A program made the position numbers and the translations under genes. A DNA stretch of 64,000 nucleotides, taken from assembly GCF_001486505.1 (NCBI RefSeq), contig NZ_LN909065.1, forward strand, positions 868,001 through 932,000, in the 5' to 3' direction. Source of the stretch: Paenibacillus rubinfantis. GTDB lineage: Bacteria; Bacillota; Bacilli; Paenibacillales; Paenibacillaceae. Position 1 is the first letter of the stretch. Each line of letters starts with the position of its first letter. The notes beneath the pieces were generated by a model, which did no database searches, was not told where the DNA came from, and saw nothing but the letters and a program-made list of their open reading frames with translations. Shown here piece by piece: positions 1-64,000 of this stretch.

Positions 1-363
1 ATGCTCCAGCGCTTTACGCAGTACGAATTTCGTCTGCGGCATGCAACCTTCATACGCATCAACAACGAGCAGTACGCCGTCGACCATTTTCATAATCCGT
101 TCCACTTCCCCGCCGAAGTCGGCGTGTCCCGGAGTATCCACGATGTTAATCAGATAATCCTTGTACGTAATGGCGGTATTTTTCGCCAAAATGGTAATTC
201 CGCGTTCCCGCTCCAAATCGTTGGAGTCCATGGCCCGCTCTTGAACGGCCTCATTTTCCCGGAAAATCCCGGATTGCTGCAGCAACTTGTCGACGAGCGT
301 TGTTTTCCCGTGGTCGACGTGGGCAATAATCGCAATATTGCGAATTTCGTTTCTTTCATGCAT
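1..363 (-). CDS. typA: GTPase TypA/BipA, N-terminal part (runs off the window)
   Basis: This is the first 121 codons of the ribosome-associated translational GTPase TypA (BipA), a stress and cold-adaptation factor of the EF-G/LepA superfamily. Three GTPase motifs are visible: AHVDHGKTT (G1, about residues 13-21), RERGITI (G2) and DTPGHADF (G3). The start ATG at 363 is followed by His-Glu-Arg-Asn-Glu and has GGAG eight bases upstream. The rest of the gene lies beyond position 1. An overlapping plus-strand reading frame is a shadow. Identity is firm from the G-domain sequence; the paralogue LepA is separately present at 59.4-61.2 kb. Confidence 0.93.
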
Positions 364-471
364 AGGTTGATCTCCATATCCTTTCGTCTCTATAGAATGA
401 GATGTTTATAATAAAGTTTGCACTTCGAACGGTTATTAGTCGACAGGAGTGCAGCCTCATTGAACCACAAA

Positions 472-500
472 ACAAAGCGTCGACTTAAATGCCGACGCTT
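472..500 (-). terminator. Intrinsic terminator after the 556-1056 gene
   Basis: Read on the minus strand, a 7-bp stem (AGCGTCG/CGACGCT) with a 9-base loop is followed by TTGTTTTG. It separates the membrane-protein gene from typA, so typA probably has its own promoter between 370 and 470; I saw no convincing hexamers there. Confidence 0.65.
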
Positions 501-555
501 GACATATCCCTTATATTATACGTGAAATTTTGAATATTTCAAGAACTATCCCTGC

Positions 556-1056
556 TCACCAAGATCTGCGGCGATTTCCGCGGGCCGCGATCAGCCAGAT
601 CCCGGCAATAATCAGCAGCGCAGCCAAGAAATACACAATAGAGGAAGCGAACAAAGTCCAACCGAGCAAAAGGATGGATATCGCCCCGAGAATCATGGCA
701 GCGATGAATATTCCGTTCTGGCGCTGGGGCGAGAAGTAGCCGTATTCGAACAGGCCGATGGCCAGACCGAGGAAGAAGAGCGGCCAAGTGTATTTCAGCG
801 TTTGCCATCCCCCGATAACCCCGGTGAAAAACACGAGGCTGTAGACGACCAGAATGCCGCCGGGAAGCAGTAATTCGGCAGGGCCTTTCCGCCAAAAATG
901 CCATACATGCAGCACGATCCCCGGGATCAGCAGAAGCAGCGGCCAAAGCGCCCTTCCAAGAAAGCTGAATACCCCTAATTTTCCGAGCAGGATAATCACT
1001 CCGGCAGCGAGAATCAAGACGCCAGTCGTCAGCTTGTTGTTGTCGGACATATCCAT
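556..1056 (-). CDS. Small polytopic membrane protein, LiaF/DUF5668-like
   Basis: Predicted 166-residue integral membrane protein with about five or six hydrophobic segments. The first, about residues 9-25, reads TTGVLILAAGVIILLGKLG. The segments contain paired Leu-rich helices separated by short polar loops, and the protein ends in a basic RGNRRR tail. The pattern resembles the N-terminal membrane module of LiaI/LiaF-type proteins, but I recognise no catalytic motif. The start Met-Asp-Met-Ser was chosen because GGAAGGTG lies just upstream; a start seven codons earlier lacks such a site. It is a single gene between typA and a TerC gene. Function unknown. Confidence 0.7.
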   Translation of the reverse strand: MDMSDNNKLTTGVLILAAGVIILLGKLGVFSFLGRALWPLLLLIPGIVLHVWHFWRKGPAELLLPGGILVVYSLVFFTGVIGGWQTLKYTWPLFFLGLAIGLFEYGYFSPQRQNGIFIAAMILGAISILLLGWTLFASSIVYFLAALLIIAGIWLIAARGNRRRSW

Positions 1057-1212
1057 CACACACCTTCCAGAAGACAATGAGGGACAAGACGTAGCAAATT
1101 ACGACATCCCCTTCTCTTCCAGTTTATATGAATTCCGCCCAAAAAACCACTCGGCCTAAGTCGGGGCCTCCATCTTTTTTTTCGGAGCGTGTGGATGGAA
1201 CTGCCGAAGCGG

Positions 1213-1878
1213 TTAACCGCGCCTAGCGTTATATTTTCGCAGCCAGCCGAACATAATAACGACCGCGGCGGTCAACGCAGGTACGGCGTGTGCCAATTGG
1301 GGAACGGCTGCCGCCAGCGCCGGGCCAAGCTGCGGATCCTGCAGCAGCATATCCCCGGCGGTGTAGCCGAGAATGCCTGCGCCGGCATAAATGAGGATCG
1401 GCAAGCGCTGCAGCCAATCGGCGATCAGGTTGCTGCCCCACACCACGATCGGAATACTGATAGCGATGCCGATCACCAGGATGGACACATCCCCCTTTGC
1501 GAGCGCCGCAATCGCCAATACATTATCCAGGCTCATGATAAAATCGGCGGCAAGAATGGTCTGCACCGCCTTCCACATCGAGCCTGCGCCAGCCACGCGG
1601 GAATGCTCCTCCTGCGGCAACAGCAGCTTAAAGGCGATCGCGGCCAACAGCACGCCTCCCGCCGCATGAATAAACGGTATTTTCAGCAGAATGACGGCCA
1701 CCCAGGTCAAAATGCAGCGAAGCAGCACGGCTCCCAATGCTCCCCACCATACAGCGCGCTTGCGCTGATGCAGCGGCAGGTTCTTGCTGGCCATCGCTAT
1801 AACAACGGCGTTGTCGCCGCTGAGCACTAAATTGATGATTAAAATTTCCGACAATAGCAGCAATTGTTCCAAGCTCAT
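1213..1878 (-). CDS. TerC family integral membrane protein (YjbE-like)
   Basis: A 221-residue membrane protein of the TerC family. It has the two characteristic acidic membrane motifs, LVLSGDNAVVIAMA near residues 17-30 and FIMSLDNVLAIAALA near 112-126, whose Asp-Asn pairs are conserved in the family. About seven transmembrane helices are visible. Some Bacillus TerC proteins export Mn2+ and help load secreted metalloenzymes; which substrate this one handles is not evident. It is divergent from a second TerC gene starting at 2003, with 124 bp between the starts. No yybP-ykoY (Mn) riboswitch is visible in that gap. Confidence 0.88.
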   Translation of the reverse strand: MSLEQLLLLSEILIINLVLSGDNAVVIAMASKNLPLHQRKRAVWWGALGAVLLRCILTWVAVILLKIPFIHAAGGVLLAAIAFKLLLPQEEHSRVAGAGSMWKAVQTILAADFIMSLDNVLAIAALAKGDVSILVIGIAISIPIVVWGSNLIADWLQRLPILIYAGAGILGYTAGDMLLQDPQLGPALAAAVPQLAHAVPALTAAVVIMFGWLRKYNARRG

Positions 1879-1939
1879 CCCTCCCCTACAACTTGTATGA
1901 GGAAGAGAGCCAAGCTATGCCACTTTACAAAAACAACTC

Positions 1940-1981
1940 TGGACAAATGAATCCTTTTAGCGATTTAATACGTATATACGT
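1940..1981 (+). promoter_or_regulatory. Candidate promoter plus 12-bp palindrome upstream of the plus-strand TerC gene
   Basis: TGGACA (1940-1945), an 18-base spacer and TTTAAT (1964-1969) make a plausible sigma-A promoter for the gene at 2003. A perfect palindrome ACGTATATACGT occupies 1970-1981, covering the expected transcription start, a position typical of a repressor operator. No regulator is assigned. Confidence 0.4.
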
Positions 1982-2002
1982 CTATAGAGGAAGTGACATA
2001 AC

Positions 2003-2707
2003 GTGGACTTATTTAGTGCTGCTTTTTTTCTCGCCCTAATCAACATCATTTTTATCGATCTTATTTTGGCGGGTGACAATGCGATCGTCATTGGGATGGC
2101 AGCCCGAAAGCTGCCTCGCACGGTTCAGAAGAAGGCGATTCTTTACGGAACGGCCGGTGCCGTACTGCTGCGAATCGCTGCGACCCTCATCGTCGTCTGG
2201 CTGCTGAACATCCCTTGGTTGCTGGCCGTCGGCGGCTTGATGTTAGTCTTTATCGCTTATAAGGTGCTGGCGGATGAAGGCGGACATGATAACATCGAAG
2301 CTAAGGATAAGTTATGGCCTGCCATTCGCACCATTATCATCGCCGATGCGGCGATGGGGCTCGACAACGTTATCGCGGTTGCAGGAGCTTCCAAGCAACA
2401 TACGGTGTTGGTCGTGATCGGCTTACTGATCAGCGTCCCGATCGTGGTTTGGGGAAGCACTTTGTTTATTAAGCTGTTGGACAAGTTCCCTTGGATCGCT
2501 TATGTTGGCGCTGCGGTCTTGGCTTACACGGCCGCCAATATGATTACCGAGGAACGCCATTTCCTGCATTTCTTTGAAGAGAATCCGGTGCTTCGTTATC
2601 TGCTGATTGCGATTGTCGTCGCCGGCGTGCTGCTGGCGGGCTATATGAAGAAGCGTCAACACCGCAAGGAAACGGAAAGCCATCAGACCCACCCCGCAAC
2701 TCACTAA
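2003..2707 (+). CDS. TerC family integral membrane protein (second copy)
   Basis: A 234-residue TerC family transporter with GTG start and the ribosome site AGAGGAAG. Family motifs are LILAGDNAIVIGMA near residues 21-34 and AAMGLDNVIAVAGA near 115-128. Seven hydrophobic helices are followed by a basic, His-rich tail (MKKRQHRKE, then HQTHPATH) that could bind metal. It is a paralogue of the divergent gene ending at 1213, with clear similarity along the length. Likely a metal (possibly Mn2+) exporter of the cytoplasmic membrane; the substrate is inferred from the family only. Confidence 0.88.
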   Translation: MDLFSAAFFLALINIIFIDLILAGDNAIVIGMAARKLPRTVQKKAILYGTAGAVLLRIAATLIVVWLLNIPWLLAVGGLMLVFIAYKVLADEGGHDNIEAKDKLWPAIRTIIIADAAMGLDNVIAVAGASKQHTVLVVIGLLISVPIVVWGSTLFIKLLDKFPWIAYVGAAVLAYTAANMITEERHFLHFFEENPVLRYLLIAIVVAGVLLAGYMKKRQHRKETESHQTHPATH

Positions 2708-2714
2708 ACGCAGC

Positions 2715-2757
2715 AAAAACCCGCCTGGTGCCATCAAAAATGGCCTGGGCGGGTTTT
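2715..2757. terminator. Bidirectional terminator between terC and thiI
   Basis: A strong hairpin (AAAACCCGCC paired with GGCGGGTTTT, plus an inner GGTGCCAT/ATGGCC stem) sits between the convergent terC and thiI genes. The T-rich flank in each direction suits both. Confidence 0.85.
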
Positions 2758-2767
2758 ATTATCTGCT

Positions 2768-4006
2768 CTAAAACCAATTTTCCTGTACAACCTGGTCTTC
2801 CGCCGACTCCCGCCGGACGATGCGGCGTCCGGGTCGGATGACGATCGTCTCCGTATCCTCCACCGCTTTGCTGATCATTTGGTCCAAATCTTCCATCGAT
2901 CGCTCCACGTTCTCCAACACATGCAGGTTAGGGTTCGTTGCCGGAGACTTTGGTACAAACAAGGTGCAGCAATCCTCGTAAGGCAAAATCGACAAGTCAT
3001 ACGTGCCGATCTGCTGCGCCATCGCAATGATATCCACCTTGTCGGTCATCACGAGCGGCCGCAGCAGCGGTAGATCCGTGACTCTTCCAATCGCATTCAT
3101 GCTGGATAAAGTTTGACTGGCCACTTGCCCCAGACTATCTCCCGTAACCAGAGCCAAGGCGCCATTCCGTTCGGCCAGCTTGGTAGCGATGCGCAGCATC
3201 GATCTCCGCATGAGGGTGATGATCAGGTTCTCCTGACCGGATTGCGCCAGCTTCGTTTGAATCTCGGTGAAAGGGACGAGATGCATCTTGATGGAGCCTG
3301 CAAACTGTGCCAATACGGTGGCCAGGTCAATGACTTTTTGCTCGGCTTTTTTGCTCGTAAACGGATAGCTGTGGAAATGAACGCATTCGATTTCCAAGCC
3401 GCGCCGCAGTGCTGACCAACCGGCGACAGGACTGTCAATCCCCCCGGACAAGAGCAGCATGGCTTTGCCGTTTGTACCTAGCGGGAAACCTCCCGCTCCA
3501 GGAATTACTTCGCAGAACAAATAGGTGCCCTGCTCCCGAATCTCCACGCGCAGGTCCAATTCGGGATCATGAACGTCCACCTTGAGCTCAGGGCAGGCGT
3601 TCAGGATTGGAGTGCTGACCAGCTTGTTCATTTCCTGCGTCGAATGGGGGAACGGCTTCCACACTCGGCGGGAGCTGACTTTAAACCTTGTGCCCGGAGC
3701 GACTTTCATCTGTTCAACGAAATCGACCGCGATCCGGAGGATATCCTCCAGCCGAGAGGGTGCAACCTTAATGGGAGAAATCGAAGTCACGCCAAACACG
3801 TTCTTCATCGCCGCGATGATCGGAGCCATCGGCTCCCCGTTTAATGCAATATAAATCCGCCCGTATTCCTTGATAATCTCAGCGCGGGGGTACGGGTACA
3901 GCAGCGCTTTGACGTGCTTATGGGCCACCTTTTCGAAACGCGAACGGTTCCGCCCCTTGAGGGAAATTTCTCCGAAACGGAGCAACAGCATATCATATTC
4001 CAGCAT
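2768..4006 (-). CDS. thiI: tRNA uracil 4-sulfurtransferase ThiI
   Basis: ThiI activates U8 of tRNA by adenylation and transfers sulfur to make 4-thiouridine. In many bacteria it also feeds thiazole synthesis. The 412-residue protein has an N-terminal ferredoxin-like region and a THUMP domain (about residues 60-165). A PP-loop ATPase follows, with the motif LLLSGGIDSPVAGW near residues 183-196. No C-terminal rhodanese domain is present, as is usual in Firmicutes, so sulfur probably comes directly from the adjacent cysteine desulfurase. The desulfurase gene is 15 bp upstream on the same strand, the same pairing as nifZ-thiI in B. subtilis. Confidence 0.95.
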   Translation of the reverse strand: MLEYDMLLLRFGEISLKGRNRSRFEKVAHKHVKALLYPYPRAEIIKEYGRIYIALNGEPMAPIIAAMKNVFGVTSISPIKVAPSRLEDILRIAVDFVEQMKVAPGTRFKVSSRRVWKPFPHSTQEMNKLVSTPILNACPELKVDVHDPELDLRVEIREQGTYLFCEVIPGAGGFPLGTNGKAMLLLSGGIDSPVAGWSALRRGLEIECVHFHSYPFTSKKAEQKVIDLATVLAQFAGSIKMHLVPFTEIQTKLAQSGQENLIITLMRRSMLRIATKLAERNGALALVTGDSLGQVASQTLSSMNAIGRVTDLPLLRPLVMTDKVDIIAMAQQIGTYDLSILPYEDCCTLFVPKSPATNPNLHVLENVERSMEDLDQMISKAVEDTETIVIRPGRRIVRRESAEDQVVQENWF

Positions 4007-4021
4007 CTAAAGTTCTCTCTC

Positions 4022-5161
4022 CTATCGTAAAGCCTGCAGCCGCTTGACCGATTGCCTCAATGCGGCGAGCAGGGCGTCTATGTCTCGCTCTTCATGTTCG
4101 TCGCCCAGACTAATCCGAATGCCCGAGGAAGCGACTTCCTTGGATTTGCCCATGGCTAGCAGCACGCGGCTCGGTTCGCTCCGCTTGGACGAGCAGGCCG
4201 AGCGGGTGGATACGAAAAATCCGTCCTCCTCCAGCATGTGTAACAACGCTTCCGCCTTCATACCGGGATAGGAGAAATGCACGATGTGCGGGGCGCCCTG
4301 CGCAGGCGAGTTCACCGTCAGCTCTGGCAGCTCCGCAAGCCCTCGGGTTAACCGCTCCCGCAAGCGGAGCAGCTTGGTTGATCTGGCTTCTCGGCCTTCC
4401 GCCGCCAAGCGTAGGGCTTTAGAGAAGGCCACGATATAAGGGATGTTCTCCGTACCCGAGCGGTAACCTCCCTCCTGACCGCCGCCGGCCAGCAGCGGCG
4501 CAAGCTGTAAACCTTCGCGGACGTACAGCAGCCCCACCCCTTTAGGCCCCCTTAGTTTATGCGCAGACAGGCTATATAAATCAATGCCGCTGTCCGCCAA
4601 GGAGATCGGCAGCTTTCCGAAGCCCTGAACGCCGTCCACATGGAACAGGACCCGAGGGGCAGCCGCTTTAAGCAACCGGCCGATTTCCTCCACCGGCTGC
4701 ACGGTCCCGGTTTCGTTGTTGACATGCATCACCGACACGAGCACGGTGTCCGGACGTAGCGCTTCCCGCACCTGTTCGGCGGTTACGCACCCGTCTTCAT
4801 CAACCGGAAGGATGGTGGCTTCCCAGCCCCATACGGCCATTTGCTTTACGCTCTCGAGTACGGAGGGATGCTCCGTGGAGGTCGTGATCAAATGCTTGCC
4901 GCGCCCGGCATAATGAAGAGCAGCGCCTTTAATCGCCAGATTGTTGCTCTCCGTCGCCCCGCCGGTAAATACGATTTCCCGCGGCCGGACTTTAAGCGCC
5001 GCTGCGCTGACTTCCCTTGCTTTATCCAGCAGCTTGGCGCTCTCCTCACCTAATCGGTGCAGCGAGGATGGGTTCCCGTAATGCCGCACCATCACTTCCG
5101 CTACGGTCTTTGCAACGTCCTCATAGGGCGGCGTCGTCGCAGCATGATCGAAATAAATCAT
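4022..5161 (-). CDS. Cysteine desulfurase, NifS/IscS family (NifZ-like partner of ThiI)
   Basis: A PLP-dependent enzyme that removes sulfur from cysteine as an enzyme-bound persulfide. The 379-residue protein shows the fold-type I landmarks: YFDHAATTPP at the N-terminus, STEHPSV, the PLP lysine in LSAHKLRGPKGVG (about residue 202), and the catalytic Cys in STRSACSSKRSEPS (about residue 323). It sits immediately upstream of thiI, so its main job is probably 4-thiouridine formation. The start ATG at 5161 has GAGGTGAAGAG in front of it. Distinguishing NifZ from general IscS rests on context. Confidence 0.92.
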   Translation of the reverse strand: MIYFDHAATTPPYEDVAKTVAEVMVRHYGNPSSLHRLGEESAKLLDKAREVSAAALKVRPREIVFTGGATESNNLAIKGAALHYAGRGKHLITTSTEHPSVLESVKQMAVWGWEATILPVDEDGCVTAEQVREALRPDTVLVSVMHVNNETGTVQPVEEIGRLLKAAAPRVLFHVDGVQGFGKLPISLADSGIDLYSLSAHKLRGPKGVGLLYVREGLQLAPLLAGGGQEGGYRSGTENIPYIVAFSKALRLAAEGREARSTKLLRLRERLTRGLAELPELTVNSPAQGAPHIVHFSYPGMKAEALLHMLEEDGFFVSTRSACSSKRSEPSRVLLAMGKSKEVASSGIRISLGDEHEERDIDALLAALRQSVKRLQALR

Positions 5162-5191
5162 CTCTTCACCTCATTCAAAAAAGACCAAAAG

Positions 5192-5234
5192 AAAAACGCG
5201 TATATCCGAAACAACCGCGAGTCGGAGCGTTTTT
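5192..5234 (-). terminator. Intrinsic terminator after the lytic transglycosylase gene
   Basis: On the minus strand, AAAAACGC and TCCGA pair with TCGGA and GCGTTTTT around a 12-base loop, with a small bulge, and the hairpin runs into T-rich sequence. It separates the transglycosylase gene from the desulfurase-thiI pair. Confidence 0.6.
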
Positions 5235-5281
5235 CATTTGATCTTTCAAATCGTGTGCCACTTGCGATATAAATAAATCGA

Positions 5282-6046
5282 TTAAGCCTCGAATTTCGCT
5301 TGTGCTCTCATAATCTTGGCAATATAACCTTGTGTCTCCTGCGGCAGAAGATGGAATTTCTCCATCAGCTGCTCATCGCTGCCGATGCCAAGCCGCTGCA
5401 ATCTTCCCGGACCGGCATTGTACGCTGCCAGCGCCGTCTTAACGTCCCCGCCGTAACGGTTGATCTGGTACGACAAATATTTGGTGCCTCCGTCAATGTT
5501 CTGCACCGGATCAAACGGATCGCTGACCCCTAACCCTCTCGCCGTGCCGTCCATCAGTTGCATCAGACCTTTGGCGCCGGCCGAGGATACCGCCTTCGGA
5601 TTAAACGAAGACTCCGTGGCGATAACCGCTTTGATCAGGCTTTCCGGAACCCCGTATCTGGCGCTAGCCTGGGAGATCAAAGACTGCAAATCCGAAGGGC
5701 CTTCCGCCCCAAACTCGGGGTAATTTCCAGCCGTCCCTGTCGCAGGGACCGAACCATCATCCGGAAGCAGCTGCGCAAACAGCCCATCCCACGTATCCGT
5801 ATCGTTTACACCGGCAGAATACAGGTATCCTTGAAGGGATTCCATTAAAGAACGCGTATCGGAACCAACCGTATCGGAATACACCACCTGATCCTGTTCG
5901 GCCAACATCATTTCCTGCAGCAATATGTCAAACAACGAGCCGTCCGTCTCGCTGGAAGCCCGCTGCGCCGACGTCCCTTGCAAGTCCAATGGGTTTAAGG
6001 ACTGCAGCTTGATTATCTGTCCCATCGTTCGCGGATCGATTTGCAT
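5282..6046 (-). CDS. Lytic transglycosylase, SLT (GEWL-like) domain, CwlQ/YjbJ-like
   Basis: A 254-residue protein whose C-terminal half is a soluble-lytic-transglycosylase domain. The catalytic Glu is in VIATESSFNPKAVSSAGA (about residue 148), followed by KGLMQLM and the AAYNAGPGRL motif. Such enzymes cleave peptidoglycan between MurNAc and GlcNAc. The N-terminal 125 residues are polar and low in conserved motifs. I see no clear signal peptide; B. subtilis CwlQ (YjbJ) has the same organisation. The start has GAGGAG upstream. It is a single gene bounded by terminators. Confidence 0.85.
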   Translation of the reverse strand: MQIDPRTMGQIIKLQSLNPLDLQGTSAQRASSETDGSLFDILLQEMMLAEQDQVVYSDTVGSDTRSLMESLQGYLYSAGVNDTDTWDGLFAQLLPDDGSVPATGTAGNYPEFGAEGPSDLQSLISQASARYGVPESLIKAVIATESSFNPKAVSSAGAKGLMQLMDGTARGLGVSDPFDPVQNIDGGTKYLSYQINRYGGDVKTALAAYNAGPGRLQRLGIGSDEQLMEKFHLLPQETQGYIAKIMRAQAKFEA

Positions 6047-6162
6047 GCCTTCTAAGCTCCTCTTTGGGGAAATAACAAGTTATAACAAGTTCAATGCCTA
6101 TATTTTACACGTTATCCGCGCCTCGTTCCACCCTTTTTCGATAAAAGCTGCAAAAAGGGAAA

Positions 6163-6194
6163 CAGGCTAACGTCCCTAAGATGACGTTAGCCTG
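6163..6194 (-). terminator. Intrinsic terminator after the 6245-6646 gene
   Basis: A perfect 12-bp stem (CAGGCTAACGTC with GACGTTAGCCTG) and 8-base loop, followed on the minus strand by TTTCCCTTTTT. Confidence 0.7.
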
Positions 6195-6244
6195 ATTGTA
6201 TAACGTTCATAATTTCGTCGCCGATCGCCGCCAGCGGCGCCGGA

Positions 6245-6646
6245 TTAGCGAGTAAACGGCATGAGTACGAAGTAACTTAACGTCGACACGATCCCCAGGC
6301 CAATGGCCCAAGCCCCGGACGTTTTATTGCCTTGGCTGTAGGCGTAGAAGCCCATTACGGCCGCAAGCGGACCCAAAATAATCGACCACATAAACAGCGA
6401 AGCGATCCCCAAGCCGACGCCAACGTAACCTACCGTACGTCCGGCCGTATTCGCCCTATCGGCACGTTCAACCTCACGGGTTCCTTCGGCTCGTTCGCCA
6501 CGGACCACGTTGCCGCTGAACGTTCCTGCAGGCGTGACCTCAGCCGCGTACTCCTCCCGGTGCTCGCGGTCAACTTTGCGCGGATAATCGGTGCGGCTTT
6601 TGTCGGATGAGGTTTTTTTCGGTTTGTCTGCTTTGGTATCCGTCAT
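6245..6646 (-). CDS. Small membrane protein with charged N-terminus (DUF4190-like)
   Basis: A 133-residue protein. About 70 highly charged residues come first, rich in Lys, Arg, Glu and Asp. Two glycine-rich hydrophobic hairpin segments follow (about residues 74-100 and 108-130), including IILGPLAAVMGFYAYSQG. The two-helix, Gly-rich C-terminus resembles DUF4190-type membrane proteins. The start at Met-Thr-Asp-Thr was chosen for the strong GGAGGTG upstream; an upstream extension in the same frame has no ribosome site. Function unknown. Confidence 0.65.
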   Translation of the reverse strand: MTDTKADKPKKTSSDKSRTDYPRKVDREHREEYAAEVTPAGTFSGNVVRGERAEGTREVERADRANTAGRTVGYVGVGLGIASLFMWSIILGPLAAVMGFYAYSQGNKTSGAWAIGLGIVSTLSYFVLMPFTR

Positions 6647-6677
6647 CAAAAGCACCTCCGTTTCAGTATTGTTTTCC

Positions 6678-6911
6678 TTACGACGATTTCGATTTCGGCT
6701 TGAACGTATGACAGCAGGTAGCGGCGGACGACGGGGCGGTGTCTCGGTGTTCCGTATCAAATGTTTCTCCGGCGAATTCCGCCGAATAGCGGCTGTTCGC
6801 GTGCTGATCGACATCGATCATAATGACATCGGCGTTGCACACGTTTTTTTCGCCCCAATAGGTGCAGTTGGATACGCTACATTTGACCATGGGTTTTTCC
6901 CCATTTGGCAT
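6678..6911 (-). CDS. DUF1540 domain protein, cysteine-rich
   Basis: A 77-residue protein with the DUF1540 pattern VKCSVSNCTYWGEKNVCNAD near residues 9-28. A further CC pair near residues 66-67 completes a likely metal-binding Cys set. DUF1540 proteins are common in spore-forming Firmicutes, and their role is not established. The start was placed at Met-Pro-Asn-Gly because GAGGTGAT precedes it. It ends 31 bp before the start of the charged membrane protein gene and may be cotranscribed with it. Confidence 0.8.
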   Translation of the reverse strand: MPNGEKPMVKCSVSNCTYWGEKNVCNADVIMIDVDQHANSRYSAEFAGETFDTEHRDTAPSSAATCCHTFKPKSKSS

Positions 6912-6990
6912 GTTGATCACCTCGCATATCATTTTCTCCTCGCCCCCATCCCCTTATGCAGCAAGCGATTAGCAAATGGTTCCCAAAAGA

Positions 6991-7018
6991 AAAAGATGCC
7001 GGAATCCCAGCATCTTGT
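6991..7018 (-). terminator. Intrinsic terminator after the YpuI-like gene
   Basis: On the minus strand AAGATGC and GCATCTT form a 7-bp stem with a 10-base loop, followed by TTTTCTTTTGG. It lies just past the stop at 7027. Confidence 0.75.
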
Positions 7019-7026
7019 TTGCATTT

Positions 7027-7530
7027 TTATTTGGCGGAACGGTTTAATCGCAGTTGGGTCAAATAGTCGCTTTCATAATACGTCAGGTCGTCGCGCAGTT
7101 CCTCAAAAACCCCCGTGATATCCAACACGATATCGCGCGCCGCGCGGATCGGCTTCTTGCGGAACCGAATGGCGTCCTGCCCGGTATAAGCATATCTCCC
7201 GTCTTCGGAGTAGCTTTCATTTTTAGGATAGAAGAAGTTATTCACGCAGTCATGATACACATGGTACAGCACTTTCTCAGCAGCTTCCTCGTCAAAGGTT
7301 CCGCGGCGAAGGGCGACGCCCAATTTCTCATAGCAAACCTCACTGAACACGAGCAGATGCCGCAGATCCGATAAAAATCCCTGGTAAAACAATGCTCTGT
7401 CTTCGTCTTGGCCTTCCATTAGCTGCGGCAGCGAATGCTGATTCAAAAACGTTTCAAGCTTCCCGGCCGCACGTTTGAGTTTCTCCCGGGTGGTCTCACA
7501 TAACTGCCTGATGTTATTGGCTTGTGGCAT
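7027..7530 (-). CDS. Cytosolic protein of the YpuI (DUF3907) type
   Basis: A 167-residue soluble, mainly alpha-helical, acidic protein. Recognisable stretches are HVYHDCVNNFFYPKNE and YTGQDAIRFRKKP. The C-terminal EELRDDLTYYESDYLTQ resembles the DUF3907 family represented by B. subtilis YpuI. No enzymatic motif is visible. The start ATG at 7530 has AAGGAG upstream. It is monocistronic, divergent from the protease gene at 7682 and bounded by its own terminator. Family assignment is from memory of the pattern and is moderately sure. Confidence 0.55.
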   Translation of the reverse strand: MPQANNIRQLCETTREKLKRAAGKLETFLNQHSLPQLMEGQDEDRALFYQGFLSDLRHLLVFSEVCYEKLGVALRRGTFDEEAAEKVLYHVYHDCVNNFFYPKNESYSEDGRYAYTGQDAIRFRKKPIRAARDIVLDITGVFEELRDDLTYYESDYLTQLRLNRSAK

Positions 7531-7681
7531 GCGAACAATTCTCCTTCACCTGTAATGATCGGTATAGTCATTAACGAAATTATCGTAACACAATTTACCT
7601 GAATGCGGTATCCCTCAAGGAATAAAAACGGGGACATCACCTCACGCTATGGCTATCGACATAATCAAAGGAGGTTAACCG

Positions 7682-9619
7682 ATGAAATGGCGCAGATGGG
7701 CCGCTCTGGGATTGACCGGGGCAGCTGCGGTGGCTGCGGTTTCGCTTCTTTTCCCTTCCTCGGATAATGACAAGGCCGCTCCGCGGAATACGGTAAATCG
7801 GCTTTCCGTACCGCAGCCGGCGGAGGAGCAAAAACTGAAGCAAAGCATGCTAAAACGCGACATGACCGCAACCGAACGCTTGTCCCGCATGGACGCAAGG
7901 GGTCACCTTCGCTCCCTGGCTGCCGACTTTTCCCGGAGCACGGGGGGCAAGCTGCCCGGATCCGCGCAGGATTTGCAAAAGGACCACAAGCAGTTCCAAG
8001 CGATCCTGTGGTATGATGCCGCAACCGGGCAAACCAAGCAATTTCGGCGAGAAGACTTCAAGCCGGATCCGGCTGTGAAGAAGCAACTAAATACTTATTT
8101 AGGTTATGCCAAAAAAGCGCTGAACAAATCCACGGCCTACGAGTCCCCCTCCTTTCCGGAGAAGCAGCCGAAGTACTTTGTTGCCGCCGAGCCGGCCAAG
8201 GGAAAGAAGCAAGGGATTATTGCGGTAATGGACGTCGGAATATTGGGGCGGGTCCAGGATCACCAGCACAAAAATCTGCGTTTGATTCCCTACCCGAAGG
8301 AAGGCAAATTCAAAATCGAATCGGTGCATGCAGATACGCTAAAGGACATCACGGTAAAAACGGGACATGACAACGAAAAAGCAAGCCATTATTACGAAAA
8401 CGAAATCGTCGTCACGTTCCAAAATAAGCCGGGTCCCGAGCAAATGAAGCAAATCCTGGCGGATATTTCTGGCACGCCGCCGCGTAAATTGAACAGCACC
8501 TACATCTTCCGCTCGGATACGATGGATATGAAACAGCTACGCCAATATTTTCAGAACAAATGGCAGCCGAAGTACATCGAGCCGCATTATTTGTATCTGA
8601 CCAATGAAACCGGAGGAAGTTACTGGGACGATCCGGGGAGCTTCTTCAATGATGACGATACGACCCAAACCGAAGATACGCCGGAAATTCCTAACGATAT
8701 GTTGTTCTCCGAGTATCAATGGAATCTGCCGATCATCGAAACAAACCGCGGTTGGCAATTGTCCAAAGGCAGCAACGATGTGATCGTTGGTGTTGTCGAC
8801 ACCGGCGTAGACCTGAAACACCCCGATTTGCAAGGCCGTTTGCTGAAGGGCTATAACGTCATTGAACCAGACAAGGAACCCAGCGACGACGTTGGACACG
8901 GCACCCATGTAGCCGGCATTATTTCCGCCAACGTTAACAACGGCGAAGGCATCGCGGGGATGATGTGGGGCGGCAAAATTTTGCCGGTAAAGGCACTGGA
9001 TAAATCCGGTTCCGGCACGACATATTCCGTGGCCCAAGGCATCATTTGGGCAACCGACCACGGCGCCAAGGTCATTAATATGAGCCTCGGCAACTACGCC
9101 GATGCCCAATTCCTGCATGAAGCGATCAAATACGCCTATGAGCGGGATGTGGTGCTGATCGCGGCGACGGGTAACGACAATACCGAACGTCCAGGGTATC
9201 CGGCGGCTTATCCTGAGGTGTTGTCGGTATCGGCTACAGACTACAACCTGCAGAAAGCCTCCTTCTCCAACTACGGCGATTACATTGACGTCATGGCGCC
9301 GGGCGAAAGCATCGCCAGCACCTACCCGGATAATCAATACGCAGCGTTGTCCGGTACGTCGATGGCCAGCCCGCACGTCGCGGCCCTGGCCGCCTTGATT
9401 CGATCGGTGAATCCGGAGCTGAAAAACACCGAGGTTATGGACATCATCCGGAAAAACGTCATCGATCTCGGAGATACCGGGCGCGACAAATATTACGGAT
9501 TCGGGCAAATCGACGTGTATGCCGCGCTCCAGGCGGCCGGGGGCGGCGCAGCTCCGCTTCAATTCTGGCCGCAGTCGATCCAACGTAAAATGGATCGGGC
9601 CGTAGACCGCGCGAAATAA
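7682..9619 (+). CDS. Secreted subtilisin-like serine protease (S8) with long N-terminal region
   Basis: A 645-residue S8 peptidase. An N-terminal signal or anchor segment (RRWAALGLTGAAAVAAVSLL, residues 4-23) directs export. About 310 residues of unknown and propeptide-like sequence follow. The catalytic domain has GVVDTGVDLKHPDL (Asp near 373), GHGTHVAGI (His near 406), the oxyanion Asn region AATGNDN, and SGTSMASPH (Ser near 560). The triad is complete, so the enzyme should be active. The stretch from about residue 235 to 310 looks like an I9-type prodomain, since VTFQNKPGPEQ is followed by a YIEPHYLYL-type end. The start has a strong AGGAGG. Confidence 0.9.
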   Translation: MKWRRWAALGLTGAAAVAAVSLLFPSSDNDKAAPRNTVNRLSVPQPAEEQKLKQSMLKRDMTATERLSRMDARGHLRSLAADFSRSTGGKLPGSAQDLQKDHKQFQAILWYDAATGQTKQFRREDFKPDPAVKKQLNTYLGYAKKALNKSTAYESPSFPEKQPKYFVAAEPAKGKKQGIIAVMDVGILGRVQDHQHKNLRLIPYPKEGKFKIESVHADTLKDITVKTGHDNEKASHYYENEIVVTFQNKPGPEQMKQILADISGTPPRKLNSTYIFRSDTMDMKQLRQYFQNKWQPKYIEPHYLYLTNETGGSYWDDPGSFFNDDDTTQTEDTPEIPNDMLFSEYQWNLPIIETNRGWQLSKGSNDVIVGVVDTGVDLKHPDLQGRLLKGYNVIEPDKEPSDDVGHGTHVAGIISANVNNGEGIAGMMWGGKILPVKALDKSGSGTTYSVAQGIIWATDHGAKVINMSLGNYADAQFLHEAIKYAYERDVVLIAATGNDNTERPGYPAAYPEVLSVSATDYNLQKASFSNYGDYIDVMAPGESIASTYPDNQYAALSGTSMASPHVAALAALIRSVNPELKNTEVMDIIRKNVIDLGDTGRDKYYGFGQIDVYAALQAAGGGAAPLQFWPQSIQRKMDRAVDRAK

Positions 9620-9634
9620 CGCTTAATTAAACCA

Positions 9635-9682
9635 AAAGCCTCCGCATCGCCGGAATTAAATTCCAAGCGATGCGGAGGCTTT
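9635..9682. terminator. Bidirectional terminator between the protease gene and rnpB
   Basis: A perfect 16-bp stem (AAAGCCTCCGCATCGC with its complement) and 16-base loop lies between the convergent protease and rnpB genes. It has A/T-rich flanks in both directions. Confidence 0.85.
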
Positions 9683-9709
9683 ATCCATAGATTAGATCAT
9701 GTTCCCTTT

Positions 9710-10131
9710 AGTGCTGAAAGTTTGCCGTAAGCCGGGTTCTGTACTCGTTGCGGTAGAACGGGAACTACCCTCCCGCCTTGAGCGACAATCATCTATCTAG
9801 GCCGCACATTACTGGGCGGCTCCAGCAACCAACCCGAACGCGCCTCGGGCAAAGGCCGCTTCGCGAAGAAGCTGCGTTCCATTAGGTCTTGCTCCAGGTG
9901 GGGTTTACCAGGAACGAAGTCACCAGCGTTCCTCGGGGTCTCTTACACCTCGGTTCCATCCTTGCCTGTGCACGCCTTGCGGCGGCCATCGGCGGTCCAT
10001 TTCTGTGGCACTATCCTTCAGCTCGCGCTGACTGGACGTTATCCAGCACCCTGCCCTATGGAGCCCGGACTTTCCTCCCGCGGCTCTTCAGCCGCCGGCG
10101 ATTGTCTGTCAAACTTTCGAAAGGCAACACT
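9710..10131 (-). ncRNA. rnpB: RNase P RNA (class A architecture)
   Basis: This is the catalytic RNA of RNase P, which removes 5' leaders from pre-tRNAs. On the minus strand the RNA carries the conserved GAGGAAAGTCCGGGCTCC and AGGGCAGGGTGC blocks, CCGCCGATGGCC, GGTAAACCCCACC and AGATAGATGATTG. It closes with ACAGAACCCGGCTTA. The ends pair (GAAAGTTTG near the 5' end with CAAACTTTC near the 3' end, plus AGTG/CACT), giving P1 and ends near 10131 and 9710. The CATAGGGCAGGGTGC-type core matches class A (E. coli-like) rather than the class B RNA of Bacillus. No alignment could be run. Confidence 0.95.
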
Positions 10132-10135
10132 TGAT

Positions 10136-10164
10136 AGTATACAGGCATTGCTGCCCGCTGACAA
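10136..10164 (-). promoter_or_regulatory. Sigma-A promoter of rnpB
   Basis: TTGTCA (10159-10164) and TATACT (10136-10141) are separated by exactly 17 bases. The predicted start, near 10129-10131, coincides with the first base able to pair in the extended P1 helix. Confidence 0.85.
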
Positions 10165-10236
10165 GAGCGATTTGACGGTAAACCTGACGTATCCTGCCAG
10201 CTTTGGAGACCTTTGCTTCCGTTCTCCCTGGCGCCT

Positions 10237-11352
10237 TTACATAAACGTAAACGGCTCGGTGTTCACTTGAGAAATGTGTACGCGAGTTGCGTATTTATCC
10301 TCGGTCAGCTTTTCGGTCAGCCAGGCAGCTACCCGAGGCTTCATAATCTTCTCCGCATTATGTCCCGGGTCCACGATCGCTACCCCGGCCATCCAGGCAT
10401 CCTGCGCGGTATGGTAATCCACGTCTCCAGTCACGAGCACATCCGCCCCGCGAAACTGGGCGTTTTTCCAATACCGTCCGCCCGATCCGCCCAGCACTGC
10501 CGCTTTGCGAATCGGCCGATCCAGATCGCCGACGACCCGAACCGTCGGCACCTCCAACCGCTCTTTGACGCGCTGCACGAAGTCCCGCAGCGTCACGGGT
10601 TCCGTCAGCTTTCCAACCCGTCCCAAGCCGAAGGTGCGTCCCTTCAAGTCCATCGGGTACAGGTCGTAAGCAACCTCTTCGTAAGGATGCTGCTTCAGCA
10701 TCGCCTGAATGACTTTACTGCGTTGGCTATGCGATACGATCGTTTCGATGCGCACCTCTTCCACGCGCTCCAGCTTCCCTTCGGTACCGATAAACGGATC
10801 GGTGCCTTCCCCCGGTTTAAACGTTCCGTACCCTTCGAGGTTGAAGCTGCAATGGCTGTAGTTGCCGATATGGCCGGCACCCGCGTTCAACATCGCTTTC
10901 AGCACCGGCTCGTGGTGCTCCTTCGGGACGAACACGACCAGCTTATAAAGATGGTCCGTATGAACATCTTCAAGCGAACCCGAGCTTTCGATTCCGAGCG
11001 CATCCGCCATCCAGTCGTTCATCCCGCCGTCCGTGACATCGAGGTTCGTATGGGCGATATAAACGGCGATATCGTTTTTGATCAGCTTCTCATATACCTT
11101 CCCCATTGGCGTATCGCTTTGCAAATGAGGCAGCGGACGATAAATAATGGCATGATGGGCGACGATCAGGTCCACTTCCAAGGAGATGGCCTCATCCACC
11201 ACTTCCTCGTTGACGTCCAACGCCACCAGCACGTTTCGAATCTCCTTCTGCAAACTGCCCAGCTGGAGTCCGATTTTGTCCCCTTCCATCGCGACATGCT
11301 TGGGAGCCAGCTGCTCCACGTATTGCACTACCGTTTGTCCTTTGGCAAACAT
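10237..11352 (-). CDS. Nif3-like dinuclear metal centre protein (YqfO type)
   Basis: A 371-residue Nif3/YqfO family protein, long form. The metal-binding motif AHHAIIYRPL near residues 64-73 and the C-terminal GDVDYHTAQDA and DPGHNAE stretches supply the usual His/Asp/Glu ligands. The roughly 110-residue middle insert (about 130-235) corresponds to the PII/CutA-like domain of the long form. Function is not settled; homologues form hexameric toroids with two metals. The start at Met-Phe-Ala-Lys has GGAGGTG upstream, and the gene overlaps trmK by 25 bp. The trmK-nif3 order equals B. subtilis yqfN-yqfO. Confidence 0.92.
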   Translation of the reverse strand: MFAKGQTVVQYVEQLAPKHVAMEGDKIGLQLGSLQKEIRNVLVALDVNEEVVDEAISLEVDLIVAHHAIIYRPLPHLQSDTPMGKVYEKLIKNDIAVYIAHTNLDVTDGGMNDWMADALGIESSGSLEDVHTDHLYKLVVFVPKEHHEPVLKAMLNAGAGHIGNYSHCSFNLEGYGTFKPGEGTDPFIGTEGKLERVEEVRIETIVSHSQRSKVIQAMLKQHPYEEVAYDLYPMDLKGRTFGLGRVGKLTEPVTLRDFVQRVKERLEVPTVRVVGDLDRPIRKAAVLGGSGGRYWKNAQFRGADVLVTGDVDYHTAQDAWMAGVAIVDPGHNAEKIMKPRVAAWLTEKLTEDKYATRVHISQVNTEPFTFM

Positions 11353-12082
11353 GCCAGCACCTCCTCGATCTGTTCCGACAGCCGGGCGAGCTCGGCTTCC
11401 TTCTGTCGGGACGCTTCCAATGTCGACGATGCAACCGAACGCCGGATTCCCTCCAGCTTGCGCAGCTCCGATTCCCATTTGGCGAAAAAGACTTCGTTTG
11501 GAGCCGTCGTTAATCTCGGCCCCATCAAAAGCTGCAGCTCGCGGGTTAAACACACCTGACTGCCGGGTAACGTGCGTTCACGATAAAGCTCCGCGTTCCG
11601 CTCCCTTACATCCGGCCGGGCTTCGGCCATCATCGCTTCGTAAATTTTGCCGTCTCCCCCCAGGATGGCCTCTTCGGCTAAATCCCAATCGTGCTCAAGC
11701 ACCCACCGGCGGACAAATCCCCCGCCGACGTTTGGCTGCAGCACGAGCCGCTGGACACCGGCCAGCTTCGCTTGGCCTTCGTCCAAAATCGAGACGATCA
11801 GCGCCCCGCCCATGCCGGCAATCGTGATCGCGTCCACTTCGCCGGGGGCGATGACGGCCAGCCCGTCCCCTTTACGGACGGAGATGCGCCCGGCTTCCCC
11901 CGCCTCGGCAACTTGGCGGCGCGCCGCCTCCAGCGGGCCATCGTTCACTTCGCCGGCGACGGCGAAGGTCGCCCGAATAAGAGAGAGAGGGGCAACAGCG
12001 CGTGGTCCGAGCCGATATCGGCGAACCGGCACCCGGACGGTAGCCAATTGGCAAGAAGCTGCAATCTAGCTGATAATTTCAT
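11328..12082 (-). pseudogene. trmK: tRNA (adenine-22-N1)-methyltransferase TrmK, frameshifted
   Basis: TrmK methylates A22 of tRNA using SAM. The reading frame starts at 12082 with MKLSARLQLLANWLP and continues through the SAM motif FADIGSDHALLPLSL. In that frame translation ends after 46 codons. The rest of the protein (FAVAGEVNDGP, GDGLAVI, ITIAGMGGALIVSIL, LQPNVGGGFVRRW and onwards) is in another frame from about 11970 down to 11328. The break lies at a CT tandem run at 11979-11990. Compared with B. subtilis TrmK about 7 bases are missing there. The start overlaps the upstream stop as ATGA, so coupling is intact. It could be a true mutation or a sequence error. Confidence 0.8.
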
Positions 12083-12912
12083 GAAGTTATCCACACCACC
12101 CATTTTTTACGTAGTCCAAACAATAGAAGAAACGCCATTCCAATTTTTAAAAGTAGCAGCGCCGGCATCGCAGGCATCTCGACGTCCCGCAACAGAAAAG
12201 CATCGGCTTCCGGCATAAACCATAACGAGACGGAAACGGCGAAAAATACGGGAGCCAGCGCTTTAATCCGATGATACCCCAACCAGCTTAGCCAGAAAAA
12301 GATCGCAGCCAGAGGGAGCCAAAAAATCTGAAGCATCCCCCAGGATGCACTCGGGTTCGTTTGCCCGAGCAAGAAGGCATAGAGCAGCATGCCGCAGGCA
12401 AATCCGCAGTAGCTGATGATGCCGAACCGCAGCGCATACCCCAAGACAAGCCAGACGAACCCGCAAAAGGCGATCAGCAGCGTGGTTGCGATACCCGGCG
12501 GCCAACCCTGGATGGCGATGATCCAACTTCCGAAGCCCAGCAAAAGCAAGCTGCCCAATCCTGTTATCGACATGGAGAACAGCGGCTTATTACGCCGATG
12601 ATAGGCCGCCAGGGCATAACATCCCGCGGACAAGAACAGCGTCACGGCGATTTGCAAACCCCAGGGAAAAACGTTAAAATAAAAAACAATAAAGAAAAAG
12701 AAGGAAATTATTCCAAATGAAAGGGACCAAAACTTCAGGCTTCCTTGTTGAATCAAAGTATTCAGCGAGAAGCCTGAGCGGGATGACGATCCTTCGGCTG
12801 GGTCCTCTTTATATAGGTTTTCCAGGAAATCGCAATATTGCTCAGGCAGCAGCCGACTCCTCCGCCAATGATCGATTTCCTTCAAGATGATCCTGCGTTT
12901 CTCCTGATCCAA
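12079..12912 (-). CDS. Polytopic membrane protein of unknown function
   Basis: About 277 residues. The N-terminus is soluble and charged (DQEKRRIILKEIDHWRRSR, to about residue 65). Around nine hydrophobic segments follow, rich in Phe, Trp and Leu, such as FGIISFFFFIVFYFNVFP. The soluble start followed by helices recalls DUF2157-type membrane proteins, but no motif settles it. The start is taken as TTG at 12912 after AAGGTG; a TTG six codons earlier is also possible. The stop overlaps the trmK start as ATGA, indicating translational coupling in a trmK-nif3 operon. Confidence 0.65.
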   Translation of the reverse strand: MDQEKRRIILKEIDHWRRSRLLPEQYCDFLENLYKEDPAEGSSSRSGFSLNTLIQQGSLKFWSLSFGIISFFFFIVFYFNVFPWGLQIAVTLFLSAGCYALAAYHRRNKPLFSMSITGLGSLLLLGFGSWIIAIQGWPPGIATTLLIAFCGFVWLVLGYALRFGIISYCGFACGMLLYAFLLGQTNPSASWGMLQIFWLPLAAIFFWLSWLGYHRIKALAPVFFAVSVSLWFMPEADAFLLRDVEMPAMPALLLLKIGMAFLLLFGLRKKWVVWITS

Positions 12913-13014
12913 CAGAACACCTTCTCCCAAGTGGTATGTACGATGTCAAGTTGTGCATGTTGTGCAGTGCAAGTTGTGCAGATTGCAGGTGCAGCCCGAC
13001 CTTCCGCGGCCCGC
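12913..13014. other. Intergenic stretch between the membrane gene and the four-unit element
   Basis: Together with the element at 13015-13198 and the rpoD terminator, this fills the 391-bp gap to rpoD. It contains short reiterations of GTTGTGCA (three within 12949-12980) and no reading frame with a ribosome site. A promoter for the membrane gene must lie in this gap, but I could not pick one out. Confidence 0.4.
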
Positions 13015-13198
13015 TAACGGACACCAGAGACGTTAATCGTCTGGCTCCTGAGTGGTTGCGCATTTTAACGGACTGAGGAGACCTTATTGGGGGATGAAGC
13101 GGTCAAAAAGCTAGCATCCGAGCCAAATAAGGCCTCTTGAGTCCGTTACAGCGGGAAATCGCCGGGAAATCCGCGAATAAGGTCTTTACGGTCCGTTA
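13015..13198. repeat. Four-unit palindromic intergenic element, family 1, copy 1
   Basis: Four 23-bp units start at 13015, 13066, 13126 and 13176 (spacing 51, 60, 50). The first two read TAACGGAC...GAGAC(G/C)TTA-type. The last two are the reverse complement, AATAAGG...GTCCGTTA. Arrows are therefore right, right, left, left. Each unit is itself an imperfect palindrome. The gaps contain GGGAAATCGCCGGGAAAT. A second copy with the same spacing is at 22778-22960. Degenerate GTCCGTTACG repeats follow to about 13245. Confidence 0.85.
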
Positions 13199-13251
13199 CG
13201 GTCCGTTACGGTCAGTTCCCGTCAGTTCCCGTCCGTTACCCGCCGTTCAAC

Positions 13252-13284
13252 AAAAATGACCTTGCTGCTGGCTGCAGAAGGTCA
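13252..13284 (-). terminator. Intrinsic terminator of rpoD
   Basis: On the minus strand TGACCTT pairs with AAGGTCA around a TGC/GCA inner stem, followed by TTTTTG. It lies 20 bp past the rpoD stop. Confidence 0.8.
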
Positions 13285-13303
13285 AAGTTGCAGGCGGTTC
13301 CGC

Positions 13304-14428
13304 CTATTCGAGGAAGTCCTTCAGCCGCTTACTACGGCTAGGATGACGCAGCTTGCGGAGCGCTTTTGCTTCGATTTGCCGGATTCTCTCCCGCGTAACC
13401 CCAAAGACTTTCCCCACTTCTTCAAGGGTGCGCGTGCGTCCGTCATCGAGTCCAAACCGCAAGCGGAGCACGTTCTCCTCACGTTCCGTGAGCGTGTCCA
13501 GCACGTCCTCCAGCTGTTCTTTGAGCAGCTCGTAAGCCGCTGCGTCCGCTGGGGCCAAGGCCTCCTGATCTTCGATAAAGTCACCGAGATGGGAATCGTC
13601 TTCTTCCCCGATCGGGGTTTCCAGCGAAACCGGCTCTTGGGCGATCTTCATAATCTCCCGGACCTTCTCCACGCTAAGCTCCATCTCGGCAGCGATTTCC
13701 TCCGGCGCGGGTTCGCGTCCCAGCTCTTGCAGCAGCTGCCGGGATACCCGAATCAGCTTGTTGATCGTTTCAACCATATGAACCGGGATTCGAATCGTTC
13801 GGGCCTGGTCGGCAATCGCCCGGGTGATGGCCTGACGAATCCACCAGGTGGCGTAAGTACTGAACTTAAAGCCTTTCTTGTGGTCAAACTTCTCCACGGC
13901 TTTGATCAAACCCATATTTCCTTCCTGGATTAAGTCCAGGAACAGCATCCCACGGCCGACATATCGCTTGGCAATACTGACGACCAAACGCAGGTTAGCT
14001 TCGGCCAAGCGGCGCTTCGCCTCTTCATCCCCGTTTTCGATCCGTTTGGCCAGCTCCATTTCGTCGTCCGCCGACAGCAGCGGGACGCGTCCAATTTCTT
14101 TCAGGTACATCCGTACCGGGTCGTTGATCTTGATACCCGGAGGAAGCGAGAGATCGTCATCATAGTTGAAATCGTCGCCGTCATGCGAGCCCTCTCCATC
14201 ACCACGCCGGTGATCTTCGTCGCCGTCGCCTGTCACATCGATGCCCAGATCGGCCAATTGTTCAAAAAACTCGTCCATTTGCTCGGGATCCTGATCGAAA
14301 GGCGAAAGCTTCTCCATAATTTCTTTATAAGTTAAGGATGACCTTTTCTTCCCTTGTTCGATCAATTGATCCCGCACCTGATCCAGCGTCAATTCCGTTT
14401 CTAGTTCAGTATGTTGGTCATTCGTCAT
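13304..14428 (-). CDS. sigA: Primary sigma factor SigA (RpoD)
   Basis: The housekeeping sigma-70 factor, 374 residues. Region 1.2 is [16 protein letters not shown] (about 104-119). Regions 2.1-2.4 include [34 protein letters not shown] and [20 protein letters not shown], which recognise the -10 element. Region 3 and region 4.2 ([20 protein letters not shown]) complete the protein. An acidic Asp/Gly-rich stretch (residues about 70-97) replaces part of region 1.1. The start at Met-Thr-Asn-Asp has GGGAGGAGGG upstream. It follows dnaG by 46 bp in the macromolecular-synthesis group and is closed by a strong terminator. Confidence 0.97.
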
Positions 14429-14474
14429 ATCTGGCTCCCTCCTCCCTAGAAACATCATCGAAAGTCCGTTCGTC

Positions 14475-16298
14475 TTACTGTCTCTCTAGGGCAATAATCT
14501 CACTTGCAATTTGCGCCGCACGCATAAAATCTCCGGCTCGTTCGGCCGATACCATTTCCTCTTTCTTGCGTTTGATCTGCTCAAGCTGCGGCACCTTCTG
14601 AATTTCGCGGATACAATCATCCAGCTCTTGCGTCGTCCATTCAGCCGGCGTATCCATCATAGCGATCGATATAACCGTCTGCTCCAACCGCTCATCCTGT
14701 AACGAGGAAATGAAACGGCTAGCATCCGGGGTTTTCCCTTGTGCATAATAGGCGTATAGATAAGCGGCAATCGCCACATGATCTTCGATGTTAAAGTTCG
14801 TCCCTAGGCGTTCGCCCACATAGCGGGACACCTCTTCGTCCTGCAGCATGAAAGAGAGCAGTCTTCGTTCTGCCGCATGAAAAGCGGGCAGCAACGTCGG
14901 CATGGATGCCTGCCCTTTTTTATGCCTACCATTATTCCACCTTTCGGGCTTATTATCCCCGGCATCTGCCTTTTTTTGCATAACCGTTCTCAGTTCGTTG
15001 CATTCCTGCTTCAAGCTGTCGAACGAGACCTGCAAATCGGCGGAAAGTTCCTTCAAATAGATCTCACGTTCGCTTGGGGAAGAGAGCGCCGCAATAATCG
15101 GCATCGCCTCTTTGATATACGCGATCTTTCCGTCTTCTTCTAGCAGTATATGGTTTTTTCTCAGATATATAAGCCTAAATTTGACGGAAGAAACCGCCCC
15201 ATCCAAAACCTGATGCCGGAACCGCTCGGCACCGTACTTCTGAATAAACTCGTCGGGATCCAGACCTTCGCTGAGCAATGCAATTTTCACTTGAAAAAAG
15301 CCGGCGCCTTCGAGAATCGGTATGCTCTTCAATGCGGCAGCTTGTCCGGCAGAATCGCCGTCATAGCAAACTAGCACTTCGTCGGCCAATCCCCGCAAGA
15401 TAGCCGCATGACTCTCCGTCAAAGCGGTCCCCATGGTGGCCACACCGTTATGAACCCCGGCTTCCCAAGCGCTGATCACGTCGCCGTAACCTTCGAATAG
15501 GACGACTTGACCCGTCTTGCGGATCTCGTTCTTCGCTTGATGCAAATTGTAGAGAACTCGGCTTTTGGTAAACAGCTTACTTTCCGGCGAGTTCAAATAT
15601 TTCGGTTGTCCATCGCCAAGCACTCTTCCCGCAAACGCGATCACTTTGCCGCTTCGGTTATACAAAGGGAAAATGACCCGGTCGCGGAATCGGTCCACGA
15701 ATCCGGAACCGTCCTGCCTGGACGATAGTAATCCACCCTTCTCCATCGCTTCCAGATTAAATGATCTTTTGTCCAAAAACTGGACGAGCGTATCCCATCT
15801 GGCGGGTGCGTAACCAATCTGGAACGTATCGATGGCTTTGTCGGTAAAGCCGCGGGATTTCAAATATTCCATCGCCGGCTTGCCGTGCTCCGTATTCTTC
15901 AGCAAATAATGATAAAGCTTGGAGGACCATTCATGGGCCTGCAGCAGCTCTTCCAACTCCTGGTTACGTGGGGAATCCCCGTAACCCCTCCCCTTATCCT
16001 CATAAGGGATATGCGCCTCTTCCGCCATGACTCGGACAGCTTCGGGAAAAGTTAATCCTTCGATTTCCATCCTGAATTTGATGGCATTTCCACCTTTGCC
16101 GCAGCCATAACAATGGAAGATCTGGCGTTCGGGTGTGACCGTAAACGATGGGGTTTTCTCCGAATGGAACGGGCATAACCCCTTCATGTACTTCCCCTGT
16201 TTCGTTAGATGAACGTGCTTGCTGACCGTGTCGACGATATCATGCTGACGCAGAACCGCCTCGATGACTTCCTCCGGAATGCCACGCCCGGTACTCAT
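14475..16298 (-). CDS. dnaG: DNA primase DnaG
   Basis: DnaG makes RNA primers for replication. The 607-residue protein begins with a CHC2 zinc-binding domain: [11 protein letters not shown] then [14 protein letters not shown]. The catalytic TOPRIM domain follows, with [16 protein letters not shown] and [11 protein letters not shown] near residues 255-310. The C-terminal helical DnaB-helicase-binding domain occupies about 440-607. The start at Met-Ser-Thr-Gly has GAAGGTG upstream. The order yqxD, dnaG, sigA is as in B. subtilis. Confidence 0.97.
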
Positions 16299-16397
16299 CC
16301 AAATCACCTTCATCTTTCACGCGTGAGAATCGTAAAATGTCAAAATCACCGACATTTCGATGTTCTCGGGTGACACGTAAATAGTAATTCGCTAAAA

Positions 16398-16847
16398 CTA
16401 TACATTCTCCTGCAAACGCGACAAAAGTTTTGACAATGCGTCTGCAAACCGCTCGCGGTCTTCGCCGGTAAACGGCTTGGGACCTTTGCTGTGATGACCG
16501 GCCCGCCTTGCTTTCGCTTGGTGATGGCGGCGCTCCAGTAAATAATCGATATTCCCGGCATGGTAGACGTCGCCGCGCGGGGATAAACCGTAACAGGCTC
16601 TTGCGATCACCAATGCCGCCAGACCGTAGTCCTGAGTCACAACGATATCGCCTTTCATCACATGGGCGGCGATATACAGATCCGCGCTTTGCCCGCTGCG
16701 ATCCACCTGAACGACTTCTACTCCCGGCTCCGGATGTAATACATGATCATATGAAGCCACCATTACCACCGGTACGCCGAACCTGCCGCCAATCTCGGCA
16801 ATTTCCGCCTTGACCGGACAGGAATCCCCGTCGACCACGATCCGCAT
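16398..16847 (-). CDS. YaiI/YqxD family protein (DUF188)
   Basis: A 149-residue protein of the YaiI/YqxD (DUF188) family, a PIN-like fold. Conserved motifs are RIVVDGDSCPVK at the N-terminus, the SADLYIAAH stretch, VVTQDYGLAALVI, and the C-terminal GPKPFTGEDRERF. Family members carry conserved acidic residues suggesting metal-dependent nuclease activity, but no substrate is known. The start Met-Arg-Ile was chosen with GGAGG upstream; earlier in-frame codons lack support. It lies directly upstream of dnaG on the same strand, as in B. subtilis. Confidence 0.92.
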   Translation of the reverse strand: MRIVVDGDSCPVKAEIAEIGGRFGVPVVMVASYDHVLHPEPGVEVVQVDRSGQSADLYIAAHVMKGDIVVTQDYGLAALVIARACYGLSPRGDVYHAGNIDYLLERRHHQAKARRAGHHSKGPKPFTGEDRERFADALSKLLSRLQENV

Positions 16848-16945
16848 CCTCCATGCCTCCATGTAATACAATATAACCGTGATTCGGCCCAGCCTAAACA
16901 AAGGAATCGCCGAATCTTAGCGTTTTTTGCCGATAAGCGATGGAA

Positions 16946-16978
16946 GGCTGACAGCAAGTCTTGTGCTTGCTGTCAGCC
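16946..16978 (-). terminator. Perfect 13-bp hairpin after glyS
   Basis: GGCTGACAGCAAG and its complement are separated by 7 bases between glyS and yqxD. The minus-strand downstream flank is TTCCATCG, so a U-tract is poor. It may be a weak terminator or a processing and stability hairpin. Confidence 0.5.
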
Positions 16979-17000
16979 ACACCTTTGTTTTACTTCTTTA

Positions 17001-19082
17001 TTATGCCCAAACCAGTTTCCCGAAATCGGCAAACGCTTGGAGATCTTCATCGATGGCGGCTAACAGGGCTAAACGATTCGTCCGAACCGCATCGTCCTCC
17101 GCCATAACCATCACAGCATCAAAGAAGACTGTAATCGCTTCTCTTAAACCGCTGATTAACTCCAGTGCACCAGCCGCATCACGCGAAGCCAGCGTATCCC
17201 GGTACTTCTCCGAAACCGAACGCCAAGCCTCATACAGCGCTTGTTCCGCCGGTTCGTTTAACAGATCGGAACGAACCTTCTCTCCCGTAGCTTTCGCCGC
17301 CAGGTTGCTCACCCGTCCAAACGATTCGACGGTTGATTTGAAATCTTCCTTCCCGTTTACCGCATCCATCAACGCCTTGCCGCGGGCTACCGATGAGACG
17401 ACATCGTCATATCCGGCAGACAGAACGGCATCCACAACGTCGTAACGCAGATTCTCGTCCGAAAGCGTCTTTCTCACGCGGAGTCCGAAGAATTCCATCA
17501 GGTCCTTCAAGACCTCTTCTTCACTGCGTTTGAGTCCGCGGAATTGTTGATGGGTTTCCAGTGCCAGTTTAAAAATATCGGTGAGCGAAACGGACAGCTG
17601 GTGCTCGACGATGATCTGCACGATACCCGCCGCTTGACGACGCAATCCGTACGGATCCTGCGAGCCGGTGGGAATGATCCCGATCGAGAAACACCCGGCG
17701 ATCGTGTCGATTTTGTCGGCGATGCTGACGATCGAACCAACGGCCGAAGCCGGTACGGCATCATCGGCAAACCGCGGCTGATAATGCTCAAATACACCTT
17801 TCGCCACCGCTTCGGGTTCGCCTGCTTTGCGGGCATAATCCTCCCCCATAACCCCTTGCAATTCAGGGAATTCATAAACCATTTGCGTTACCAGGTCGAA
17901 CTTGCAAATTTCCGCCGTACGTGCGGCAGCTTCCGCTGTTCCGGTATCGGTGCCAAGCATCGTTGCCAGCTTCTCCGTGTTGCGGCGAATGCGGCGCACC
18001 TTATCCCCGATCGTGCCGAGTTCTTCATGGAACACGATGCTTTCCAGCTTGGACAACGCGTCCTTGATCGCCAGCTTCTGATCTTCCTCATAGAAGAATT
18101 TCGCGTCGGACAAGCGAGCACGAAGCACCTTCTCGTTGCCGCGAGCGATGACGTCCAGCGAAGTGTTATTGCCGTTACGCACCGTTACAAAGTAAGGAAG
18201 CAGGTTGCCTTGCTCGTTCAGCACCGGGAAATACCGCTGGTGCTCACGCATCGAGGTGATCAGTACCTCCTGCGGAATGTTCAGGAACGATTCCTCGAAC
18301 GTTCCGAATAGGACGGTTGGCGTTTCCACCAGGAACAGGACTTCCTCCAGCAAATCTTCCTTCACGGCGATATGCCAGCCTTTTTCTTTAGCCAAAGCAT
18401 CGATTTGGTTCTGGATCAAGGTCTGACGCTCATTGACGTCTGCGATGACGTGTTGGGCACGCAGCGTTTCTACGTAAGCCGCCGGCTCTGTAATCACCGT
18501 TTCGGTTCCAAGGAACCGATGTCCCCGCGTAACGTTGCTGGACTTCACGCCAGCGATTTCCAGATCGATCACGTCTTTGCCAAACAACGCTACCATCCAG
18601 CGAATCGGGCGCACGAATTTAAATTCGTAATTCCCCCAACGCATGTTCTTCGGAAAATTCATCGCCTGCAAAATGCCCAACAATCCCTCAGCAACCAGGC
18701 TTGACGTCTCTACGCCGATCCGGCTCTTGCTCACGTACACATACTCGGTGCCGCCAACCTCGCGGAACGTAAACTGCTCCGGACTCGCTCCCTGGCTGCG
18801 GGCAAACCCCAGCGCCGCTTTGCTCCATTCGCCGTTTTCGTCAAGGGCGATTTTGCGCGAAGGCCCTTTGACCTCTTCATGCACGTCCTCTTGCTTCTCC
18901 GCCACGTCTTTGACGAGAATGGCCAAGCGACGTGGCGTTGCATAAGCTTCCACCGCTCCGTGTTGAATTACAGATTCCTCCAGCCACTTCACCGTACGCT
19001 CCTTCAATTGCTCCGTCGCGCTGCGGATGAACCGGGCCGGCATTTCCTCCAAACCGATCTCAAACAATAGATCCTTAGCCAC
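17001..19082 (-). CDS. glyS: Glycyl-tRNA synthetase beta subunit
   Basis: The beta chain of the bacterial (alpha2-beta2) glycyl-tRNA synthetase, 693 residues, needed for tRNA binding. It opens with [18 protein letters not shown], and contains the YATPRRLAI and [16 protein letters not shown] motifs. The HD-like helical middle includes [15 protein letters not shown] and [14 protein letters not shown]. The GTG start at 19082 is inside the 3' end of glyQ (8-bp overlap), giving translational coupling. A longer frame upstream of the GTG overlaps glyQ and is not coding. Confidence 0.97.
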
Positions 19083-19968
19083 GTGCGGCACCCCCTTTCT
19101 GAAGCATCGGGAAGCCAAGCTTCTCGCGTTCCTCCAAGTAAGTCGCGGCAACCTGGCGTGCCAAATTCCGCACCCGCGTGATATATCCCGTTCGTTCGGT
19201 GACGCTGATCGCGCCGCGGGCATCCAGCAGGTTAAACGTATGCGAGCATTTCAGGACATAGTCGTAAGCCGGGTACACCAGGTGCTGCTCCATCGCTTTG
19301 TTTGCTTCCTGCTCGTACATGTTGAATAGCGTAAACAGCATTTTCACGTCGGAGATTTCAAACGTGTATTTGGAATGCTCATATTCCGCTTGATGAAAAA
19401 CATCGCCGTACGACGTCCCGTCCACCCATTCGAGATCAAATACATTCTCTTTGTCTTGGATATAAGAGGCCAGGCGCTCCATCCCGTAGGTGATTTCCAC
19501 GGCGACCGGATTCGTTTCGATCCCGCCGACCTGCTGGAAGTACGTAAACTGCGTCACTTCCATGCCGTCCAGCCAAACTTCCCAGCCGAGGCCCCAAGCG
19601 CCTAAGCCCGGATGCTCCCAGTTATCTTCGACGAAGCGGATGTCATGCTCCAGCGGGTTGATGCCCAGCCGATTTAAGCTCTCCAGGTAAATCTCCTGGA
19701 TATTATCCGGCGACGGCTTCATGATGACTTGGAATTGGTGATGCTGGTACAGTCGGTTTGGGTTCTCCCCATAACGGCCGTCCGCCGGGCGCCGGGAAGG
19801 CTCAACGTAAGCTACGTTCCACGGCTCAGGGCCAATCGAACGCAAGAACGTCATCGGGTTCAGCGTCCCCGCCCCTTTTTCCACATCATACGGCTGCACG
19901 ACGATACAATTCTGTTCTGCCCAGAACTGCTGCAGCGTCAAAATCATTTGTTGAAAGTTAATACTCAT
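19075..19968 (-). CDS. glyQ: Glycyl-tRNA synthetase alpha subunit
   Basis: The catalytic alpha chain of the tetrameric glycyl-tRNA synthetase, 297 residues, class II. Hallmarks are [44 protein letters not shown] (motif 2 region), [20 protein letters not shown] and [10 protein letters not shown] (motif 3). Expression is controlled by the glycine T-box just upstream. The start has a GAGG seven bases ahead. Confidence 0.98.
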
Positions 19969-20030
19969 TGGCGAACCTCATCTCCTAACCTTCAGGTTTG
20001 TTCAGCAAGCATGGACTAGTAGGCAATAAT

Positions 20031-20292
20031 AAAAAGCTCCCGCCTCTACGCCTGCTGTCAGACGTAGGGACGAGAGCTGTAAGTTCCCGCGGTTCCACCC
20101 TACTTGATTTACCGTAGCCGCCTATCGGTGACCCTTGCCGGTAAATCCGCTTTTCACGATCGGTTCATGCTCCCGGGCTGCCGTTTCACAAGACCGTCTA
20201 TCCGGGCTCTCACCACCCCCGGTCGCTTGATCAACCCGTAGATTCTTGTTGGGCTGACTTCATAGACCACGCCTCGTTACTCTTCCCGTTCA
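20031..20292 (-). promoter_or_regulatory. T-box riboswitch (glycine, GGC specifier) controlling glyQS
   Basis: Read on the minus strand, the leader has the AGTA bulge (AAGAGTAACG), the distal stem I sequence GGGGGTGGTGAGAGCC, and a specifier loop with GGC at 20182-20180 followed by A. The canonical T-box AGGGTGGAACCGCGGG follows at 20087-20101. It ends in a terminator hairpin (AGCTCTCG...GGGAGCT, then TTTTTATTATT) at 20031-20078. Uncharged tRNA-Gly should stabilise the antiterminator and permit glyQS transcription. Confidence 0.95.
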
Positions 20293-20312
20293 ACGCACAG
20301 AAATTCTTTTAT

Positions 20313-20341
20313 ATATTAACTAATTTTATCTTGTTCGTCAA
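20313..20341 (-). promoter_or_regulatory. Sigma-A promoter of the glyQS T-box transcript
   Basis: TTGACG (20336-20341) and TAATAT (20313-20318) are separated by 17 bases. The -35 hexamer contains the TGA stop codon of recO, so glyQS transcription begins right at the end of recO. Confidence 0.8.
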
Positions 20342-21087
20342 ATTTCATACTTGTCCAGCTGGTCAAGAAAATGACGCGATTTCAGCTTAACGCCTAACTG
20401 CATATCCATAAAGGCGCGCATTACGGTCTTTAGCTCCCGCTTCGTCTCTTCTTTGACCTCCACGTTCCCGAGCCGGCGCAGGTCCATCTTTTCGAAAAGC
20501 ATCAGTAGTTTGAGAACCCCCGGCGACACCTGCATGGCGGCAGGATCCTGATGACGGCAGGTACGGCACAACCTTCCGCCCAGCCTCGGGCTAACATAAG
20601 TCGAATCATCGACTCGGCCACAGGAGACGCAACTCTCAATCGAAGGACCGTAACCGGCGGCCTGCAAGATTTTCATCTCAAACAGATGGATGACGATCTG
20701 CGGATCTTTGCCGGAGGACAGCCCTTCAAGGCAAGCCTTCAGTTGGGTATACCAGAAGCTGCCGACCTCCTCATCCTGCAGCGTCTTATCGAGCAACTCG
20801 CAGGCATAGGAGGCATAGGCCGCCAAAAAAAGATCCTCACGCAAAGAAAAGTGAGACTCGATCATCTCACCCTGGTTTAAGGTGCCCAAACCGCCGTTTT
20901 GGCGGAAGAACACGTATTCTCCATGTGTAAAAAGCTGCGTCAGGGCCGCGTGGCGGCTCTTGACCTTCTTTGCGCCGCGCACCAGTACCCCGATTTTTCC
21001 GCTTGTTTCGGTGCATAATGTAATAATTTTATTGCCTTCCCCATAATCCATGCTGCGGATGACGATTCCTTCCACTCTGTAGAGCAT
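20338..21087 (-). CDS. recO: DNA repair protein RecO
   Basis: RecO helps load RecA on SSB-covered DNA in the RecFOR pathway. The 249-residue protein has an N-terminal OB fold (YRVEGIVIRSMDYGEGNKIITL), a helical middle, and a C4 zinc motif, CVSCG near 153-157 and CRTCRH near 176-181. The order glyQ, recO, yqzL, era is the B. subtilis arrangement. The stop codon overlaps the glyQS -35 box. Confidence 0.95.
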   Translation of the reverse strand: MLYRVEGIVIRSMDYGEGNKIITLCTETSGKIGVLVRGAKKVKSRHAALTQLFTHGEYVFFRQNGGLGTLNQGEMIESHFSLREDLFLAAYASYACELLDKTLQDEEVGSFWYTQLKACLEGLSSGKDPQIVIHLFEMKILQAAGYGPSIESCVSCGRVDDSTYVSPRLGGRLCRTCRHQDPAAMQVSPGVLKLLMLFEKMDLRRLGNVEVKEETKRELKTVMRAFMDMQLGVKLKSRHFLDQLDKYEI

Positions 21088-21127
21088 TTCATTTCCCCCA
21101 AACTCGCCTCTCCCGCCAACCTCGGTA

Positions 21128-21265
21128 TTACTCGGCTTCTTCCTCTACGATCAGCTCTTCGGCAGCCGCAGCCTCCTCCTCATACGGGTCGCTGGCTTCC
21201 TTATAAAGCAAGTAAGCATCGACATCTCCAGTCATCGCAAAATACTTCCACGAAAAATCTCGCAT
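21128..21265 (-). CDS. YqzL-like small protein
   Basis: A 45-residue protein starting MRDFSWKYFAMTGDVDAYLL and ending in an acidic Glu/Ala-rich tail (YEEEAAAAEEL...EEEAE). The N-terminus has the aromatic F-W...F..TG..D.YLL..KE pattern of B. subtilis YqzL, which also lies between recO and era. GAAAGGGTG precedes the ATG. Function unknown. Because of its length it is easily missed, but context and sequence both support it. Confidence 0.8.
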   Translation of the reverse strand: MRDFSWKYFAMTGDVDAYLLYKEASDPYEEEAAAAEELIVEEEAE

Positions 21266-21430
21266 TCGTATTCACCCTTTCTTCGGAAATGACGCCTGCA
21301 TCTTCAAAGATAGGATGTGCGCATGAACGGGATCTATGCGTTGCAATAACTCCCAGTATAAAAGGAGGGTCATAACGTCGACCTTCTCGGTGCTGCAGCC
21401 GACTTTTTCAACTTAATTTGAAAGAATACC

Positions 21431-22333
21431 TTAAACGTCCTTATGGAATCCGAGATCCTTCAGGATCCGATCTTGGTTGCGCCAGTCTTTCTTCACCTTG
21501 ACCCATAACTCGAGAAAAATCTTCGAACCCAGGAGGTTCTCGATGTCTTGCCGTGCCAGCTTGCCTACTTCTTTCAGCAGGGCCCCCTGCTTACCGATAA
21601 TGATCCCTTTCTGGGAATCACGCTCAACGAAAATCACCGCGGAAATGTACACCACACCGTTCTCCTGCACGCGCATGTCCTCAATCGTAACGGCGATAGA
21701 GTGCGGTACCTCCTCGCGGGTCAGATGCAGAATTTTCTCGCGGATCAATTCGGCGCAGACGAACTGTTCCGGATGGTCGGTGACCTGATCCTCCGGATAA
21801 TACTGCGGGCCTTCCGGGAGGTATTTGCCGATTTGCTCCAGCAGCGTGTTCACGTTGTTGCCGAGCATCGCCGAAATCGGCACGATTTCGCTGAATGGGT
21901 GAAGCTTGCTGTACTCCTCGATCAGCGGCAGTAGTTGCTCCGGCGCCACGCGGTCGATTTTGTTCAGCACCAGGATGACCGGCGTGCGCAAATCCTTCAG
22001 CCGCTCGATAATAAAGCGGTCCCCGCCGCCCAGCCCCTCCGCGGCATCCACAAGGAACAACACCGCTTCGACTTCGCCAAGCGTGTTCAACGCTGTCGTG
22101 TTCATATAGTCGCCAAGCTTCGATTGGCGTTTATGGATCCCCGGTGTATCCAGAAACACGATCTGCATCTCTTCCGAGGTATAAACGCCGTGAATTTTAT
22201 TCCGCGTCGTTTGCGGTTTATCGGACATAATGGCGATCTTCTGCCCAATGATGTGGTTCATCAGCGTGGATTTGCCCACATTCGGCCGTCCAACAATCGC
22301 CACGAAGCCGGATTTGAATTTTGCTTTTGCCAT
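21431..22333 (-). CDS. era: Ribosome-assembly GTPase Era
   Basis: Era binds the 3' end of 16S rRNA during 30S maturation. The 300-residue protein has a G domain with [12 protein letters not shown] (G1), the KPQTTRN switch, DTPGIHK (G3) and NKIDR (G4). The C-terminal KH domain has the [19 protein letters not shown] loop near 250-270. The start Met-Ala-Lys has GAAAGGAA upstream. The 5' flank is a 963-bp repeat-rich gap rather than the close linkage to cdd seen in B. subtilis. Confidence 0.97.
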
Positions 22334-22469
22334 AATAGAGTTCCTTTCGTCATGACCGGGTCAGTTCCTCTGACCGTTTCGTCGGTTGTTGTTGGTTCTG
22401 TTGCCCGTTTTGCTGGGAGGCTATACAAGGGTAACATGGGCTCGACCTCGGCGTTGCTCCATGTTGCAT

Positions 22470-22728
22470 CCGTTGGTTCGAGCGCCTTAAGTGGTTCTTT
22501 GCGCTTCCGTTCCGTTGGAGCTCGAGCGTCTCTGTGGCTCATTGCGCTAACGCTCCGTTGGCTCTTGAGCGTCTCTGTAGCTCATTGCGCTACCGCTCCG
22601 TTGGCTCTTGAGCGTCTCTGTGGCTCATTGCGCTACCGCTCCGTTGGCTCTTGAGCGTCTCAGTGGCTCATTGCGCTACCGCTCCGTTGGCTCTCGAGCG
22701 TCTCTGTGGCTCATTGCACCTCCGGTCC
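22470..22728. repeat. 43-bp tandem repeat array upstream of era
   Basis: Repeats beginning CCGTTGG start at 22512, 22555, 22598, 22641, 22684 and 22727, exactly 43 bp apart. A degenerate unit precedes them at 22470. The unit includes TTGGCTCTTGAGCGTCTCTG and TGGCTCATTGCGCTACCGC. The four central units differ by only a few bases. The period is not a multiple of three and no gene spans it. There are no spacers, so it is not CRISPR. Confidence 0.9.
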
Positions 22729-22777
22729 GTTGGCTCGAACCTCCGCTGATCCTTGCCGGTATCCCACAAACTATATC

Positions 22778-22960
22778 TAACGGACCGTAATGACCTTATT
22801 GGTCCATTTCCCGGCTATTTCCCGTTCTAACGGACTCCAGGTACCTTATTTCCACTTCACAGCAGCCATTTGTTGCTTTTCGTCCGAAATAACGTCTCCT
22901 GAGTCCGTTAGAATGCGCTCGCACTCCTATGCAGAACAATAACGTCTCTGGTGTCCGTTA
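22778..22960. repeat. Four-unit palindromic intergenic element, family 1, copy 2
   Basis: Four 23-bp units start at 22778, 22828, 22888 and 22938 (spacing 50, 60, 50). The first two begin TAACGGAC and end CCTTATT. The last two are inverted, beginning AATAACGTCTC and ending GTCCGTTA. The inner pair spans 83 bp, exactly as in the copy at 13015-13198. The first gap contains ATTTCCCGGCTATTTCCC, the complement of the motif in the last gap of copy 1. Confidence 0.88.
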
Positions 22961-22984
22961 GCACACGCTCTCTCGACCGAGTCC

Positions 22985-23302
22985 AAGATTCGTCGGAGCG
23001 GAGCGTACGTTTTGGGTACGTGAGCACCGGAAGGCCCGGCTGAATCCAAGATTCGACGTCGAATCCGCATCAGCGCCCCCACTTCGTGATCCAAGGCCGA
23101 CTTTTTGAACTACCGCTTCCAATAAAGGTTCAAAAAGGCGGGTTTGCAGCACCGAGAAGGTTGGATGAAGCTAGGGTCTGAGGAGCGGAGCGTACGTTTT
23201 GGGTACGTGAGCACCGGAAGGCCCGGCTGAATCCAAGATTCGACGTCGAATCCACATCAGTGCCCTCACTTCGTGATCCAAAGCCGCCTTTTTGAACTAC
23301 AG
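22985..23302 (+). repeat. Dispersed repeat (about 145 bp), two copies 187 bp apart
   Basis: The block GGAGCGGAGCGTACGTTTTG, then GGTACGTGAGCACCGGAAGG and CCAAGATTCGACGTCGAATC, occurs at about 22995-23110 and again from 23182. The second copy runs into the cdd stop region. Between them is AGCACCGAGAAGGTTGGATG. The same blocks occur on the opposite strand twice at 53312-53600. The 963-bp gap between era and cdd holds only this, the four-unit element and the tandem array; no gene is seen. Confidence 0.85.
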
Positions 23303-23707
23303 CTTCTCGTCCAGATTGGAGGGGGCGAAGGCGTAGGGAAGCAACTCCCGCACCGTCGTTTGGCGGATGTCGCCTTTGAGGTTGCCCAGGATCACGGGCA
23401 TGTCCGGACCGCACAGCTCCAGCAGCACCTGACGGCAAACGCCGCAGGGCGCAACCGGCTCCTCCGTATCGGCCACGACGGCGATCGCTTGAAAGCTCCC
23501 GGGCCGATGGCCGTCAGCGACCGCCCGAAACATTGCGGTACGTTCCGCGCAGTTCCCCGGGGTGTACGCCGCATTTTCCACGTTGCAGCCACGATGAACA
23601 TGGCCTTGGCTGTCGAGCAGCGCAGCGCCGACACCAAATTCCGAGTACGGAATATAAGCCGCTTTGCGGGCTTCGATGGCTTCTTGCATTAACTGTCCGT
23701 AATCCAT
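23297..23707 (-). CDS. cdd: Cytidine deaminase
   Basis: Converts cytidine and deoxycytidine to uridines in pyrimidine salvage. The 136-residue enzyme has the zinc site typical of the small homotetrameric form: GNCAERTAMFRA (Cys and catalytic Glu) and PCGVCRQVLLEL (two Cys). YIPYSEFGVGAALL near residues 18-31 forms the substrate pocket. AAGGAGATG precedes the start. The last codons and stop lie inside a dispersed repeat, so the C-terminal FAPSNLDEKL may be variable. Confidence 0.96.
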   Translation of the reverse strand: MDYGQLMQEAIEARKAAYIPYSEFGVGAALLDSQGHVHRGCNVENAAYTPGNCAERTAMFRAVADGHRPGSFQAIAVVADTEEPVAPCGVCRQVLLELCGPDMPVILGNLKGDIRQTTVRELLPYAFAPSNLDEKL

Positions 23708-23805
23708 ATTCCTATCATCTCCTTAATAAAGGCAAAATAAGTACGGGAATGCGGTGCAAACCCTCCGACACACCCGACACACCTCAGGCTTGAACCTAAG
23801 CTGCC

Positions 23806-24180
23806 TTAACGAAATCCCAACCAGCTCATCACCGGTTCGTAGAAGATCAAAACCCCGATCGCTATGGCAAAAACCGCTGCGACCAGCACGGCCCCGGCCG
23901 CGGCATCCTTGGCGATTTTGCCAAGACGATGCCACTCCGGGGCTGCGAGATCAACGACGGCTTCGATCGCCGTATTGACAAGCTCAAGCGAGATGACCAA
24001 GGCGATAATGAGCAACAGCAAGGCTATGTCTCTTACGGGAAGGGACAATGCAATCGCTGCAGCAATCACAATAACGGCCGCCACGCAATGGAACCGCAAA
24101 TGACGTTGGGTCTTATACGAGGTGACGATCCCCTCCAGTGCGTAACGAAAGGACGAAAACCCGCGTCGAGACGGCTTCAT
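23806..24180 (-). CDS. dgkA: Diacylglycerol/undecaprenol kinase, DgkA family
   Basis: A 124-residue, three-helix membrane kinase. It carries the DgkA signature ELVNTAIEAVVDL near residues 66-78 and the conserved N-terminal RYALEG and QRHLRFH stretch. In Gram-positives this family phosphorylates undecaprenol for cell-wall lipid recycling, which is the likely activity. Its start overlaps the ybeY stop by one base (TGATG). Order pgpH, ybeY, dgkA, cdd, era matches B. subtilis. Confidence 0.93.
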   Translation of the reverse strand: MKPSRRGFSSFRYALEGIVTSYKTQRHLRFHCVAAVIVIAAAIALSLPVRDIALLLLIIALVISLELVNTAIEAVVDLAAPEWHRLGKIAKDAAAGAVLVAAVFAIAIGVLIFYEPVMSWLGFR

Positions 24181-24683
24181 CAGCGAACAAGCCCCACCTC
24201 GGCAAGCGCCGCTTCCTGTTTGCCCATCATTTCCGCTTCGCTGGCGGCGTCTTGATGATCGTAACCCAGCAGATGTAAAAAGCCATGCACAAACAGAAAT
24301 CCGATTTCCCGCTCCAGCGAATGACCGTATTCCTCACTTTGGGCTTTCGCGCGGTCGACCGAGATGATAATATCCCCAAGCACGTCGGTCAAATCGTCCA
24401 GCTCCTCGTCTTCTTCGAGCTCATAGACGATTTCCGGCTCCTCCTCCAGCGATTCGTTCATCGCAAATGACAGCACATCCGTCGGTCGGTCGATGCCACG
24501 ATAATCGCGGTTAAGCTCGTGGATTGCTTCATCGTCCACAAACGTCAGCGCAACTTCCCCCTCGGTTATGCCCTCCGCTTGTCCTGCGATTTGCAGCACC
24601 CGTTCCAAAAGATCGATCAGTTCCTGCCCGACCTCGATTTTATCCTGCTCATTGCTCCAAGCCAGCTGTAGGCCCATTAACAT
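24180..24683 (-). CDS. ybeY: rRNA maturation endoribonuclease YbeY
   Basis: A 167-residue metallo-endoribonuclease for 16S 3'-end maturation and ribosome quality control. The zinc motif H-x3-H-x5-H is HGFLHLLGYDHQ near residues 131-142. The conserved RGIDRPTDVLSFAM precedes it. An acidic insert (EEEPEIVYELEEDEELDDL) is longer than in E. coli. The start lies inside the 3' end of pgpH (35-bp overlap) with AGGGGG upstream. Confidence 0.95.
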   Translation of the reverse strand: MLMGLQLAWSNEQDKIEVGQELIDLLERVLQIAGQAEGITEGEVALTFVDDEAIHELNRDYRGIDRPTDVLSFAMNESLEEEPEIVYELEEDEELDDLTDVLGDIIISVDRAKAQSEEYGHSLEREIGFLFVHGFLHLLGYDHQDAASEAEMMGKQEAALAEVGLVR

Positions 24684-26940
24684 TTTGCCCCCTGTCCTTC
24701 TCCTCGTTCTCTTTACTCTTCTTCACTTCCTCCGGATATTCAATCCGCGAGTGGAAGATTCCCATAACCGTTTCCTTCAACGTTTGCGCGATCAAATCCA
24801 GCTCCCGCATCGTCAGGTCACATTCGTTAAACTGATGATCGTCCAACCGGCTTTTGATGATCTTCTCGATCATCGATTCGACCTGCTCAACCGTTGGTTT
24901 TCGCAGCGAACGCACCGCCGCCTCAACGCTGTCGGCAATCCCAACCACGGCCGCTTCCTTCGATTGAGCTTTAGGCCCGGGATAACGGAAATCCTCTTCG
25001 GTGAAATCCGGCTCCACCCCTTGTTCTTCCGCTAAACGCAGCGCCTTGTGATAAAAATAGTGCAAAAACGTCGTTCCGTGATGCTGCTCGGCGATATCGC
25101 GTATCGGCTTCGGCAGCTTATACTCCTTCTGCATCTCGACCCCGTCCCGGGCATGGGCGATAATAATCGATTTGCTCAGCTTCGGATCGATAAAATCATG
25201 GGGGTTTTCCATATTGTTCTGATTTTCGATAAAATAGCTTGGCCGTTTCGTTTTCCCGATGTCATGATAATAAGAGCCAACGCGGCAAAGCAGCCCGTTT
25301 GCGCCGATCGCTTCAGCCGCCGCTTCCGACAGATTGCCAACCATGACGCTGTGATGGTACGTCCCTGGCGTCTCCGTCAGCAGCTTGCGCAGCAGCGGAT
25401 GGTTTGGGTTCGATAGTTCCACCAGCTTCAGCGCCGAAAGAATCCCGAAGGTAACCTCGAAGAAAGGCATCAGACCGATGACCAAAATCGTCGTCACCAA
25501 GCCACCGGCAACTGAAAAACCAAGCGCATACAACGTGCTGTCTTGCGTCCAATCTTGGTTATCGATCAACTGCAGCGTAAAGATGGATAAAGCGCCAAAC
25601 AAGCAGATCATAATCCCCGCTTTAAGCAGCGTGGAGCGCTGGCTGGCCCGATGGATGGCGAAAATCGCCGCAATCGAAGTCACCAACGCGAAGAACCCAA
25701 ACTGAAAATCAAAGATCTCGCTCTGCCGTTGATTCAAGATGATGCTCGCCAGAATGGAAAACAAAATGGAACATATGTATGCGAGCGGAAGATCCAGCAG
25801 CAGCGTAATCAGCATTGCGCCGGTGGCGATCGGAGCCAAATACCCGAGATATGACTGCTGCTCCGTTTGCAGGATATTGATGACATGCATCGATACGATC
25901 GTGATGAAAATAATCAGCATCAGCATGACAAACTGCGCGTTATTGTACTTGAACCGGCTAGCGCCTTCCGATTGGCGGATAAACAACATCAGCCCGGCTG
26001 CCATCAGCAAAGACAGCAAAACGAGCCCAATTTGCGGCGAATAATTGACCTCATCCTTCAGCAGGCCATTTTTCTCCAGCAGGGTGTACATTTCCTGGGT
26101 AATTCTCTCGCCCTTTTGGACGAGCACGTCCCCTTGCTTGATATAAACGGTTGGCGTATTTTCGCGTGCTTCTACCTTAGCCGTCTTAGTTGCTTCCTCA
26201 TCGTAGAACTTGTTGGCGGTAATCGACAAGCGGGCCAGCTCCTGCACAACTTCACGTGCGGTCCGTTTGCTCAGGGAACTGGTGCTGACCATCTCGGCGA
26301 CTTTTGCCCGCGCGGTCTGAGCCTCAACAATCGGGTCCGCCGTCAATCGAGCGACAATATCCGCGGCGACCGGCTTCATCTCATTGATGTCCTCCGATGT
26401 TAAGCGGGGGATCTTGATGAACGTTTCTTCCGAGATATGATATTGCTGCTCATCAACGCGTTGGGTCACTTCCTCAAACAGCGTTGCCGAATAAACGCTA
26501 GAGTTCCGGTTGTTCATAATGAAGTTCTGCACGTAGTCTTTGACCCGTTGCGGCAGTTCTTCCCGGTAAATCTTGATTTTATCGTCTTCCGATACCTGAT
26601 CGTCCTGATTTAAACGAAAAATCCGGTCGAGCATTTGCGCGACTAACGTTTCATTGCGGAGCGGGAGGATGGTGAATACTTGTCCCACCTTCTCAGCCGC
26701 CTCTTCCTGCGCCTTCAGCGTCGCCTTCGTATCGGGAATGTCCATCGGCGCCATAATTTCCTTGTCGCTGGGCATGCCTACCGCAATGTCATACGTTTCG
26801 GGAAGCAGTTTGGGCGCCAGGCTGACGTAAAACATAACGACAAGCACCGCAAACAGAACATAACGCACGCCGGTGCTATGTTTCCATCCCGTAATTCTGG
26901 ATTGAAACGCGCTTCTCTTTTGCTGATCGTTATTTGTCAT
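24649..26940 (-). CDS. pgpH: Membrane HD-domain phosphodiesterase PgpH (c-di-AMP family)
   Basis: A 763-residue 7TMR-HD protein. A membrane anchor (residues about 25-43) is followed by a large extracytoplasmic domain to about 295, then seven transmembrane helices (about 305-510) and a cytoplasmic HD domain. The HD ligands are in GTYHHSVMVGNLSEAAAEAIGA-type sequence, YYHDIGK, HARDG and EQHHGTTF. Family members hydrolyse c-di-AMP to pApA. It corresponds to B. subtilis yqfF, between phoH and ybeY. AGGAGG precedes the start. Confidence 0.93.
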   Translation of the reverse strand: MTNNDQQKRSAFQSRITGWKHSTGVRYVLFAVLVVMFYVSLAPKLLPETYDIAVGMPSDKEIMAPMDIPDTKATLKAQEEAAEKVGQVFTILPLRNETLVAQMLDRIFRLNQDDQVSEDDKIKIYREELPQRVKDYVQNFIMNNRNSSVYSATLFEEVTQRVDEQQYHISEETFIKIPRLTSEDINEMKPVAADIVARLTADPIVEAQTARAKVAEMVSTSSLSKRTAREVVQELARLSITANKFYDEEATKTAKVEARENTPTVYIKQGDVLVQKGERITQEMYTLLEKNGLLKDEVNYSPQIGLVLLSLLMAAGLMLFIRQSEGASRFKYNNAQFVMLMLIIFITIVSMHVINILQTEQQSYLGYLAPIATGAMLITLLLDLPLAYICSILFSILASIILNQRQSEIFDFQFGFFALVTSIAAIFAIHRASQRSTLLKAGIMICLFGALSIFTLQLIDNQDWTQDSTLYALGFSVAGGLVTTILVIGLMPFFEVTFGILSALKLVELSNPNHPLLRKLLTETPGTYHHSVMVGNLSEAAAEAIGANGLLCRVGSYYHDIGKTKRPSYFIENQNNMENPHDFIDPKLSKSIIIAHARDGVEMQKEYKLPKPIRDIAEQHHGTTFLHYFYHKALRLAEEQGVEPDFTEEDFRYPGPKAQSKEAAVVGIADSVEAAVRSLRKPTVEQVESMIEKIIKSRLDDHQFNECDLTMRELDLIAQTLKETVMGIFHSRIEYPEEVKKSKENEEKDRGQNVNGPTAGLEQ

Positions 26941-26988
26941 AATAGACAGCCCTCCTGAACATGGTAAACCCTGAAGCGGCTAGGAAGC

Positions 26989-27960
26989 TTACCCTTGGTT
27001 TTCGGCAGCGCGGTCATACGCCACAATAATCTTCTGCACGAGCGAGTGGCGAACGACATCAGACTCGGCAAATTGCACGAACCCAATCTCATCAATCCCG
27101 CTTAATATCGCCTTTGCTTCTACCAACCCGGACTTCTTCCCTTTGGGAAGATCGATTTGCGTCACATCCCCGGTGATCACCATCTTGGACCCGAAACCCA
27201 GCCGAGTCAAGAACATTTTCATTTGCTCCGGCGTCGTGTTTTGCGCTTCATCCAAAATAATAAAGGAATCGTCCAACGTCCGTCCCCGCATGTAGGCAAG
27301 CGGCGCGATCTCGATCAATCCGCGCTCCAACGCCTTGGCGGTTTGTTCCGGCCCCATCACATCATACAGCGCATCATATAGAGGACGCAGATAAGGATCT
27401 ACCTTCTCCTGCAGATCGCCCGGGAGGAACCCCAAGCTTTCCCCGGCTTCAACCGCCGGACGGGTCAAAATAATCCGTTTGACCGAGCCTTCCTTCAGCG
27501 CGGTAATCGCGAGTACCACAGCCAAATACGTTTTGCCTGTCCCAGCCGGGCCGACGCCAAAGACAACATCACGTTTCTTAATCGTCGTCACGTAATGCTT
27601 CTGACCTATGGTCTTGACCCGTATCGGCTTGCCGCGATAGGTGATGGCAATTTCGCCTTTATATAAATCAAGCAGTTGATCGGCACGAAAGTCCTTGGCC
27701 AAATCGATGGCATAGAGGACGTCCCGTTCGGTTAATATGTATCCGTTCCGGATTAGTTCGAGCAACACTTCAAACAGCTGCTCTACCTTCTCCGCCTCAC
27801 GTTGTTCGCCGCGGATGGTAATCTCCGATTCCCGCAATACAATGCTTGCTGGCATATGCTGTTCAATCAATTTCAGAAACGCGTCCTGAGGTCCAAATAA
27901 AGAGAGCCCTTCAGCCGCACTGTGCAGCGGTAATTTGATGTTCACCAGTTGTTCCGACAA
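26989..27960 (-). CDS. phoH: PhoH-family ATPase
   Basis: A 323-residue PhoH (YbeZ-type) P-loop protein. Walker A is GPAGTGKTYLAVVLA near residues 139-153 and Walker B is SFIILDEAQNTTPEQMK near 233-249. An N-terminal KH-like region precedes the ATPase. Homologues act with YbeY in rRNA processing, and the neighbouring ybeY fits. The start is TTG at 27960 with GAGG five bases upstream, 6 bp after the yqfD stop. Confidence 0.94.
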   Translation of the reverse strand: MSEQLVNIKLPLHSAAEGLSLFGPQDAFLKLIEQHMPASIVLRESEITIRGEQREAEKVEQLFEVLLELIRNGYILTERDVLYAIDLAKDFRADQLLDLYKGEIAITYRGKPIRVKTIGQKHYVTTIKKRDVVFGVGPAGTGKTYLAVVLAITALKEGSVKRIILTRPAVEAGESLGFLPGDLQEKVDPYLRPLYDALYDVMGPEQTAKALERGLIEIAPLAYMRGRTLDDSFIILDEAQNTTPEQMKMFLTRLGFGSKMVITGDVTQIDLPKGKKSGLVEAKAILSGIDEIGFVQFAESDVVRHSLVQKIIVAYDRAAENQG

Positions 27961-27966
27961 ATAGCC

Positions 27967-29148
27967 TCATTCTCCTTGATCTTGTACTATCGGCACTTCT
28001 TCCGCAATGTTCTGCTCTACTTCGAAATGCACTTTTATATAAACTTTACCATTGTCCGCCTTCTCATGCAAAATTTTTTGATCCATAATGACGCTGTCCG
28101 TGCCGTATTTCGCCAGAATATCGCGTTTGGCCCGCTCGATTCCCTCCTGTTTGGCTTGCTCCTCCGTCCGTTTCAACTCGAGTACCGTCGTTTCCATGAC
28201 CTTCTCGGTCATCCAACCGATCGGAAGTTTCCAACTGCGCCACGTCAACGGATCCTGATCCACCATCGTCTCCGACTCCCGATAGGTAACTTTGCCATAA
28301 CCGGTCAGTTGAATAGCCGTATTGCCGAAAAATAAATATCCCCGCTGCTTACGCTCTCCCGTGTACACCTTCTGCTTATAAACTAGCGGCACCTGAATGT
28401 TATACTCGTGCCAAACAATGCCGCGGATGTTCGCCTCCGGCACGATCGGTTTCCCGCCCTGAAATCCCGAGACCAGCACTTGCCCTTTCTTCACCCGGTC
28501 ATTCTTGCCAACCTCCGGCTGACCTTTCTCCGCATAGATGTGCGTGATCACAGCATCATGCTTGCTGACCAGATGGCTTGGACTAACCAACTTCTGATCC
28601 TTGGGTTTCGTCGACTCCACCACTTGGATCGTAATTCGAGTCCCCGTACGGGTGACGCCAACCCAGGACGTACCCGGAAGCTTGCGGGTTAACTCCGCAG
28701 AGAGCTTGTCCTGATCCGGCAAGCGAAAAATCCATTGAAACGGGTAGATGCCCTCCTGTTTCGCGACTTGGAGCACGTCTTGGGCGGCGATCTCCTCATT
28801 TCCTTTCACCTCGACGTCCCAAACCAACGAGGTTAAGCAAAAAATCGCCGCAATAAACAAAGCGAAGCCGGCGATAAACCCTTTTCTTTTCCATACCCGG
28901 GCCATCACAAACGGCAACCCAGCCCGCCCCCGGACCGACATCCGGCAGCCTGTCCGTTTCAACAACGGCCGCAGACGAAAAAAATCGGCTAACGCGAGCT
29001 TCATATTCATTTGCCCTCCGGGCAAGGGCTGGACATCCCAGATGTCGATGCCCTGTCGGGACAGCTCGTTCACGAGCTGTTCAATCGATCCTCCGCGGAC
29101 CGTGATGGTAACGATGCCTCTCAACTGGCTTAAGGCCGGTGATCTCAC
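27967..29148 (-). CDS. yqfD: Sporulation protein YqfD
   Basis: A 393-residue YqfD (stage IV-associated) protein. It has an N-terminal soluble domain (GIVTITVRGGSIEQLVNELS), a transmembrane helix near residues 91-110 (GFIAGFALFIAAIFCLTSLV), and a long extracytoplasmic part with POTRA-like sequence (VKGNEEIAAQDVLQVAKQEG) and a C-terminal helix. In B. subtilis yqfC-yqfD is a mother-cell operon of the sigma-E regulon. The GTG start at 29148 follows GAGGAA from the end of yqfC. Confidence 0.9.
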   Translation of the reverse strand: MRSPALSQLRGIVTITVRGGSIEQLVNELSRQGIDIWDVQPLPGGQMNMKLALADFFRLRPLLKRTGCRMSVRGRAGLPFVMARVWKRKGFIAGFALFIAAIFCLTSLVWDVEVKGNEEIAAQDVLQVAKQEGIYPFQWIFRLPDQDKLSAELTRKLPGTSWVGVTRTGTRITIQVVESTKPKDQKLVSPSHLVSKHDAVITHIYAEKGQPEVGKNDRVKKGQVLVSGFQGGKPIVPEANIRGIVWHEYNIQVPLVYKQKVYTGERKQRGYLFFGNTAIQLTGYGKVTYRESETMVDQDPLTWRSWKLPIGWMTEKVMETTVLELKRTEEQAKQEGIERAKRDILAKYGTDSVIMDQKILHEKADNGKVYIKVHFEVEQNIAEEVPIVQDQGE

Positions 29149-29151
29149 GTT

Positions 29152-29439
29152 TCATTCCTCCGTTCCACGATATTTAATGCCGAAGATTCGGCCTTCCACA
29201 ACCACTTCTTCCGGCATAATGGCTTTAATGACCAGGCCGCTTCCCTCAACTTCCAGCGTTCCTTGACTTAGCGCCAAATGCAGCGCCTCGGGAGAGAAGT
29301 GGACGACGCCCCGATGATTTTCTATATACAGCTGCTGACCTCCAATTAAGGTGAGCCTCGGCAAATCGAATACAAGGTCGCTGGGCAGATCGAGCGCATC
29401 GACCGTCCATTTGCGAATTTTGCGGACAAACCGGCTCAT
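29152..29439 (-). CDS. yqfC: Sporulation protein YqfC
   Basis: A 95-residue YqfC/YabP-type protein (MSRFVRKIRKWTVDALDLPS, then the beta-rich core LTLIGGQQLYIENHRGVVHF). It is expressed with yqfD in sporulating B. subtilis mother cells. The start was chosen for GGAAGGAGG upstream; a 46-codon extension in frame crosses a terminator and is not coding. The stop is 3 bp before the yqfD GTG. Confidence 0.9.
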   Translation of the reverse strand: MSRFVRKIRKWTVDALDLPSDLVFDLPRLTLIGGQQLYIENHRGVVHFSPEALHLALSQGTLEVEGSGLVIKAIMPEEVVVEGRIFGIKYRGTEE

Positions 29440-29468
29440 ATGAGGCAATCCTCCTTCCCCTACTGTAC

Positions 29469-29496
29469 AAATTATGCGGTCCCATTGGGATTTATG
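29469..29496 (-). promoter_or_regulatory. Candidate sigma-E promoter for yqfCD
   Basis: On the minus strand CATAAAT, a 13-base gap and CATAATTT resemble the sigma-E -35 (kmATATT) and -10 (CATAcanT) elements, ending about 30 bp before the yqfC ATG. The assignment leans on the known sigma-E control of yqfCD in B. subtilis. Confidence 0.35.
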
Positions 29497-29511
29497 AGAA
29501 AGGAAGGATAA

Positions 29512-29551
29512 CAAAAAGCCAAGGCGGCTCAGGCAAGCCACCTTGGCTTTC
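29512..29551 (-). terminator. Second of two tandem terminators after yqeY
   Basis: AAAGCCAAGGTGGCTT and AGCCGCCTTGGCTTT form a long stem, then TTGTTATCC on the minus strand. It isolates yqfCD from rpsU-yqeY transcription. Confidence 0.8.
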
Positions 29552-29571
29552 ATAAGGGGAATAAAATGAAA

Positions 29572-29607
29572 AAACACCTTCTACGAATGACTTCATAGAA
29601 GGTGTTT
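29572..29607 (-). terminator. First of two tandem terminators after yqeY
   Basis: AAACACCTTCTA and TAGAAGGTGTTT form a perfect 12-bp stem with a 12-base loop, followed by TTTCATTTT. It lies 12 bp past the yqeY stop. Confidence 0.88.
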
Positions 29608-29618
29608 GTCTCTCGAAG

Positions 29619-30062
29619 TTATGGCAAAAGCTGTTGAACCGTCTGGTTTACGAGTTTGCCGTCTGCCCGGCCTTTGACCTTAGGCATCAGCGCACTCATC
29701 ACTTTCCCGATTTCGGCTTTCGAAGAAGCACCGGTTTCCTGGATGGTCTGCTGTACAATGACTTTAATTTCTTCTTCGCTTAGCTGTTCGGGAAGGTACT
29801 CAGCAAGGATCTCCGCTTCCGCTTTCACTTGCTCGGCAAGATCGTCACGACCCGCTTTCTCAAATTCTTGGAGGGCATCTTTGCGCTGTTTGATTTCACG
29901 ACTTAGGATATCAAGCACTTCATTATCGTTCAAAGTTCTTTTCAAATCTATTTCAAGATTCTTGATCGTAGCACGAACCATTCGAATGGTGGAGAGCTTG
30001 AACTTGTCTTGACTCTTCATCGCTTGCTTCATATCTTCGTTCAATCGCTCGCTAAGATTCAT
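29619..30062 (-). CDS. yqeY: GatB/YqeY domain protein
   Basis: A 147-residue all-helical YqeY protein, related to the tail domain of GatB, which contacts tRNA. Recognisable are MKSQDKFKLSTIRMVRATIK at the N-terminus and the C-terminal GKVMSALMPKVKGRADGKLV. Its role as a free-standing protein is not settled; it is usually linked to rpsU, as here (16-bp gap). AGGAGG precedes the start. Confidence 0.93.
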   Translation of the reverse strand: MNLSERLNEDMKQAMKSQDKFKLSTIRMVRATIKNLEIDLKRTLNDNEVLDILSREIKQRKDALQEFEKAGRDDLAEQVKAEAEILAEYLPEQLSEEEIKVIVQQTIQETGASSKAEIGKVMSALMPKVKGRADGKLVNQTVQQLLP

Positions 30063-30078
30063 CGCTGATTAAATCCTC

Positions 30079-30252
30079 CTAAAACTTTCTCTTACGAGCA
30101 GCCTCGGACTTTTTCTTGCGCTTTACGCTTGGCTTTTCATAATGCTTACGTTTCTTCACCTCAGCCAATACTCCATCTTTCGCGATGGAACGTTTAAAGC
30201 GACGAAGTGCAGCATCAATTGTCTCGTTTTTGCGAACTTTAGTTTCAGACAC
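30079..30252 (-). CDS. rpsU: 30S ribosomal protein S21
   Basis: A 57-residue basic ribosomal protein ([20 protein letters not shown], then a Lys/Arg-rich tail [14 protein letters not shown]). The GTG start at 30252 has GGAGGG upstream; longer in-frame extensions overlap the promoter. It is transcribed with yqeY from the consensus promoter at 30311-30340 and closed by two tandem terminators. Confidence 0.97.
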
Positions 30253-30310
30253 CAGTTTTCCCTCCCTCCGACCAGACCGTCCAAGAGCATAACACGGTTC
30301 ATCAAACTTC

Positions 30311-30340
30311 ATTATAGGGGAAAGAGAAATAGGGTGTCAA
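30311..30340 (-). promoter_or_regulatory. Sigma-A promoter of rpsU-yqeY
   Basis: TTGACA (30335-30340) and TATAAT (30311-30316), both perfect, with an 18-base spacer. Confidence 0.85.
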
Positions 30341-30384
30341 CCTGAGCGCCCGCATTTTTCTCTTCCAATTTCTAATAAGGAGTT

Positions 30385-30750
30385 TTACAGCGCATGCGAG
30401 TCCGAGGATTGGACCAACGCACCTAGCTTAGCGCCCCCGATCAGGTGGTAATGCAGATGCGCCACCGCTTGTCCGCTGTCGGGCCCGCAGTTGTTAATCA
30501 GCCGATATCCGCTCTCTGCTACGCCCAGTTGTTTCGCGGTCTCCTGCGCGATTCGATGCATCTCGCCGATCAGAGCGAAATCCTCGGAAGCCACCTCATT
30601 CATGGATGCGATATGCTTCTTAGGAATGACCAGTACATGCACCGGTGCAGCCGGTTGAATATCGTGAAATACGAGAACGCGGTCATCCTCGTATACCTTG
30701 TTCGACGGAATCGATCCTTCTACGATTTTGCAAAACAAACAGTTGTCCAT
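30385..30750 (-). CDS. Histidine triad (HIT) nucleotide-binding protein
   Basis: A 121-residue HIT-family hydrolase or transferase of the HinT type. The active-site triad motif is HLHYHLIGG near residues 98-106. An N-terminal CLFCKI zinc-type pair and PVHVLVIPKKHI near 36-47 are also typical. The likely activity is hydrolysis of adenosine phosphoramidates. A structured RNA with its own terminator ends 55 bp upstream, so this gene may be attenuated by it. No terminator is seen between it and rpsU. Confidence 0.93.
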   Translation of the reverse strand: MDNCLFCKIVEGSIPSNKVYEDDRVLVFHDIQPAAPVHVLVIPKKHIASMNEVASEDFALIGEMHRIAQETAKQLGVAESGYRLINNCGPDSGQAVAHLHYHLIGGAKLGALVQSSDSHAL

Positions 30751-30804
30751 CGTAAAGCCCCCTCATCGTATTCGTTGCTAAATTCCATGATACCGAAAAT
30801 AGGC

Positions 30805-30931
30805 AAAAAAAAGAAGCACCCTGCCGCCTCAAAAAATGAGTTGGCTTCACGCACGGACGTATTGGACGGAAAATGCAACGTTCTCTGTCACCAATACGTC
30901 CGGCGGGGTGCTTGCAAATATGATGTCGGCT
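30805..30931 (-). ncRNA. Predicted structured small RNA or attenuator leader upstream of the HIT gene
   Basis: Minus-strand transcript of about 127 nt. Outer stem AAGCACCC/GGGTGCTT (30906-30913 with 30814-30821) has CGCC/GGCG next to it. An inner 12-bp perfect stem CGGACGTATTGG (30891-30902 with 30854-30865) carries a 25-nt loop. A small CTCA/TGAG hairpin completes a three-way junction. The outer stem is followed by eight T residues, a strong intrinsic terminator. The RNA has an A+C-rich 5' end containing ACCCCGCC. No known family was recognised. It could be a free small RNA or a terminator-controlled leader of the HIT gene. Confidence 0.65.
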
Positions 30932-30937
30932 AACTGT

Positions 30938-30979
30938 AGTATAACAGCAGGTTGATACTGTTACTGTGATGTACATCAC
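30938..30979 (-). promoter_or_regulatory. Extended -10 promoter with a CRP/FNR- or Rex-like palindrome centred at about -41.5
   Basis: A perfect 14-bp palindrome GTGATGTACATCAC lies at 30966-30979 and fits TGTGA-N6-TCACA (one mismatch at the outermost base). Downstream on the minus strand is TGTTATACT, an extended -10 (TATACT at 30938-30943), and there is no good -35. The palindrome centre is 41-42 bases from the expected start near 30931, the classic class II activator position for CRP/FNR proteins. Rex sites are similar in sequence, so the regulator is undecided. Confidence 0.6.
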
Positions 30980-31027
30980 GAGATGAAATGTTATTTTTAT
31001 ATTTAGGCGGAGGTGGAGGGCCGCATC

Positions 31028-33145
31028 TTACAGCCGCTCCAACTCTATGCGGGAGCCGGCACCTCCGCTTTCCGCAGGGATCACGACCAGCTTGCGCGCC
31101 AGCCGCGACCGCAGCTCGGCCACATGGCTAATAATACCCACCGAAAGGTGATCGTGATGCAAATGCTCCAGCGAAGTGATCACCGTGTCCAGTAACTCGG
31201 GATCCAGCGTACCAAAGCCTTCGTCCAGGAAAAAGAACTGCAGGGGGTATTGGCCGCGCAGCTGAATCTGTGCCGACAAGGCCAATGCCAACGCCAGCGA
31301 AGCCAGGAACGTCTCACCGCCCGACAGCGTCGCCACCGGGCGCTTCACCCCGCCGCTCGCATCGTCGCGGATCACAAATCCGCCGCCGGAATCGGTCTCC
31401 AGCGCGTACCGCTGCTTCGTCAAGAAGCGCAGGCGTTGAGAAGCGGCATGGCTGACGTTCATGAGCTGCTCCTCCGCTACGTACTCAACAAACGCATTGC
31501 CGCGCAGCGCCGATTGCAGCTTGGCGAGCAAGCCGGCTTCCCGTTCCAGCTGACCGCGAACCGTCTCCAGCTCCTGCCAGCGGACGTGACGGACCTGCAG
31601 GTCCTCCCAATCCCGCTCGGCGCGGGCCTTCTGCTGCAGGGCCGCCTCATCTTGTTCTTTAGCTGCGGTTAACGCGCTCTCGCTAAGCTGCCATTCCTCC
31701 TCGCTGACCGTTTGTCCCGCCAGCTTGGCATCCAGCTCGCTCAGGCCGATCACCAGCTCCTGCTCTCGGCTGCGGTGGCTCTGCACCTTAGCAGCGATCG
31801 AGTCCCCTTCTCCCGGCGCGAGCAGGTTGTCCAGCACGGAGGGTTCCTCCTCAAACGGCGAGGCGTTTAATGCCTGAAGCCAGCGGGCTTGATGCTCCGC
31901 TTCCTGTTCGCGCGCCGATGCAGCAGCTTGACCCGCAAGCGCCTCGGCCTTGGCCAGCTCATGACTGCGGGCGGCGGATTCCGTCTGCAGTGCCCGACTT
32001 TGCTCCGCCTGTTGCCGAAGGGTTGTCAGCTTCTCCCGAGCTTCCGCAAGCAGCTCATCCACTGGACGTTCCCCGGCCAAGGCGTGCAGCCTCTCCTGCT
32101 TCTCGCGCAGCTGTTCCTGTTTCCCCTGCTCCTGGACCTCCCATTGCACCAGCGTTTTGTCCAACTCGATTAATTCTGCGGCCAACGCTTGAAGCTTGGC
32201 CGTCTTCTCCTCGATAAACGGCACGCTGACCGCCAGCCGGCCCCGCAGGTCTTCCGCCAGCCGATCCTTGGCGGCAAATGACTCTATTTGCCGGGCGGGT
32301 TCTTCCGGCGTGAGGCTCGGGTAGCGCTCGGCCCATTCGCGCCGTTGGGCTGCGAGAGCCTCGCGGTGTTGCGCGCTGCGCGCAGCCGCCTGCTCGAGGA
32401 GCCCATTGGCGGCGGCCATGGCCGCTTCGGCAGCGGCCCGCTGCGTCTGCAACGCTGCCAGCGCGCTTTGCGGCGACACGGCCGCTGCTTGCTCCAGCGC
32501 CTCGGCGGAGGCGTTGCCGAGCCCTTGCTGCTCGGCGGCGACCTCCCCTCGGCGCTGCTCGTTGGCTCGCACCTTGCGGGTCAGCTTCTGCCCCAAGTGG
32601 TCGCCGTATTTCTCCAGATGGAACAACCGCTGCAGCATCGCCCGGCGATCCGCCCCCTTCAGAGAGAGAAATTCGGCGAATTTGCCCTGGGGTAACACAA
32701 CCGCGCGGGTGAAATCATCCATCTTGAGGCCCAGCTTCTGTTCAACGCAGCGCGTCACATCCGCGAGCTTGTCGGCGACGACCTTTTCCCCTTCAGGTTG
32801 GATCTCGATAAAGCGGCTGATCGTATTGCTGACCGACAGCTCGCCCTGGCGCTTAAAGCGCCGCTCCACCCGGTAGCGCTCCGTTCCGGCGGCGGAGTTC
32901 AGCTCGAACGTAAACGCCACGAGCAACGTATCTTCCGAATGGTTCATGATCCCTTGGGTTCCGCCCGAGGCTCGTCCAACCTTGCCATAAAGGGCTAACG
33001 TTATCGCGTCCAGTATCGTCGATTTCCCGCTGCCCGTCGGCCCGAAGATCCCAAACAAGCCCGTTTCACACAGCTCGGTAAAATCGATCGTCTGGGGCTC
33101 GCGGTAGCTTTGCAGCCCGGCTAATTTCAGCGTAATCGGCTTCAT
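31028..33145 (-). CDS. sbcC: SbcC-type nuclease ATPase subunit, short form without zinc hook
   Basis: The SMC-like ATPase partner of SbcD, which processes DNA ends and hairpins. It is 705 residues. The N-terminal ATPase half has GPTGSGKSTILDAITLALYG (Walker A, about 34-53) and VVLPQGKFAEFL. The C-terminal half has the signature TLSGGETFLASLALALALS (near 600) and FFLDEGFGTLD (Walker B). The Ala/Glu/Gln-rich coiled coil between (about 190-570) is much shorter than in B. subtilis SbcC (over 1,100 residues). The protein has only two Cys residues (in TELCETG and VTRCVEQ), so no CxxC zinc hook exists. The frame is uninterrupted. It overlaps sbcD by 4 bp. Confidence 0.9.
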   Translation of the reverse strand: MKPITLKLAGLQSYREPQTIDFTELCETGLFGIFGPTGSGKSTILDAITLALYGKVGRASGGTQGIMNHSEDTLLVAFTFELNSAAGTERYRVERRFKRQGELSVSNTISRFIEIQPEGEKVVADKLADVTRCVEQKLGLKMDDFTRAVVLPQGKFAEFLSLKGADRRAMLQRLFHLEKYGDHLGQKLTRKVRANEQRRGEVAAEQQGLGNASAEALEQAAAVSPQSALAALQTQRAAAEAAMAAANGLLEQAAARSAQHREALAAQRREWAERYPSLTPEEPARQIESFAAKDRLAEDLRGRLAVSVPFIEEKTAKLQALAAELIELDKTLVQWEVQEQGKQEQLREKQERLHALAGERPVDELLAEAREKLTTLRQQAEQSRALQTESAARSHELAKAEALAGQAAASAREQEAEHQARWLQALNASPFEEEPSVLDNLLAPGEGDSIAAKVQSHRSREQELVIGLSELDAKLAGQTVSEEEWQLSESALTAAKEQDEAALQQKARAERDWEDLQVRHVRWQELETVRGQLEREAGLLAKLQSALRGNAFVEYVAEEQLMNVSHAASQRLRFLTKQRYALETDSGGGFVIRDDASGGVKRPVATLSGGETFLASLALALALSAQIQLRGQYPLQFFFLDEGFGTLDPELLDTVITSLEHLHHDHLSVGIISHVAELRSRLARKLVVIPAESGGAGSRIELERL

Positions 33146-34341
33146 CGGTTGTCCCCCTCTACCCGCGCCTCATCGTCCGCTGCTTCGTCCTCTTCCTCCG
33201 AGACAAGCGACATAAACAGCTCGACCATCTCCTCCTCCGGCTCAGCTCCGCCGGTTTGCCGCTGGTAAAACTTGCGGAACAGCTCATGCACCGGCACGCT
33301 TGCACGGGACACCTGTTCCTCCTCCAGCTCCCGCCCAGGATACACCGGCCGGATATGCACGATGCCTTCATGGGCTTTGCGCAGCGCCTGAATATCACCC
33401 AGCGACATCGCTTCGCTGAGGCTGATTTCGAGGTCGATAAACGCGCTTGCGTCCCGGCCCTCCTCCAGCCAGCGATACGCCTCCGCCAGTCCGCCGCGAC
33501 AGCTCCAGCGAACCAATGGCCGCCCGCTGCTCAGAAACAGCTCCTCCAAGACCGGCTCCTTCCCAGGTGCCACATCCAGCAACATCACCGATTTGGCTTG
33601 CCCCGCCTCGGAAAAAGAATACGCCAGCGGCGACCCGCTATACCGCGTCAAACCGCCGCCTTTCACCGCCTGAGGCCGATGCAGGTGGCCCAGCGCTGTA
33701 TATTGCGCGCCGACGTCCAATGCGGAAGGATCTACGGTATAAGCGCCGCCGACCTGGATCGGCCGTTCGGAGTCGGACTCCACGCCGCCCAGCACATAGA
33801 TATGGCTCATCGCGAGATTTACCGTGTCCGGGCGAAACGCACCGGCCAGCTGGCGCATCAGCAGCCCCACCTTAGCGCTGTACGCGAGCCGCAGCTCGGA
33901 TTCGTCCGCGTCGCCGGCGAGAAGCTCAGACAGCCGGGCTTCCGACGGATACGGCAATGCGGCGATCACCGCAGTTTCCCCGGTGCGGGCAACAGGAACG
34001 CGGATTGCCTCCGGGACCGGTAACCCTACCAGCGAGATCCCCCGGCGCGCAACCAGCGGCGATACCGCCGCCACCCGCTCGGGCTGATCATGGTTGCCGG
34101 CGATCACCGCCAAATGGCAGCCGGTCTCCGTCAGCCGCGCCGCCGCCTCGTAGAACATCCCCTCCGCTGCAGCCGGCGGATTGACGCTGTCATAGACGTC
34201 GCCGGCCATCAGGATAAGATCAACCTGCTGCTCCTTCACCATCGTCACCAGCTCGTCCAGGAACGCCTCCTGCTCCGCGAGCCGGCTGCGCCCCTCCAGC
34301 GTGCGCCCCAAATGCCAATCCCCCGTATGTAATATGCGCAT
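33142..34341 (-). CDS. sbcD: Exonuclease subunit SbcD
   Basis: A 399-residue Mre11-type calcineurin-like nuclease. Phosphoesterase motifs are GDWHLGRTL (residues 7-15), LMAGDVYDS, AGNHDQPERV, MSHIYV and LGHLHRPQ, giving the two-metal site. It forms the SbcCD complex with the product of the next gene, with which it overlaps by 4 bp (ATGA). A Glu/Asp-rich C-terminus follows the capping region. Confidence 0.95.
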   Translation of the reverse strand: MRILHTGDWHLGRTLEGRSRLAEQEAFLDELVTMVKEQQVDLILMAGDVYDSVNPPAAAEGMFYEAAARLTETGCHLAVIAGNHDQPERVAAVSPLVARRGISLVGLPVPEAIRVPVARTGETAVIAALPYPSEARLSELLAGDADESELRLAYSAKVGLLMRQLAGAFRPDTVNLAMSHIYVLGGVESDSERPIQVGGAYTVDPSALDVGAQYTALGHLHRPQAVKGGGLTRYSGSPLAYSFSEAGQAKSVMLLDVAPGKEPVLEELFLSSGRPLVRWSCRGGLAEAYRWLEEGRDASAFIDLEISLSEAMSLGDIQALRKAHEGIVHIRPVYPGRELEEEQVSRASVPVHELFRKFYQRQTGGAEPEEEMVELFMSLVSEEEDEAADDEARVEGDNR

Positions 34342-34521
34342 CCGTTTCCCCCCCTTGATCCCGGCAAGATGCGCCGGCGTTCAACATCCGTAGTTTCATA
34401 GATTCATGGCTTCATAGACTCATGTCTCATAGACTCGTATAGACACTTAGACACATTAACTCATAGACTCTTCAGAGCCTCAATTCGCCCATAGCTCACA
34501 CTTCGTTCTCTCCCAGAAAGA
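34342..34521. other. Intergenic stretch upstream of sbcD with short CATAGA reiterations
   Basis: This is part of the 386-bp gap between sbcD and addA. Short direct repeats of CATAGA(C/T)TC occur about five times between 34395 and 34465. No reading frame with a ribosome site is present. The four-unit element follows. The sbcDC promoter should lie here, but no clear hexamers were identified. Confidence 0.5.
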
Positions 34522-34710
34522 AATAGAGTGATATTGTATCGCTATTCCTGCAAATCCAGGCTTTTTCGCCAAAATAGGATGATCAAATCACGTTATCCCC
34601 CTGAAAACAACCCGATCGGTCGATTTAGGTGGGGAATAAGACGATTTTATATCGCTATATTTGCTTAATCGCCAGAAATGCCCAAAATAAGAATATCAAA
34701 TCACTCTATC
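34522..34710. repeat. Four-unit palindromic intergenic element, family 2
   Basis: Four 25-bp units start at 34522, 34573, 34635 and 34686 (spacing 51, 62, 51). They follow the imperfect palindrome AATAGAGTGATA...TATCGCTATT; the second and fourth carry ATCAAATCAC. The unit sequence is unrelated to the 13-kb and 22.8-kb elements, but the number and spacing of units match. Gaps contain TTTTTCGCCAAAAT and TTAATCGCCAGAAAT, similar to the ATCGCCGGGAAAT of family 1. It lies 17 bp past the addA stop. Confidence 0.8.
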
Positions 34711-34727
34711 TACTAAGGAGAGTTGTC

Positions 34728-37700
34728 TTACAGCTTCACCGCCTGGCCACCGTCAAAGAAGTAAAGCCACTTCTCGTCGACCGCAGATCCGGTGATGTCT
34801 TCGACCGCCTTGGCGTACAGCTCCAGCTGAAACCGGTACGATTCCGCCAGCGCCGCCGTACCGCCGCGATGCTCCAGCACCCGGTCGCTTTTGTAGTCGA
34901 GCAGGTACACTTTGCCGCCCACGGCGAACAAGCAGTCTACGATCCCCTGGATCAGCACGGTTTCTCCGTCCAGTTCCCGAATGACGGCGCTTGATCCTGG
35001 CGCGCCGGACTCCAATGCCTCCAAACCTCCAAGCTGCGGCGAAGCCTCCGCAGCGGGCAGCCCGTAGCTGAACGGCATTTCCCGCTTCACCCAGTCCGCC
35101 TGCCGCAGCAGCTCGCCGAGCGGGCTCGTCAGCAGCCTGGCGATGTTCTCGGCATCGATGGCCGCGGCTTGCTCGGCGGTCATTATCCGCCGCTCAACCA
35201 GCCCGGATAATGTCGCTTGAACCACCGCGATGCCCGGCTCCGCGTCAAACGGCAGATGCTGCATCAGCGTATGGTACGCCACCCCGCGTTCAGTTGGAGT
35301 CAGCTTGCGCTGCTCCATAAACCGCGGCCGCCGCAAATGCAGCTTCAACTCCGGCGGCTCTTCCGACTCCGCTTGCTCCCGTTCGCGCGCCAGTTCCGCT
35401 TCGGCGAAGACGTCGCGCGCCGGCTCCTCTTGCTGTGACAGCAGCGCCTTCATCTCCGTCACCGACGTTTTGGCCGCGATCCGGCTTGCCGCCGCGTACG
35501 GATACGTCCAGCTGAGCCGGGACTCCACTGCGGCCTTCAGCGCTGTGGCCTCCGCGTCGTCCGCCTCCGCCGACAGGACCGCTACCGGCCGCCCGGACAC
35601 CAGCGCCTGGATTTGCGCCGGGTCCACCGCTGCAGCCTCCGCGGTCGCTGCCACCTCCGCTCCGCCGGTCTGTCCCGCCGCACGTGCGGAAATAAATCCA
35701 ACGTTCCACTCGGACGGGCTGTCCGCTAACACGGCAGGTCCAACTTCCGGAAGCCCGGCGAATAACCGCAGCCCCCTCAGGCTTGGATGGCGAATCAACG
35801 CCGGTCCGATCCAGTCGAGATAACAGCGGCCGCGCGCCAGCAAGTAATCCGGCAGCGGCAGGCCATCCGCCTCAAGCGCACCGCCCCAGGTTTCGACGGA
35901 TTTGGCGAGGTTTTTGACCGAAGAGACAAGCACAAGCTTGTCCTTCGGCCGGGTTAATGCCACGTACAAGACACGCATCTCCTCCGCCAGCAGCTCCATT
36001 TGCGCCCGCCGCCGGATCGCCAGATTCGGCAGCGTTGGGTAGCTGACCCGTGTGTTCGCATCGACGAACTTTGGACCAAAGCCCATCTCTTTATGCATCA
36101 GGAACGGTGCGTTTAAATCCTGCCGATTAAATGGCTTGGATAACCCCGCCACGAACACGACTGGAAACTCCAAGCCTTTACTCTTATGGATCGTCATAAT
36201 GCGAACGCCGTCGCCTTGCTCCCCGGCATCACCGGGAGCTCCAAGGTCGCTGCCGTTCTCGCGCAGCCGGGTGACGTAACGCAGGAAGCGGAACAACCCC
36301 GGGGCGGAAGACGATACTTCGTATTGTCTGGCCCGGTCCAGCAGCGCCTGGAGGTTGCTTTGCCGCTGGGTTCCGCTCGGCAAGCCGCCAACCCATTCCA
36401 GATAACCGGTCTCCCGGTAGATCTCCCGGATCAGGTCGCCCAGCTGCCCGACTCGGGCCATGCTGCGCCAAGCCTCCAACTGCCGCAAGAACGCCTGCAG
36501 CTTCTGCGCCAGTGGATCCTCGTCCGAGGAGCCGACCGGTTCTGCCGCCGGGTGTATTGCCAAGGCTTCCTCTCCCTCGTCGCCCCGACGGTCTCCCGAG
36601 GATGCTTCCACATTCCCTGCTGCCGCCCGAGCAAGCACCGCCTCATAGTAGCGGCCGCCCGAAGAAGCGAGGCGGATCTCCGCCAGCTCCTCCTCGGAGA
36701 AATCGTACAGCGGAGAGCGCAGCACCGCCGCCAGCGGGATGTCCTGCAGCGGGTTGTCGATTACCTGCAGAAGCGATAACATCGTCTCGACCTCGGACGC
36801 CTGAAAATACCCCTGGCTCAACTCCCCGTACGCCGGGATCCCTTCCACCCGGAGCTCCTCGATCATGGCCGGGGCCCAGGTCAACGTCGAGCGCAGCAAA
36901 ATCACCATATCCCGGAAAGCAACCGGGCGCATCGCCTGCAGCTGTTTGTCGTAAATGCGCAGCGGTTCGCCGCCTTCGCCCAGCATGCCGCGGATGCGGG
37001 CCGCGATCGCGCGGGCTTCCAGCCGCACCGCTTCGATTAACGCCGCCTCATCTTCCTCGTCCCCGCCGTCGCCTTCCGAGAGCTCGCTGTCCCCGCGATC
37101 CGACGTGTCTGAACCATTGCCTGAACCCTTGTCCCGGTCGATCAGCAGCAATTCCGGACGATAATCCTCCGTCTCCTCCAGCGGAAAGCCTTCCCCATAC
37201 ACTAGCTCGGCGCGGGGATCGTATGAAATTTCCGCTACACTTTCGTTCATGATTTGCCGGAACAACAAATTCACCGCATCGACGACTTCGCGCCGGCTGC
37301 GGAAGTTCCGCGCCAAATCGATGCGCAGCCCGCTCCCGTCAAAATCGTCGCCATACGTCCGATATTTCTCCAGGAACAATCCCGGCTCAGCTAGTCGGAA
37401 GCGATAGATGCTCTGCTTCACGTCGCCGACCATAAACCGGTTGCCGGGGTTCTCCCGGGCGATCAACCGCACGATCGTCTCCTGTACCGTGTTGGTATCC
37501 TGGTATTCGTCCAGCAGCACCTCATCAAATTGCTGGCGATATTCCATGGCGGCGTCGGACGGCCTGAGCTCGCCCGGCTCCGAATCCGGATGCCGCAGGA
37601 TCTGCAGGCAGTAATGCTCCAAGTCGGAGAAATCGAGCCAGCCCTTGGATACTTTTTGCAGCCGGTAACATTCCCCGAAGTCGCTCACCAGTTCGGACAA

Positions 37701-38753
37701 TGCGCCAAGCAGCGGAGCCATGTCATGCATCTCCCGCAAAAACGCCTCCGCCGGACGGCCGTACAGCTGCGTGCGCAGATCGGTAACCGTCTTCTTCGCC
37801 TCCTCGCGCAGTGCTTTAACCCGCTCCTGCACCTCCGGATCCGTTTGGTCTTTCTTCACCGGCTTCAGCTTGCCGAAGCTTGCCCCCAGAAACACATCAT
37901 ACAGCGAAGCCCAAGCCCCGCCGGCCACCGCTTCCTGCAAGGTACGGACAACGTTCAGGTCCTCCTCCAGCGTCACGGCGTACGGCTCGGGTCCTCCCGG
38001 GGATAGCGCCAACGCCTTCGCTTGGGACAGCAGGCTGACGGCGCCTCCCAGCGCCAATGACGTGTCCGCAAGCAGGCTTTGCACCCAGGCGCTCTTCTCC
38101 AGGGCGTCCAGGTCCGCAGCCAAAAACGCCGACGAAGCTTCCCGCAGCCAATGATCCGGCCAAGGATGGCTGCGCGAGAAATCGTACAGCCGCTGGACCA
38201 GCGTAAAGACCGCCGCATCGCTGCGCTCTCCTCCAAACAGGTCAACCAGCTTGAAAAACGGACTGTCCGCCGGTTCGCTGCCGTATTTTTCCTCCAGCAG
38301 CTCCTCCAGCACTTCCTGCCGCAGCAGTGCCGTTTCGCTTTCCGAGGCGATGCGGAAGCCCGGATCCAGCGGGATCAGCGTGTAGTAACGCTGGATGACC
38401 TCCATGCAAAACGAGTGAAGTGTCGTGATCGAAGCGCGACCCAACATCGCCAATTGACGGTTTAAGTACTCGTTGCCCGGATCCTTGGCGAGCTCCTTTT
38501 CCAGCGCTTCCGTGATCCGCCCCCGCATTTCCGCGGCAGCGGCTTTGGTGAACGTGGCCACCAGCAGCCGGTCCACGCTCAGCGGTTGCTCGCGATCCGT
38601 CAGCTTGCGGATGATCCGCTCGACGAGCACCGCCGTTTTGCCGGAGCCAGCTGCCGCCGCCACCAGCATATCGCCGCCGGACAGGGCGATCGCGCGCCAT
38701 TGGTCGTCGCTCCAATAACTGCCCGCCGGTTTAGGTTTCATCGTGATCGTCAT
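34728..38753 (-). CDS. addA: ATP-dependent helicase/nuclease AddA
   Basis: The 1,341-residue UvrD-like helicase and nuclease subunit of AddAB, the Gram-positive counterpart of RecBCD. Motif I is AAAAGSGKTAVLVERI near residues 33-48. LLDEYQDTN, MVGDVKQSIYRFR, MTIHKSKGLEFPVVFVAG and LYVALTRPKDKL mark helicase motifs II, III, V and VI. The C-terminal RecB-type nuclease has GIVDCLF and VYLLDYKSDR near 1280-1300. The start overlaps the addB stop as ATGA. Confidence 0.96.
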   Translation of the reverse strand: MTITMKPKPAGSYWSDDQWRAIALSGGDMLVAAAAGSGKTAVLVERIIRKLTDREQPLSVDRLLVATFTKAAAAEMRGRITEALEKELAKDPGNEYLNRQLAMLGRASITTLHSFCMEVIQRYYTLIPLDPGFRIASESETALLRQEVLEELLEEKYGSEPADSPFFKLVDLFGGERSDAAVFTLVQRLYDFSRSHPWPDHWLREASSAFLAADLDALEKSAWVQSLLADTSLALGGAVSLLSQAKALALSPGGPEPYAVTLEEDLNVVRTLQEAVAGGAWASLYDVFLGASFGKLKPVKKDQTDPEVQERVKALREEAKKTVTDLRTQLYGRPAEAFLREMHDMAPLLGALSELVSDFGECYRLQKVSKGWLDFSDLEHYCLQILRHPDSEPGELRPSDAAMEYRQQFDEVLLDEYQDTNTVQETIVRLIARENPGNRFMVGDVKQSIYRFRLAEPGLFLEKYRTYGDDFDGSGLRIDLARNFRSRREVVDAVNLLFRQIMNESVAEISYDPRAELVYGEGFPLEETEDYRPELLLIDRDKGSGNGSDTSDRGDSELSEGDGGDEEDEAALIEAVRLEARAIAARIRGMLGEGGEPLRIYDKQLQAMRPVAFRDMVILLRSTLTWAPAMIEELRVEGIPAYGELSQGYFQASEVETMLSLLQVIDNPLQDIPLAAVLRSPLYDFSEEELAEIRLASSGGRYYEAVLARAAAGNVEASSGDRRGDEGEEALAIHPAAEPVGSSDEDPLAQKLQAFLRQLEAWRSMARVGQLGDLIREIYRETGYLEWVGGLPSGTQRQSNLQALLDRARQYEVSSSAPGLFRFLRYVTRLRENGSDLGAPGDAGEQGDGVRIMTIHKSKGLEFPVVFVAGLSKPFNRQDLNAPFLMHKEMGFGPKFVDANTRVSYPTLPNLAIRRRAQMELLAEEMRVLYVALTRPKDKLVLVSSVKNLAKSVETWGGALEADGLPLPDYLLARGRCYLDWIGPALIRHPSLRGLRLFAGLPEVGPAVLADSPSEWNVGFISARAAGQTGGAEVAATAEAAAVDPAQIQALVSGRPVAVLSAEADDAEATALKAAVESRLSWTYPYAAASRIAAKTSVTEMKALLSQQEEPARDVFAEAELAREREQAESEEPPELKLHLRRPRFMEQRKLTPTERGVAYHTLMQHLPFDAEPGIAVVQATLSGLVERRIMTAEQAAAIDAENIARLLTSPLGELLRQADWVKREMPFSYGLPAAEASPQLGGLEALESGAPGSSAVIRELDGETVLIQGIVDCLFAVGGKVYLLDYKSDRVLEHRGGTAALAESYRFQLELYAKAVEDITGSAVDEKWLYFFDGGQAVKL

Positions 38754-41700
38754 GAGGGGTTCGCTTCCTTTCCGCTCTCCTGTCCGAGGAGCTGCCAAAT
38801 TTCATTTTTGCCCGGTTTGCCCAACACATGGTACGCATTGCCGTCCAGCGATTCCTCGAACCGGCACACCGGTTTGTACGGACAAAACGTACAAGCCGTC
38901 TCCATGCCCAGCCGGTAAGGGGCGATCTGCACGTCACCGTCCGTGATGCGTGTGCCGATCTCGGTGATCGTCTGCCGCACGGAGCCCAGCAGGGTATCCC
39001 ACTGCTCCGGTGTCGCCACGGACGCACTGCTGTAAAAGCCGCCGTCCGCCTTGATCGCGACGGGGATAATCTCCGAATAACCTTTTTCCAGCTGGGCATC
39101 CATTTTCGCAATCACATCCCGGTCCGCCAACAGCAGGCCTTTCATCTTGAATCGTTTCAACAGCTCCTGCTGCGCCTGCTCCGCACTCATGCCGTTGCTG
39201 CTCTGCAGCAGCGGGTTATGCACATGGAAGTACAGCGTGCCCGCGGGAAGCGCAGGCTGACCAAGCCAGGCTTCCGCGGAGGTGAGCAAGACGTCCAGGT
39301 ACGTGAGCATTTGCAGCGATAAGCCGTAATACACCTCATGCAGCTTTAGATCGGTCTGGCTCGATTTATAGTCGATGACCCGGAGCAGCAAGCCTTGCTC
39401 TCCTTCCGCCATATCAACCCGGTCGATCCGACCGACGATTTCCATCACGCAGCCGTTCGGTAGCTCGAACGTCAGCGGAGGCAACGGCCGCCCCGGTCCA
39501 AAATCCAGCTCCAGGCCAACCGGTTCAAAGCTGCCGCGGCGCGCTTGCTCGCCAAGGATCAGCGAAGCCCGTCCAACGATGGCTTTGAGCTTGCGGGAGA
39601 TGTACCCATAACGCTTGGAGCTTAACAGGATTTCTCCTTGCAGCTTTGGCGCAAGCTCATCAACCGCCGCATTGGCCGCTTGAATCGCTTCCTCCGGCGT
39701 AAGGCTGCCCCAGCTCCGGTTCTGAGACTTGAAGGTGATCGCCATCTGGCTGAGCGCGGCATGGAACAGTTGCCCGATATCCGGTGCCTGCAGCCGATAG
39801 AGTTGTCTTTCCTTCAGCTTCAATCCGTGAGAAGCGAAATGCGCAAACGGGCAAGCCGAAAATTGCTCCATCCGCGATACGCTCGACCGCAGCCGCTTGC
39901 CGTACAAGCGGCGGCTGGTCGCCGGCGTCAAGCCGCGCACGCGGTTTCGGTAATCCAGCGAGGTGAGCAACCGCGCTGCTTTGCCTTCCCATTCCGGCCT
40001 CGTCTTGTACCATTCCAGCACATGCCACCACAGCGGAGAAATCGATTCGCCCGCTTTCCACAGGCGCAGCTGACCGATTAAAGCATGAAGCGCCGGGCCG
40101 GGACGCGAGACATATTCGAATGGCGAAGCCAACGATTCGTCAGCAGCGCTGTTGACCGATCCGGGCGCTAAGGCAAGCGGACGCTCCGTAAGTCCCGGGT
40201 AGATCCGCTTCACGTGCCGAATCACCTCGGACGGCAGAAGCGTGCCCCCCTCTCCATCCGCGGCCGGATAGCTGAGCCATAACGAACGGCTGGCTCCCGA
40301 CAGCGCCTCGTATACGAGGAAGCGCTCATCTAGCAGCTTGCGGGCCAGCCCCGGCGCCAGCTCCAGGCCAAGCTCTGCCAGGCGCTGCCGCTCCTGCTCG
40401 CTAAGCACGCCTTCCTCCTGCAGATTGGCCGGCATGATCCCTTCGTTGATGCCCAGCAGGAACAGATGCTTGACCTGCCCCGAACGCGTCCGCTCCGTGC
40501 TCCCGATCAGCACCTGGTCCAGCGAAGGCGGCACGAGTGATACCTTCAACTCCTTAAGCCCGGTCTCCAGCACGCCGGCAAACAGCTCCAGCTCCAGCGG
40601 CTCGTCCCCCATCATTTCCACGATCTGGTCCAACACGTCCAGCACCGCGCCCCATAATTGCCGATGCTCCATCGCCTGACGCGGCTTGCCTTCGCGTACC
40701 ATTTGATGTGCCAGCACATCCAGACGTTGGGGCGCCTCCACGCTTTCCAGCAGGTGATATACTGCAGCACACATGTCCGCAGCGTTCTTCGCCTTGCGAA
40801 TCTCCTTCTCGAACGCCGACAAGGGACCTGCAATCGCCGCGCGGCACCGCTCCAAAAGCTTGAGCTGCTCCAAGGCTTTCGCCGATGCCGCCGTTTGATC
40901 GTCCAGCTCAAGCGACAGGCTGGGCGCCGACTTCCAAGGACGACCGTCAAACCAACGGTAGCCTTGAATGCCGCTGGCGAGCGCGTAGTTCTCCAGCATA
41001 TCCATATGTCCGCGCGTTAAGCTGCCGTCCAGTGGCAGAAGAAATTCACTTTTTACGCAGCGGAAGACATCCTCGTATTTCCAAAACCCAAGCACGACGT
41101 CGAGCGCCGCCCGGGTAAACTCAATCATCGGGTGATACAGCATGCTTGTCTTCTGGTCCAAAAAATAAGGGATCCCGTAGGCCTCCATCGTCGGAGCCAG
41201 CAGTTCTTCGTAATCCCCCAAATTACGTACCAGCAGCGCCATATCCCGCCAGCGCGTTCCTTCTTCCCGGGCCAGGCGCACCATCTCGCGTGCCGCCCCC
41301 TCGACCTCGGCCCGCCGGCTAGCAGCTCGGCACAAGGAGAGGGCTTGCTCCAGATCCTGCGGCGGCTGGGCTTGCGGCCATGGCGCACGCCGCTCGTAAG
41401 CCGACTCCAGGTACGACAGCGTCTCGCTCGCTTGAAACCGTGGAAACGGACGCTCCTCCAGTAGCTCCGCCGGTTGCACCTCGATCCCCGCCTCCACGGC
41501 CAGTTGGCTCAATTTAAGGAAAGCCGACGCAGGAGTATGGAACAGATTTAATTCGTGCGGCAGCTTCCCGTCGCCGTAAATCCGGTCCACCGTCAGTGAG
41601 ACGGTAACGTTCGCCGCTGCTTTAAGCAGCGCGATAATAGCCGTATACTCCTGCGGCGTAAACGTATGGAATCCGTCAATCCAAATCTCCGCCCCCCGCA

Positions 41701-42295
41701 GATAGGCCGATTCCGCCGCCCCCTGCGCCAGCTTGACCACATGGTCCTCGTTGTCGATATACAAACGGGATAGCTCCTCGTCAAACTCGGCGAACAGCAA
41801 GCTGAGGTCGTGCATTTTATCCTTTAATAAAGGGGACTCCCCTTCGGTTTGCTCCAAAAGCCGATAATGCTCCTGCAAAGCCGGGAAATCCACGTTATAT
41901 TTCTTCATTTCCGTATACAGTCCGGCGATTCGGTCGATTAACCCCAACTGGTCCCCGCCGTGACCAAATAGCTTGAGCTCGTCCTTACGGCGGCGCATGA
42001 GCTTGTACAGCAGCATTTTTTTGCCTTCGTCATCGATCGGGACCAGCGCCGCTCCGCCGGTTTCCTGCATGACGCGCAGCGCCAAACGGCGAAACCCCAG
42101 CACCTGTGTGCGGACGGTCCCGCGCAGCCCCGGGGCGGTGGCGATCCGTTGTTCGATTTGAAACGTGCCTTGCTCCGGAGTTAAGAGGATGAGCGGTGGA
42201 CCGGTGGGATGCTCTCGTAACGCGGCGGTCACCCGGTCGAGAATCAGGCTGGTTTTGCCGCTGCCGGAGCGGCCAAGTATGAACCGTAAAGACAT
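38750..42295 (-). CDS. addB: ATP-dependent nuclease subunit AddB
   Basis: The 1,181-residue AddB subunit. It has an N-terminal P-loop (FILGRSGSGKTSLI, residues 4-17), an inactive helicase fold that scans for Chi, and a C-terminal nuclease (LLRVIDYKSSQTD). The cysteines for the 4Fe-4S cluster are visible: one in FSACPFAHF near residue 815, and CTFCPYKPVC near 1137-1146. The start at Met-Ser-Leu-Arg has AGGAGG upstream; the upstream extension is unsupported. It overlaps addA by 4 bp. Confidence 0.96.
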   Translation of the reverse strand: MSLRFILGRSGSGKTSLILDRVTAALREHPTGPPLILLTPEQGTFQIEQRIATAPGLRGTVRTQVLGFRRLALRVMQETGGAALVPIDDEGKKMLLYKLMRRRKDELKLFGHGGDQLGLIDRIAGLYTEMKKYNVDFPALQEHYRLLEQTEGESPLLKDKMHDLSLLFAEFDEELSRLYIDNEDHVVKLAQGAAESAYLRGAEIWIDGFHTFTPQEYTAIIALLKAAANVTVSLTVDRIYGDGKLPHELNLFHTPASAFLKLSQLAVEAGIEVQPAELLEERPFPRFQASETLSYLESAYERRAPWPQAQPPQDLEQALSLCRAASRRAEVEGAAREMVRLAREEGTRWRDMALLVRNLGDYEELLAPTMEAYGIPYFLDQKTSMLYHPMIEFTRAALDVVLGFWKYEDVFRCVKSEFLLPLDGSLTRGHMDMLENYALASGIQGYRWFDGRPWKSAPSLSLELDDQTAASAKALEQLKLLERCRAAIAGPLSAFEKEIRKAKNAADMCAAVYHLLESVEAPQRLDVLAHQMVREGKPRQAMEHRQLWGAVLDVLDQIVEMMGDEPLELELFAGVLETGLKELKVSLVPPSLDQVLIGSTERTRSGQVKHLFLLGINEGIMPANLQEEGVLSEQERQRLAELGLELAPGLARKLLDERFLVYEALSGASRSLWLSYPAADGEGGTLLPSEVIRHVKRIYPGLTERPLALAPGSVNSAADESLASPFEYVSRPGPALHALIGQLRLWKAGESISPLWWHVLEWYKTRPEWEGKAARLLTSLDYRNRVRGLTPATSRRLYGKRLRSSVSRMEQFSACPFAHFASHGLKLKERQLYRLQAPDIGQLFHAALSQMAITFKSQNRSWGSLTPEEAIQAANAAVDELAPKLQGEILLSSKRYGYISRKLKAIVGRASLILGEQARRGSFEPVGLELDFGPGRPLPPLTFELPNGCVMEIVGRIDRVDMAEGEQGLLLRVIDYKSSQTDLKLHEVYYGLSLQMLTYLDVLLTSAEAWLGQPALPAGTLYFHVHNPLLQSSNGMSAEQAQQELLKRFKMKGLLLADRDVIAKMDAQLEKGYSEIIPVAIKADGGFYSSASVATPEQWDTLLGSVRQTITEIGTRITDGDVQIAPYRLGMETACTFCPYKPVCRFEESLDGNAYHVLGKPGKNEIWQLLGQESGKEANPS

Positions 42296-42370
42296 GAAAG
42301 TACCTCCTACAACGGACAATTCGTTAGTTTCCAGTATAGCATAAATACGATCAAACATTCGCATGTAAAA

Positions 42371-42409
42371 AACAGCCTAGCTCCGCGCAAGCTCGCGAAA
42401 CAAGGCTGT
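42371..42409 (-). terminator. Intrinsic terminator after the 42428-42841 gene
   Basis: ACAGCCT pairs with AGGCTGT around an inner GC-rich stem, followed by TTTTTTACATG on the minus strand. Confidence 0.75.
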
Positions 42410-42427
42410 AGGTTGAGTATTTTCCAG

Positions 42428-42841
42428 TTAGATCGTTGGCTGTTGACCGTTTTTCTTGTAGTTCTCCATCCATTCCGGATGAGCCGGGATGTTTCGGACG
42501 AATTCGAGCAATTGGCTTAAACCCGATTTGATATCCCCCTGCGCAAAAGCTTCCGTCATCTTGCCATACGTTTCAGGATGGACAAACTCCATCAGCTTCG
42601 CCGCTGCCACGTAGTCCTCGGGAGCTCCTGCGGGACGATCCGGGATCGTGACTTTAACCGCTTCATGCGTTATATCGGCTGCGATTCGGCGAGCTTCCTC
42701 GCTGATTTCCAGCAAATCCCGGTGAACTTCCGGGCGTGGCAGATGTCCCTCGGCCTGGTATAACTTCGGCTTTTCCAACGGTTGGGACGAGTTATACAGA
42801 TTCGGATAAGAGGTAGCGATTTTCCCGCTGATCACGTTCAT
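42428..42841 (-). CDS. Hypothetical protein (137 residues)
   Basis: A small soluble acidic protein beginning MNVISGKIATSYPNLYN and ending NYKKNGQQPTI. The middle is helical (EISEEARRIAADITHEAV). The opening resembles FlgM or other flagella-associated small proteins only superficially, and I do not assign a function. The start at the second Met has GGGAG at a proper distance. It is monocistronic, with its own terminator, between rlmI and addB. Confidence 0.65.
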   Translation of the reverse strand: MNVISGKIATSYPNLYNSSQPLEKPKLYQAEGHLPRPEVHRDLLEISEEARRIAADITHEAVKVTIPDRPAGAPEDYVAAAKLMEFVHPETYGKMTEAFAQGDIKSGLSQLLEFVRNIPAHPEWMENYKKNGQQPTI

Positions 42842-42932
42842 GTTCACCATCTCCCTTTCATTATTCCTTATATCTATACCTATCGGTAGAAATCAGGAAA
42901 AATGTTACATCCATAGTCCGTCGTTCCCAGCC

Positions 42933-44306
42933 TCAAAGTGCGTCTTTGCTCCGCACCTCAAAGATCGCGAATTTCAGATAATGTCCTTCATCCACGCCAA
43001 GGATTTGCGGATGGTCTTTGCCGGCCGCCCGCCATTCGACCAAACGCAGCACCTTGTCCGCATCCTCGGCTGCCTCCAGAATGGTCTCCAGGAACAGATC
43101 CGGACGCATATGGTAGGAGCAGCTGGCCGTAACCAAATAACCGCCTTCGTTCACCAGCTTCATGCCGTGCAGGTTGATGTCTTTGTAGCCGCGGCAAGCG
43201 CCCTTGACCGCCGATTTCGTCTTGGCAAACGCCGGCGGATCCAGGATCACGACATCCCAGGTCCGACCGCCCCCGGCCGTCAGCGGCACGGAGGTATCGA
43301 CCTTGGCATCTTGCACCGCTCGGCGCAACCGCTCTTCCGTCCCCTTCACTTGAGTCCGCAGGTAGTCAAACGCATCGGCTACGACAAATTCGACGCGATC
43401 CGTAAACCCATTCAGCTCGACATTCCGTTTCGCGCTTTCGATCGCATGCTCGGAGATGTCCAGGCAGGTGACCTTTTTGGCCCCGTATTGGCAGGCATGT
43501 AAGGTAAAGCTTCCGGTATGCGAAAAGCATTCCAACACGGTTGCCCCATCCCAATACGGGAAGGTAACCTCTTTGCCGTTTCGGTTAACCGGGGCCCGCC
43601 GTATGCCGCCGTCATCTGTCGGAAGCTCCTGCAGGGCAATGCCGCTGCGCCCTCCCCAACCGGTCATCAAAGGCTTGATGGACGCCCGATTTTCCCGCTG
43701 GTCGAAGAAATAACCCGTCTTTTGCCCCTGCTCGATATCCACTTCGATCTGGAGCCCGTTCTCCGACACGATGACATGGCGCGGCGGCTGGCCGAAGATC
43801 GGCCCCTTCACCTGCTCCAAGCCTTCCATTTCGCGTATGGATACGTCGCTGCGTTCATAGATGCCCACAGGATGCAGGACTTCCGCCAACGCCTCGACGA
43901 TCTGCTCCCGGCAACGGTCCATGCCCAGCGTTAGCAGTTGCACCACCAGAACGTCCCCAAACTTGTCCACGATTAGCCCGGGCAAAAAGTCAGCCTCCCC
44001 GTAAACCAGCCGATAGGACTCTTCTTTCACAAACCGTTCCCGGTGCTTCAAACATTCTGTAAACCGCTGCACAAAAAAAGCGGTGTCCATCGCTGCCAGC
44101 GGCGTATACGACACTACGCGGACGGTAATCTGCGAGGCCGGGTTGTAGTACCCCGTAGCGAGGTAACGGTGGCGGTGGTCGACGATTTCAACCAAAGCGC
44201 CCGACTCTATTTCCCCTTCTACGCTTTCTATTTCGTTTTTGAAGATCCAAGGATGTCCTTTCTCTAGCCTTTTTTTACGGCTACGTTGCAGTATGACTCT
44301 TGCCAC
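42933..44306 (-). CDS. Class I SAM-dependent rRNA methyltransferase (RlmI/YwbD-like)
   Basis: A 457-residue cytosine-5-type rRNA methyltransferase. An N-terminal PUA domain (ARVILQRSRKKRLEKGHPWI through about 75) precedes an EEHEY-like domain and a Rossmann domain with VLECFSHTGSFTLHA and the catalytic-loop-type VVILDPPAFAKTK. It is about 60 residues longer than typical YwbD. Extra segments lie near residues 225-255 (ALQELPTDDGGIRR...) and 320-350 (EERLRRAVQDAKVD...). The GTG start at 44306 follows GAGGAGTG. It is divergent from the cotransporter gene. Confidence 0.88.
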   Translation of the reverse strand: MARVILQRSRKKRLEKGHPWIFKNEIESVEGEIESGALVEIVDHRHRYLATGYYNPASQITVRVVSYTPLAAMDTAFFVQRFTECLKHRERFVKEESYRLVYGEADFLPGLIVDKFGDVLVVQLLTLGMDRCREQIVEALAEVLHPVGIYERSDVSIREMEGLEQVKGPIFGQPPRHVIVSENGLQIEVDIEQGQKTGYFFDQRENRASIKPLMTGWGGRSGIALQELPTDDGGIRRAPVNRNGKEVTFPYWDGATVLECFSHTGSFTLHACQYGAKKVTCLDISEHAIESAKRNVELNGFTDRVEFVVADAFDYLRTQVKGTEERLRRAVQDAKVDTSVPLTAGGGRTWDVVILDPPAFAKTKSAVKGACRGYKDINLHGMKLVNEGGYLVTASCSYHMRPDLFLETILEAAEDADKVLRLVEWRAAGKDHPQILGVDEGHYLKFAIFEVRSKDAL

Positions 44307-44467
44307 TCGATCCTTCACTCCTCTTCGAAAAATATAATCCCAGGCGACCAAGCCGCCTTTACGGCGTGGACGGTGCCCCAGCTTTGCTAGCATGGAAGTT
44401 GTCCGACCGTCATATATGTAACTTGTACGTAATTAGCTTTACTTTTTGTGGAAAGGGGGGCGCCGAT

Positions 44468-45490
44468 CTGTTTCAAGACATCTTGTTTCCGGTGACGTTT
44501 GGGTTCGCCCTGTTCCTGTTTGGCATGAAAGTGATGGAAGCTGCCCTGCACGCCTGGGCCGGCCCCAGGTTGATCGGCTTTCTTCACCAAACGACGCGGA
44601 CACCTTGGACCGGCCTGCTGTCGAGTACGCTGATCACGGCGGTCCTGCAGAGCAGCACGGCCGTGACGGTGATGACAATCGGTCTTGTGAATGCCCGCTT
44701 GTTGTCCTATGCGCGAACGCTGGGCATCATTTTGGGAGGCAATATCGGAACCTGCCTGACCACGGAGCTGCTTGCCCTTAATATAGCCAAGCTTGGGGTT
44801 CCCATGCTCATCGTTTCCATTGGGGGGTGGGCAGCTGCCGTACTTGGTGCCGAGATGCTCCCGGACTATATCAAACGCCGTATGTCTTGGCTGTTGCCTT
44901 TGCAGTTCGGCGCCTTAGCGTTAGCCGGCTTCAGCCTGGTCATGATCGCGATCCGCTTCATGCAGTCCATTGGTCCGGCGTTGGAGGAGCGCGGCGTGAT
45001 CTCCTGGCTGCTGCAGCATGCCACCGGCAGCTGGCTATGGGGCGCCTTCGCCGGCGCGATCCTGACGGCGATCATTCACAGCAGCGCCGCGGTTGTCGCC
45101 ATGACGATGGGCCTCGCCGCCAGCGGCGCCCTGCCGGTGGAATTCGGGATCGCCATGGTCATCGGCTCCAACGTCGGCACCTGCGTGACGGCAGTCATCG
45201 CCGCGATTGGCGGCACCCGGCCGGGCCGGTTCGTCGCCTGGTCGCACGTAACGCTTAACGTGCTGGGGGCGGCGTTGTTCCTGCCGTTGGTTCCGCTGCT
45301 GCAAGCGGCGGCCACCTGGTTGACCGGCGATCTCTCCGCGCAGATCGCCCATACACAAACGATTTTTAACGTCGTTTGCTCCTTGCTGGCGCTGCCGTTC
45401 TGCTATTTGCCGATCTGGTCCCGGCTGGATCGGTCCGGGGAGGATCATCTCGCCAGCCCGCTCCTTCCAAATCCGAAAGTACTAAAATAG
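44468..45490 (+). CDS. Na/Pi cotransporter family protein (YqeW/NptA-like)
   Basis: A polytopic membrane protein with two inverted Na/Pi-cotransporter repeats. The first has the QSST motif (AVLQSSTAVTVMTIG) and the second IIHSSAAVVAMTMG; GGNIGTCLTT and GSNVGTCVTA follow each. About eight helices are visible. B. subtilis yqeW lies in the same neighbourhood. The best ribosome site, GGAAAGGGGGG, is seven bases before a CTG at 44468 (then Phe-Gln-Asp-Ile-Leu-Phe), exactly where homologues start. Nearer ATG, GTG or TTG codons lack a site, so a CTG start is proposed with low confidence. The TAG stop lies inside a palindromic repeat unit. Confidence 0.85.
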   Translation: MFQDILFPVTFGFALFLFGMKVMEAALHAWAGPRLIGFLHQTTRTPWTGLLSSTLITAVLQSSTAVTVMTIGLVNARLLSYARTLGIILGGNIGTCLTTELLALNIAKLGVPMLIVSIGGWAAAVLGAEMLPDYIKRRMSWLLPLQFGALALAGFSLVMIAIRFMQSIGPALEERGVISWLLQHATGSWLWGAFAGAILTAIIHSSAAVVAMTMGLAASGALPVEFGIAMVIGSNVGTCVTAVIAAIGGTRPGRFVAWSHVTLNVLGAALFLPLVPLLQAAATWLTGDLSAQIAHTQTIFNVVCSLLALPFCYLPIWSRLDRSGEDHLASPLLPNPKVLK

Positions 45491-45671
45491 CTGCAGGAAT
45501 GCAGTTATTTTTATGACAAAGTAGCTATTTTTCCTAAATAGCTGCAAAAATGCAGTTATTTTCGCCGATATCCTCCGATTTCTCAAATACCGTAGAAAAT
45601 AACTGCACTCTTGCACTTATTTCAGACTATTGGGCGATTTCCGCAGAAATAACTGCATTTTAGCATCTATT
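45486..45671. repeat. Four-unit palindromic intergenic element, family 3
   Basis: Four 24-bp hairpin units start at 45486, 45537, 45598 and 45648 (spacing 51, 61, 50). The first two read AATAGCTGCA, four bases, TGCAGTTATT. The last two read AATAACTGCA, then a degenerate right half, so they are inverted relative to the first pair. The first unit supplies the TAG stop of the cotransporter gene. The element fills the gap to the convergent Nudix gene and may also act as terminator. Confidence 0.85.
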
Positions 45672-45693
45672 TTCCGCCGCCGGCTTTCGGCTT

Positions 45694-46131
45694 TCAGCTC
45701 TCAGGCTCGATGCCCAGCATTTGCAGCGCTTTTTCTAAAATGAAGTCGTTGTTGTCGTATCCGGCCTTACGCTGCTGACGCCAAGCTTCCTGCGGCTCGT
45801 ACCAGGACACGCTGCGGATCTCCTCCAGTTGAGGACGGAGGGCGCCGCTTTGCCATTCGACCAGGTAGTAATGGACTTCCTTGTCGACGCTCCCTAGTTT
45901 GGGATGATGGTAAGTATAAGCGATGATATCGATCAATTTATCGATCCGGCCCACAATGCCGGTTTCCTCCAAAATTTCACGCAGCGCCGTTTGCTCCACG
46001 GTTTCCCCCGGTTCCCTCTTCCCCTTCGGAAACGATATTTTGCCGTAACGGTCGGTAATGAGCTGCACTTGCAGCCGCCCGTCTTGGATGCGATAGACGA
46101 CGCCTCCAGCAGAGATTTCTTTGAATGGCAT
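45694..46131 (-). CDS. Nudix hydrolase
   Basis: A 145-residue Nudix pyrophosphohydrolase. The Nudix box (G-x5-E-x7-REUxEExGU) is GKREPGETVEQTALREILEE followed by TGI, near residues 37-59. The adjacent ISFPKGK and the Tyr-rich HYYLVEW strand resemble the diadenosine-polyphosphate or mutT-like subgroup. Substrate cannot be told from sequence. AAGGAGG precedes the start. Confidence 0.9.
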   Translation of the reverse strand: MPFKEISAGGVVYRIQDGRLQVQLITDRYGKISFPKGKREPGETVEQTALREILEETGIVGRIDKLIDIIAYTYHHPKLGSVDKEVHYYLVEWQSGALRPQLEEIRSVSWYEPQEAWRQQRKAGYDNNDFILEKALQMLGIEPES

Positions 46132-46169
46132 TCTGGCTGTACCTCCTTAAAATTACTCAACCGGGACTC

Positions 46170-46500
46170 AACCCTCCCAAACCCTCCCTTACCGTAAGGG
46201 AGGGCCCCCAAGGGCCCGCTGCCCTTGGGGATCCCGCAAACTGAACGAACGTTTGAGGGGCTGAGGCGCTCCCTAGGCGCTCTCCCCTGCGGGGATTCGC
46301 TGACTTTGGTGCGTGGAACGCTTTTCCCCCTTCGGGTCCGTCTTACTTTTCGTGCTCCTGGGTTACCTGGCTGAAACCTGAAGAACGTGGGATCGACTGC
46401 GGCGCTCGACGTTGGTGCGTGGATCACCTCTTGGTGTACCTGAGTTACCTGCCGCTGTTCCCTTCGGGAATACGCATGTTACTTTGAGTGTTACTTGTTA
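46170..46500. repeat. GC-rich repeat-bearing gap between the Nudix gene and mtaB
   Basis: This 477-bp gap (46132-46608) holds no supported gene. It contains small palindromes (CCTTACCGTAAGG, GGGCCCCCAAGGGCCC, CCCCTGCGGGG). It also has two related blocks beginning TTGGTGCGTGGA at 46307 and 46412 and ending (G/A)GTTACCTG near 46360 and 46443, about 85-105 bp apart. It looks like another dispersed intergenic repeat, but no second copy lies in this window. Confidence 0.6.
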
Positions 46501-46549
46501 ATTATAGGCTCAGCGCACTCATCCTTCCAATTGCTCCTTATGTAACAAC

Positions 46550-46580
46550 AAGGATTTCAACCCCAATGGGTGAAATCCTT
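46550..46580 (-). terminator. Hairpin after mtaB, probable terminator
   Basis: A perfect 10-bp stem (AAGGATTTCA with TGAAATCCTT) and 11-base loop, followed on the minus strand by GTTGTTACA. The U-tract is weak. Confidence 0.5.
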
Positions 46581-46608
46581 GACTGATGCCCAGTGCGGGC
46601 GGGAAGTA

Positions 46609-47952
46609 TTAGGCTAAGGCTTGCGAGGCTTCGTCCAGGACGCGCACCAACTGGCCTTCGCTGGTGTTGACGTCGGCTTGGGTCAGCTTGACGCGGCACA
46701 TTTTACCGGTCAGGTCTGGAGTGCCCGGGAAGCGGATTTGCAGATAGTTGTCGCTGAAGCCCGTCACGAAGCCGTCTCCGGCAGTGCCTTTCTCATCTTT
46801 CTCCGGGATGACGTCCAGCACCTGGCCGACGAATTTCTCGGCATAGGCGAGCTGCATTTGCTCGGACAACTCGATCAGCTCATGCACGCGGGCATGCTTC
46901 ACTTCCTCGTCCACCTGGTCCTCCATCCGCGCGGCCGGTGTACCGCTCCGCTTGGAATAAGGGAACACGTGCATTTCCGAGAAGCCGATGCGTTTGATCG
47001 CTTCGAAGCCTTCGCGGAACAGCTCGTCGGTTTCCCCCGGGAAGCCAACGATGATGTCGGTCGTAATCGCAACGTCCGGCATGAAATCGCGGATCATTTT
47101 GATTTTATGCTCAAACTCTTCGATTGTGTACTTTCTTCTCATCCGCTTCAGCACTTCGTTGCTGCCGGCTTGCAGCGGAATATGGAAGTGGCGGCACATT
47201 TTCGAGGAGTTCTTCAACACCTCAAGCATCCGCTCGTCGATCTGGCTTGCTTCAATCGAGCTGATGCGGATGCGGCCAAGGCCTTCCACTTTGTCCAAAT
47301 CCCACAGGAGATCGGATAAGCGATAGTTGTCCAGATCGTCCCCGTATCCGCCGGTATGAATGCCGGTCAGAACGATTTCCTTATAGCCCGCGGCAACCAA
47401 TTGGCGCGCTTGCTGGATCACGCTTTGCGGATCACGGCTGCGCGACAAGCCGCGCGACCATGGAATAATGCAGAAGGTGCAGAAATTGTTGCAGCCCTCT
47501 TGGATTTTTAGAAAAGCGCGGGTATGGTCGGCGAAATTCGGCACGTCCAGCTCTTCGAACTCCCGCGTTTTCATGATATTGCGTACGGCGTTAATCGGCT
47601 TGCGCTGCTCTTGGAGCTGCTTCACGTAAGGGATAATCTTATCCCGATCTTGCGTCCCGATAACCAGATCCACGCCGGGGATGTCCAAAATCTCCGCCGG
47701 CGATGTTTGCGCATAACAGCCGGTTACCGCAACAATGGCGTCCGGATTGCGGCGAACGGCACGACGAATGATCTGACGGCTCTTCTTGTCGCCGGTATTG
47801 GTCACAGTACAGGTATTGATCAAATAAACGTCGGCAGCCGATTGCTCGAAATCAACCTGTTCGTAGCCTTCGTTTTTAAACAGCTGCCAAATGGCTTCGG
47901 TATCATAGAAATTAACTTTACAGCCCAAGGTGTAAAAGGCGACGGTTGGCAT
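46609..47952 (-). CDS. mtaB: tRNA t6A37 methylthiotransferase MtaB
   Basis: A 447-residue radical-SAM methylthiotransferase that converts t6A37 to ms2t6A in tRNAs reading ANN codons. The N-terminal UPF0004 domain has three cluster Cys (TLGCKVN, NTCTVTN, TGCYAQ). The radical-SAM motif is EGCNNFCTFCIIPWSRG near residues 152-168. A C-terminal TRAM domain follows. The neighbours rsmE and prmA match B. subtilis yqeV-yqeU-yqeT. The start lies 3 bp past the rsmE stop. Confidence 0.96.
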   Translation of the reverse strand: MPTVAFYTLGCKVNFYDTEAIWQLFKNEGYEQVDFEQSAADVYLINTCTVTNTGDKKSRQIIRRAVRRNPDAIVAVTGCYAQTSPAEILDIPGVDLVIGTQDRDKIIPYVKQLQEQRKPINAVRNIMKTREFEELDVPNFADHTRAFLKIQEGCNNFCTFCIIPWSRGLSRSRDPQSVIQQARQLVAAGYKEIVLTGIHTGGYGDDLDNYRLSDLLWDLDKVEGLGRIRISSIEASQIDERMLEVLKNSSKMCRHFHIPLQAGSNEVLKRMRRKYTIEEFEHKIKMIRDFMPDVAITTDIIVGFPGETDELFREGFEAIKRIGFSEMHVFPYSKRSGTPAARMEDQVDEEVKHARVHELIELSEQMQLAYAEKFVGQVLDVIPEKDEKGTAGDGFVTGFSDNYLQIRFPGTPDLTGKMCRVKLTQADVNTSEGQLVRVLDEASQALA

Positions 47953-47955
47953 CGC

Positions 47956-48720
47956 TCAATTCCCCCCCATTTCTCCGGATTCATACATGATGCAGGTCAG
48001 GGCGGCCATGGCGGCCGTTTCGGTGCGCAGTATACGCCGGCCCAAACCGACGGATACCGCACCTGCGGCTTCGGCTTCCCGCACTTCCGCTTCGGTGAAG
48101 CCGCCTTCCGGCCCGACCAGAACGGCGACCTTCACCGTCTTCTCGGGTGTCAACCCGGCAACGAACGGCTTCAGCACATCTCGCAGCTGCTGGCCGTTCT
48201 CTTTTTCATAACATAAACATACCAAATCGTAGGCCGGTAATGCCGCAAGCAACTCGTCCCATTTGACCGACAGCTCGACGGTTGGGATTTGACTGCGATG
48301 CGCTTGCTCGGCAGCTTCTTTAGCGATTTTTTGCCAGCGGGCGAGCCGCTTCTCTTCCTTCTTGCTATCGTATTGGACGACGGTACGTTCAGATAAGAAG
48401 GGGAGGAACGCGGCTGCGCCGATTTCCGTGCACTTCTGGATGACGGTTTCCATCTTGTCGCCTTTCGGCAAGCTCTGGGCCACGGTCACCTGCAGCCACG
48501 GTTCTCCGGACGCCGCCAGTTCTTCTATAATTGCCGCCGTTACTTGCTGCGGCTCAATGGATGTAATCTCCGCGAGGACTTCCCGGGAAACCCCGTCGCT
48601 CACGATCAACTTATCGCCGGGTTTGGAACGCATCACCCTGCCGATATGGCGGGCATCCTCGCCGACAATCGTCACTTCCCGATCGCCGAATTGCACGGGT
48701 TCCACAAAATAACGCTGCAT
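47956..48720 (-). CDS. rsmE: 16S rRNA (uracil-1498-N3)-methyltransferase RsmE
   Basis: A 254-residue SPOUT methyltransferase that methylates U1498 in the decoding region. It starts MQRYFVEPVQF, with a PUA-like N-terminus (EDARHIGRVMRSKPGD). The SPOUT knot has LVGPEGGFTEAEV, LGRRILRTETAA near the C-terminus. AFLPFLSERTVVQ is the usual central motif. The start at the second in-frame Met follows GAGGATG and agrees with homologues. Confidence 0.95.
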   Translation of the reverse strand: MQRYFVEPVQFGDREVTIVGEDARHIGRVMRSKPGDKLIVSDGVSREVLAEITSIEPQQVTAAIIEELAASGEPWLQVTVAQSLPKGDKMETVIQKCTEIGAAAFLPFLSERTVVQYDSKKEEKRLARWQKIAKEAAEQAHRSQIPTVELSVKWDELLAALPAYDLVCLCYEKENGQQLRDVLKPFVAGLTPEKTVKVAVLVGPEGGFTEAEVREAEAAGAVSVGLGRRILRTETAAMAALTCIMYESGEMGGN

Positions 48721-48813
48721 GTTCTTATCATCCTCATCGTTCACTCAAGCTTCAAAATCACCAAACTACATCATACAACTTTTGATACCCTGTTTCCAGT
48801 CTTACTTCCCGCC

Positions 48814-49497
48814 TTAGGCTCCAAACATCGCTAGAAAAAGATGGGCGAACTGGATGTAGATCGTCTCGGCCGCGTTATACAACGGTGTGATCGTATACCG
48901 CTGCAGTTCCGGGACAATCAGAATGACCAGGAAGATCAGCACCGACCATTGCTCGTATTGCTGCAGCTTACCCAGCATGCGGCGCGGTACGATATCCTCC
49001 AGGATGCGATAGCCGTCAAGCGGCGGCAGAGGAATCAAATTAAAGAAGAATAAGAAAAAGTTCATGATGGTAAACAGATTAAAAAAGATCAGTACGGCTT
49101 GAAACAACTTCTCGTTCGTAATGGCATCCAATACGCCGAACTGGGCCAACATCACGTAAACCAACGTACCGAGAACGCCCAGCAGCAAGTTGCTGAGCGG
49201 TCCGGCTGCCGATACGACCACGCCCATTAGACGAGGTTTGCTGAAGTTGTCGCGGTTAACCGGAACCGGTCGAGCCCAGCCGAAGCCGGCGATCAGGAGC
49301 AAAATGATCCCGAACAAATCAAAATGAACGGCCGGATTCAGCGTAACACGACCCAACAGCTTGGCCGTCGGGTCCCCAAATTTATTGGCGAAGTAAGCAT
49401 GCGAAAATTCATGTATTGTAAAAGCGATCACCAGCGTGATCAAATAAAAAGGAAGCTGGTCCAACGGGACTCGCAATATTCGGTCTAACCAATCCAT
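48814..49497 (-). CDS. Site-2 protease family protein (M50, YwhC-like)
   Basis: A 227-residue membrane metalloprotease with five or six helices. The zinc motif HEFSH lies in helix 1 (VIAFTIHEFSHAYFANKFGD, about residues 23-42). The third ligand is in NLIPLPPLDGYRIL near 158-171. The substrate is unknown. It belongs to the compact YwhC group without PDZ domain. It lies between rsmE and prmA, where B. subtilis has no such gene. Confidence 0.9.
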   Translation of the reverse strand: MDWLDRILRVPLDQLPFYLITLVIAFTIHEFSHAYFANKFGDPTAKLLGRVTLNPAVHFDLFGIILLLIAGFGWARPVPVNRDNFSKPRLMGVVVSAAGPLSNLLLGVLGTLVYVMLAQFGVLDAITNEKLFQAVLIFFNLFTIMNFFLFFFNLIPLPPLDGYRILEDIVPRRMLGKLQQYEQWSVLIFLVILIVPELQRYTITPLYNAAETIYIQFAHLFLAMFGA

Positions 49498-49503
49498 AAA
49501 TGA

Positions 49504-50472
49504 TTACCTCTTTCTCGCCACAAAAGCGACCCAATCCTCTTCCCGGGCCGTCCGTTCCACTTCGAACCCCGCGGCAATCAGCGCTTCTTGTACGGCTTCT
49601 TCTTTGTTCTTATAGATGCCCGATGCGATATAATAACCGCCGGGTGCAAGGGCTTGGTACACATCCTCGATAAACAGCAAAATGATCTCGGCCAGAATGT
49701 TGGCGACAACCACTCTCACAGGCAATTTCACCTGGACTCCGGCACTGCCTTCGCCTTTAAGGACGGACAACAGATCGCTTTCCACGACCTGGATCTGATC
49801 TTCCAAACCGTTCAGACGCGTGTTCTCCGTGGCGCTGGAGACAGCAACCGGATCCAAATCCAACGCCAGCACCTTGGAAGCGCCAAGCCGGCAAGCTCCG
49901 ATCGCCAGAATTCCCGATCCGGTGCCAACGTCGATGACCTCGTCCCCTTCACGAATGATGCTCTCAAGGGTACGCAAGCACAAAGACGTCGTTGGATGCG
50001 TGCCCGTGCCAAACGCCATGCCGGGATCCAGCTCGATGATTTGCTCCCCCGGCGATTGAGGCTGATAATCCTCCCAAGTGGGTTTGATCGTCAGCTTTTC
50101 CGATACCCGCAGCGGTTTGAAGTATTGCTTCCAATTGTTGGCCCAGTCGTCTTCGCTTACGTCCCGCACGCTGATCTCCGCAGCCCCCGGATCGATGTCA
50201 TAACCCTTGAGTTCCTCGATGCGCGTCCGGACTTCGGCCAACACTTCCTCAATATTTAATCCTTCCGGAAAATAACCGCTGATTTTGGCTTCCCCTTCCG
50301 GAATGTCATTCGGCGGAATTTCAAACCATTGTCCAAGGGAAGTATCCCGGGGTTTATCGTTATCGACGTGCTCTTCGATGGTCACTCCGCCTGCTCCTGC
50401 TTCATGCAGGAAGTTCGAAACCATCTCCACCGCTTCTTCCGTCGTATGTATAGTTATTTCCTTCCAAATCAT
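49504..50472 (-). CDS. prmA: Ribosomal protein L11 methyltransferase PrmA
   Basis: A 322-residue SAM methyltransferase that trimethylates L11. The N-terminal substrate domain begins MIWKEITIHTTEEAVEMVSN. The SAM-binding motif VIDVGTGSGILAIGA lies near residues 187-201 and VVANILAEII near 252-261. The start follows CAAGGAGG; a 52-codon in-frame extension is not supported. It is downstream of dnaJ in many Firmicutes; here four small genes intervene. Confidence 0.95.
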   Translation of the reverse strand: MIWKEITIHTTEEAVEMVSNFLHEAGAGGVTIEEHVDNDKPRDTSLGQWFEIPPNDIPEGEAKISGYFPEGLNIEEVLAEVRTRIEELKGYDIDPGAAEISVRDVSEDDWANNWKQYFKPLRVSEKLTIKPTWEDYQPQSPGEQIIELDPGMAFGTGTHPTTSLCLRTLESIIREGDEVIDVGTGSGILAIGACRLGASKVLALDLDPVAVSSATENTRLNGLEDQIQVVESDLLSVLKGEGSAGVQVKLPVRVVVANILAEIILLFIEDVYQALAPGGYYIASGIYKNKEEAVQEALIAAGFEVERTAREEDWVAFVARKR

Positions 50473-50540
50473 CGTATGATTTCCTCCTTGACTTACATGC
50501 ATAAGTTTTATTGTACTATAGAATAAAGAACGTGACAAAA

Positions 50541-50575
50541 CAAAACAGGGGCCCCCGTTAAGGTTCCCCCGCCTG
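50541..50575 (-). terminator. Possible terminator after the YfhD-like gene
   Basis: On the minus strand CAGG(C)GG pairs with CCCCTG around a 15-base loop, then TTTTGTTTTG. The stem is short and bulged. Confidence 0.4.
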
Positions 50576-50584
50576 ATGATACCG

Positions 50585-50764
50585 TTACAGTTTATATTGA
50601 CCTTGCTGGCGTGCGTCCGCACGTTCACTGCGTTCCAGCGCTTCCCAATCCTCTTGATCGGCCAGATCCTCGGAAAACTCCACGTCGTTGTTGTGTCCGA
50701 TTGGCAGATTTTTTCCGTTGGCCGAAATCCGTTTTGTTCGCCGATCCTCCTGGCTTTGACTCAT
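50585..50764 (-). CDS. YfhD-family small protein
   Basis: A polar protein of about 59 residues containing KNLPIGHNNDVEFSEDLADQ and then EDWEALERSERADARQ. These match my recollection of the YfhD family of small acidic proteins in spore formers. Function unknown. An in-frame ATG four codons upstream has no space between it and the GGAG, so the second ATG is preferred, though with a long 12-base spacing. Confidence 0.65.
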   Translation of the reverse strand: MSQSQEDRRTKRISANGKNLPIGHNNDVEFSEDLADQEDWEALERSERADARQQGQYKL

Positions 50765-50824
50765 TTCCTCATTCATCTCCTTCTACTTTAGTGTCCTGTT
50801 TATCCAATGGGTCATCCCAACTCG

Positions 50825-51193
50825 CTAAATCAAACCGCCCGCCTCTTCAATGATGCGTAGCGCCTGATGATGAATCGATTCGTCAACGACGGCGGTCAGC
50901 AAGATATCATGGCCGGTCGGCCCGCCTTGTCCTCCGTGGCTGAGTCCGCTGGCCGCCGGATCCGCTGCCGCCAGAATCCCTGCCGAACGGTTCGTGATCG
51001 CTGCATCCTGGGTAATAGCCGCTAAGCTGGAGATGCTTCCCGTAACCGGGTTCATCGGATCGTACCCCTCGCCGGCATACCGGCTGAAACGGTCGATCGA
51101 CAGATCCTCCACCCGCAGCGCGCTCAACTTGCGAGCCACCCCTTCCGCTTCCTCCGGGCTTTTGAAATAGGCCAAGATATTCTTTTCAGCCAT
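50825..51193 (-). CDS. Hypothetical protein, stress-protein-like (122 residues)
   Basis: A soluble protein starting MAEKNILAYFKSPEEAEGVA, a beta-alpha-beta opening like the YflT/GsiB-type heat-induced proteins. The Gly/Ser/Ala-rich middle (AAADPAASGLSHGGQGGPTG) looks flexible, and it ends SIHHQALRIIEEAGGLI. I do not recognise a defined family. AGGGAAGAAG precedes the start. It is apparently separate from the neighbours. Confidence 0.6.
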   Translation of the reverse strand: MAEKNILAYFKSPEEAEGVARKLSALRVEDLSIDRFSRYAGEGYDPMNPVTGSISSLAAITQDAAITNRSAGILAAADPAASGLSHGGQGGPTGHDILLTAVVDESIHHQALRIIEEAGGLI

Positions 51194-51395
51194 TCTTCTT
51201 CCCTGCCTTTCGTTTACACTTCAATGAAACTGTACCCTTCACAGCCCATTCTTTCGTAGGATGTAAACTTAGGCGGAGCTTTATGCAAATTTTACCCCCG
51301 GCCATTTACTTTAAATTTGAAACGTCCTCCAGGGTTGTCCGTATTACTTGATTGGGAACAGAACATACTTACTTGCATAGGAGGGGTTAAACACC

Positions 51396-51830
51396 ATGTT
51401 AAAAAGAGTCATGCTGCTCATGATGGCCTTCACTGTATTTTTCACCTTTACCGCACCTGACTTTGCTGACGCAAGACGCGGCGGGGGATTTAAATCCGGC
51501 CCTCGGACCTACAAGCCTGCCCCGAAGAAGCCGGCGCAAAGCGAATATCAGAATACGACAGGGAATCGGACGGGAGCTACGACAGGCACCCCAACGACAA
51601 ACCGCGGATTTTTTAGCGGCGGCAGCTTTATGCGGGGGATGATGATCGGCGGATTTGCCGGCCTATTATTCGGCGGCTTGTTTGGCAGTATGGGCTTCTT
51701 CGGCAATTTGCTGGGGTTAGCCGTGAACCTGCTGGCGATCTACTTGATTATTATCGCGGTCACAGCCCTGTACCGTCGATTCAAAAAGCAGCCGCGCCAT
51801 GACGATTATCGCGGCGGAGGCCGATACTAA
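51396..51830 (+). CDS. Secreted or membrane protein with glycine-rich helices (Tim44-like annotation group)
   Basis: A 144-residue protein with a signal peptide (MLKRVMLLMMAFTVFFTFTA, cleavage plausible after PDFADA). A basic, Pro/Thr-rich segment follows, then a Gly-rich hydrophobic stretch (GMMIGGFAGLLFGGLFGSMG, about 76-95) and a second helix (LAVNLLAIYLIIIAVTALY). It ends RHDDYRGGGRY. Such proteins are often called Tim44-like in Firmicutes, but the C-terminal Tim44 domain is absent here. AGGAGGGG precedes the start. It is cotranscribed with the DUF2653 gene 3 bp downstream. Confidence 0.7.
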   Translation: MLKRVMLLMMAFTVFFTFTAPDFADARRGGGFKSGPRTYKPAPKKPAQSEYQNTTGNRTGATTGTPTTNRGFFSGGSFMRGMMIGGFAGLLFGGLFGSMGFFGNLLGLAVNLLAIYLIIIAVTALYRRFKKQPRHDDYRGGGRY

Positions 51831-51833
51831 GCT

Positions 51834-52115
51834 ATGATTCTGGGGATGGATGAAATCATCAATGCGATTTGCCTGCATACCGCTGAGCGGACGGGCGTTC
51901 GCCCCACCGATGTGACAGTGGAGCTCAGTTGGGACGAGGATACCGGATATACCGGCGAGGTTTGGGTCAACGGTCGCAGTCGATATATCGTTGAATCCAA
52001 CATCATGGAAGCCATCCTGGTGTACGTTCATCGCGAATATGGGAAGCGGGTGTTCCGGGAGGATATCCGGCTGATGCTGGAGGATGAAATTCTCGCAGAG
52101 ATTCAAAATGCATAG
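51834..52115 (+). CDS. DUF2653 (YxcD-like) protein
   Basis: A 93-residue protein, MDEIINAICLHTAERTGVRP then VTVELSWDEDTGYTGEVWVN. It matches the DUF2653 family (B. subtilis YxcD). Function unknown. The pairing with a preceding Gly-rich membrane protein gene suggests a joint role. The first ATG at 51834 is close to the preceding stop; an internal ATG (residue 5) is an alternative start. Confidence 0.75.
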   Translation: MILGMDEIINAICLHTAERTGVRPTDVTVELSWDEDTGYTGEVWVNGRSRYIVESNIMEAILVYVHREYGKRVFREDIRLMLEDEILAEIQNA

Positions 52116-52116
52116 C

Positions 52117-52160
52117 AAAAAAGCGCGGCCGAGGACTTGAATCCTCGGCTCGCGCTTTTT
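52117..52160. terminator. Bidirectional terminator between the DUF2653 gene and dnaJ
   Basis: AAAAAGCGCG and CCGAGGA pair with TCCTCGG and CGCGCTTTTT between convergent genes. A/T tracts flank both sides. Confidence 0.9.
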
Positions 52161-52168
52161 AATAGGGA

Positions 52169-53290
52169 CTAGTCCCCGCGAAACGCCCGTTTCATCCGAT
52201 CAAAAAACGATTGCTCATGCTCGTGCGTCTGCTCGCCGTCCAGCGAAGCAAATTGGCGCAGCAGCTCCTTTTGCTCGTCGCTGAGCTTGCTTGGCGTCAC
52301 GATGACCACTTTGACGTGCTGATCCCCCTGGCCGATCCCGCGCAAGCGCGGAACCCCTTTCCCCTTCAAACGGAAATAGGTCCCCGTTTGCGTTCCGGCC
52401 GGAATTTTCAGCTTCACCTTCTCGGTCAGCGTTGGAATTTCAATTTCATCCCCCAACGCGGCCTGGGCGAACGTCAACGGTACTTCGCAGTAAATATCAT
52501 CGCCTTCGCGTTCGAAGAAATCATGCGATTTCACGCGGATAACGATGTACAGATCCCCGGCTGGTCCGCCGCGCAATCCGCCTTCACCTTCGCCGGTCAT
52601 CCGCAGTTGAGCCCCGTCATCCACCCCTGCCGGAATCCGGACATGGATTTTACGCTGTTTTTTCACTTTGCCGCTGCCGGCGCAGGTTGGACATTTCTCC
52701 TTAATGATTTGTCCTTTGCCGCCGCAGTTGCTACAAGCTCGCCGGTTCACCATACGGCCAAACGGCGTATTCTGTACAACCTCCTGTTGTCCGGTACCAT
52801 GGCACACGGAACAGGTGACCGGCTTTGTTCCAGGTTTGGCCCCGGTGCCAAAGCAAGTGTCACAGTTTTCCGTACGCGGAATCGTGATGTCTGTTTCTTT
52901 CCCAAACACCGCTTCTTTAAATTCGATGGTCATCGTATATTGCAAATCGTTACCGCGCTGCGGCGCGTTCGGATCACGCCGCCCGCCGCCGCCTCCGAAG
53001 AACATATCAAAGATATCGCCAAAGCCGCCAAAATCCCCGCCGGAGAAGCCGCCGCCCATGCCCTGATTCGGATCGACATGGCCGTACTGATCATATCGCG
53101 ACCGTTTCCCCGGATCACTCAGGACGTCGTAGGCTTCCTTGACCTCTTTAAATTTCGCTTCCGCATCCTCCGCTTTATTGACGTCCGGGTGATATTGCCG
53201 GGCCAGCTTGCGGTAAGCTTTTTTGATTTCCTCTTCGGATGCGTTTTTTCCGAGGCCCAGCACCTCGTAGTAATCGCGTTTCTCTGCCAT
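52169..53290 (-). CDS. dnaJ: Chaperone DnaJ
   Basis: A 373-residue type I Hsp40 that stimulates DnaK. The J domain includes [20 protein letters not shown] and the HPD triad (QYHPDVN). A Gly/Phe-rich linker ([20 protein letters not shown]) follows. The zinc-binding domain has four CxxCxGxG repeats ([32 protein letters not shown]). The start at Met-Ala-Glu-Lys matches homologues. A 429-bp repeat-filled gap separates it from dnaK, so it may have its own promoter. Confidence 0.97.
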
Positions 53291-53311
53291 TCTTCCACCC
53301 CCGTCTGTCAT

Positions 53312-53600
53312 CTTTTCATCACGAAGCAAATCGAGAAGCTAACTCGACTTCGAATCTTGAATTCAGTTGGGCCTTCCGTTGCTCACGTACCCCTATGTAC
53401 GCTCCGCTACTCAGTCCCAACTTCATCCAACCTTCTCGGTGCTTAAAACCTGACTTCCCTTTTCATCTCGAAGCAAATCGAGAAGCTGACTCGACTTCGA
53501 ATCTTGAATTCAGTTGGGCCTTCCGTTGCTCACGTACCCCTATGTACGCTCCGCTACTCAGTCCCAACTTCATCCAACCTTCTCGGTGCTTAAAACCTAG
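53312..53600 (-). repeat. Dispersed repeat (147-bp tandem pair) in the dnaK-dnaJ gap
   Basis: Two near-identical direct copies, 147 bp apart, start at about 53312 and 53459. Each contains TCGACTTCGAATCTTGAATT, GGGCCTTCCGTTGCTCACGT, GTACGCTCCGCTACTCAG and CATCCAACCTTCTCGGTGCT. These are the reverse complements of the blocks at 22985-23302. The copies here differ at only a few positions. They fill most of the gap; no gene is present. Confidence 0.9.
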
Positions 53601-53635
53601 CCTATCAGTCATCTTATGATCATGGCAAAAGGAAA

Positions 53636-53665
53636 GTCAAAGTGCGGAAGCAGCCCGCACTTTGA
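53636..53665 (-). terminator. Hairpin after dnaK, probable terminator
   Basis: A perfect 12-bp stem (GTCAAAGTGCGG with CCGCACTTTGAC) and 6-base loop, 54 bp past the dnaK stop. The minus-strand tail TTTCCTTTTG is a modest U-tract. Confidence 0.6.
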
Positions 53666-53719
53666 CCTTCCCGGTTACCAAAGTTTATTCACCAGACTTA
53701 GGCAGCTCTGTGAGCCATC

Positions 53720-55576
<1,857 letters not shown>

Positions 55577-55621
55577 TTAATAGGTTGAATCATCTAAATC
55601 CACAAAACTTGCTAAGTATGA

Positions 55622-56260
55622 TTAGCCGCTGACTTTGACCATCGCCGGGCGCAGCACTTTATCTTTCAAAAGATACCCCTTCTGCACAACTTCCACGACG
55701 ATACCCTCTTCATGCTCATCGGATTCCACCTGCATAATCGCCTGATGGAACTCCGGATTAAACGGCTGGCCTTCCGCTTCCATCGGCGTCAGCCCTTCTG
55801 CTTTAAGTACACCTTCCAGTTGGCGGAAAATCATTTCTACACCCTTCGCGTAGGAACTAGCGTCCGCGCTCTCCCCTGCCGAGCCCAGCGCCCGTTCAAA
55901 GTTGTCGATGACCGGCAACAGCTCGGTGATCAATTTGGCGGAAGCGTATTTCCCCAGCTCTTCCTTCTCCTTCACCGTACGGCGCCGAAAATTATCGAAA
56001 TCGGCTTGCGTTCTTAGCAGCCGCTGCTGGTATTCCTCACTCTCCGCGCGCAGCTTCTCCAATTCGGCGGAAGCTCCGACATCGTTCCCGGCTTCGGCTG
56101 CAACCTCTTCCGCAGCCCCTTGGGTTTCCTCAACGACTTCCTCCTGCCTCGCTTCGGATTCTGACGTTTGTTGCAGATCCTCTTGCACGTTATCGTTCAT
56201 GTTCATTTCTTCCTCTGCATTATGATTGATGTTGTCTTGAATCGACTGTGATTCCTTCAA
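55622..56260 (-). CDS. grpE: Nucleotide exchange factor GrpE
   Basis: A 212-residue cofactor releasing ADP from DnaK. A long acidic N-terminal tail (EEVVEETQGAAEEVAAEAG) and coiled coil (about 70-105) lead to RTQADFDNFRRRTVKEKEEL and the beta domain (GVLKAEGLTPMEAEGQPFNP, VVEVVQKGYLLKDKVLRPAM). It starts with TTG at 56260 after AAGGAGG with 8-base spacing. It lies between hrcA and dnaK. Confidence 0.96.
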   Translation of the reverse strand: MKESQSIQDNINHNAEEEMNMNDNVQEDLQQTSESEARQEEVVEETQGAAEEVAAEAGNDVGASAELEKLRAESEEYQQRLLRTQADFDNFRRRTVKEKEELGKYASAKLITELLPVIDNFERALGSAGESADASSYAKGVEMIFRQLEGVLKAEGLTPMEAEGQPFNPEFHQAIMQVESDEHEEGIVVEVVQKGYLLKDKVLRPAMVKVSG

Positions 56261-56309
56261 GAAACTCGCCTCCTTAACATGCGGTTAAACGAATCGTTCA
56301 TGCATGTTG

Positions 56310-57335
56310 TTACATCCGGGCTAGAAATTTGCTCATATCCTTCGATAAAATCTCCAAAATCCGGATCACCCGGGCGTATTCCATCCGCGTTGGTCCCAAA
56401 ATACCGATCGTCCCCACGGCTTCACCTTCCAATTGATAGGTTGCCGTGATGAGACTGCAGTTGGCGAAGGCTTCATGCCCGTTCTCAGTCCCGATGCGCA
56501 CCTGAATCCCGGAACCAGCCGCCGAGGAGATCATCTTCGTCAAGGTTGGCGTCTCCTCCAGTAAATCCAGAATACTCTTCACCTTGTCGACATCACGGAA
56601 CTCCGGTTGCGTCAGCATGTTCGTCGCTCCGCTCAAGAAGAGGCGCTGCCCGTCCGAGCCTGCGTCAAACGCTTGATCCAACACTTTCATCAGCTCTTCG
56701 AAATGCTCGATATGCCGTTGCATCTCCCGACCAATCTCGTTATACAAGGCTGACTTTAGCTTGTAAATCGGCACGCCGGTGAGCCTGCGGTTCAACAGGT
56801 TGACCACTTGCTCCATTTCCGACACGGACAAGCCGGCCGGAATCGTCACCGTCTTGTTCTCCACCTGCCCCGTATTCGTCACGACGATGGCCACCGCCGT
56901 CGTCTCATTCAGCGGTAAGAGCTGAAAATGGCGCAAAGACGTATGAAAAACTTCCGGCCCCAGCAGGATGGAAGTGTAGTTGGTCATTTGGGAAAGAATC
57001 GTCCCGGCATGTTGAATCACTTGTTCGGTTGCGTTCAACTTCTCCGCAAAAAACGCTTTAAACGTCGTCAATTCTTCGTTAGTCAGCAGGTTTAGCGGCG
57101 TCAGGTGATCCACATAGTAGCGGTAGCCCTTATGGGAAGGAATCCGTCCCGCCGACGTATGTGGCTGCTCCAAAAAACCGAGCTCCTCCAAATCAGCCAT
57201 TTCATTTCGAATCGTCGCCGGGCTGTACCCGACATCGCCCCGTTTGGAAATGCTTCGGGATCCCACAGGCTCCGCCGAACGAATATAGTCGTCCACAATC
57301 GCAGTTAAGATCATTCTTTGGCGTTCCGTCAACAT
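56310..57335 (-). CDS. hrcA: Heat-inducible transcription repressor HrcA
   Basis: A 341-residue repressor of class I heat-shock genes. The N-terminal winged helix reads MLTERQRMILTAIVDDYIRS and VGSRSISKRGDVGYSPATIR. The GAF-like middle and C-terminal GPTRMEYARVIRILEILSKD are typical. The start at Met-Leu-Thr-Glu follows AGGAGG. It should bind the perfect CIRCE site 38 bp upstream and so control itself, grpE and dnaK, with GroEL as its usual corepressor. Confidence 0.97.
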   Translation of the reverse strand: MLTERQRMILTAIVDDYIRSAEPVGSRSISKRGDVGYSPATIRNEMADLEELGFLEQPHTSAGRIPSHKGYRYYVDHLTPLNLLTNEELTTFKAFFAEKLNATEQVIQHAGTILSQMTNYTSILLGPEVFHTSLRHFQLLPLNETTAVAIVVTNTGQVENKTVTIPAGLSVSEMEQVVNLLNRRLTGVPIYKLKSALYNEIGREMQRHIEHFEELMKVLDQAFDAGSDGQRLFLSGATNMLTQPEFRDVDKVKSILDLLEETPTLTKMISSAAGSGIQVRIGTENGHEAFANCSLITATYQLEGEAVGTIGILGPTRMEYARVIRILEILSKDMSKFLARM

Positions 57336-57372
57336 GGCAATCCCTCCTGAGTTTACTCGGTTTTCCGTTTCG

Positions 57373-57399
57373 TTAGCACTCAATGTCGTAGAGTGCTAA
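57373..57399. promoter_or_regulatory. CIRCE operator
   Basis: A perfect TTAGCACTC-N9-GAGTGCTAA inverted repeat, the HrcA binding site, between the hrcA promoter and its start codon. This is the only CIRCE in the window. Confidence 0.98.
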
Positions 57400-57410
57400 T
57401 CACTAATACA

Positions 57411-57440
57411 AAAATACCAAACCGACCTGACGATTGTCAA
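57411..57440 (-). promoter_or_regulatory. Promoter of the hrcA-grpE-dnaK operon
   Basis: TTGACA (57435-57440), an 18-base spacer and TATTTT (57411-57416) place the start just before CIRCE, so HrcA would block transcription. The -35 sits 2 bp past the stop of the GNAT gene. Confidence 0.7.
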
Positions 57441-57441
57441 G

Positions 57442-57909
57442 TCAGTCCAGTATCTTGAGAACCGCGATTTCGTCGCAGCAATGCTGCTTCGCGCAATTTA
57501 CGCAGTCGGTCCATACTTTCTCCGGAAAGATCTCTTTGTTCACGACCGCAAACCCGTTTTTAACGAAAAAGGAAACCTCATACGTGAGCGCCATCACCTT
57601 GGGGATCGCTTGTCTCCGCGCCTCTTCCACCAGTTGTTCAACGAGCATGGAACCAAGCCCTTTCCCCTTGTGGCCTTCGGCAATCCCCAGCGAGCGGATT
57701 TCAACCAATTCATCCCCCAGCTTGCACAGCGATCCGCAGCCGACAACCTCGCCGTCCACTTCCGCAACGACGAATTCCTGGATCTGGCGCTCCAGCACCG
57801 TCCGCGAACGCGGGAGCATAATTCCTCGCCGGGCATATCCTTCAATCATATTATATAACGGCTCAACGTCCGCTAAATTCGCCTGTCTACACACGGCCAC
57901 CGCTGGCAT
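57442..57909 (-). CDS. GNAT family N-acetyltransferase (ArgA-like group)
   Basis: A 155-residue acetyltransferase. The acetyl-CoA loop is SLGIAEGHKGKGLGSMLVEQ near residues 88-107. The C-terminal KVWTDCVNCAKQHCCDEIAV, with four Cys, characterises the subgroup annotated as amino-acid N-acetyltransferase or YokL-type, but no zinc role is proven. The start at Met-Pro-Ala follows GGGGGAAAG. It lies directly upstream of the hrcA promoter on the same strand. The substrate is unknown. Confidence 0.85.
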   Translation of the reverse strand: MPAVAVCRQANLADVEPLYNMIEGYARRGIMLPRSRTVLERQIQEFVVAEVDGEVVGCGSLCKLGDELVEIRSLGIAEGHKGKGLGSMLVEQLVEEARRQAIPKVMALTYEVSFFVKNGFAVVNKEIFPEKVWTDCVNCAKQHCCDEIAVLKILD

Positions 57910-58022
57910 GCTGCTTTCCCCCTCGATCACAAATAATATGAATAAATATACATTACATAGTATAAAACTTCAAGAAAAATGTTTCACGGCCATGTCACCT
58001 TCAAAGTATATTCAGCGGAATG

Positions 58023-58068
58023 CAAAAAAGCAGCTTAGCCACTTCGTAAAAAGAAGCGCTAGCTGCTT
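58023..58068 (-). terminator. Intrinsic terminator of hemW
   Basis: AAGCAGCTAGC pairs with GCTAAGCTGCTT, with one bulge and a 21-base loop, then TTTTTGC on the minus strand. Confidence 0.8.
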
Positions 58069-58081
58069 AATCGCTAGATTC

Positions 58082-59323
58082 TTATTCAGTTAATACACCG
58101 ATAAACTCGGCAAACACTTCATTACCGAACAACACGCCTTGCTTGCTCAGCCGATACCCCTCATCATCGCTGTGAGGCTCCAGTAAACCGACATCCAACA
58201 TTTTGCCGAGCGGCCGGGCAAACACTTCGTCCAGCTCTTCGGCAAATTGCTTCCGGAAATCCGCCTTGCGGATGCCATCCAGCACTCGAAGTCCCACCAT
58301 CACGAAGTCCTCCATCGCCTCTTCCCGCGACACGCCAAACTGCTCCAATCGAGGGAGTCCCGCCTTCGCTGCTTCTACGTAAGGATTTACGCCTTTAATG
58401 TTAACGTGGCGCTGGCGGCCGACATACCCATGGGCACCGGCGCCCAAGCCGTAATAATCCTCGTTCTTCCAATACGTGATGTTATGTCGGCTAGCCAAGC
58501 CGGGTTTGGCGAAATTGCTGATTTCGTATTGCTTGTAGCCGGCCTGTTCCATTCGCTCCATCAGCAGCAGGTACATGTTTAGCTCCTCCTCTTCGCTCGG
58601 AAGCGGAAGCTGGTTCTTGTGATACAGCGTATGGAACAGCGTGTTCTCCTCAACCTTCAGACTGTAAATCGAATAATGCGGCAGTCCGAGTTCAAGTGCC
58701 CGCGATACGCTGTAATCCAGCATATCCACCGTCTGGTTCGGAAGGCCAAACATCAAGTCGATGGATAGATTGTCGAGCCCAACCGCCCGTGCATTCTCTA
58801 AACTCCGATAAACATCGTCCGTGTTATGGATCCGGCCGATGCCGCTGAGCAATTCGTTCTGGAATGCCTGCACGCCAAAGCTAACCCGGTTGACGCCGCC
58901 GTCTTTCATGACAGTCAGCTTGTCCCGATCCGTTGTTCCCGGATTGGCCTCCATCGTAAATTCGATGTCGCTCGCCCAATGCGGGAAGTGACGCCGGACC
59001 GAGGCCAGGAAAAACTCCATCTCCTGCGGAGTTAGCACGGTAGGCGTCCCGCCGCCAACAAAAATGCTGCGAATCTCGCCTGGCGGCGTTTCCTGAACCG
59101 TCAGCTCCATCTCCCGATCCAAGGCATGTAAATAATCCATCACGGGTTGATCTTTTAACACATATGAGTTGAAATCGCAGTAAAAGCACTTGTTGGTGCA
59201 AAACGGGATATGAATATATACAGCATGCGGTGCGCCGGATGGTCCGGATGACGTTATGCCGTTGCCCGCTGCCGGGTGATGGATCGGCATTCCCTGCCCC
59301 GATCGATTCCTAGTTTGGTCCAT
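58082..59323 (-). CDS. hemW: Radical SAM protein HemW (heme chaperone family)
   Basis: A 413-residue HemN/HemW-family protein. The radical-SAM cluster motif CTNKCFYCDF is CxxxCxxC, near residues 42-51. FVGGGTPTVL, FTMEANPGT and RVSFGVQAFQ follow. B. subtilis has this gene (yqeR) at the same place, after lepA. HemW-type proteins carry heme rather than acting as coproporphyrinogen dehydrogenase, and the CxxxCxxC without the extra HemN cysteine fits HemW. The start at Met-Asp-Gln-Thr has GGAGGTG nine bases upstream; a Met two codons earlier is possible. Confidence 0.92.
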   Translation of the reverse strand: MDQTRNRSGQGMPIHHPAAGNGITSSGPSGAPHAVYIHIPFCTNKCFYCDFNSYVLKDQPVMDYLHALDREMELTVQETPPGEIRSIFVGGGTPTVLTPQEMEFFLASVRRHFPHWASDIEFTMEANPGTTDRDKLTVMKDGGVNRVSFGVQAFQNELLSGIGRIHNTDDVYRSLENARAVGLDNLSIDLMFGLPNQTVDMLDYSVSRALELGLPHYSIYSLKVEENTLFHTLYHKNQLPLPSEEEELNMYLLLMERMEQAGYKQYEISNFAKPGLASRHNITYWKNEDYYGLGAGAHGYVGRQRHVNIKGVNPYVEAAKAGLPRLEQFGVSREEAMEDFVMVGLRVLDGIRKADFRKQFAEELDEVFARPLGKMLDVGLLEPHSDDEGYRLSKQGVLFGNEVFAEFIGVLTE

Positions 59324-59360
59324 GGTCATGCCCACCTCCAGGTTTCTCTATAATAGTAGA

Positions 59361-59384
59361 AAGGAAAGCCAGACGGCTTTCCTT
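59361..59384 (-). terminator. Intrinsic terminator or attenuator between lepA and hemW
   Basis: A perfect 10-bp stem (AAGGAAAGCC with GGCTTTCCTT) and 4-base loop, 18 bp past the lepA stop, with a TTTCTACT tail. Confidence 0.65.
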
Positions 59385-59402
59385 CGTCAATAGACCTGCT
59401 TC

Positions 59403-61220
59403 TTATTTGTCGTCGATTTTCAGTACCGCCATAAACGCTTCCTGCGGCACCTCAACGTTACCGACTTGCTTCATCCGCTTCTTGCCTTCCTTTTGCTTCT
59501 CCAGCAATTTGCGTTTCCGCGAGATGTCGCCACCGTAACACTTGGCAAGGACGTTCTTGCGCATCGCCTTCACAGTCTCGCGAGCGATAACCTTCTGCCC
59601 AATCGAGGCTTGAATCGGTACTTCAAACATTTGACGTGGAATCAACTCGCGCAGCTTCTCACAAATGATCCGGCCGCGGTGGTACGCACGGTCGCGGTGC
59701 ACGATAAAGGACAAGGCGTCGACCTGTTCGCCGTTCAGGAGAATATCCATCTTCACGAGGTTCGATTGACGGTAACCCGACAGCTCATAATCGAAGGAAG
59801 CATACCCCTTCGTGCTTGATTTCAACTGATCGAAGAAGTCATATACGATCTCCGACAATGGCACCTGGTACGTAATCGTTACCCGCGTTGTATCGAGGTA
59901 TTCCATATTCACGAACTCGCCGCGTTTGCTTTGACAGAGTTCCATGACAGTACCCACATAATCATTAGGTACGATAATCGCCGCCTTGACGTAAGGCTCC
60001 TCCACGTGGTCGATTTTGCCGACCTCCGGATAGTTCGACGGATTATCGATGGAAATCGTCTCGCCATTCGTCAGCGTAACTTTGTAAATAACGCTTGGCG
60101 CCGTCGTAATCAACGGGATGTTAAATTCCCGTTCGATCCGCTCTTGAATCACGTCCATATGCAAGAGTCCCAAGAAACCGCAGCGGAAGCCAAAGCCCAA
60201 CGCGCTTGAGGTTTCCGGTTCAAAGCTCAGCGAAGCATCGTTCAGCTGCAGCTTCTCCAGCGCTTCGCGCAGATCGTTGTAGTCCGACGTTTCGATCGGA
60301 TACAAACCGCAGTAGACCATCGGGTTGATCTTCCGGTAACCCGGCAGCGGTTCAGACGTAGGATTCTTCGCATCGGTCACCGTATCCCCGACGCGCGTAT
60401 CGCCCACCGTCTTGATGCCGGCAACGATAAAGCCAACATCGCCAACGTTAAGCTCGTCCACAATCGTCATCCGCGGTTTGAACGCACCGACCTCGATAAC
60501 CTCAAACGTTTTGTCCGTCGCCATCATTTTGATTTTTGAGCCGGCTTTGATCTTGCCGTCAATCACGCGCACATAAACGATAACGCCTTTGTAAGGGTCA
60601 TAATGCGAGTCGAAAATCAGCGCCTTCAACGGCTGATCCGGATCTCCGGTTGGTGCAGGCACCTTCTGCACGACCTGCTCCAGAATCTCCTTGATCCCGA
60701 TCCCGGCTTTGGCGGAGGCGTGAACCGCTTCGCTGGCATCCAGGCCGATCACGTCCTCGATCTCCTGCTTCACCCGGTCGGGATCCGCACTGGGAAGGTC
60801 GATTTTGTTGATGACTGGCAAAATCTCCAGGTTGTTATCGAGCGCCAGATAAACGTTAGCTAACGTTTGGGCCTCGATCCCTTGAGCCGCGTCAACCACC
60901 AGCAAAGCGCCTTCGCAAGCCGCCAAGCTGCGGGAGACTTCATAGGTGAAGTCGACGTGTCCCGGCGTATCGATCAGGTTCAGCAAATACTCCTCGCCGT
61001 CGTCGGCGCGATAGGTCAGACGAACCGCCTGGAGTTTGATGGTGATTCCGCGTTCGCGTTCCAGATCCATCTGGTCGAGGACCTGCTCCTGCATTTCCCG
61101 AGAGGTCAGCGCGCCGGTATACTCCAGAATCCGGTCGGCCAAAGTTGATTTGCCATGGTCTATATGTGCAATAATACAGAAATTGCGAATTTTCGCTTGT
61201 CTAGCCTTGATATCTGTCAT
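59403..61220 (-). CDS. lepA: Elongation factor 4 (LepA)
   Basis: A 605-residue translational GTPase that can back-translocate or remodel stalled ribosomes. The G domain has [15 protein letters not shown] (G1), [10 protein letters not shown] (G2), [12 protein letters not shown] (G3) and [10 protein letters not shown] (G4). The EF4-specific C-terminal domain contains [20 protein letters not shown] near residues 560-580. The start at Met-Thr-Asp-Ile follows GGGGGTAAGG closely. Promoter at 61263-61291. Confidence 0.98.
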
Positions 61221-61262
61221 CCTTACCCCCACCACAAATCATCGAAGTATTACAATCAATTT

Positions 61263-61291
61263 ATTATATCAGTTGAAGGGGCAAGCAGCAA
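61263..61291 (-). promoter_or_regulatory. Sigma-A promoter of lepA
   Basis: TTGCTG (61286-61291), a 17-base spacer and TATAAT (61263-61268) preceded by TGA, an extended -10. Confidence 0.75.
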
Positions 61292-61472
61292 TCACAGCGA
61301 GTGATTTTCCGTTTACAATGTCCCACTCATTGAAAAAATGATTTTAATCAAAGTCTGCTTTGCACGAAGAGCAAATATACTGATGCACCACCAGGAGGCA
61401 CAACGCAGTATGCCTACACTAAGGACTGATAGCTTGGGGCACCTGTCCGACCTGGAGTCGAAATCCCGCAGC

Positions 61473-61513
61473 AAACGAGCTGCCAGGAGAGACCATCTCT
61501 TGGCAGCTCGTTT
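61473..61513 (-). terminator. Hairpin after the LacI-type gene, probable terminator
   Basis: AAACGAGCTGCCA with TGGCAGCTCGTTT, extended by GAGA/TCTC, forms a long stem 9 bp past the stop. The minus-strand tail GCTGCGGG has no U-tract, so it may only slow or protect the transcript. The rest of the 300-bp gap to lepA holds the lepA promoter and no supported gene. Confidence 0.5.
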
Positions 61514-61521
61514 GTTTGAGT

Positions 61522-62601
61522 TTAATTCTTTTCCGCGGCCTTCCGTCGTGGCTCGGCCGTGGAATCTCGGTACACCGTTTCGACGGTGATCATGATCTTC
61601 TCTTGCGGGGCGTCCGGATGGACAAGCCGGTCCATCAGCTTTCTCACCGCCCGCTGGCCAAGATCCTCCTTCGGGACGTTGATGGTGGTGATGGCCGGGG
61701 TGTGCCGGGCCGCATCGTCGATATTGTCAAACCCGCTGACCGCGATGTCGCCGGGCACGTGGAGGCCGATCGCGCTCAGGACAGAGCACGCATGCATCGC
61801 GATGGAGTCGTTCGCGCATACGATCGCGGTTGGGAGCGTCCCCGCCGCTTTTCGCTGCTCCAGCCACCCCTGCAGATCGTCTCCGTAAGCCCCGGTGTCG
61901 ATACCCTCCAGCTGCAGCATCGGATCCTCCGGGGACTGCGGCGTTAAGCCGTTCTCCTCCAAGGCGCTGCGGAAGCCGCTCCAACGGTCCCGGAAGCTGC
62001 GGGAAAACGCCGAATTTCCCAAGAAATGCAATTCCCGATGTCCCAGGCCGATCAAATGATTGGTCAGGCGGGCCATGCCGTCCACGTTATTCGCGAAGAT
62101 CGTGTCGCTAGGAATGAGCGGGTCCTCATGATCGACCAGCACGATCGGCAGTCCGATCCGGTGTACTTCCAGCAGGAATGGGGTGGCGATCTGCCCCACC
62201 CCAATCATTCCCAGAATCCCGTCCGGATTCAGGATGTTCATAAAGTTGTCTCCCCGGGGCTCGGACACGATAATCATCCCCAAACCCTGCGCTTCGAGCT
62301 CCCGGGAGATGCCCTCCAGCAGCCTGCCCCAATACAGCGATTCCTTGTTCTGAAACCGGATATTGGGCATCAGCACCAACACCGACTGCTTCCCGGCCGG
62401 CGCTGGCAAAGCGGTTCCCGAAGGGATGACGTTCTTGACGTAGCCGTTCTTCTGATTAAAATACCCAAGCTGGGAGGCAGCTTGAATGACCCGCTCCCGG
62501 GTCTGCTCGTTCACCCCTCCCTTACCGGATAACGCTTTGGATACGACGAATTTCGAAACGCCCAAATGATCGGCGATTTGCTGCATCGTGATTTTCTTCA
62601 A
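61522..62601 (-). CDS. LacI family transcriptional regulator
   Basis: A 359-residue LacI/GalR regulator. The helix-turn-helix is ITMQQIADHLGVSKFVVSKA (residues 4-23) with the hinge SQLGYFNQKNGY. The periplasmic-binding-like domain has VLVLMPNIRFQNKE, IGVGQIATPFLLEV, VLVDHEDP and FDNIDDAARHTPAITTINVP. It is probably a sugar- or sugar-phosphate-responsive repressor; no target transport genes are adjacent. The start is TTG at 62601, chosen because GGAGG is eight bases upstream. It interrupts the lepA-yqxA-spoIIP order of B. subtilis. Confidence 0.88.
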   Translation of the reverse strand: MKKITMQQIADHLGVSKFVVSKALSGKGGVNEQTRERVIQAASQLGYFNQKNGYVKNVIPSGTALPAPAGKQSVLVLMPNIRFQNKESLYWGRLLEGISRELEAQGLGMIIVSEPRGDNFMNILNPDGILGMIGVGQIATPFLLEVHRIGLPIVLVDHEDPLIPSDTIFANNVDGMARLTNHLIGLGHRELHFLGNSAFSRSFRDRWSGFRSALEENGLTPQSPEDPMLQLEGIDTGAYGDDLQGWLEQRKAAGTLPTAIVCANDSIAMHACSVLSAIGLHVPGDIAVSGFDNIDDAARHTPAITTINVPKEDLGQRAVRKLMDRLVHPDAPQEKIMITVETVYRDSTAEPRRKAAEKN

Positions 62602-62615
62602 GGAATCTAACCTCC

Positions 62616-62695
62616 GAAATAACGGATACCGAACGGATTCATAACAAGATAACAACAGTATAACAAATCCGCTATTCGTTATAAACCGTTATTTC
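62616..62695. promoter_or_regulatory. Inverted repeats flanking the promoter of the LacI-type gene
   Basis: GAAATAACGG (62616-62625) and its exact complement CCGTTATTTC (62686-62695) flank an extended -10 (TGTTATACT; hexamer 62657-62662) on the minus strand. The outer copy also covers the stop of the yqxA-like gene. The two sites, centred 70 bp apart, could be autoregulatory operators. Confidence 0.45.
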
Positions 62696-63239
62696 ATTCG
62701 CCGGGACCAAACCAGGAGGCAACCCAATGAATGCTTTTCTGCGACGCCTGCTGCAGCAGATGGGCCGCCTTGTCGGCAAATCGATCGATGGCCGGAGGCG
62801 AAGGTGGCGGCATCAACAAGTCGGCTGGCGTTTGCATCACCTGGGTGCCCGCCGTCGGGGCGGTTGAACCGTCGTTTGCCGTTGTGTTTGGCGCAGCTGT
62901 CCCGGCTGGGTTGGAGCCGTAACCGGGAGTGAGACCGTACCCATCTGTCGTCCCCTGCGGCACGACGTTGCCTTGGTTCGTTGACCAGACGGGGGTGGAG
63001 CCGGCAATCCAACCGTTACTGTACTGCTGCGGCTGTTGCGGCTGTTGCGGCTGTTGCTGTTGCTGTTGCGGATAGGGATACATCATGGATTGTCCGTTAT
63101 TCCCTACCATCGTCCCTCCGGTTTGAAAGCCGGGACCAAATACCGAAGTTGTTCCGCTTTCGGAGAGCTGCATGCCCAGCGTAACCCCCGCTGCCAGCAT
63201 CAGGCCGTATACCATGGTTTTGCGCAGCATTTTTGCCAT
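62694..63239 (-). CDS. YqxA-like (DUF3679) protein with Pro/Gln repeats
   Basis: A 181-residue protein with an N-terminal membrane segment (LRKTMVYGLMLAAGVTLGMQ, residues 4-23) whose GVTLGMQ resembles the GVLFGMQ of B. subtilis YqxA (DUF3679). It occupies the same place next to spoIIP. After it come a Pro/Gln run (residues about 56-71), a Thr/Gly/Pro-rich linker and a C-terminal amphipathic helix (PAIDRFADKAAHLLQQASQK). The start Met-Ala-Lys follows GGGGG. It is likely membrane-attached; its role, perhaps in sporulation, is inferred from context only. Confidence 0.7.
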   Translation of the reverse strand: MAKMLRKTMVYGLMLAAGVTLGMQLSESGTTSVFGPGFQTGGTMVGNNGQSMMYPYPQQQQQQPQQPQQPQQYSNGWIAGSTPVWSTNQGNVVPQGTTDGYGLTPGYGSNPAGTAAPNTTANDGSTAPTAGTQVMQTPADLLMPPPSPPAIDRFADKAAHLLQQASQKSIHWVASWFGPGE

Positions 63240-63270
63240 GTCCATCCCCCGTTACTTCATTGAATTCAAA

Positions 63271-64000
63271 TCAAGATTTCTTGCTTGTATCCCCGGATTT
63301 CGGTGAGCCGTTGGTTGCACCCTTGCTCGCGTTGCCCGTCTTGGTTGTGCTGCTCGTGCCTTTGCTAGTGCCGCTAGCGCCCTTGCTTGTACTGCTCGTG
63401 CCTTTGGTTGTGCTGTTCACACCGCCATTCGCGATGCCGTTTGTACTGCTCTTCGTCAGCTTGCCCGCTTTCTCCGCATCCTGGCTTTCCCAATACAGAT
63501 CGGCCAGGATCCCGGCCAACACCTTCGCGGTGCGCTCCAGCTCCTCTGCACTGTTGTCGATACCGCCGATTTCGATCAGGACGCTGTTCGGTGACAAGGA
63601 CTGGTTGTATTCCCCGTTCCCTTGGGAAGACGTCTTGCCCCAGATCCCTCTGGAAATCCCGGGATAAGCCTTCTCCAGCCGATCATGGATCGAGCTGGCG
63701 AATCTCTCATTTTCGCGCCAATTCTCGTTGCCGTGCCCGATAATGAAATACACCTGGGCGTAATTCACGCCGTCGATGGTGGTGGTCGTTTTATCGTGGC
63801 GCTGCGAGTCGCGGTGAATATCGATAAAATATTGCAGCTTGCCATTTTCGGCCATCGCTTGCTTTACGGTCTCTCGTGAATATTTATATGAGTAGTTATA
63901 GTTGTAATTGCTCACCTTGGCCGCATAATTTTCAAACGAGTGCAGGGCGGCGACCCCTTTACGTTCCAGCTCTTTCGCCAATGCCTCGCCAACCAGGCCT
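63271..64000 (-). CDS. spoIIP: Stage II sporulation protein P, C-terminal part (runs off the window)
   Basis: SpoIIP is the amidase/endopeptidase that, with SpoIID and SpoIIM, thins septal peptidoglycan during engulfment. Visible are the amidase-3-like core segments YFIDIHRDSQRHDKTTTTID, YFIIGHGNENWRENERFA and the catalytic-Glu-type SVLIEIGGIDNSAEELERTA. The frame continues open to the end of the window (GLVGEALAKELERKGV), so the N-terminus is missing. After the domain a tail of about 55 residues is made of Ser/Thr/Gly/Lys repeats (TKGTSSTSKGASGTSKG and so on). It is 31 bp upstream of the yqxA-like gene. Confidence 0.93.
   Translation of the reverse strand, partial: GLVGEALAKELERKGVAALHSFENYAAKVSNYNYNYSYKYSRETVKQAMAENGKLQYFIDIHRDSQRHDKTTTTIDGVNYAQVYFIIGHGNENWRENERFASSIHDRLEKAYPGISRGIWGKTSSQGNGEYNQSLSPNSVLIEIGGIDNSAEELERTAKVLAGILADLYWESQDAEKAGKLTKSSTNGIANGGVNSTTKGTSSTSKGASGTSKGTSSTTKTGNASKGATNGSPKSGDTSKKS

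Follow-up and report, generated by a model that had tools for sequence, protein, structure and literature searches.

We have analyzed a class of intergenic elements in Paenibacillus rubinfantis, four of which lie in the window (the whole 64,000-nucleotide stretch of DNA under study). The genome contains several hundred scattered elements of ~185 bp, each composed of four evenly phased palindromes and hereafter called tetrads. The tetrads very probably form a two-part system with a set of nuclease/winged-helix paralogs, in which they are the dispersed, non-coding component and each paralog is encoded beside its own element. The data support the geometry of the elements, their helical phasing, the linkage of gene and element, the assignment of one paralog to each family, the coevolution of the two, dispersal, and conservation at orthologous sites; from these we infer binding, cleavage and movement by the partner protein. 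Gene and element together look like an undescribed repeat-plus-enzyme system, similar to REP sequences but with a different enzyme and a different form of DNA. A search of the open-access literature found no published description of the element class; the first-pass annotation of this DNA had known of none.

Geometry and unit families

The 452 kb of the genome around and including the window were scanned, blind to unit sequence, for four 24-mers at offsets of 49-52/59-62/49-52 bp that are palindromic and alike when the last two units are reverse complemented (U1, U2, rc(U3), rc(U4)). With a peak cut-off score of at least 120, the scan returned 30 peaks at the ~50/61/50 spacing, compared with 0, 1 and 3 at three wrong geometries and none in the shuffled sequence. 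A chance origin of the class is excluded. The first-pass annotation had named shuffled DNA as the check on its spacing; the spacing claim stands, and its proposal that selection acts on architecture is likewise supported. It had recognized three unrelated unit families under this geometry, a number that the real scan peaks extend to at least seven. Applied more widely, the scan detects tetrads in further members of Paenibacillus, in additional genera and in a second family of the order. Repeat classes that are defined by geometry in this way escape motif finders that need sequence similarity.

BLAST with the element at 22777 finds about 50 places in its own genome, some of them tandem arrays, and a GTDB pattern search for its family, A, finds matches in many Paenibacillus, in Cohnella and in one Bacillus sp. 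The family-A collection comprises 138 elements at less than 80% mutual identity, and 107 of the 138 are exactly 185 bp long. Their units conserve TAACGGAC on the outside and AATARSG on the inside, with a profile that starts C/G-TAACGGA, and their linkers have diverged in sequence with constant length. Several families share a genome at very different copy numbers. At L118:2187-2850 and L093:15500-16200, near-perfect palindromes form long arrays that keep the ~51-bp and ~61-bp spacings (one such palindrome, from genome G059, is ATTTGTAGCGTTTCCGCTACAAAT); these arrays are apparently extended versions of the tetrad.

The four elements of the window

All four elements that had been reported, with starts at 13015, 22778, 34522 and 45486, are present, and none is assigned a strand. 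The spacings as first reported (51/60/50, 50/60/50, 51/62/51 and 51/61/50) differ from the re-measured values by at most 1-2 bp, and the reported inversion of the first pair relative to the last is confirmed, units 3-4 being the reverse complement of units 1-2. The family-A tetrad at 13014..13199 has units at 13014-13037, 13065-13088 (beginning TAACGGAC), 13126-13149 and 13176-13199 (ending GTCCGTTA), in inverted pairs spaced 51/61/50. The second family-A tetrad, at 22777..22961, was the subject of the earlier annotation; its units start at 22777/22827/22888/22938 (50/61/50) and its linker 1 contains ATTTCCCG-N3-ATTTCCC. The family-C tetrad at 34522..34710 has units at 34522/34573/34636/34687 (AATAGAGTGAT..ATCGCTATT) with spacings of 51/63/51, and the family-B tetrad at 45486..45671 has units at 45486/45537/45598/45648 (AATARSTGCA..TGCASTTATT), spaced 51/61/50, with a scan score of 191.

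Each element was compared with the units that adjoin the seven partner paralogs of the genome, described below. The best-matching units were those of the A gene for the tetrads at 13014 (0.74, next 0.47) and 22777 (0.78, next 0.49), of the C gene for that at 34522 (0.59, next 0.42), and of the B gene for that at 45486 (0.72, followed by D at 0.59). Taken alone, the tetrad at 34522 is weak, its scan score of ~116 being within the control range; it is supported by an intact ortholog in genome G020 and by its match to the units beside the family-C gene.

A partner gene linked to the elements

Clustering of the ORFs that neighbour the elements gave mostly large common families or syntenic orthologs, and one cluster of an uncommon protein, the partner protein. 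This protein of ~216-220 amino acids is encoded 0-181 bp from family-A elements in several unrelated neighbourhoods. P. rubinfantis has seven paralogs, and no two adjoin the same unit family: the A gene is flanked by its tetrads on both sides, and the remaining six lie next to families C, D, a TTAACRGTAGG family, G, F and B. The genes lie outside the window and are absent from the first-pass annotation. The family-B gene of P. rubinfantis is divided between two frames (G000:C18:684003-684619; L262 and L263); intact relatives exist, one of them, with family-B units alongside, in G022 (L278).

Of the genomes surveyed, 31 of 40 in the genus and 108 of 151 in the order encode the partner protein, some with as many as 19 copies. 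In the sampled rest of the phylum it is almost absent, the exception being one full-length relative in a distant Bacillota genome (L391), where a tetrad again lies downstream; no relative turned up in a protein scan of viral contigs. Genomes G018 and G019 have neither the protein nor, in the 80 kb scanned in each, the elements. There are 10 paralogs in G051 yet no element above background in 80 kb, and 4 paralogs in G084 yet no element in 40 kb; element copy number thus does not follow gene number.

A tetrad lies no more than 600 bp from the gene at 34 of 40 loci examined with 17 kb of surrounding sequence; from the 16 tetrads found in 427 kb of distal sequence, about 3 such loci would be expected. 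The element is downstream of the gene in 56 of 66 pairs, at a median distance near 55 bp; at the threshold used, 17 of 83 genes have no element within 600 bp. Some 10 species share flanking genes on both sides of the gene loci while the adjacent units drift, which indicates that the partner gene is inherited vertically. Unit sequence coevolves with the partner protein. Proteins of higher mutual identity have more similar units (49 non-redundant pairs; Mantel test, Spearman rho 0.60; reached in 0 of 1000 permutations, null maximum 0.32), and the association is greater with the winged helix than with the nuclease part (partial correlations of 0.37 and 0.10, with the other domain held constant). 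The units had been suggested to change together, and coevolution with the cognate paralog explains this.

Fold and motif of the partner protein

The protein consists of an N-terminal PD-(D/E)XK domain, DUF559/Vsr-like, and a C-terminal winged helix. The AlphaFold model, based on six sequences, has a mean pLDDT of 77 and predicts an a-b-b-b-a-b core followed by the winged helix; its confidence is low in the nuclease core (pLDDT 52-74). The predicted winged helix has structural matches to the Z-alpha, MarR and ArsR folds, with Z of ~11. DUF559 (PF04480) matches 14 of 24 members at E <0.01, mostly near or below the curated cut-off; some of the matches in a scan of six paralogs exceed it. Residues D70, E85 and H92 (L256 numbering) are invariant in all 24 members; the third motif residue, the K of ExK, is replaced by Q, D or M in a part of the paralogs. 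Judged by these motifs, the protein likely has nuclease activity. A PDB profile search and a fold search, in neither of which the nuclease domain was the sole query, returned the winged helix only and so say little about a PDB match for that domain; searches of PADLOC, PHROGs and NCBIfam yielded nothing beyond weak matches, either unnamed or of winged-helix type. The nuclease domain also matches part of ~750-amino acid proteins in other Bacillota (L392, L393, L394, L395 and L399), two of which (L392 and L394) have helicase-like sequence after the match.

Probably wrapped DNA rather than RNA

The A/T content of the linkers of 107 family-A elements has a period of 10.15 bp (R2 0.72, compared with a maximum of 0.27 in 500 shuffles), and the same A/T peaks, at 0, ~9-10 and ~18 bp from the centre, are seen in 103 elements of other families. 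The phasing of a single element is modest (19 of 107 exceed the 95% level of their own shuffles), and the phase is common across elements, with a resultant of 0.89. This shared phasing lends support to the earlier suggestion of proteins on a phased array. The Watson-Crick fraction of mirrored positions in 428 family-A units is that expected under independence, and a scan against Rfam gave no match to the elements. Mirrored pairing at expectation, together with phased linkers, argues for DNA bent around protein and not for RNA hairpins, and points to elements that act as wrapped double-stranded DNA. The four-hairpin RNA that had been offered as the other possibility finds no covariation behind it, and a 10.15-bp linker period is unneeded by an RNA. 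That the tetrads should be a structured RNA of four hairpins, or else cruciform DNA, might be read from their imperfect palindromes, which become nearly perfect in family I and in the G059 array; pairing at the expected level, helically phased linkers, no match in Rfam and no strand preference relative to genes leave this reading hardly credible.

Genomic context, conservation and dispersal

The elements are intergenic and show no strong preference for gene orientation. Of 111 placed elements, 55 lie in tandem, 39 in convergent and 17 in divergent contexts, compared with 191, 100 and 74 in the background; a terminator or promoter role was rejected, as this mix is near background. Four other species have the element at 22777 in the orthologous gap, with zero linker indels and a strongly diverged central linker; in two of them, essentially all four units carry GGAA instead of GGAC. 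The element at 45486 is intact in G010, G013, G020 and G022 and is reduced to the inner units 2 and 3 in G035 and G007, whose orthologs of 45486-45671 lack exactly one outer unit on each side; this suggests that a doublet form of the element can exist. The element at 34522 is intact in G020, internally deleted in G013 and missing in G035 and G007.

Family I is present in P. oralis (G006) in at least 40 copies across the chromosome that are 79-88% identical. Homology stops at the outer palindromes in most copies, and some copies share longer flanks. Among 30 family-I copies no target-site duplication is obvious, the palindromic ends being hard to define to the base, and a clean empty site with target duplication, sought at the B and C elements of the window, was not found. 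Some families have thus dispersed recently and others are conserved at orthologous sites without indels, and the mobile origin that had been proposed for a common ancestor is supported. P. oralis also carries a ~390-bp MITE-like element (L084:1995-2385 and L087:3068-3456) with inverted termini (CTAGTAGA.. / ..TCTACTAG) and two copies that are 92% identical; it encloses a complete four-unit tetrad of another family.

Comparison with known systems

In REPIN-RAYT systems, hundreds of short intergenic palindromic repeats per genome accompany a single-copy, vertically inherited enzyme gene that lies beside its own repeat family, with several such pairs per genome, coevolution and tandem clusters (PMC3116915, PMC8266576). 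The tetrad families likewise adjoin their vertically inherited gene, by analogy and not by homology. The cognate protein here is a DUF559-like nuclease with a winged helix, whereas RAYT is an HUH/Y1 transposase (PF01797); no Y1 match was found among the cognate proteins, which match DUF559 and winged-helix models instead. A link to RAYT through the genome's own Y1_Tnp genes was rejected, these being four identical IS200-type copies of which only one is near a tetrad. The tetrads differ further in the fixed helical spacing of their units and in having no GTAG-type 5' tag (none is common to the other unit families listed). In place of single-stranded DNA hairpins they appear to use wrapped double-stranded DNA, the 428 family-A units being without hairpin covariation. 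The system works like REPIN-RAYT yet differs from that family in enzyme, DNA form and tag.

BIMEs, the mosaics of REP sequences that bind IHF or gyrase, resemble the tetrads as intergenic, regularly spaced palindromes that are likely protein-bound. BIME units, however, alternate in orientation and vary in number, whereas the tetrads have four units, direct within pairs and inverted between pairs, and many families, each with its own gene. MITEs are similarly small, non-coding, terminally symmetric and dispersed; the tetrads differ from them in their internal, helically phased sites under purifying selection, in a cognate gene that is nuclease-like and not a transposase (the search of the genome for transposases behind this comparison covered Y1_Tnp only), and perhaps in target-site duplication, none being obvious in the 30 family-I copies with their palindromic ends. 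The partner protein shares with DUF559 (PF04480), MTES_1575 and Vsr-like PD-(D/E)XK proteins the invariant D..E..H motif and the predicted a-b-b-b-a-b core, and is distinguished by its fusion to a winged helix and its link to a repeat family; no repeat-linked role for DUF559-type nucleases was found in the open-access literature. Octamers of Lrp/LrpC and RemA wrap 100-200 bp with sites on one face (PMC8481266). Their likeness to the complex proposed below is one of working principle only, as the proteins are unrelated and their sites are short or poorly conserved with no fixed tetrad. LrpC and RemA had been candidates, taken from the literature, and were dropped after the linked gene was found.

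Proposed system and alternatives

From the anatomy of the element, each imperfect palindrome would be bound by a dimer of the partner protein, with the winged helix making the contact. With 5, 6 and 5 helical turns between the sites, and the A/T minor grooves in phase, four dimers, as an octamer or two tetramers, could wrap ~185 bp into one nucleoprotein complex. Unit sequence would drift with the winged helix while the protein assembly fixes the geometry. The nuclease may act on DNA in the complex, leading to an occasional move or copy to other intergenic sites, where the element is then maintained; this last step is suggested by the dispersal of the elements and by the analogy to RAYT.

The same observations can be arranged otherwise. 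The tetrads may be operators or nucleoid sites of domesticated winged-helix proteins that wrap DNA for organisation or regulation, with a nuclease fold that is structural and a mobility that is incidental, the product of old duplications and recombination. Such a role fits the purifying selection seen at orthologous sites on both units and spacing, the vertical inheritance of the gene in conserved neighbourhoods, the phased curved DNA and the unconserved K of ExK; it sits badly with nuclease-motif D, E and H that are invariant in 24 members, with several families per genome at very different copy numbers and with the recent family-I burst, and the near-background share of elements between convergent genes is a poor fit to a transcription regulon. 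We consider it possible but doubtful. Permanent linkage of a nuclease-like gene to its own binding-site-like element, and the many sites of some genomes, would also be expected of a selfish addiction or titration system in which the elements are decoys that absorb the nuclease and their loss leads to cutting of the cell; genomes with many paralogs and apparently few elements, such as G051, speak against this, and we think it unlikely. As for ordinary MITEs of an IS, dead ends moved by a conventional transposase with the nuclease gene as a chance passenger, they too are terminally symmetric, dispersed and non-coding, and one tetrad does lie within the MITE-like element of P. oralis. A linkage in 34 of 40 loci that is family-specific and coevolving, with one paralog per family, contradicts a chance passenger, and neither the 30 family-I copies, in which no target-site duplication was seen, nor the four identical Y1 transposases, with a tetrad near only one, favour such an origin, which is very improbable.

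We lean, with some reserve, towards the fuller reading of the two-part system as a new class of prokaryotic repeat plus enzyme, in which diversifying nuclease/winged-helix paralogs would each wrap a private family of four-site elements as octamers into nucleosome-like particles and spread them through the genome, specificity evolving freely under a geometry imposed by the protein. If true, this would be a second, independently evolved solution to the task of REPIN-RAYT, using an unrelated nuclease and double-stranded wrapped DNA. The dozens of natural protein/site pairs, with specificity varied under constant geometry, offer a test bed for winged-helix recognition and for the question of what makes bacteria retain such repeats together with their enzymes.

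Other features of the window

A 43-bp tandem repeat in six copies (GTTGGCTCTTGAGCGTCTCTGTGGCTCATTGCGCTACCGCTCC type; 22448-22779) abuts the left edge of the element at 22777. A second, unrelated dispersed intergenic repeat (GGGTACGTGAGCACCGGAAGGCCCGGCTGAATCCAAGATTCGA..) is present at 22995-23306 and 53312-53598 as tandem pairs of 187 and 147 bp, and adjoins tetrads in relatives as well (L056 and L057). The window also contains a bacterial RNase P RNA of class A at 9713-10117 on the minus strand.
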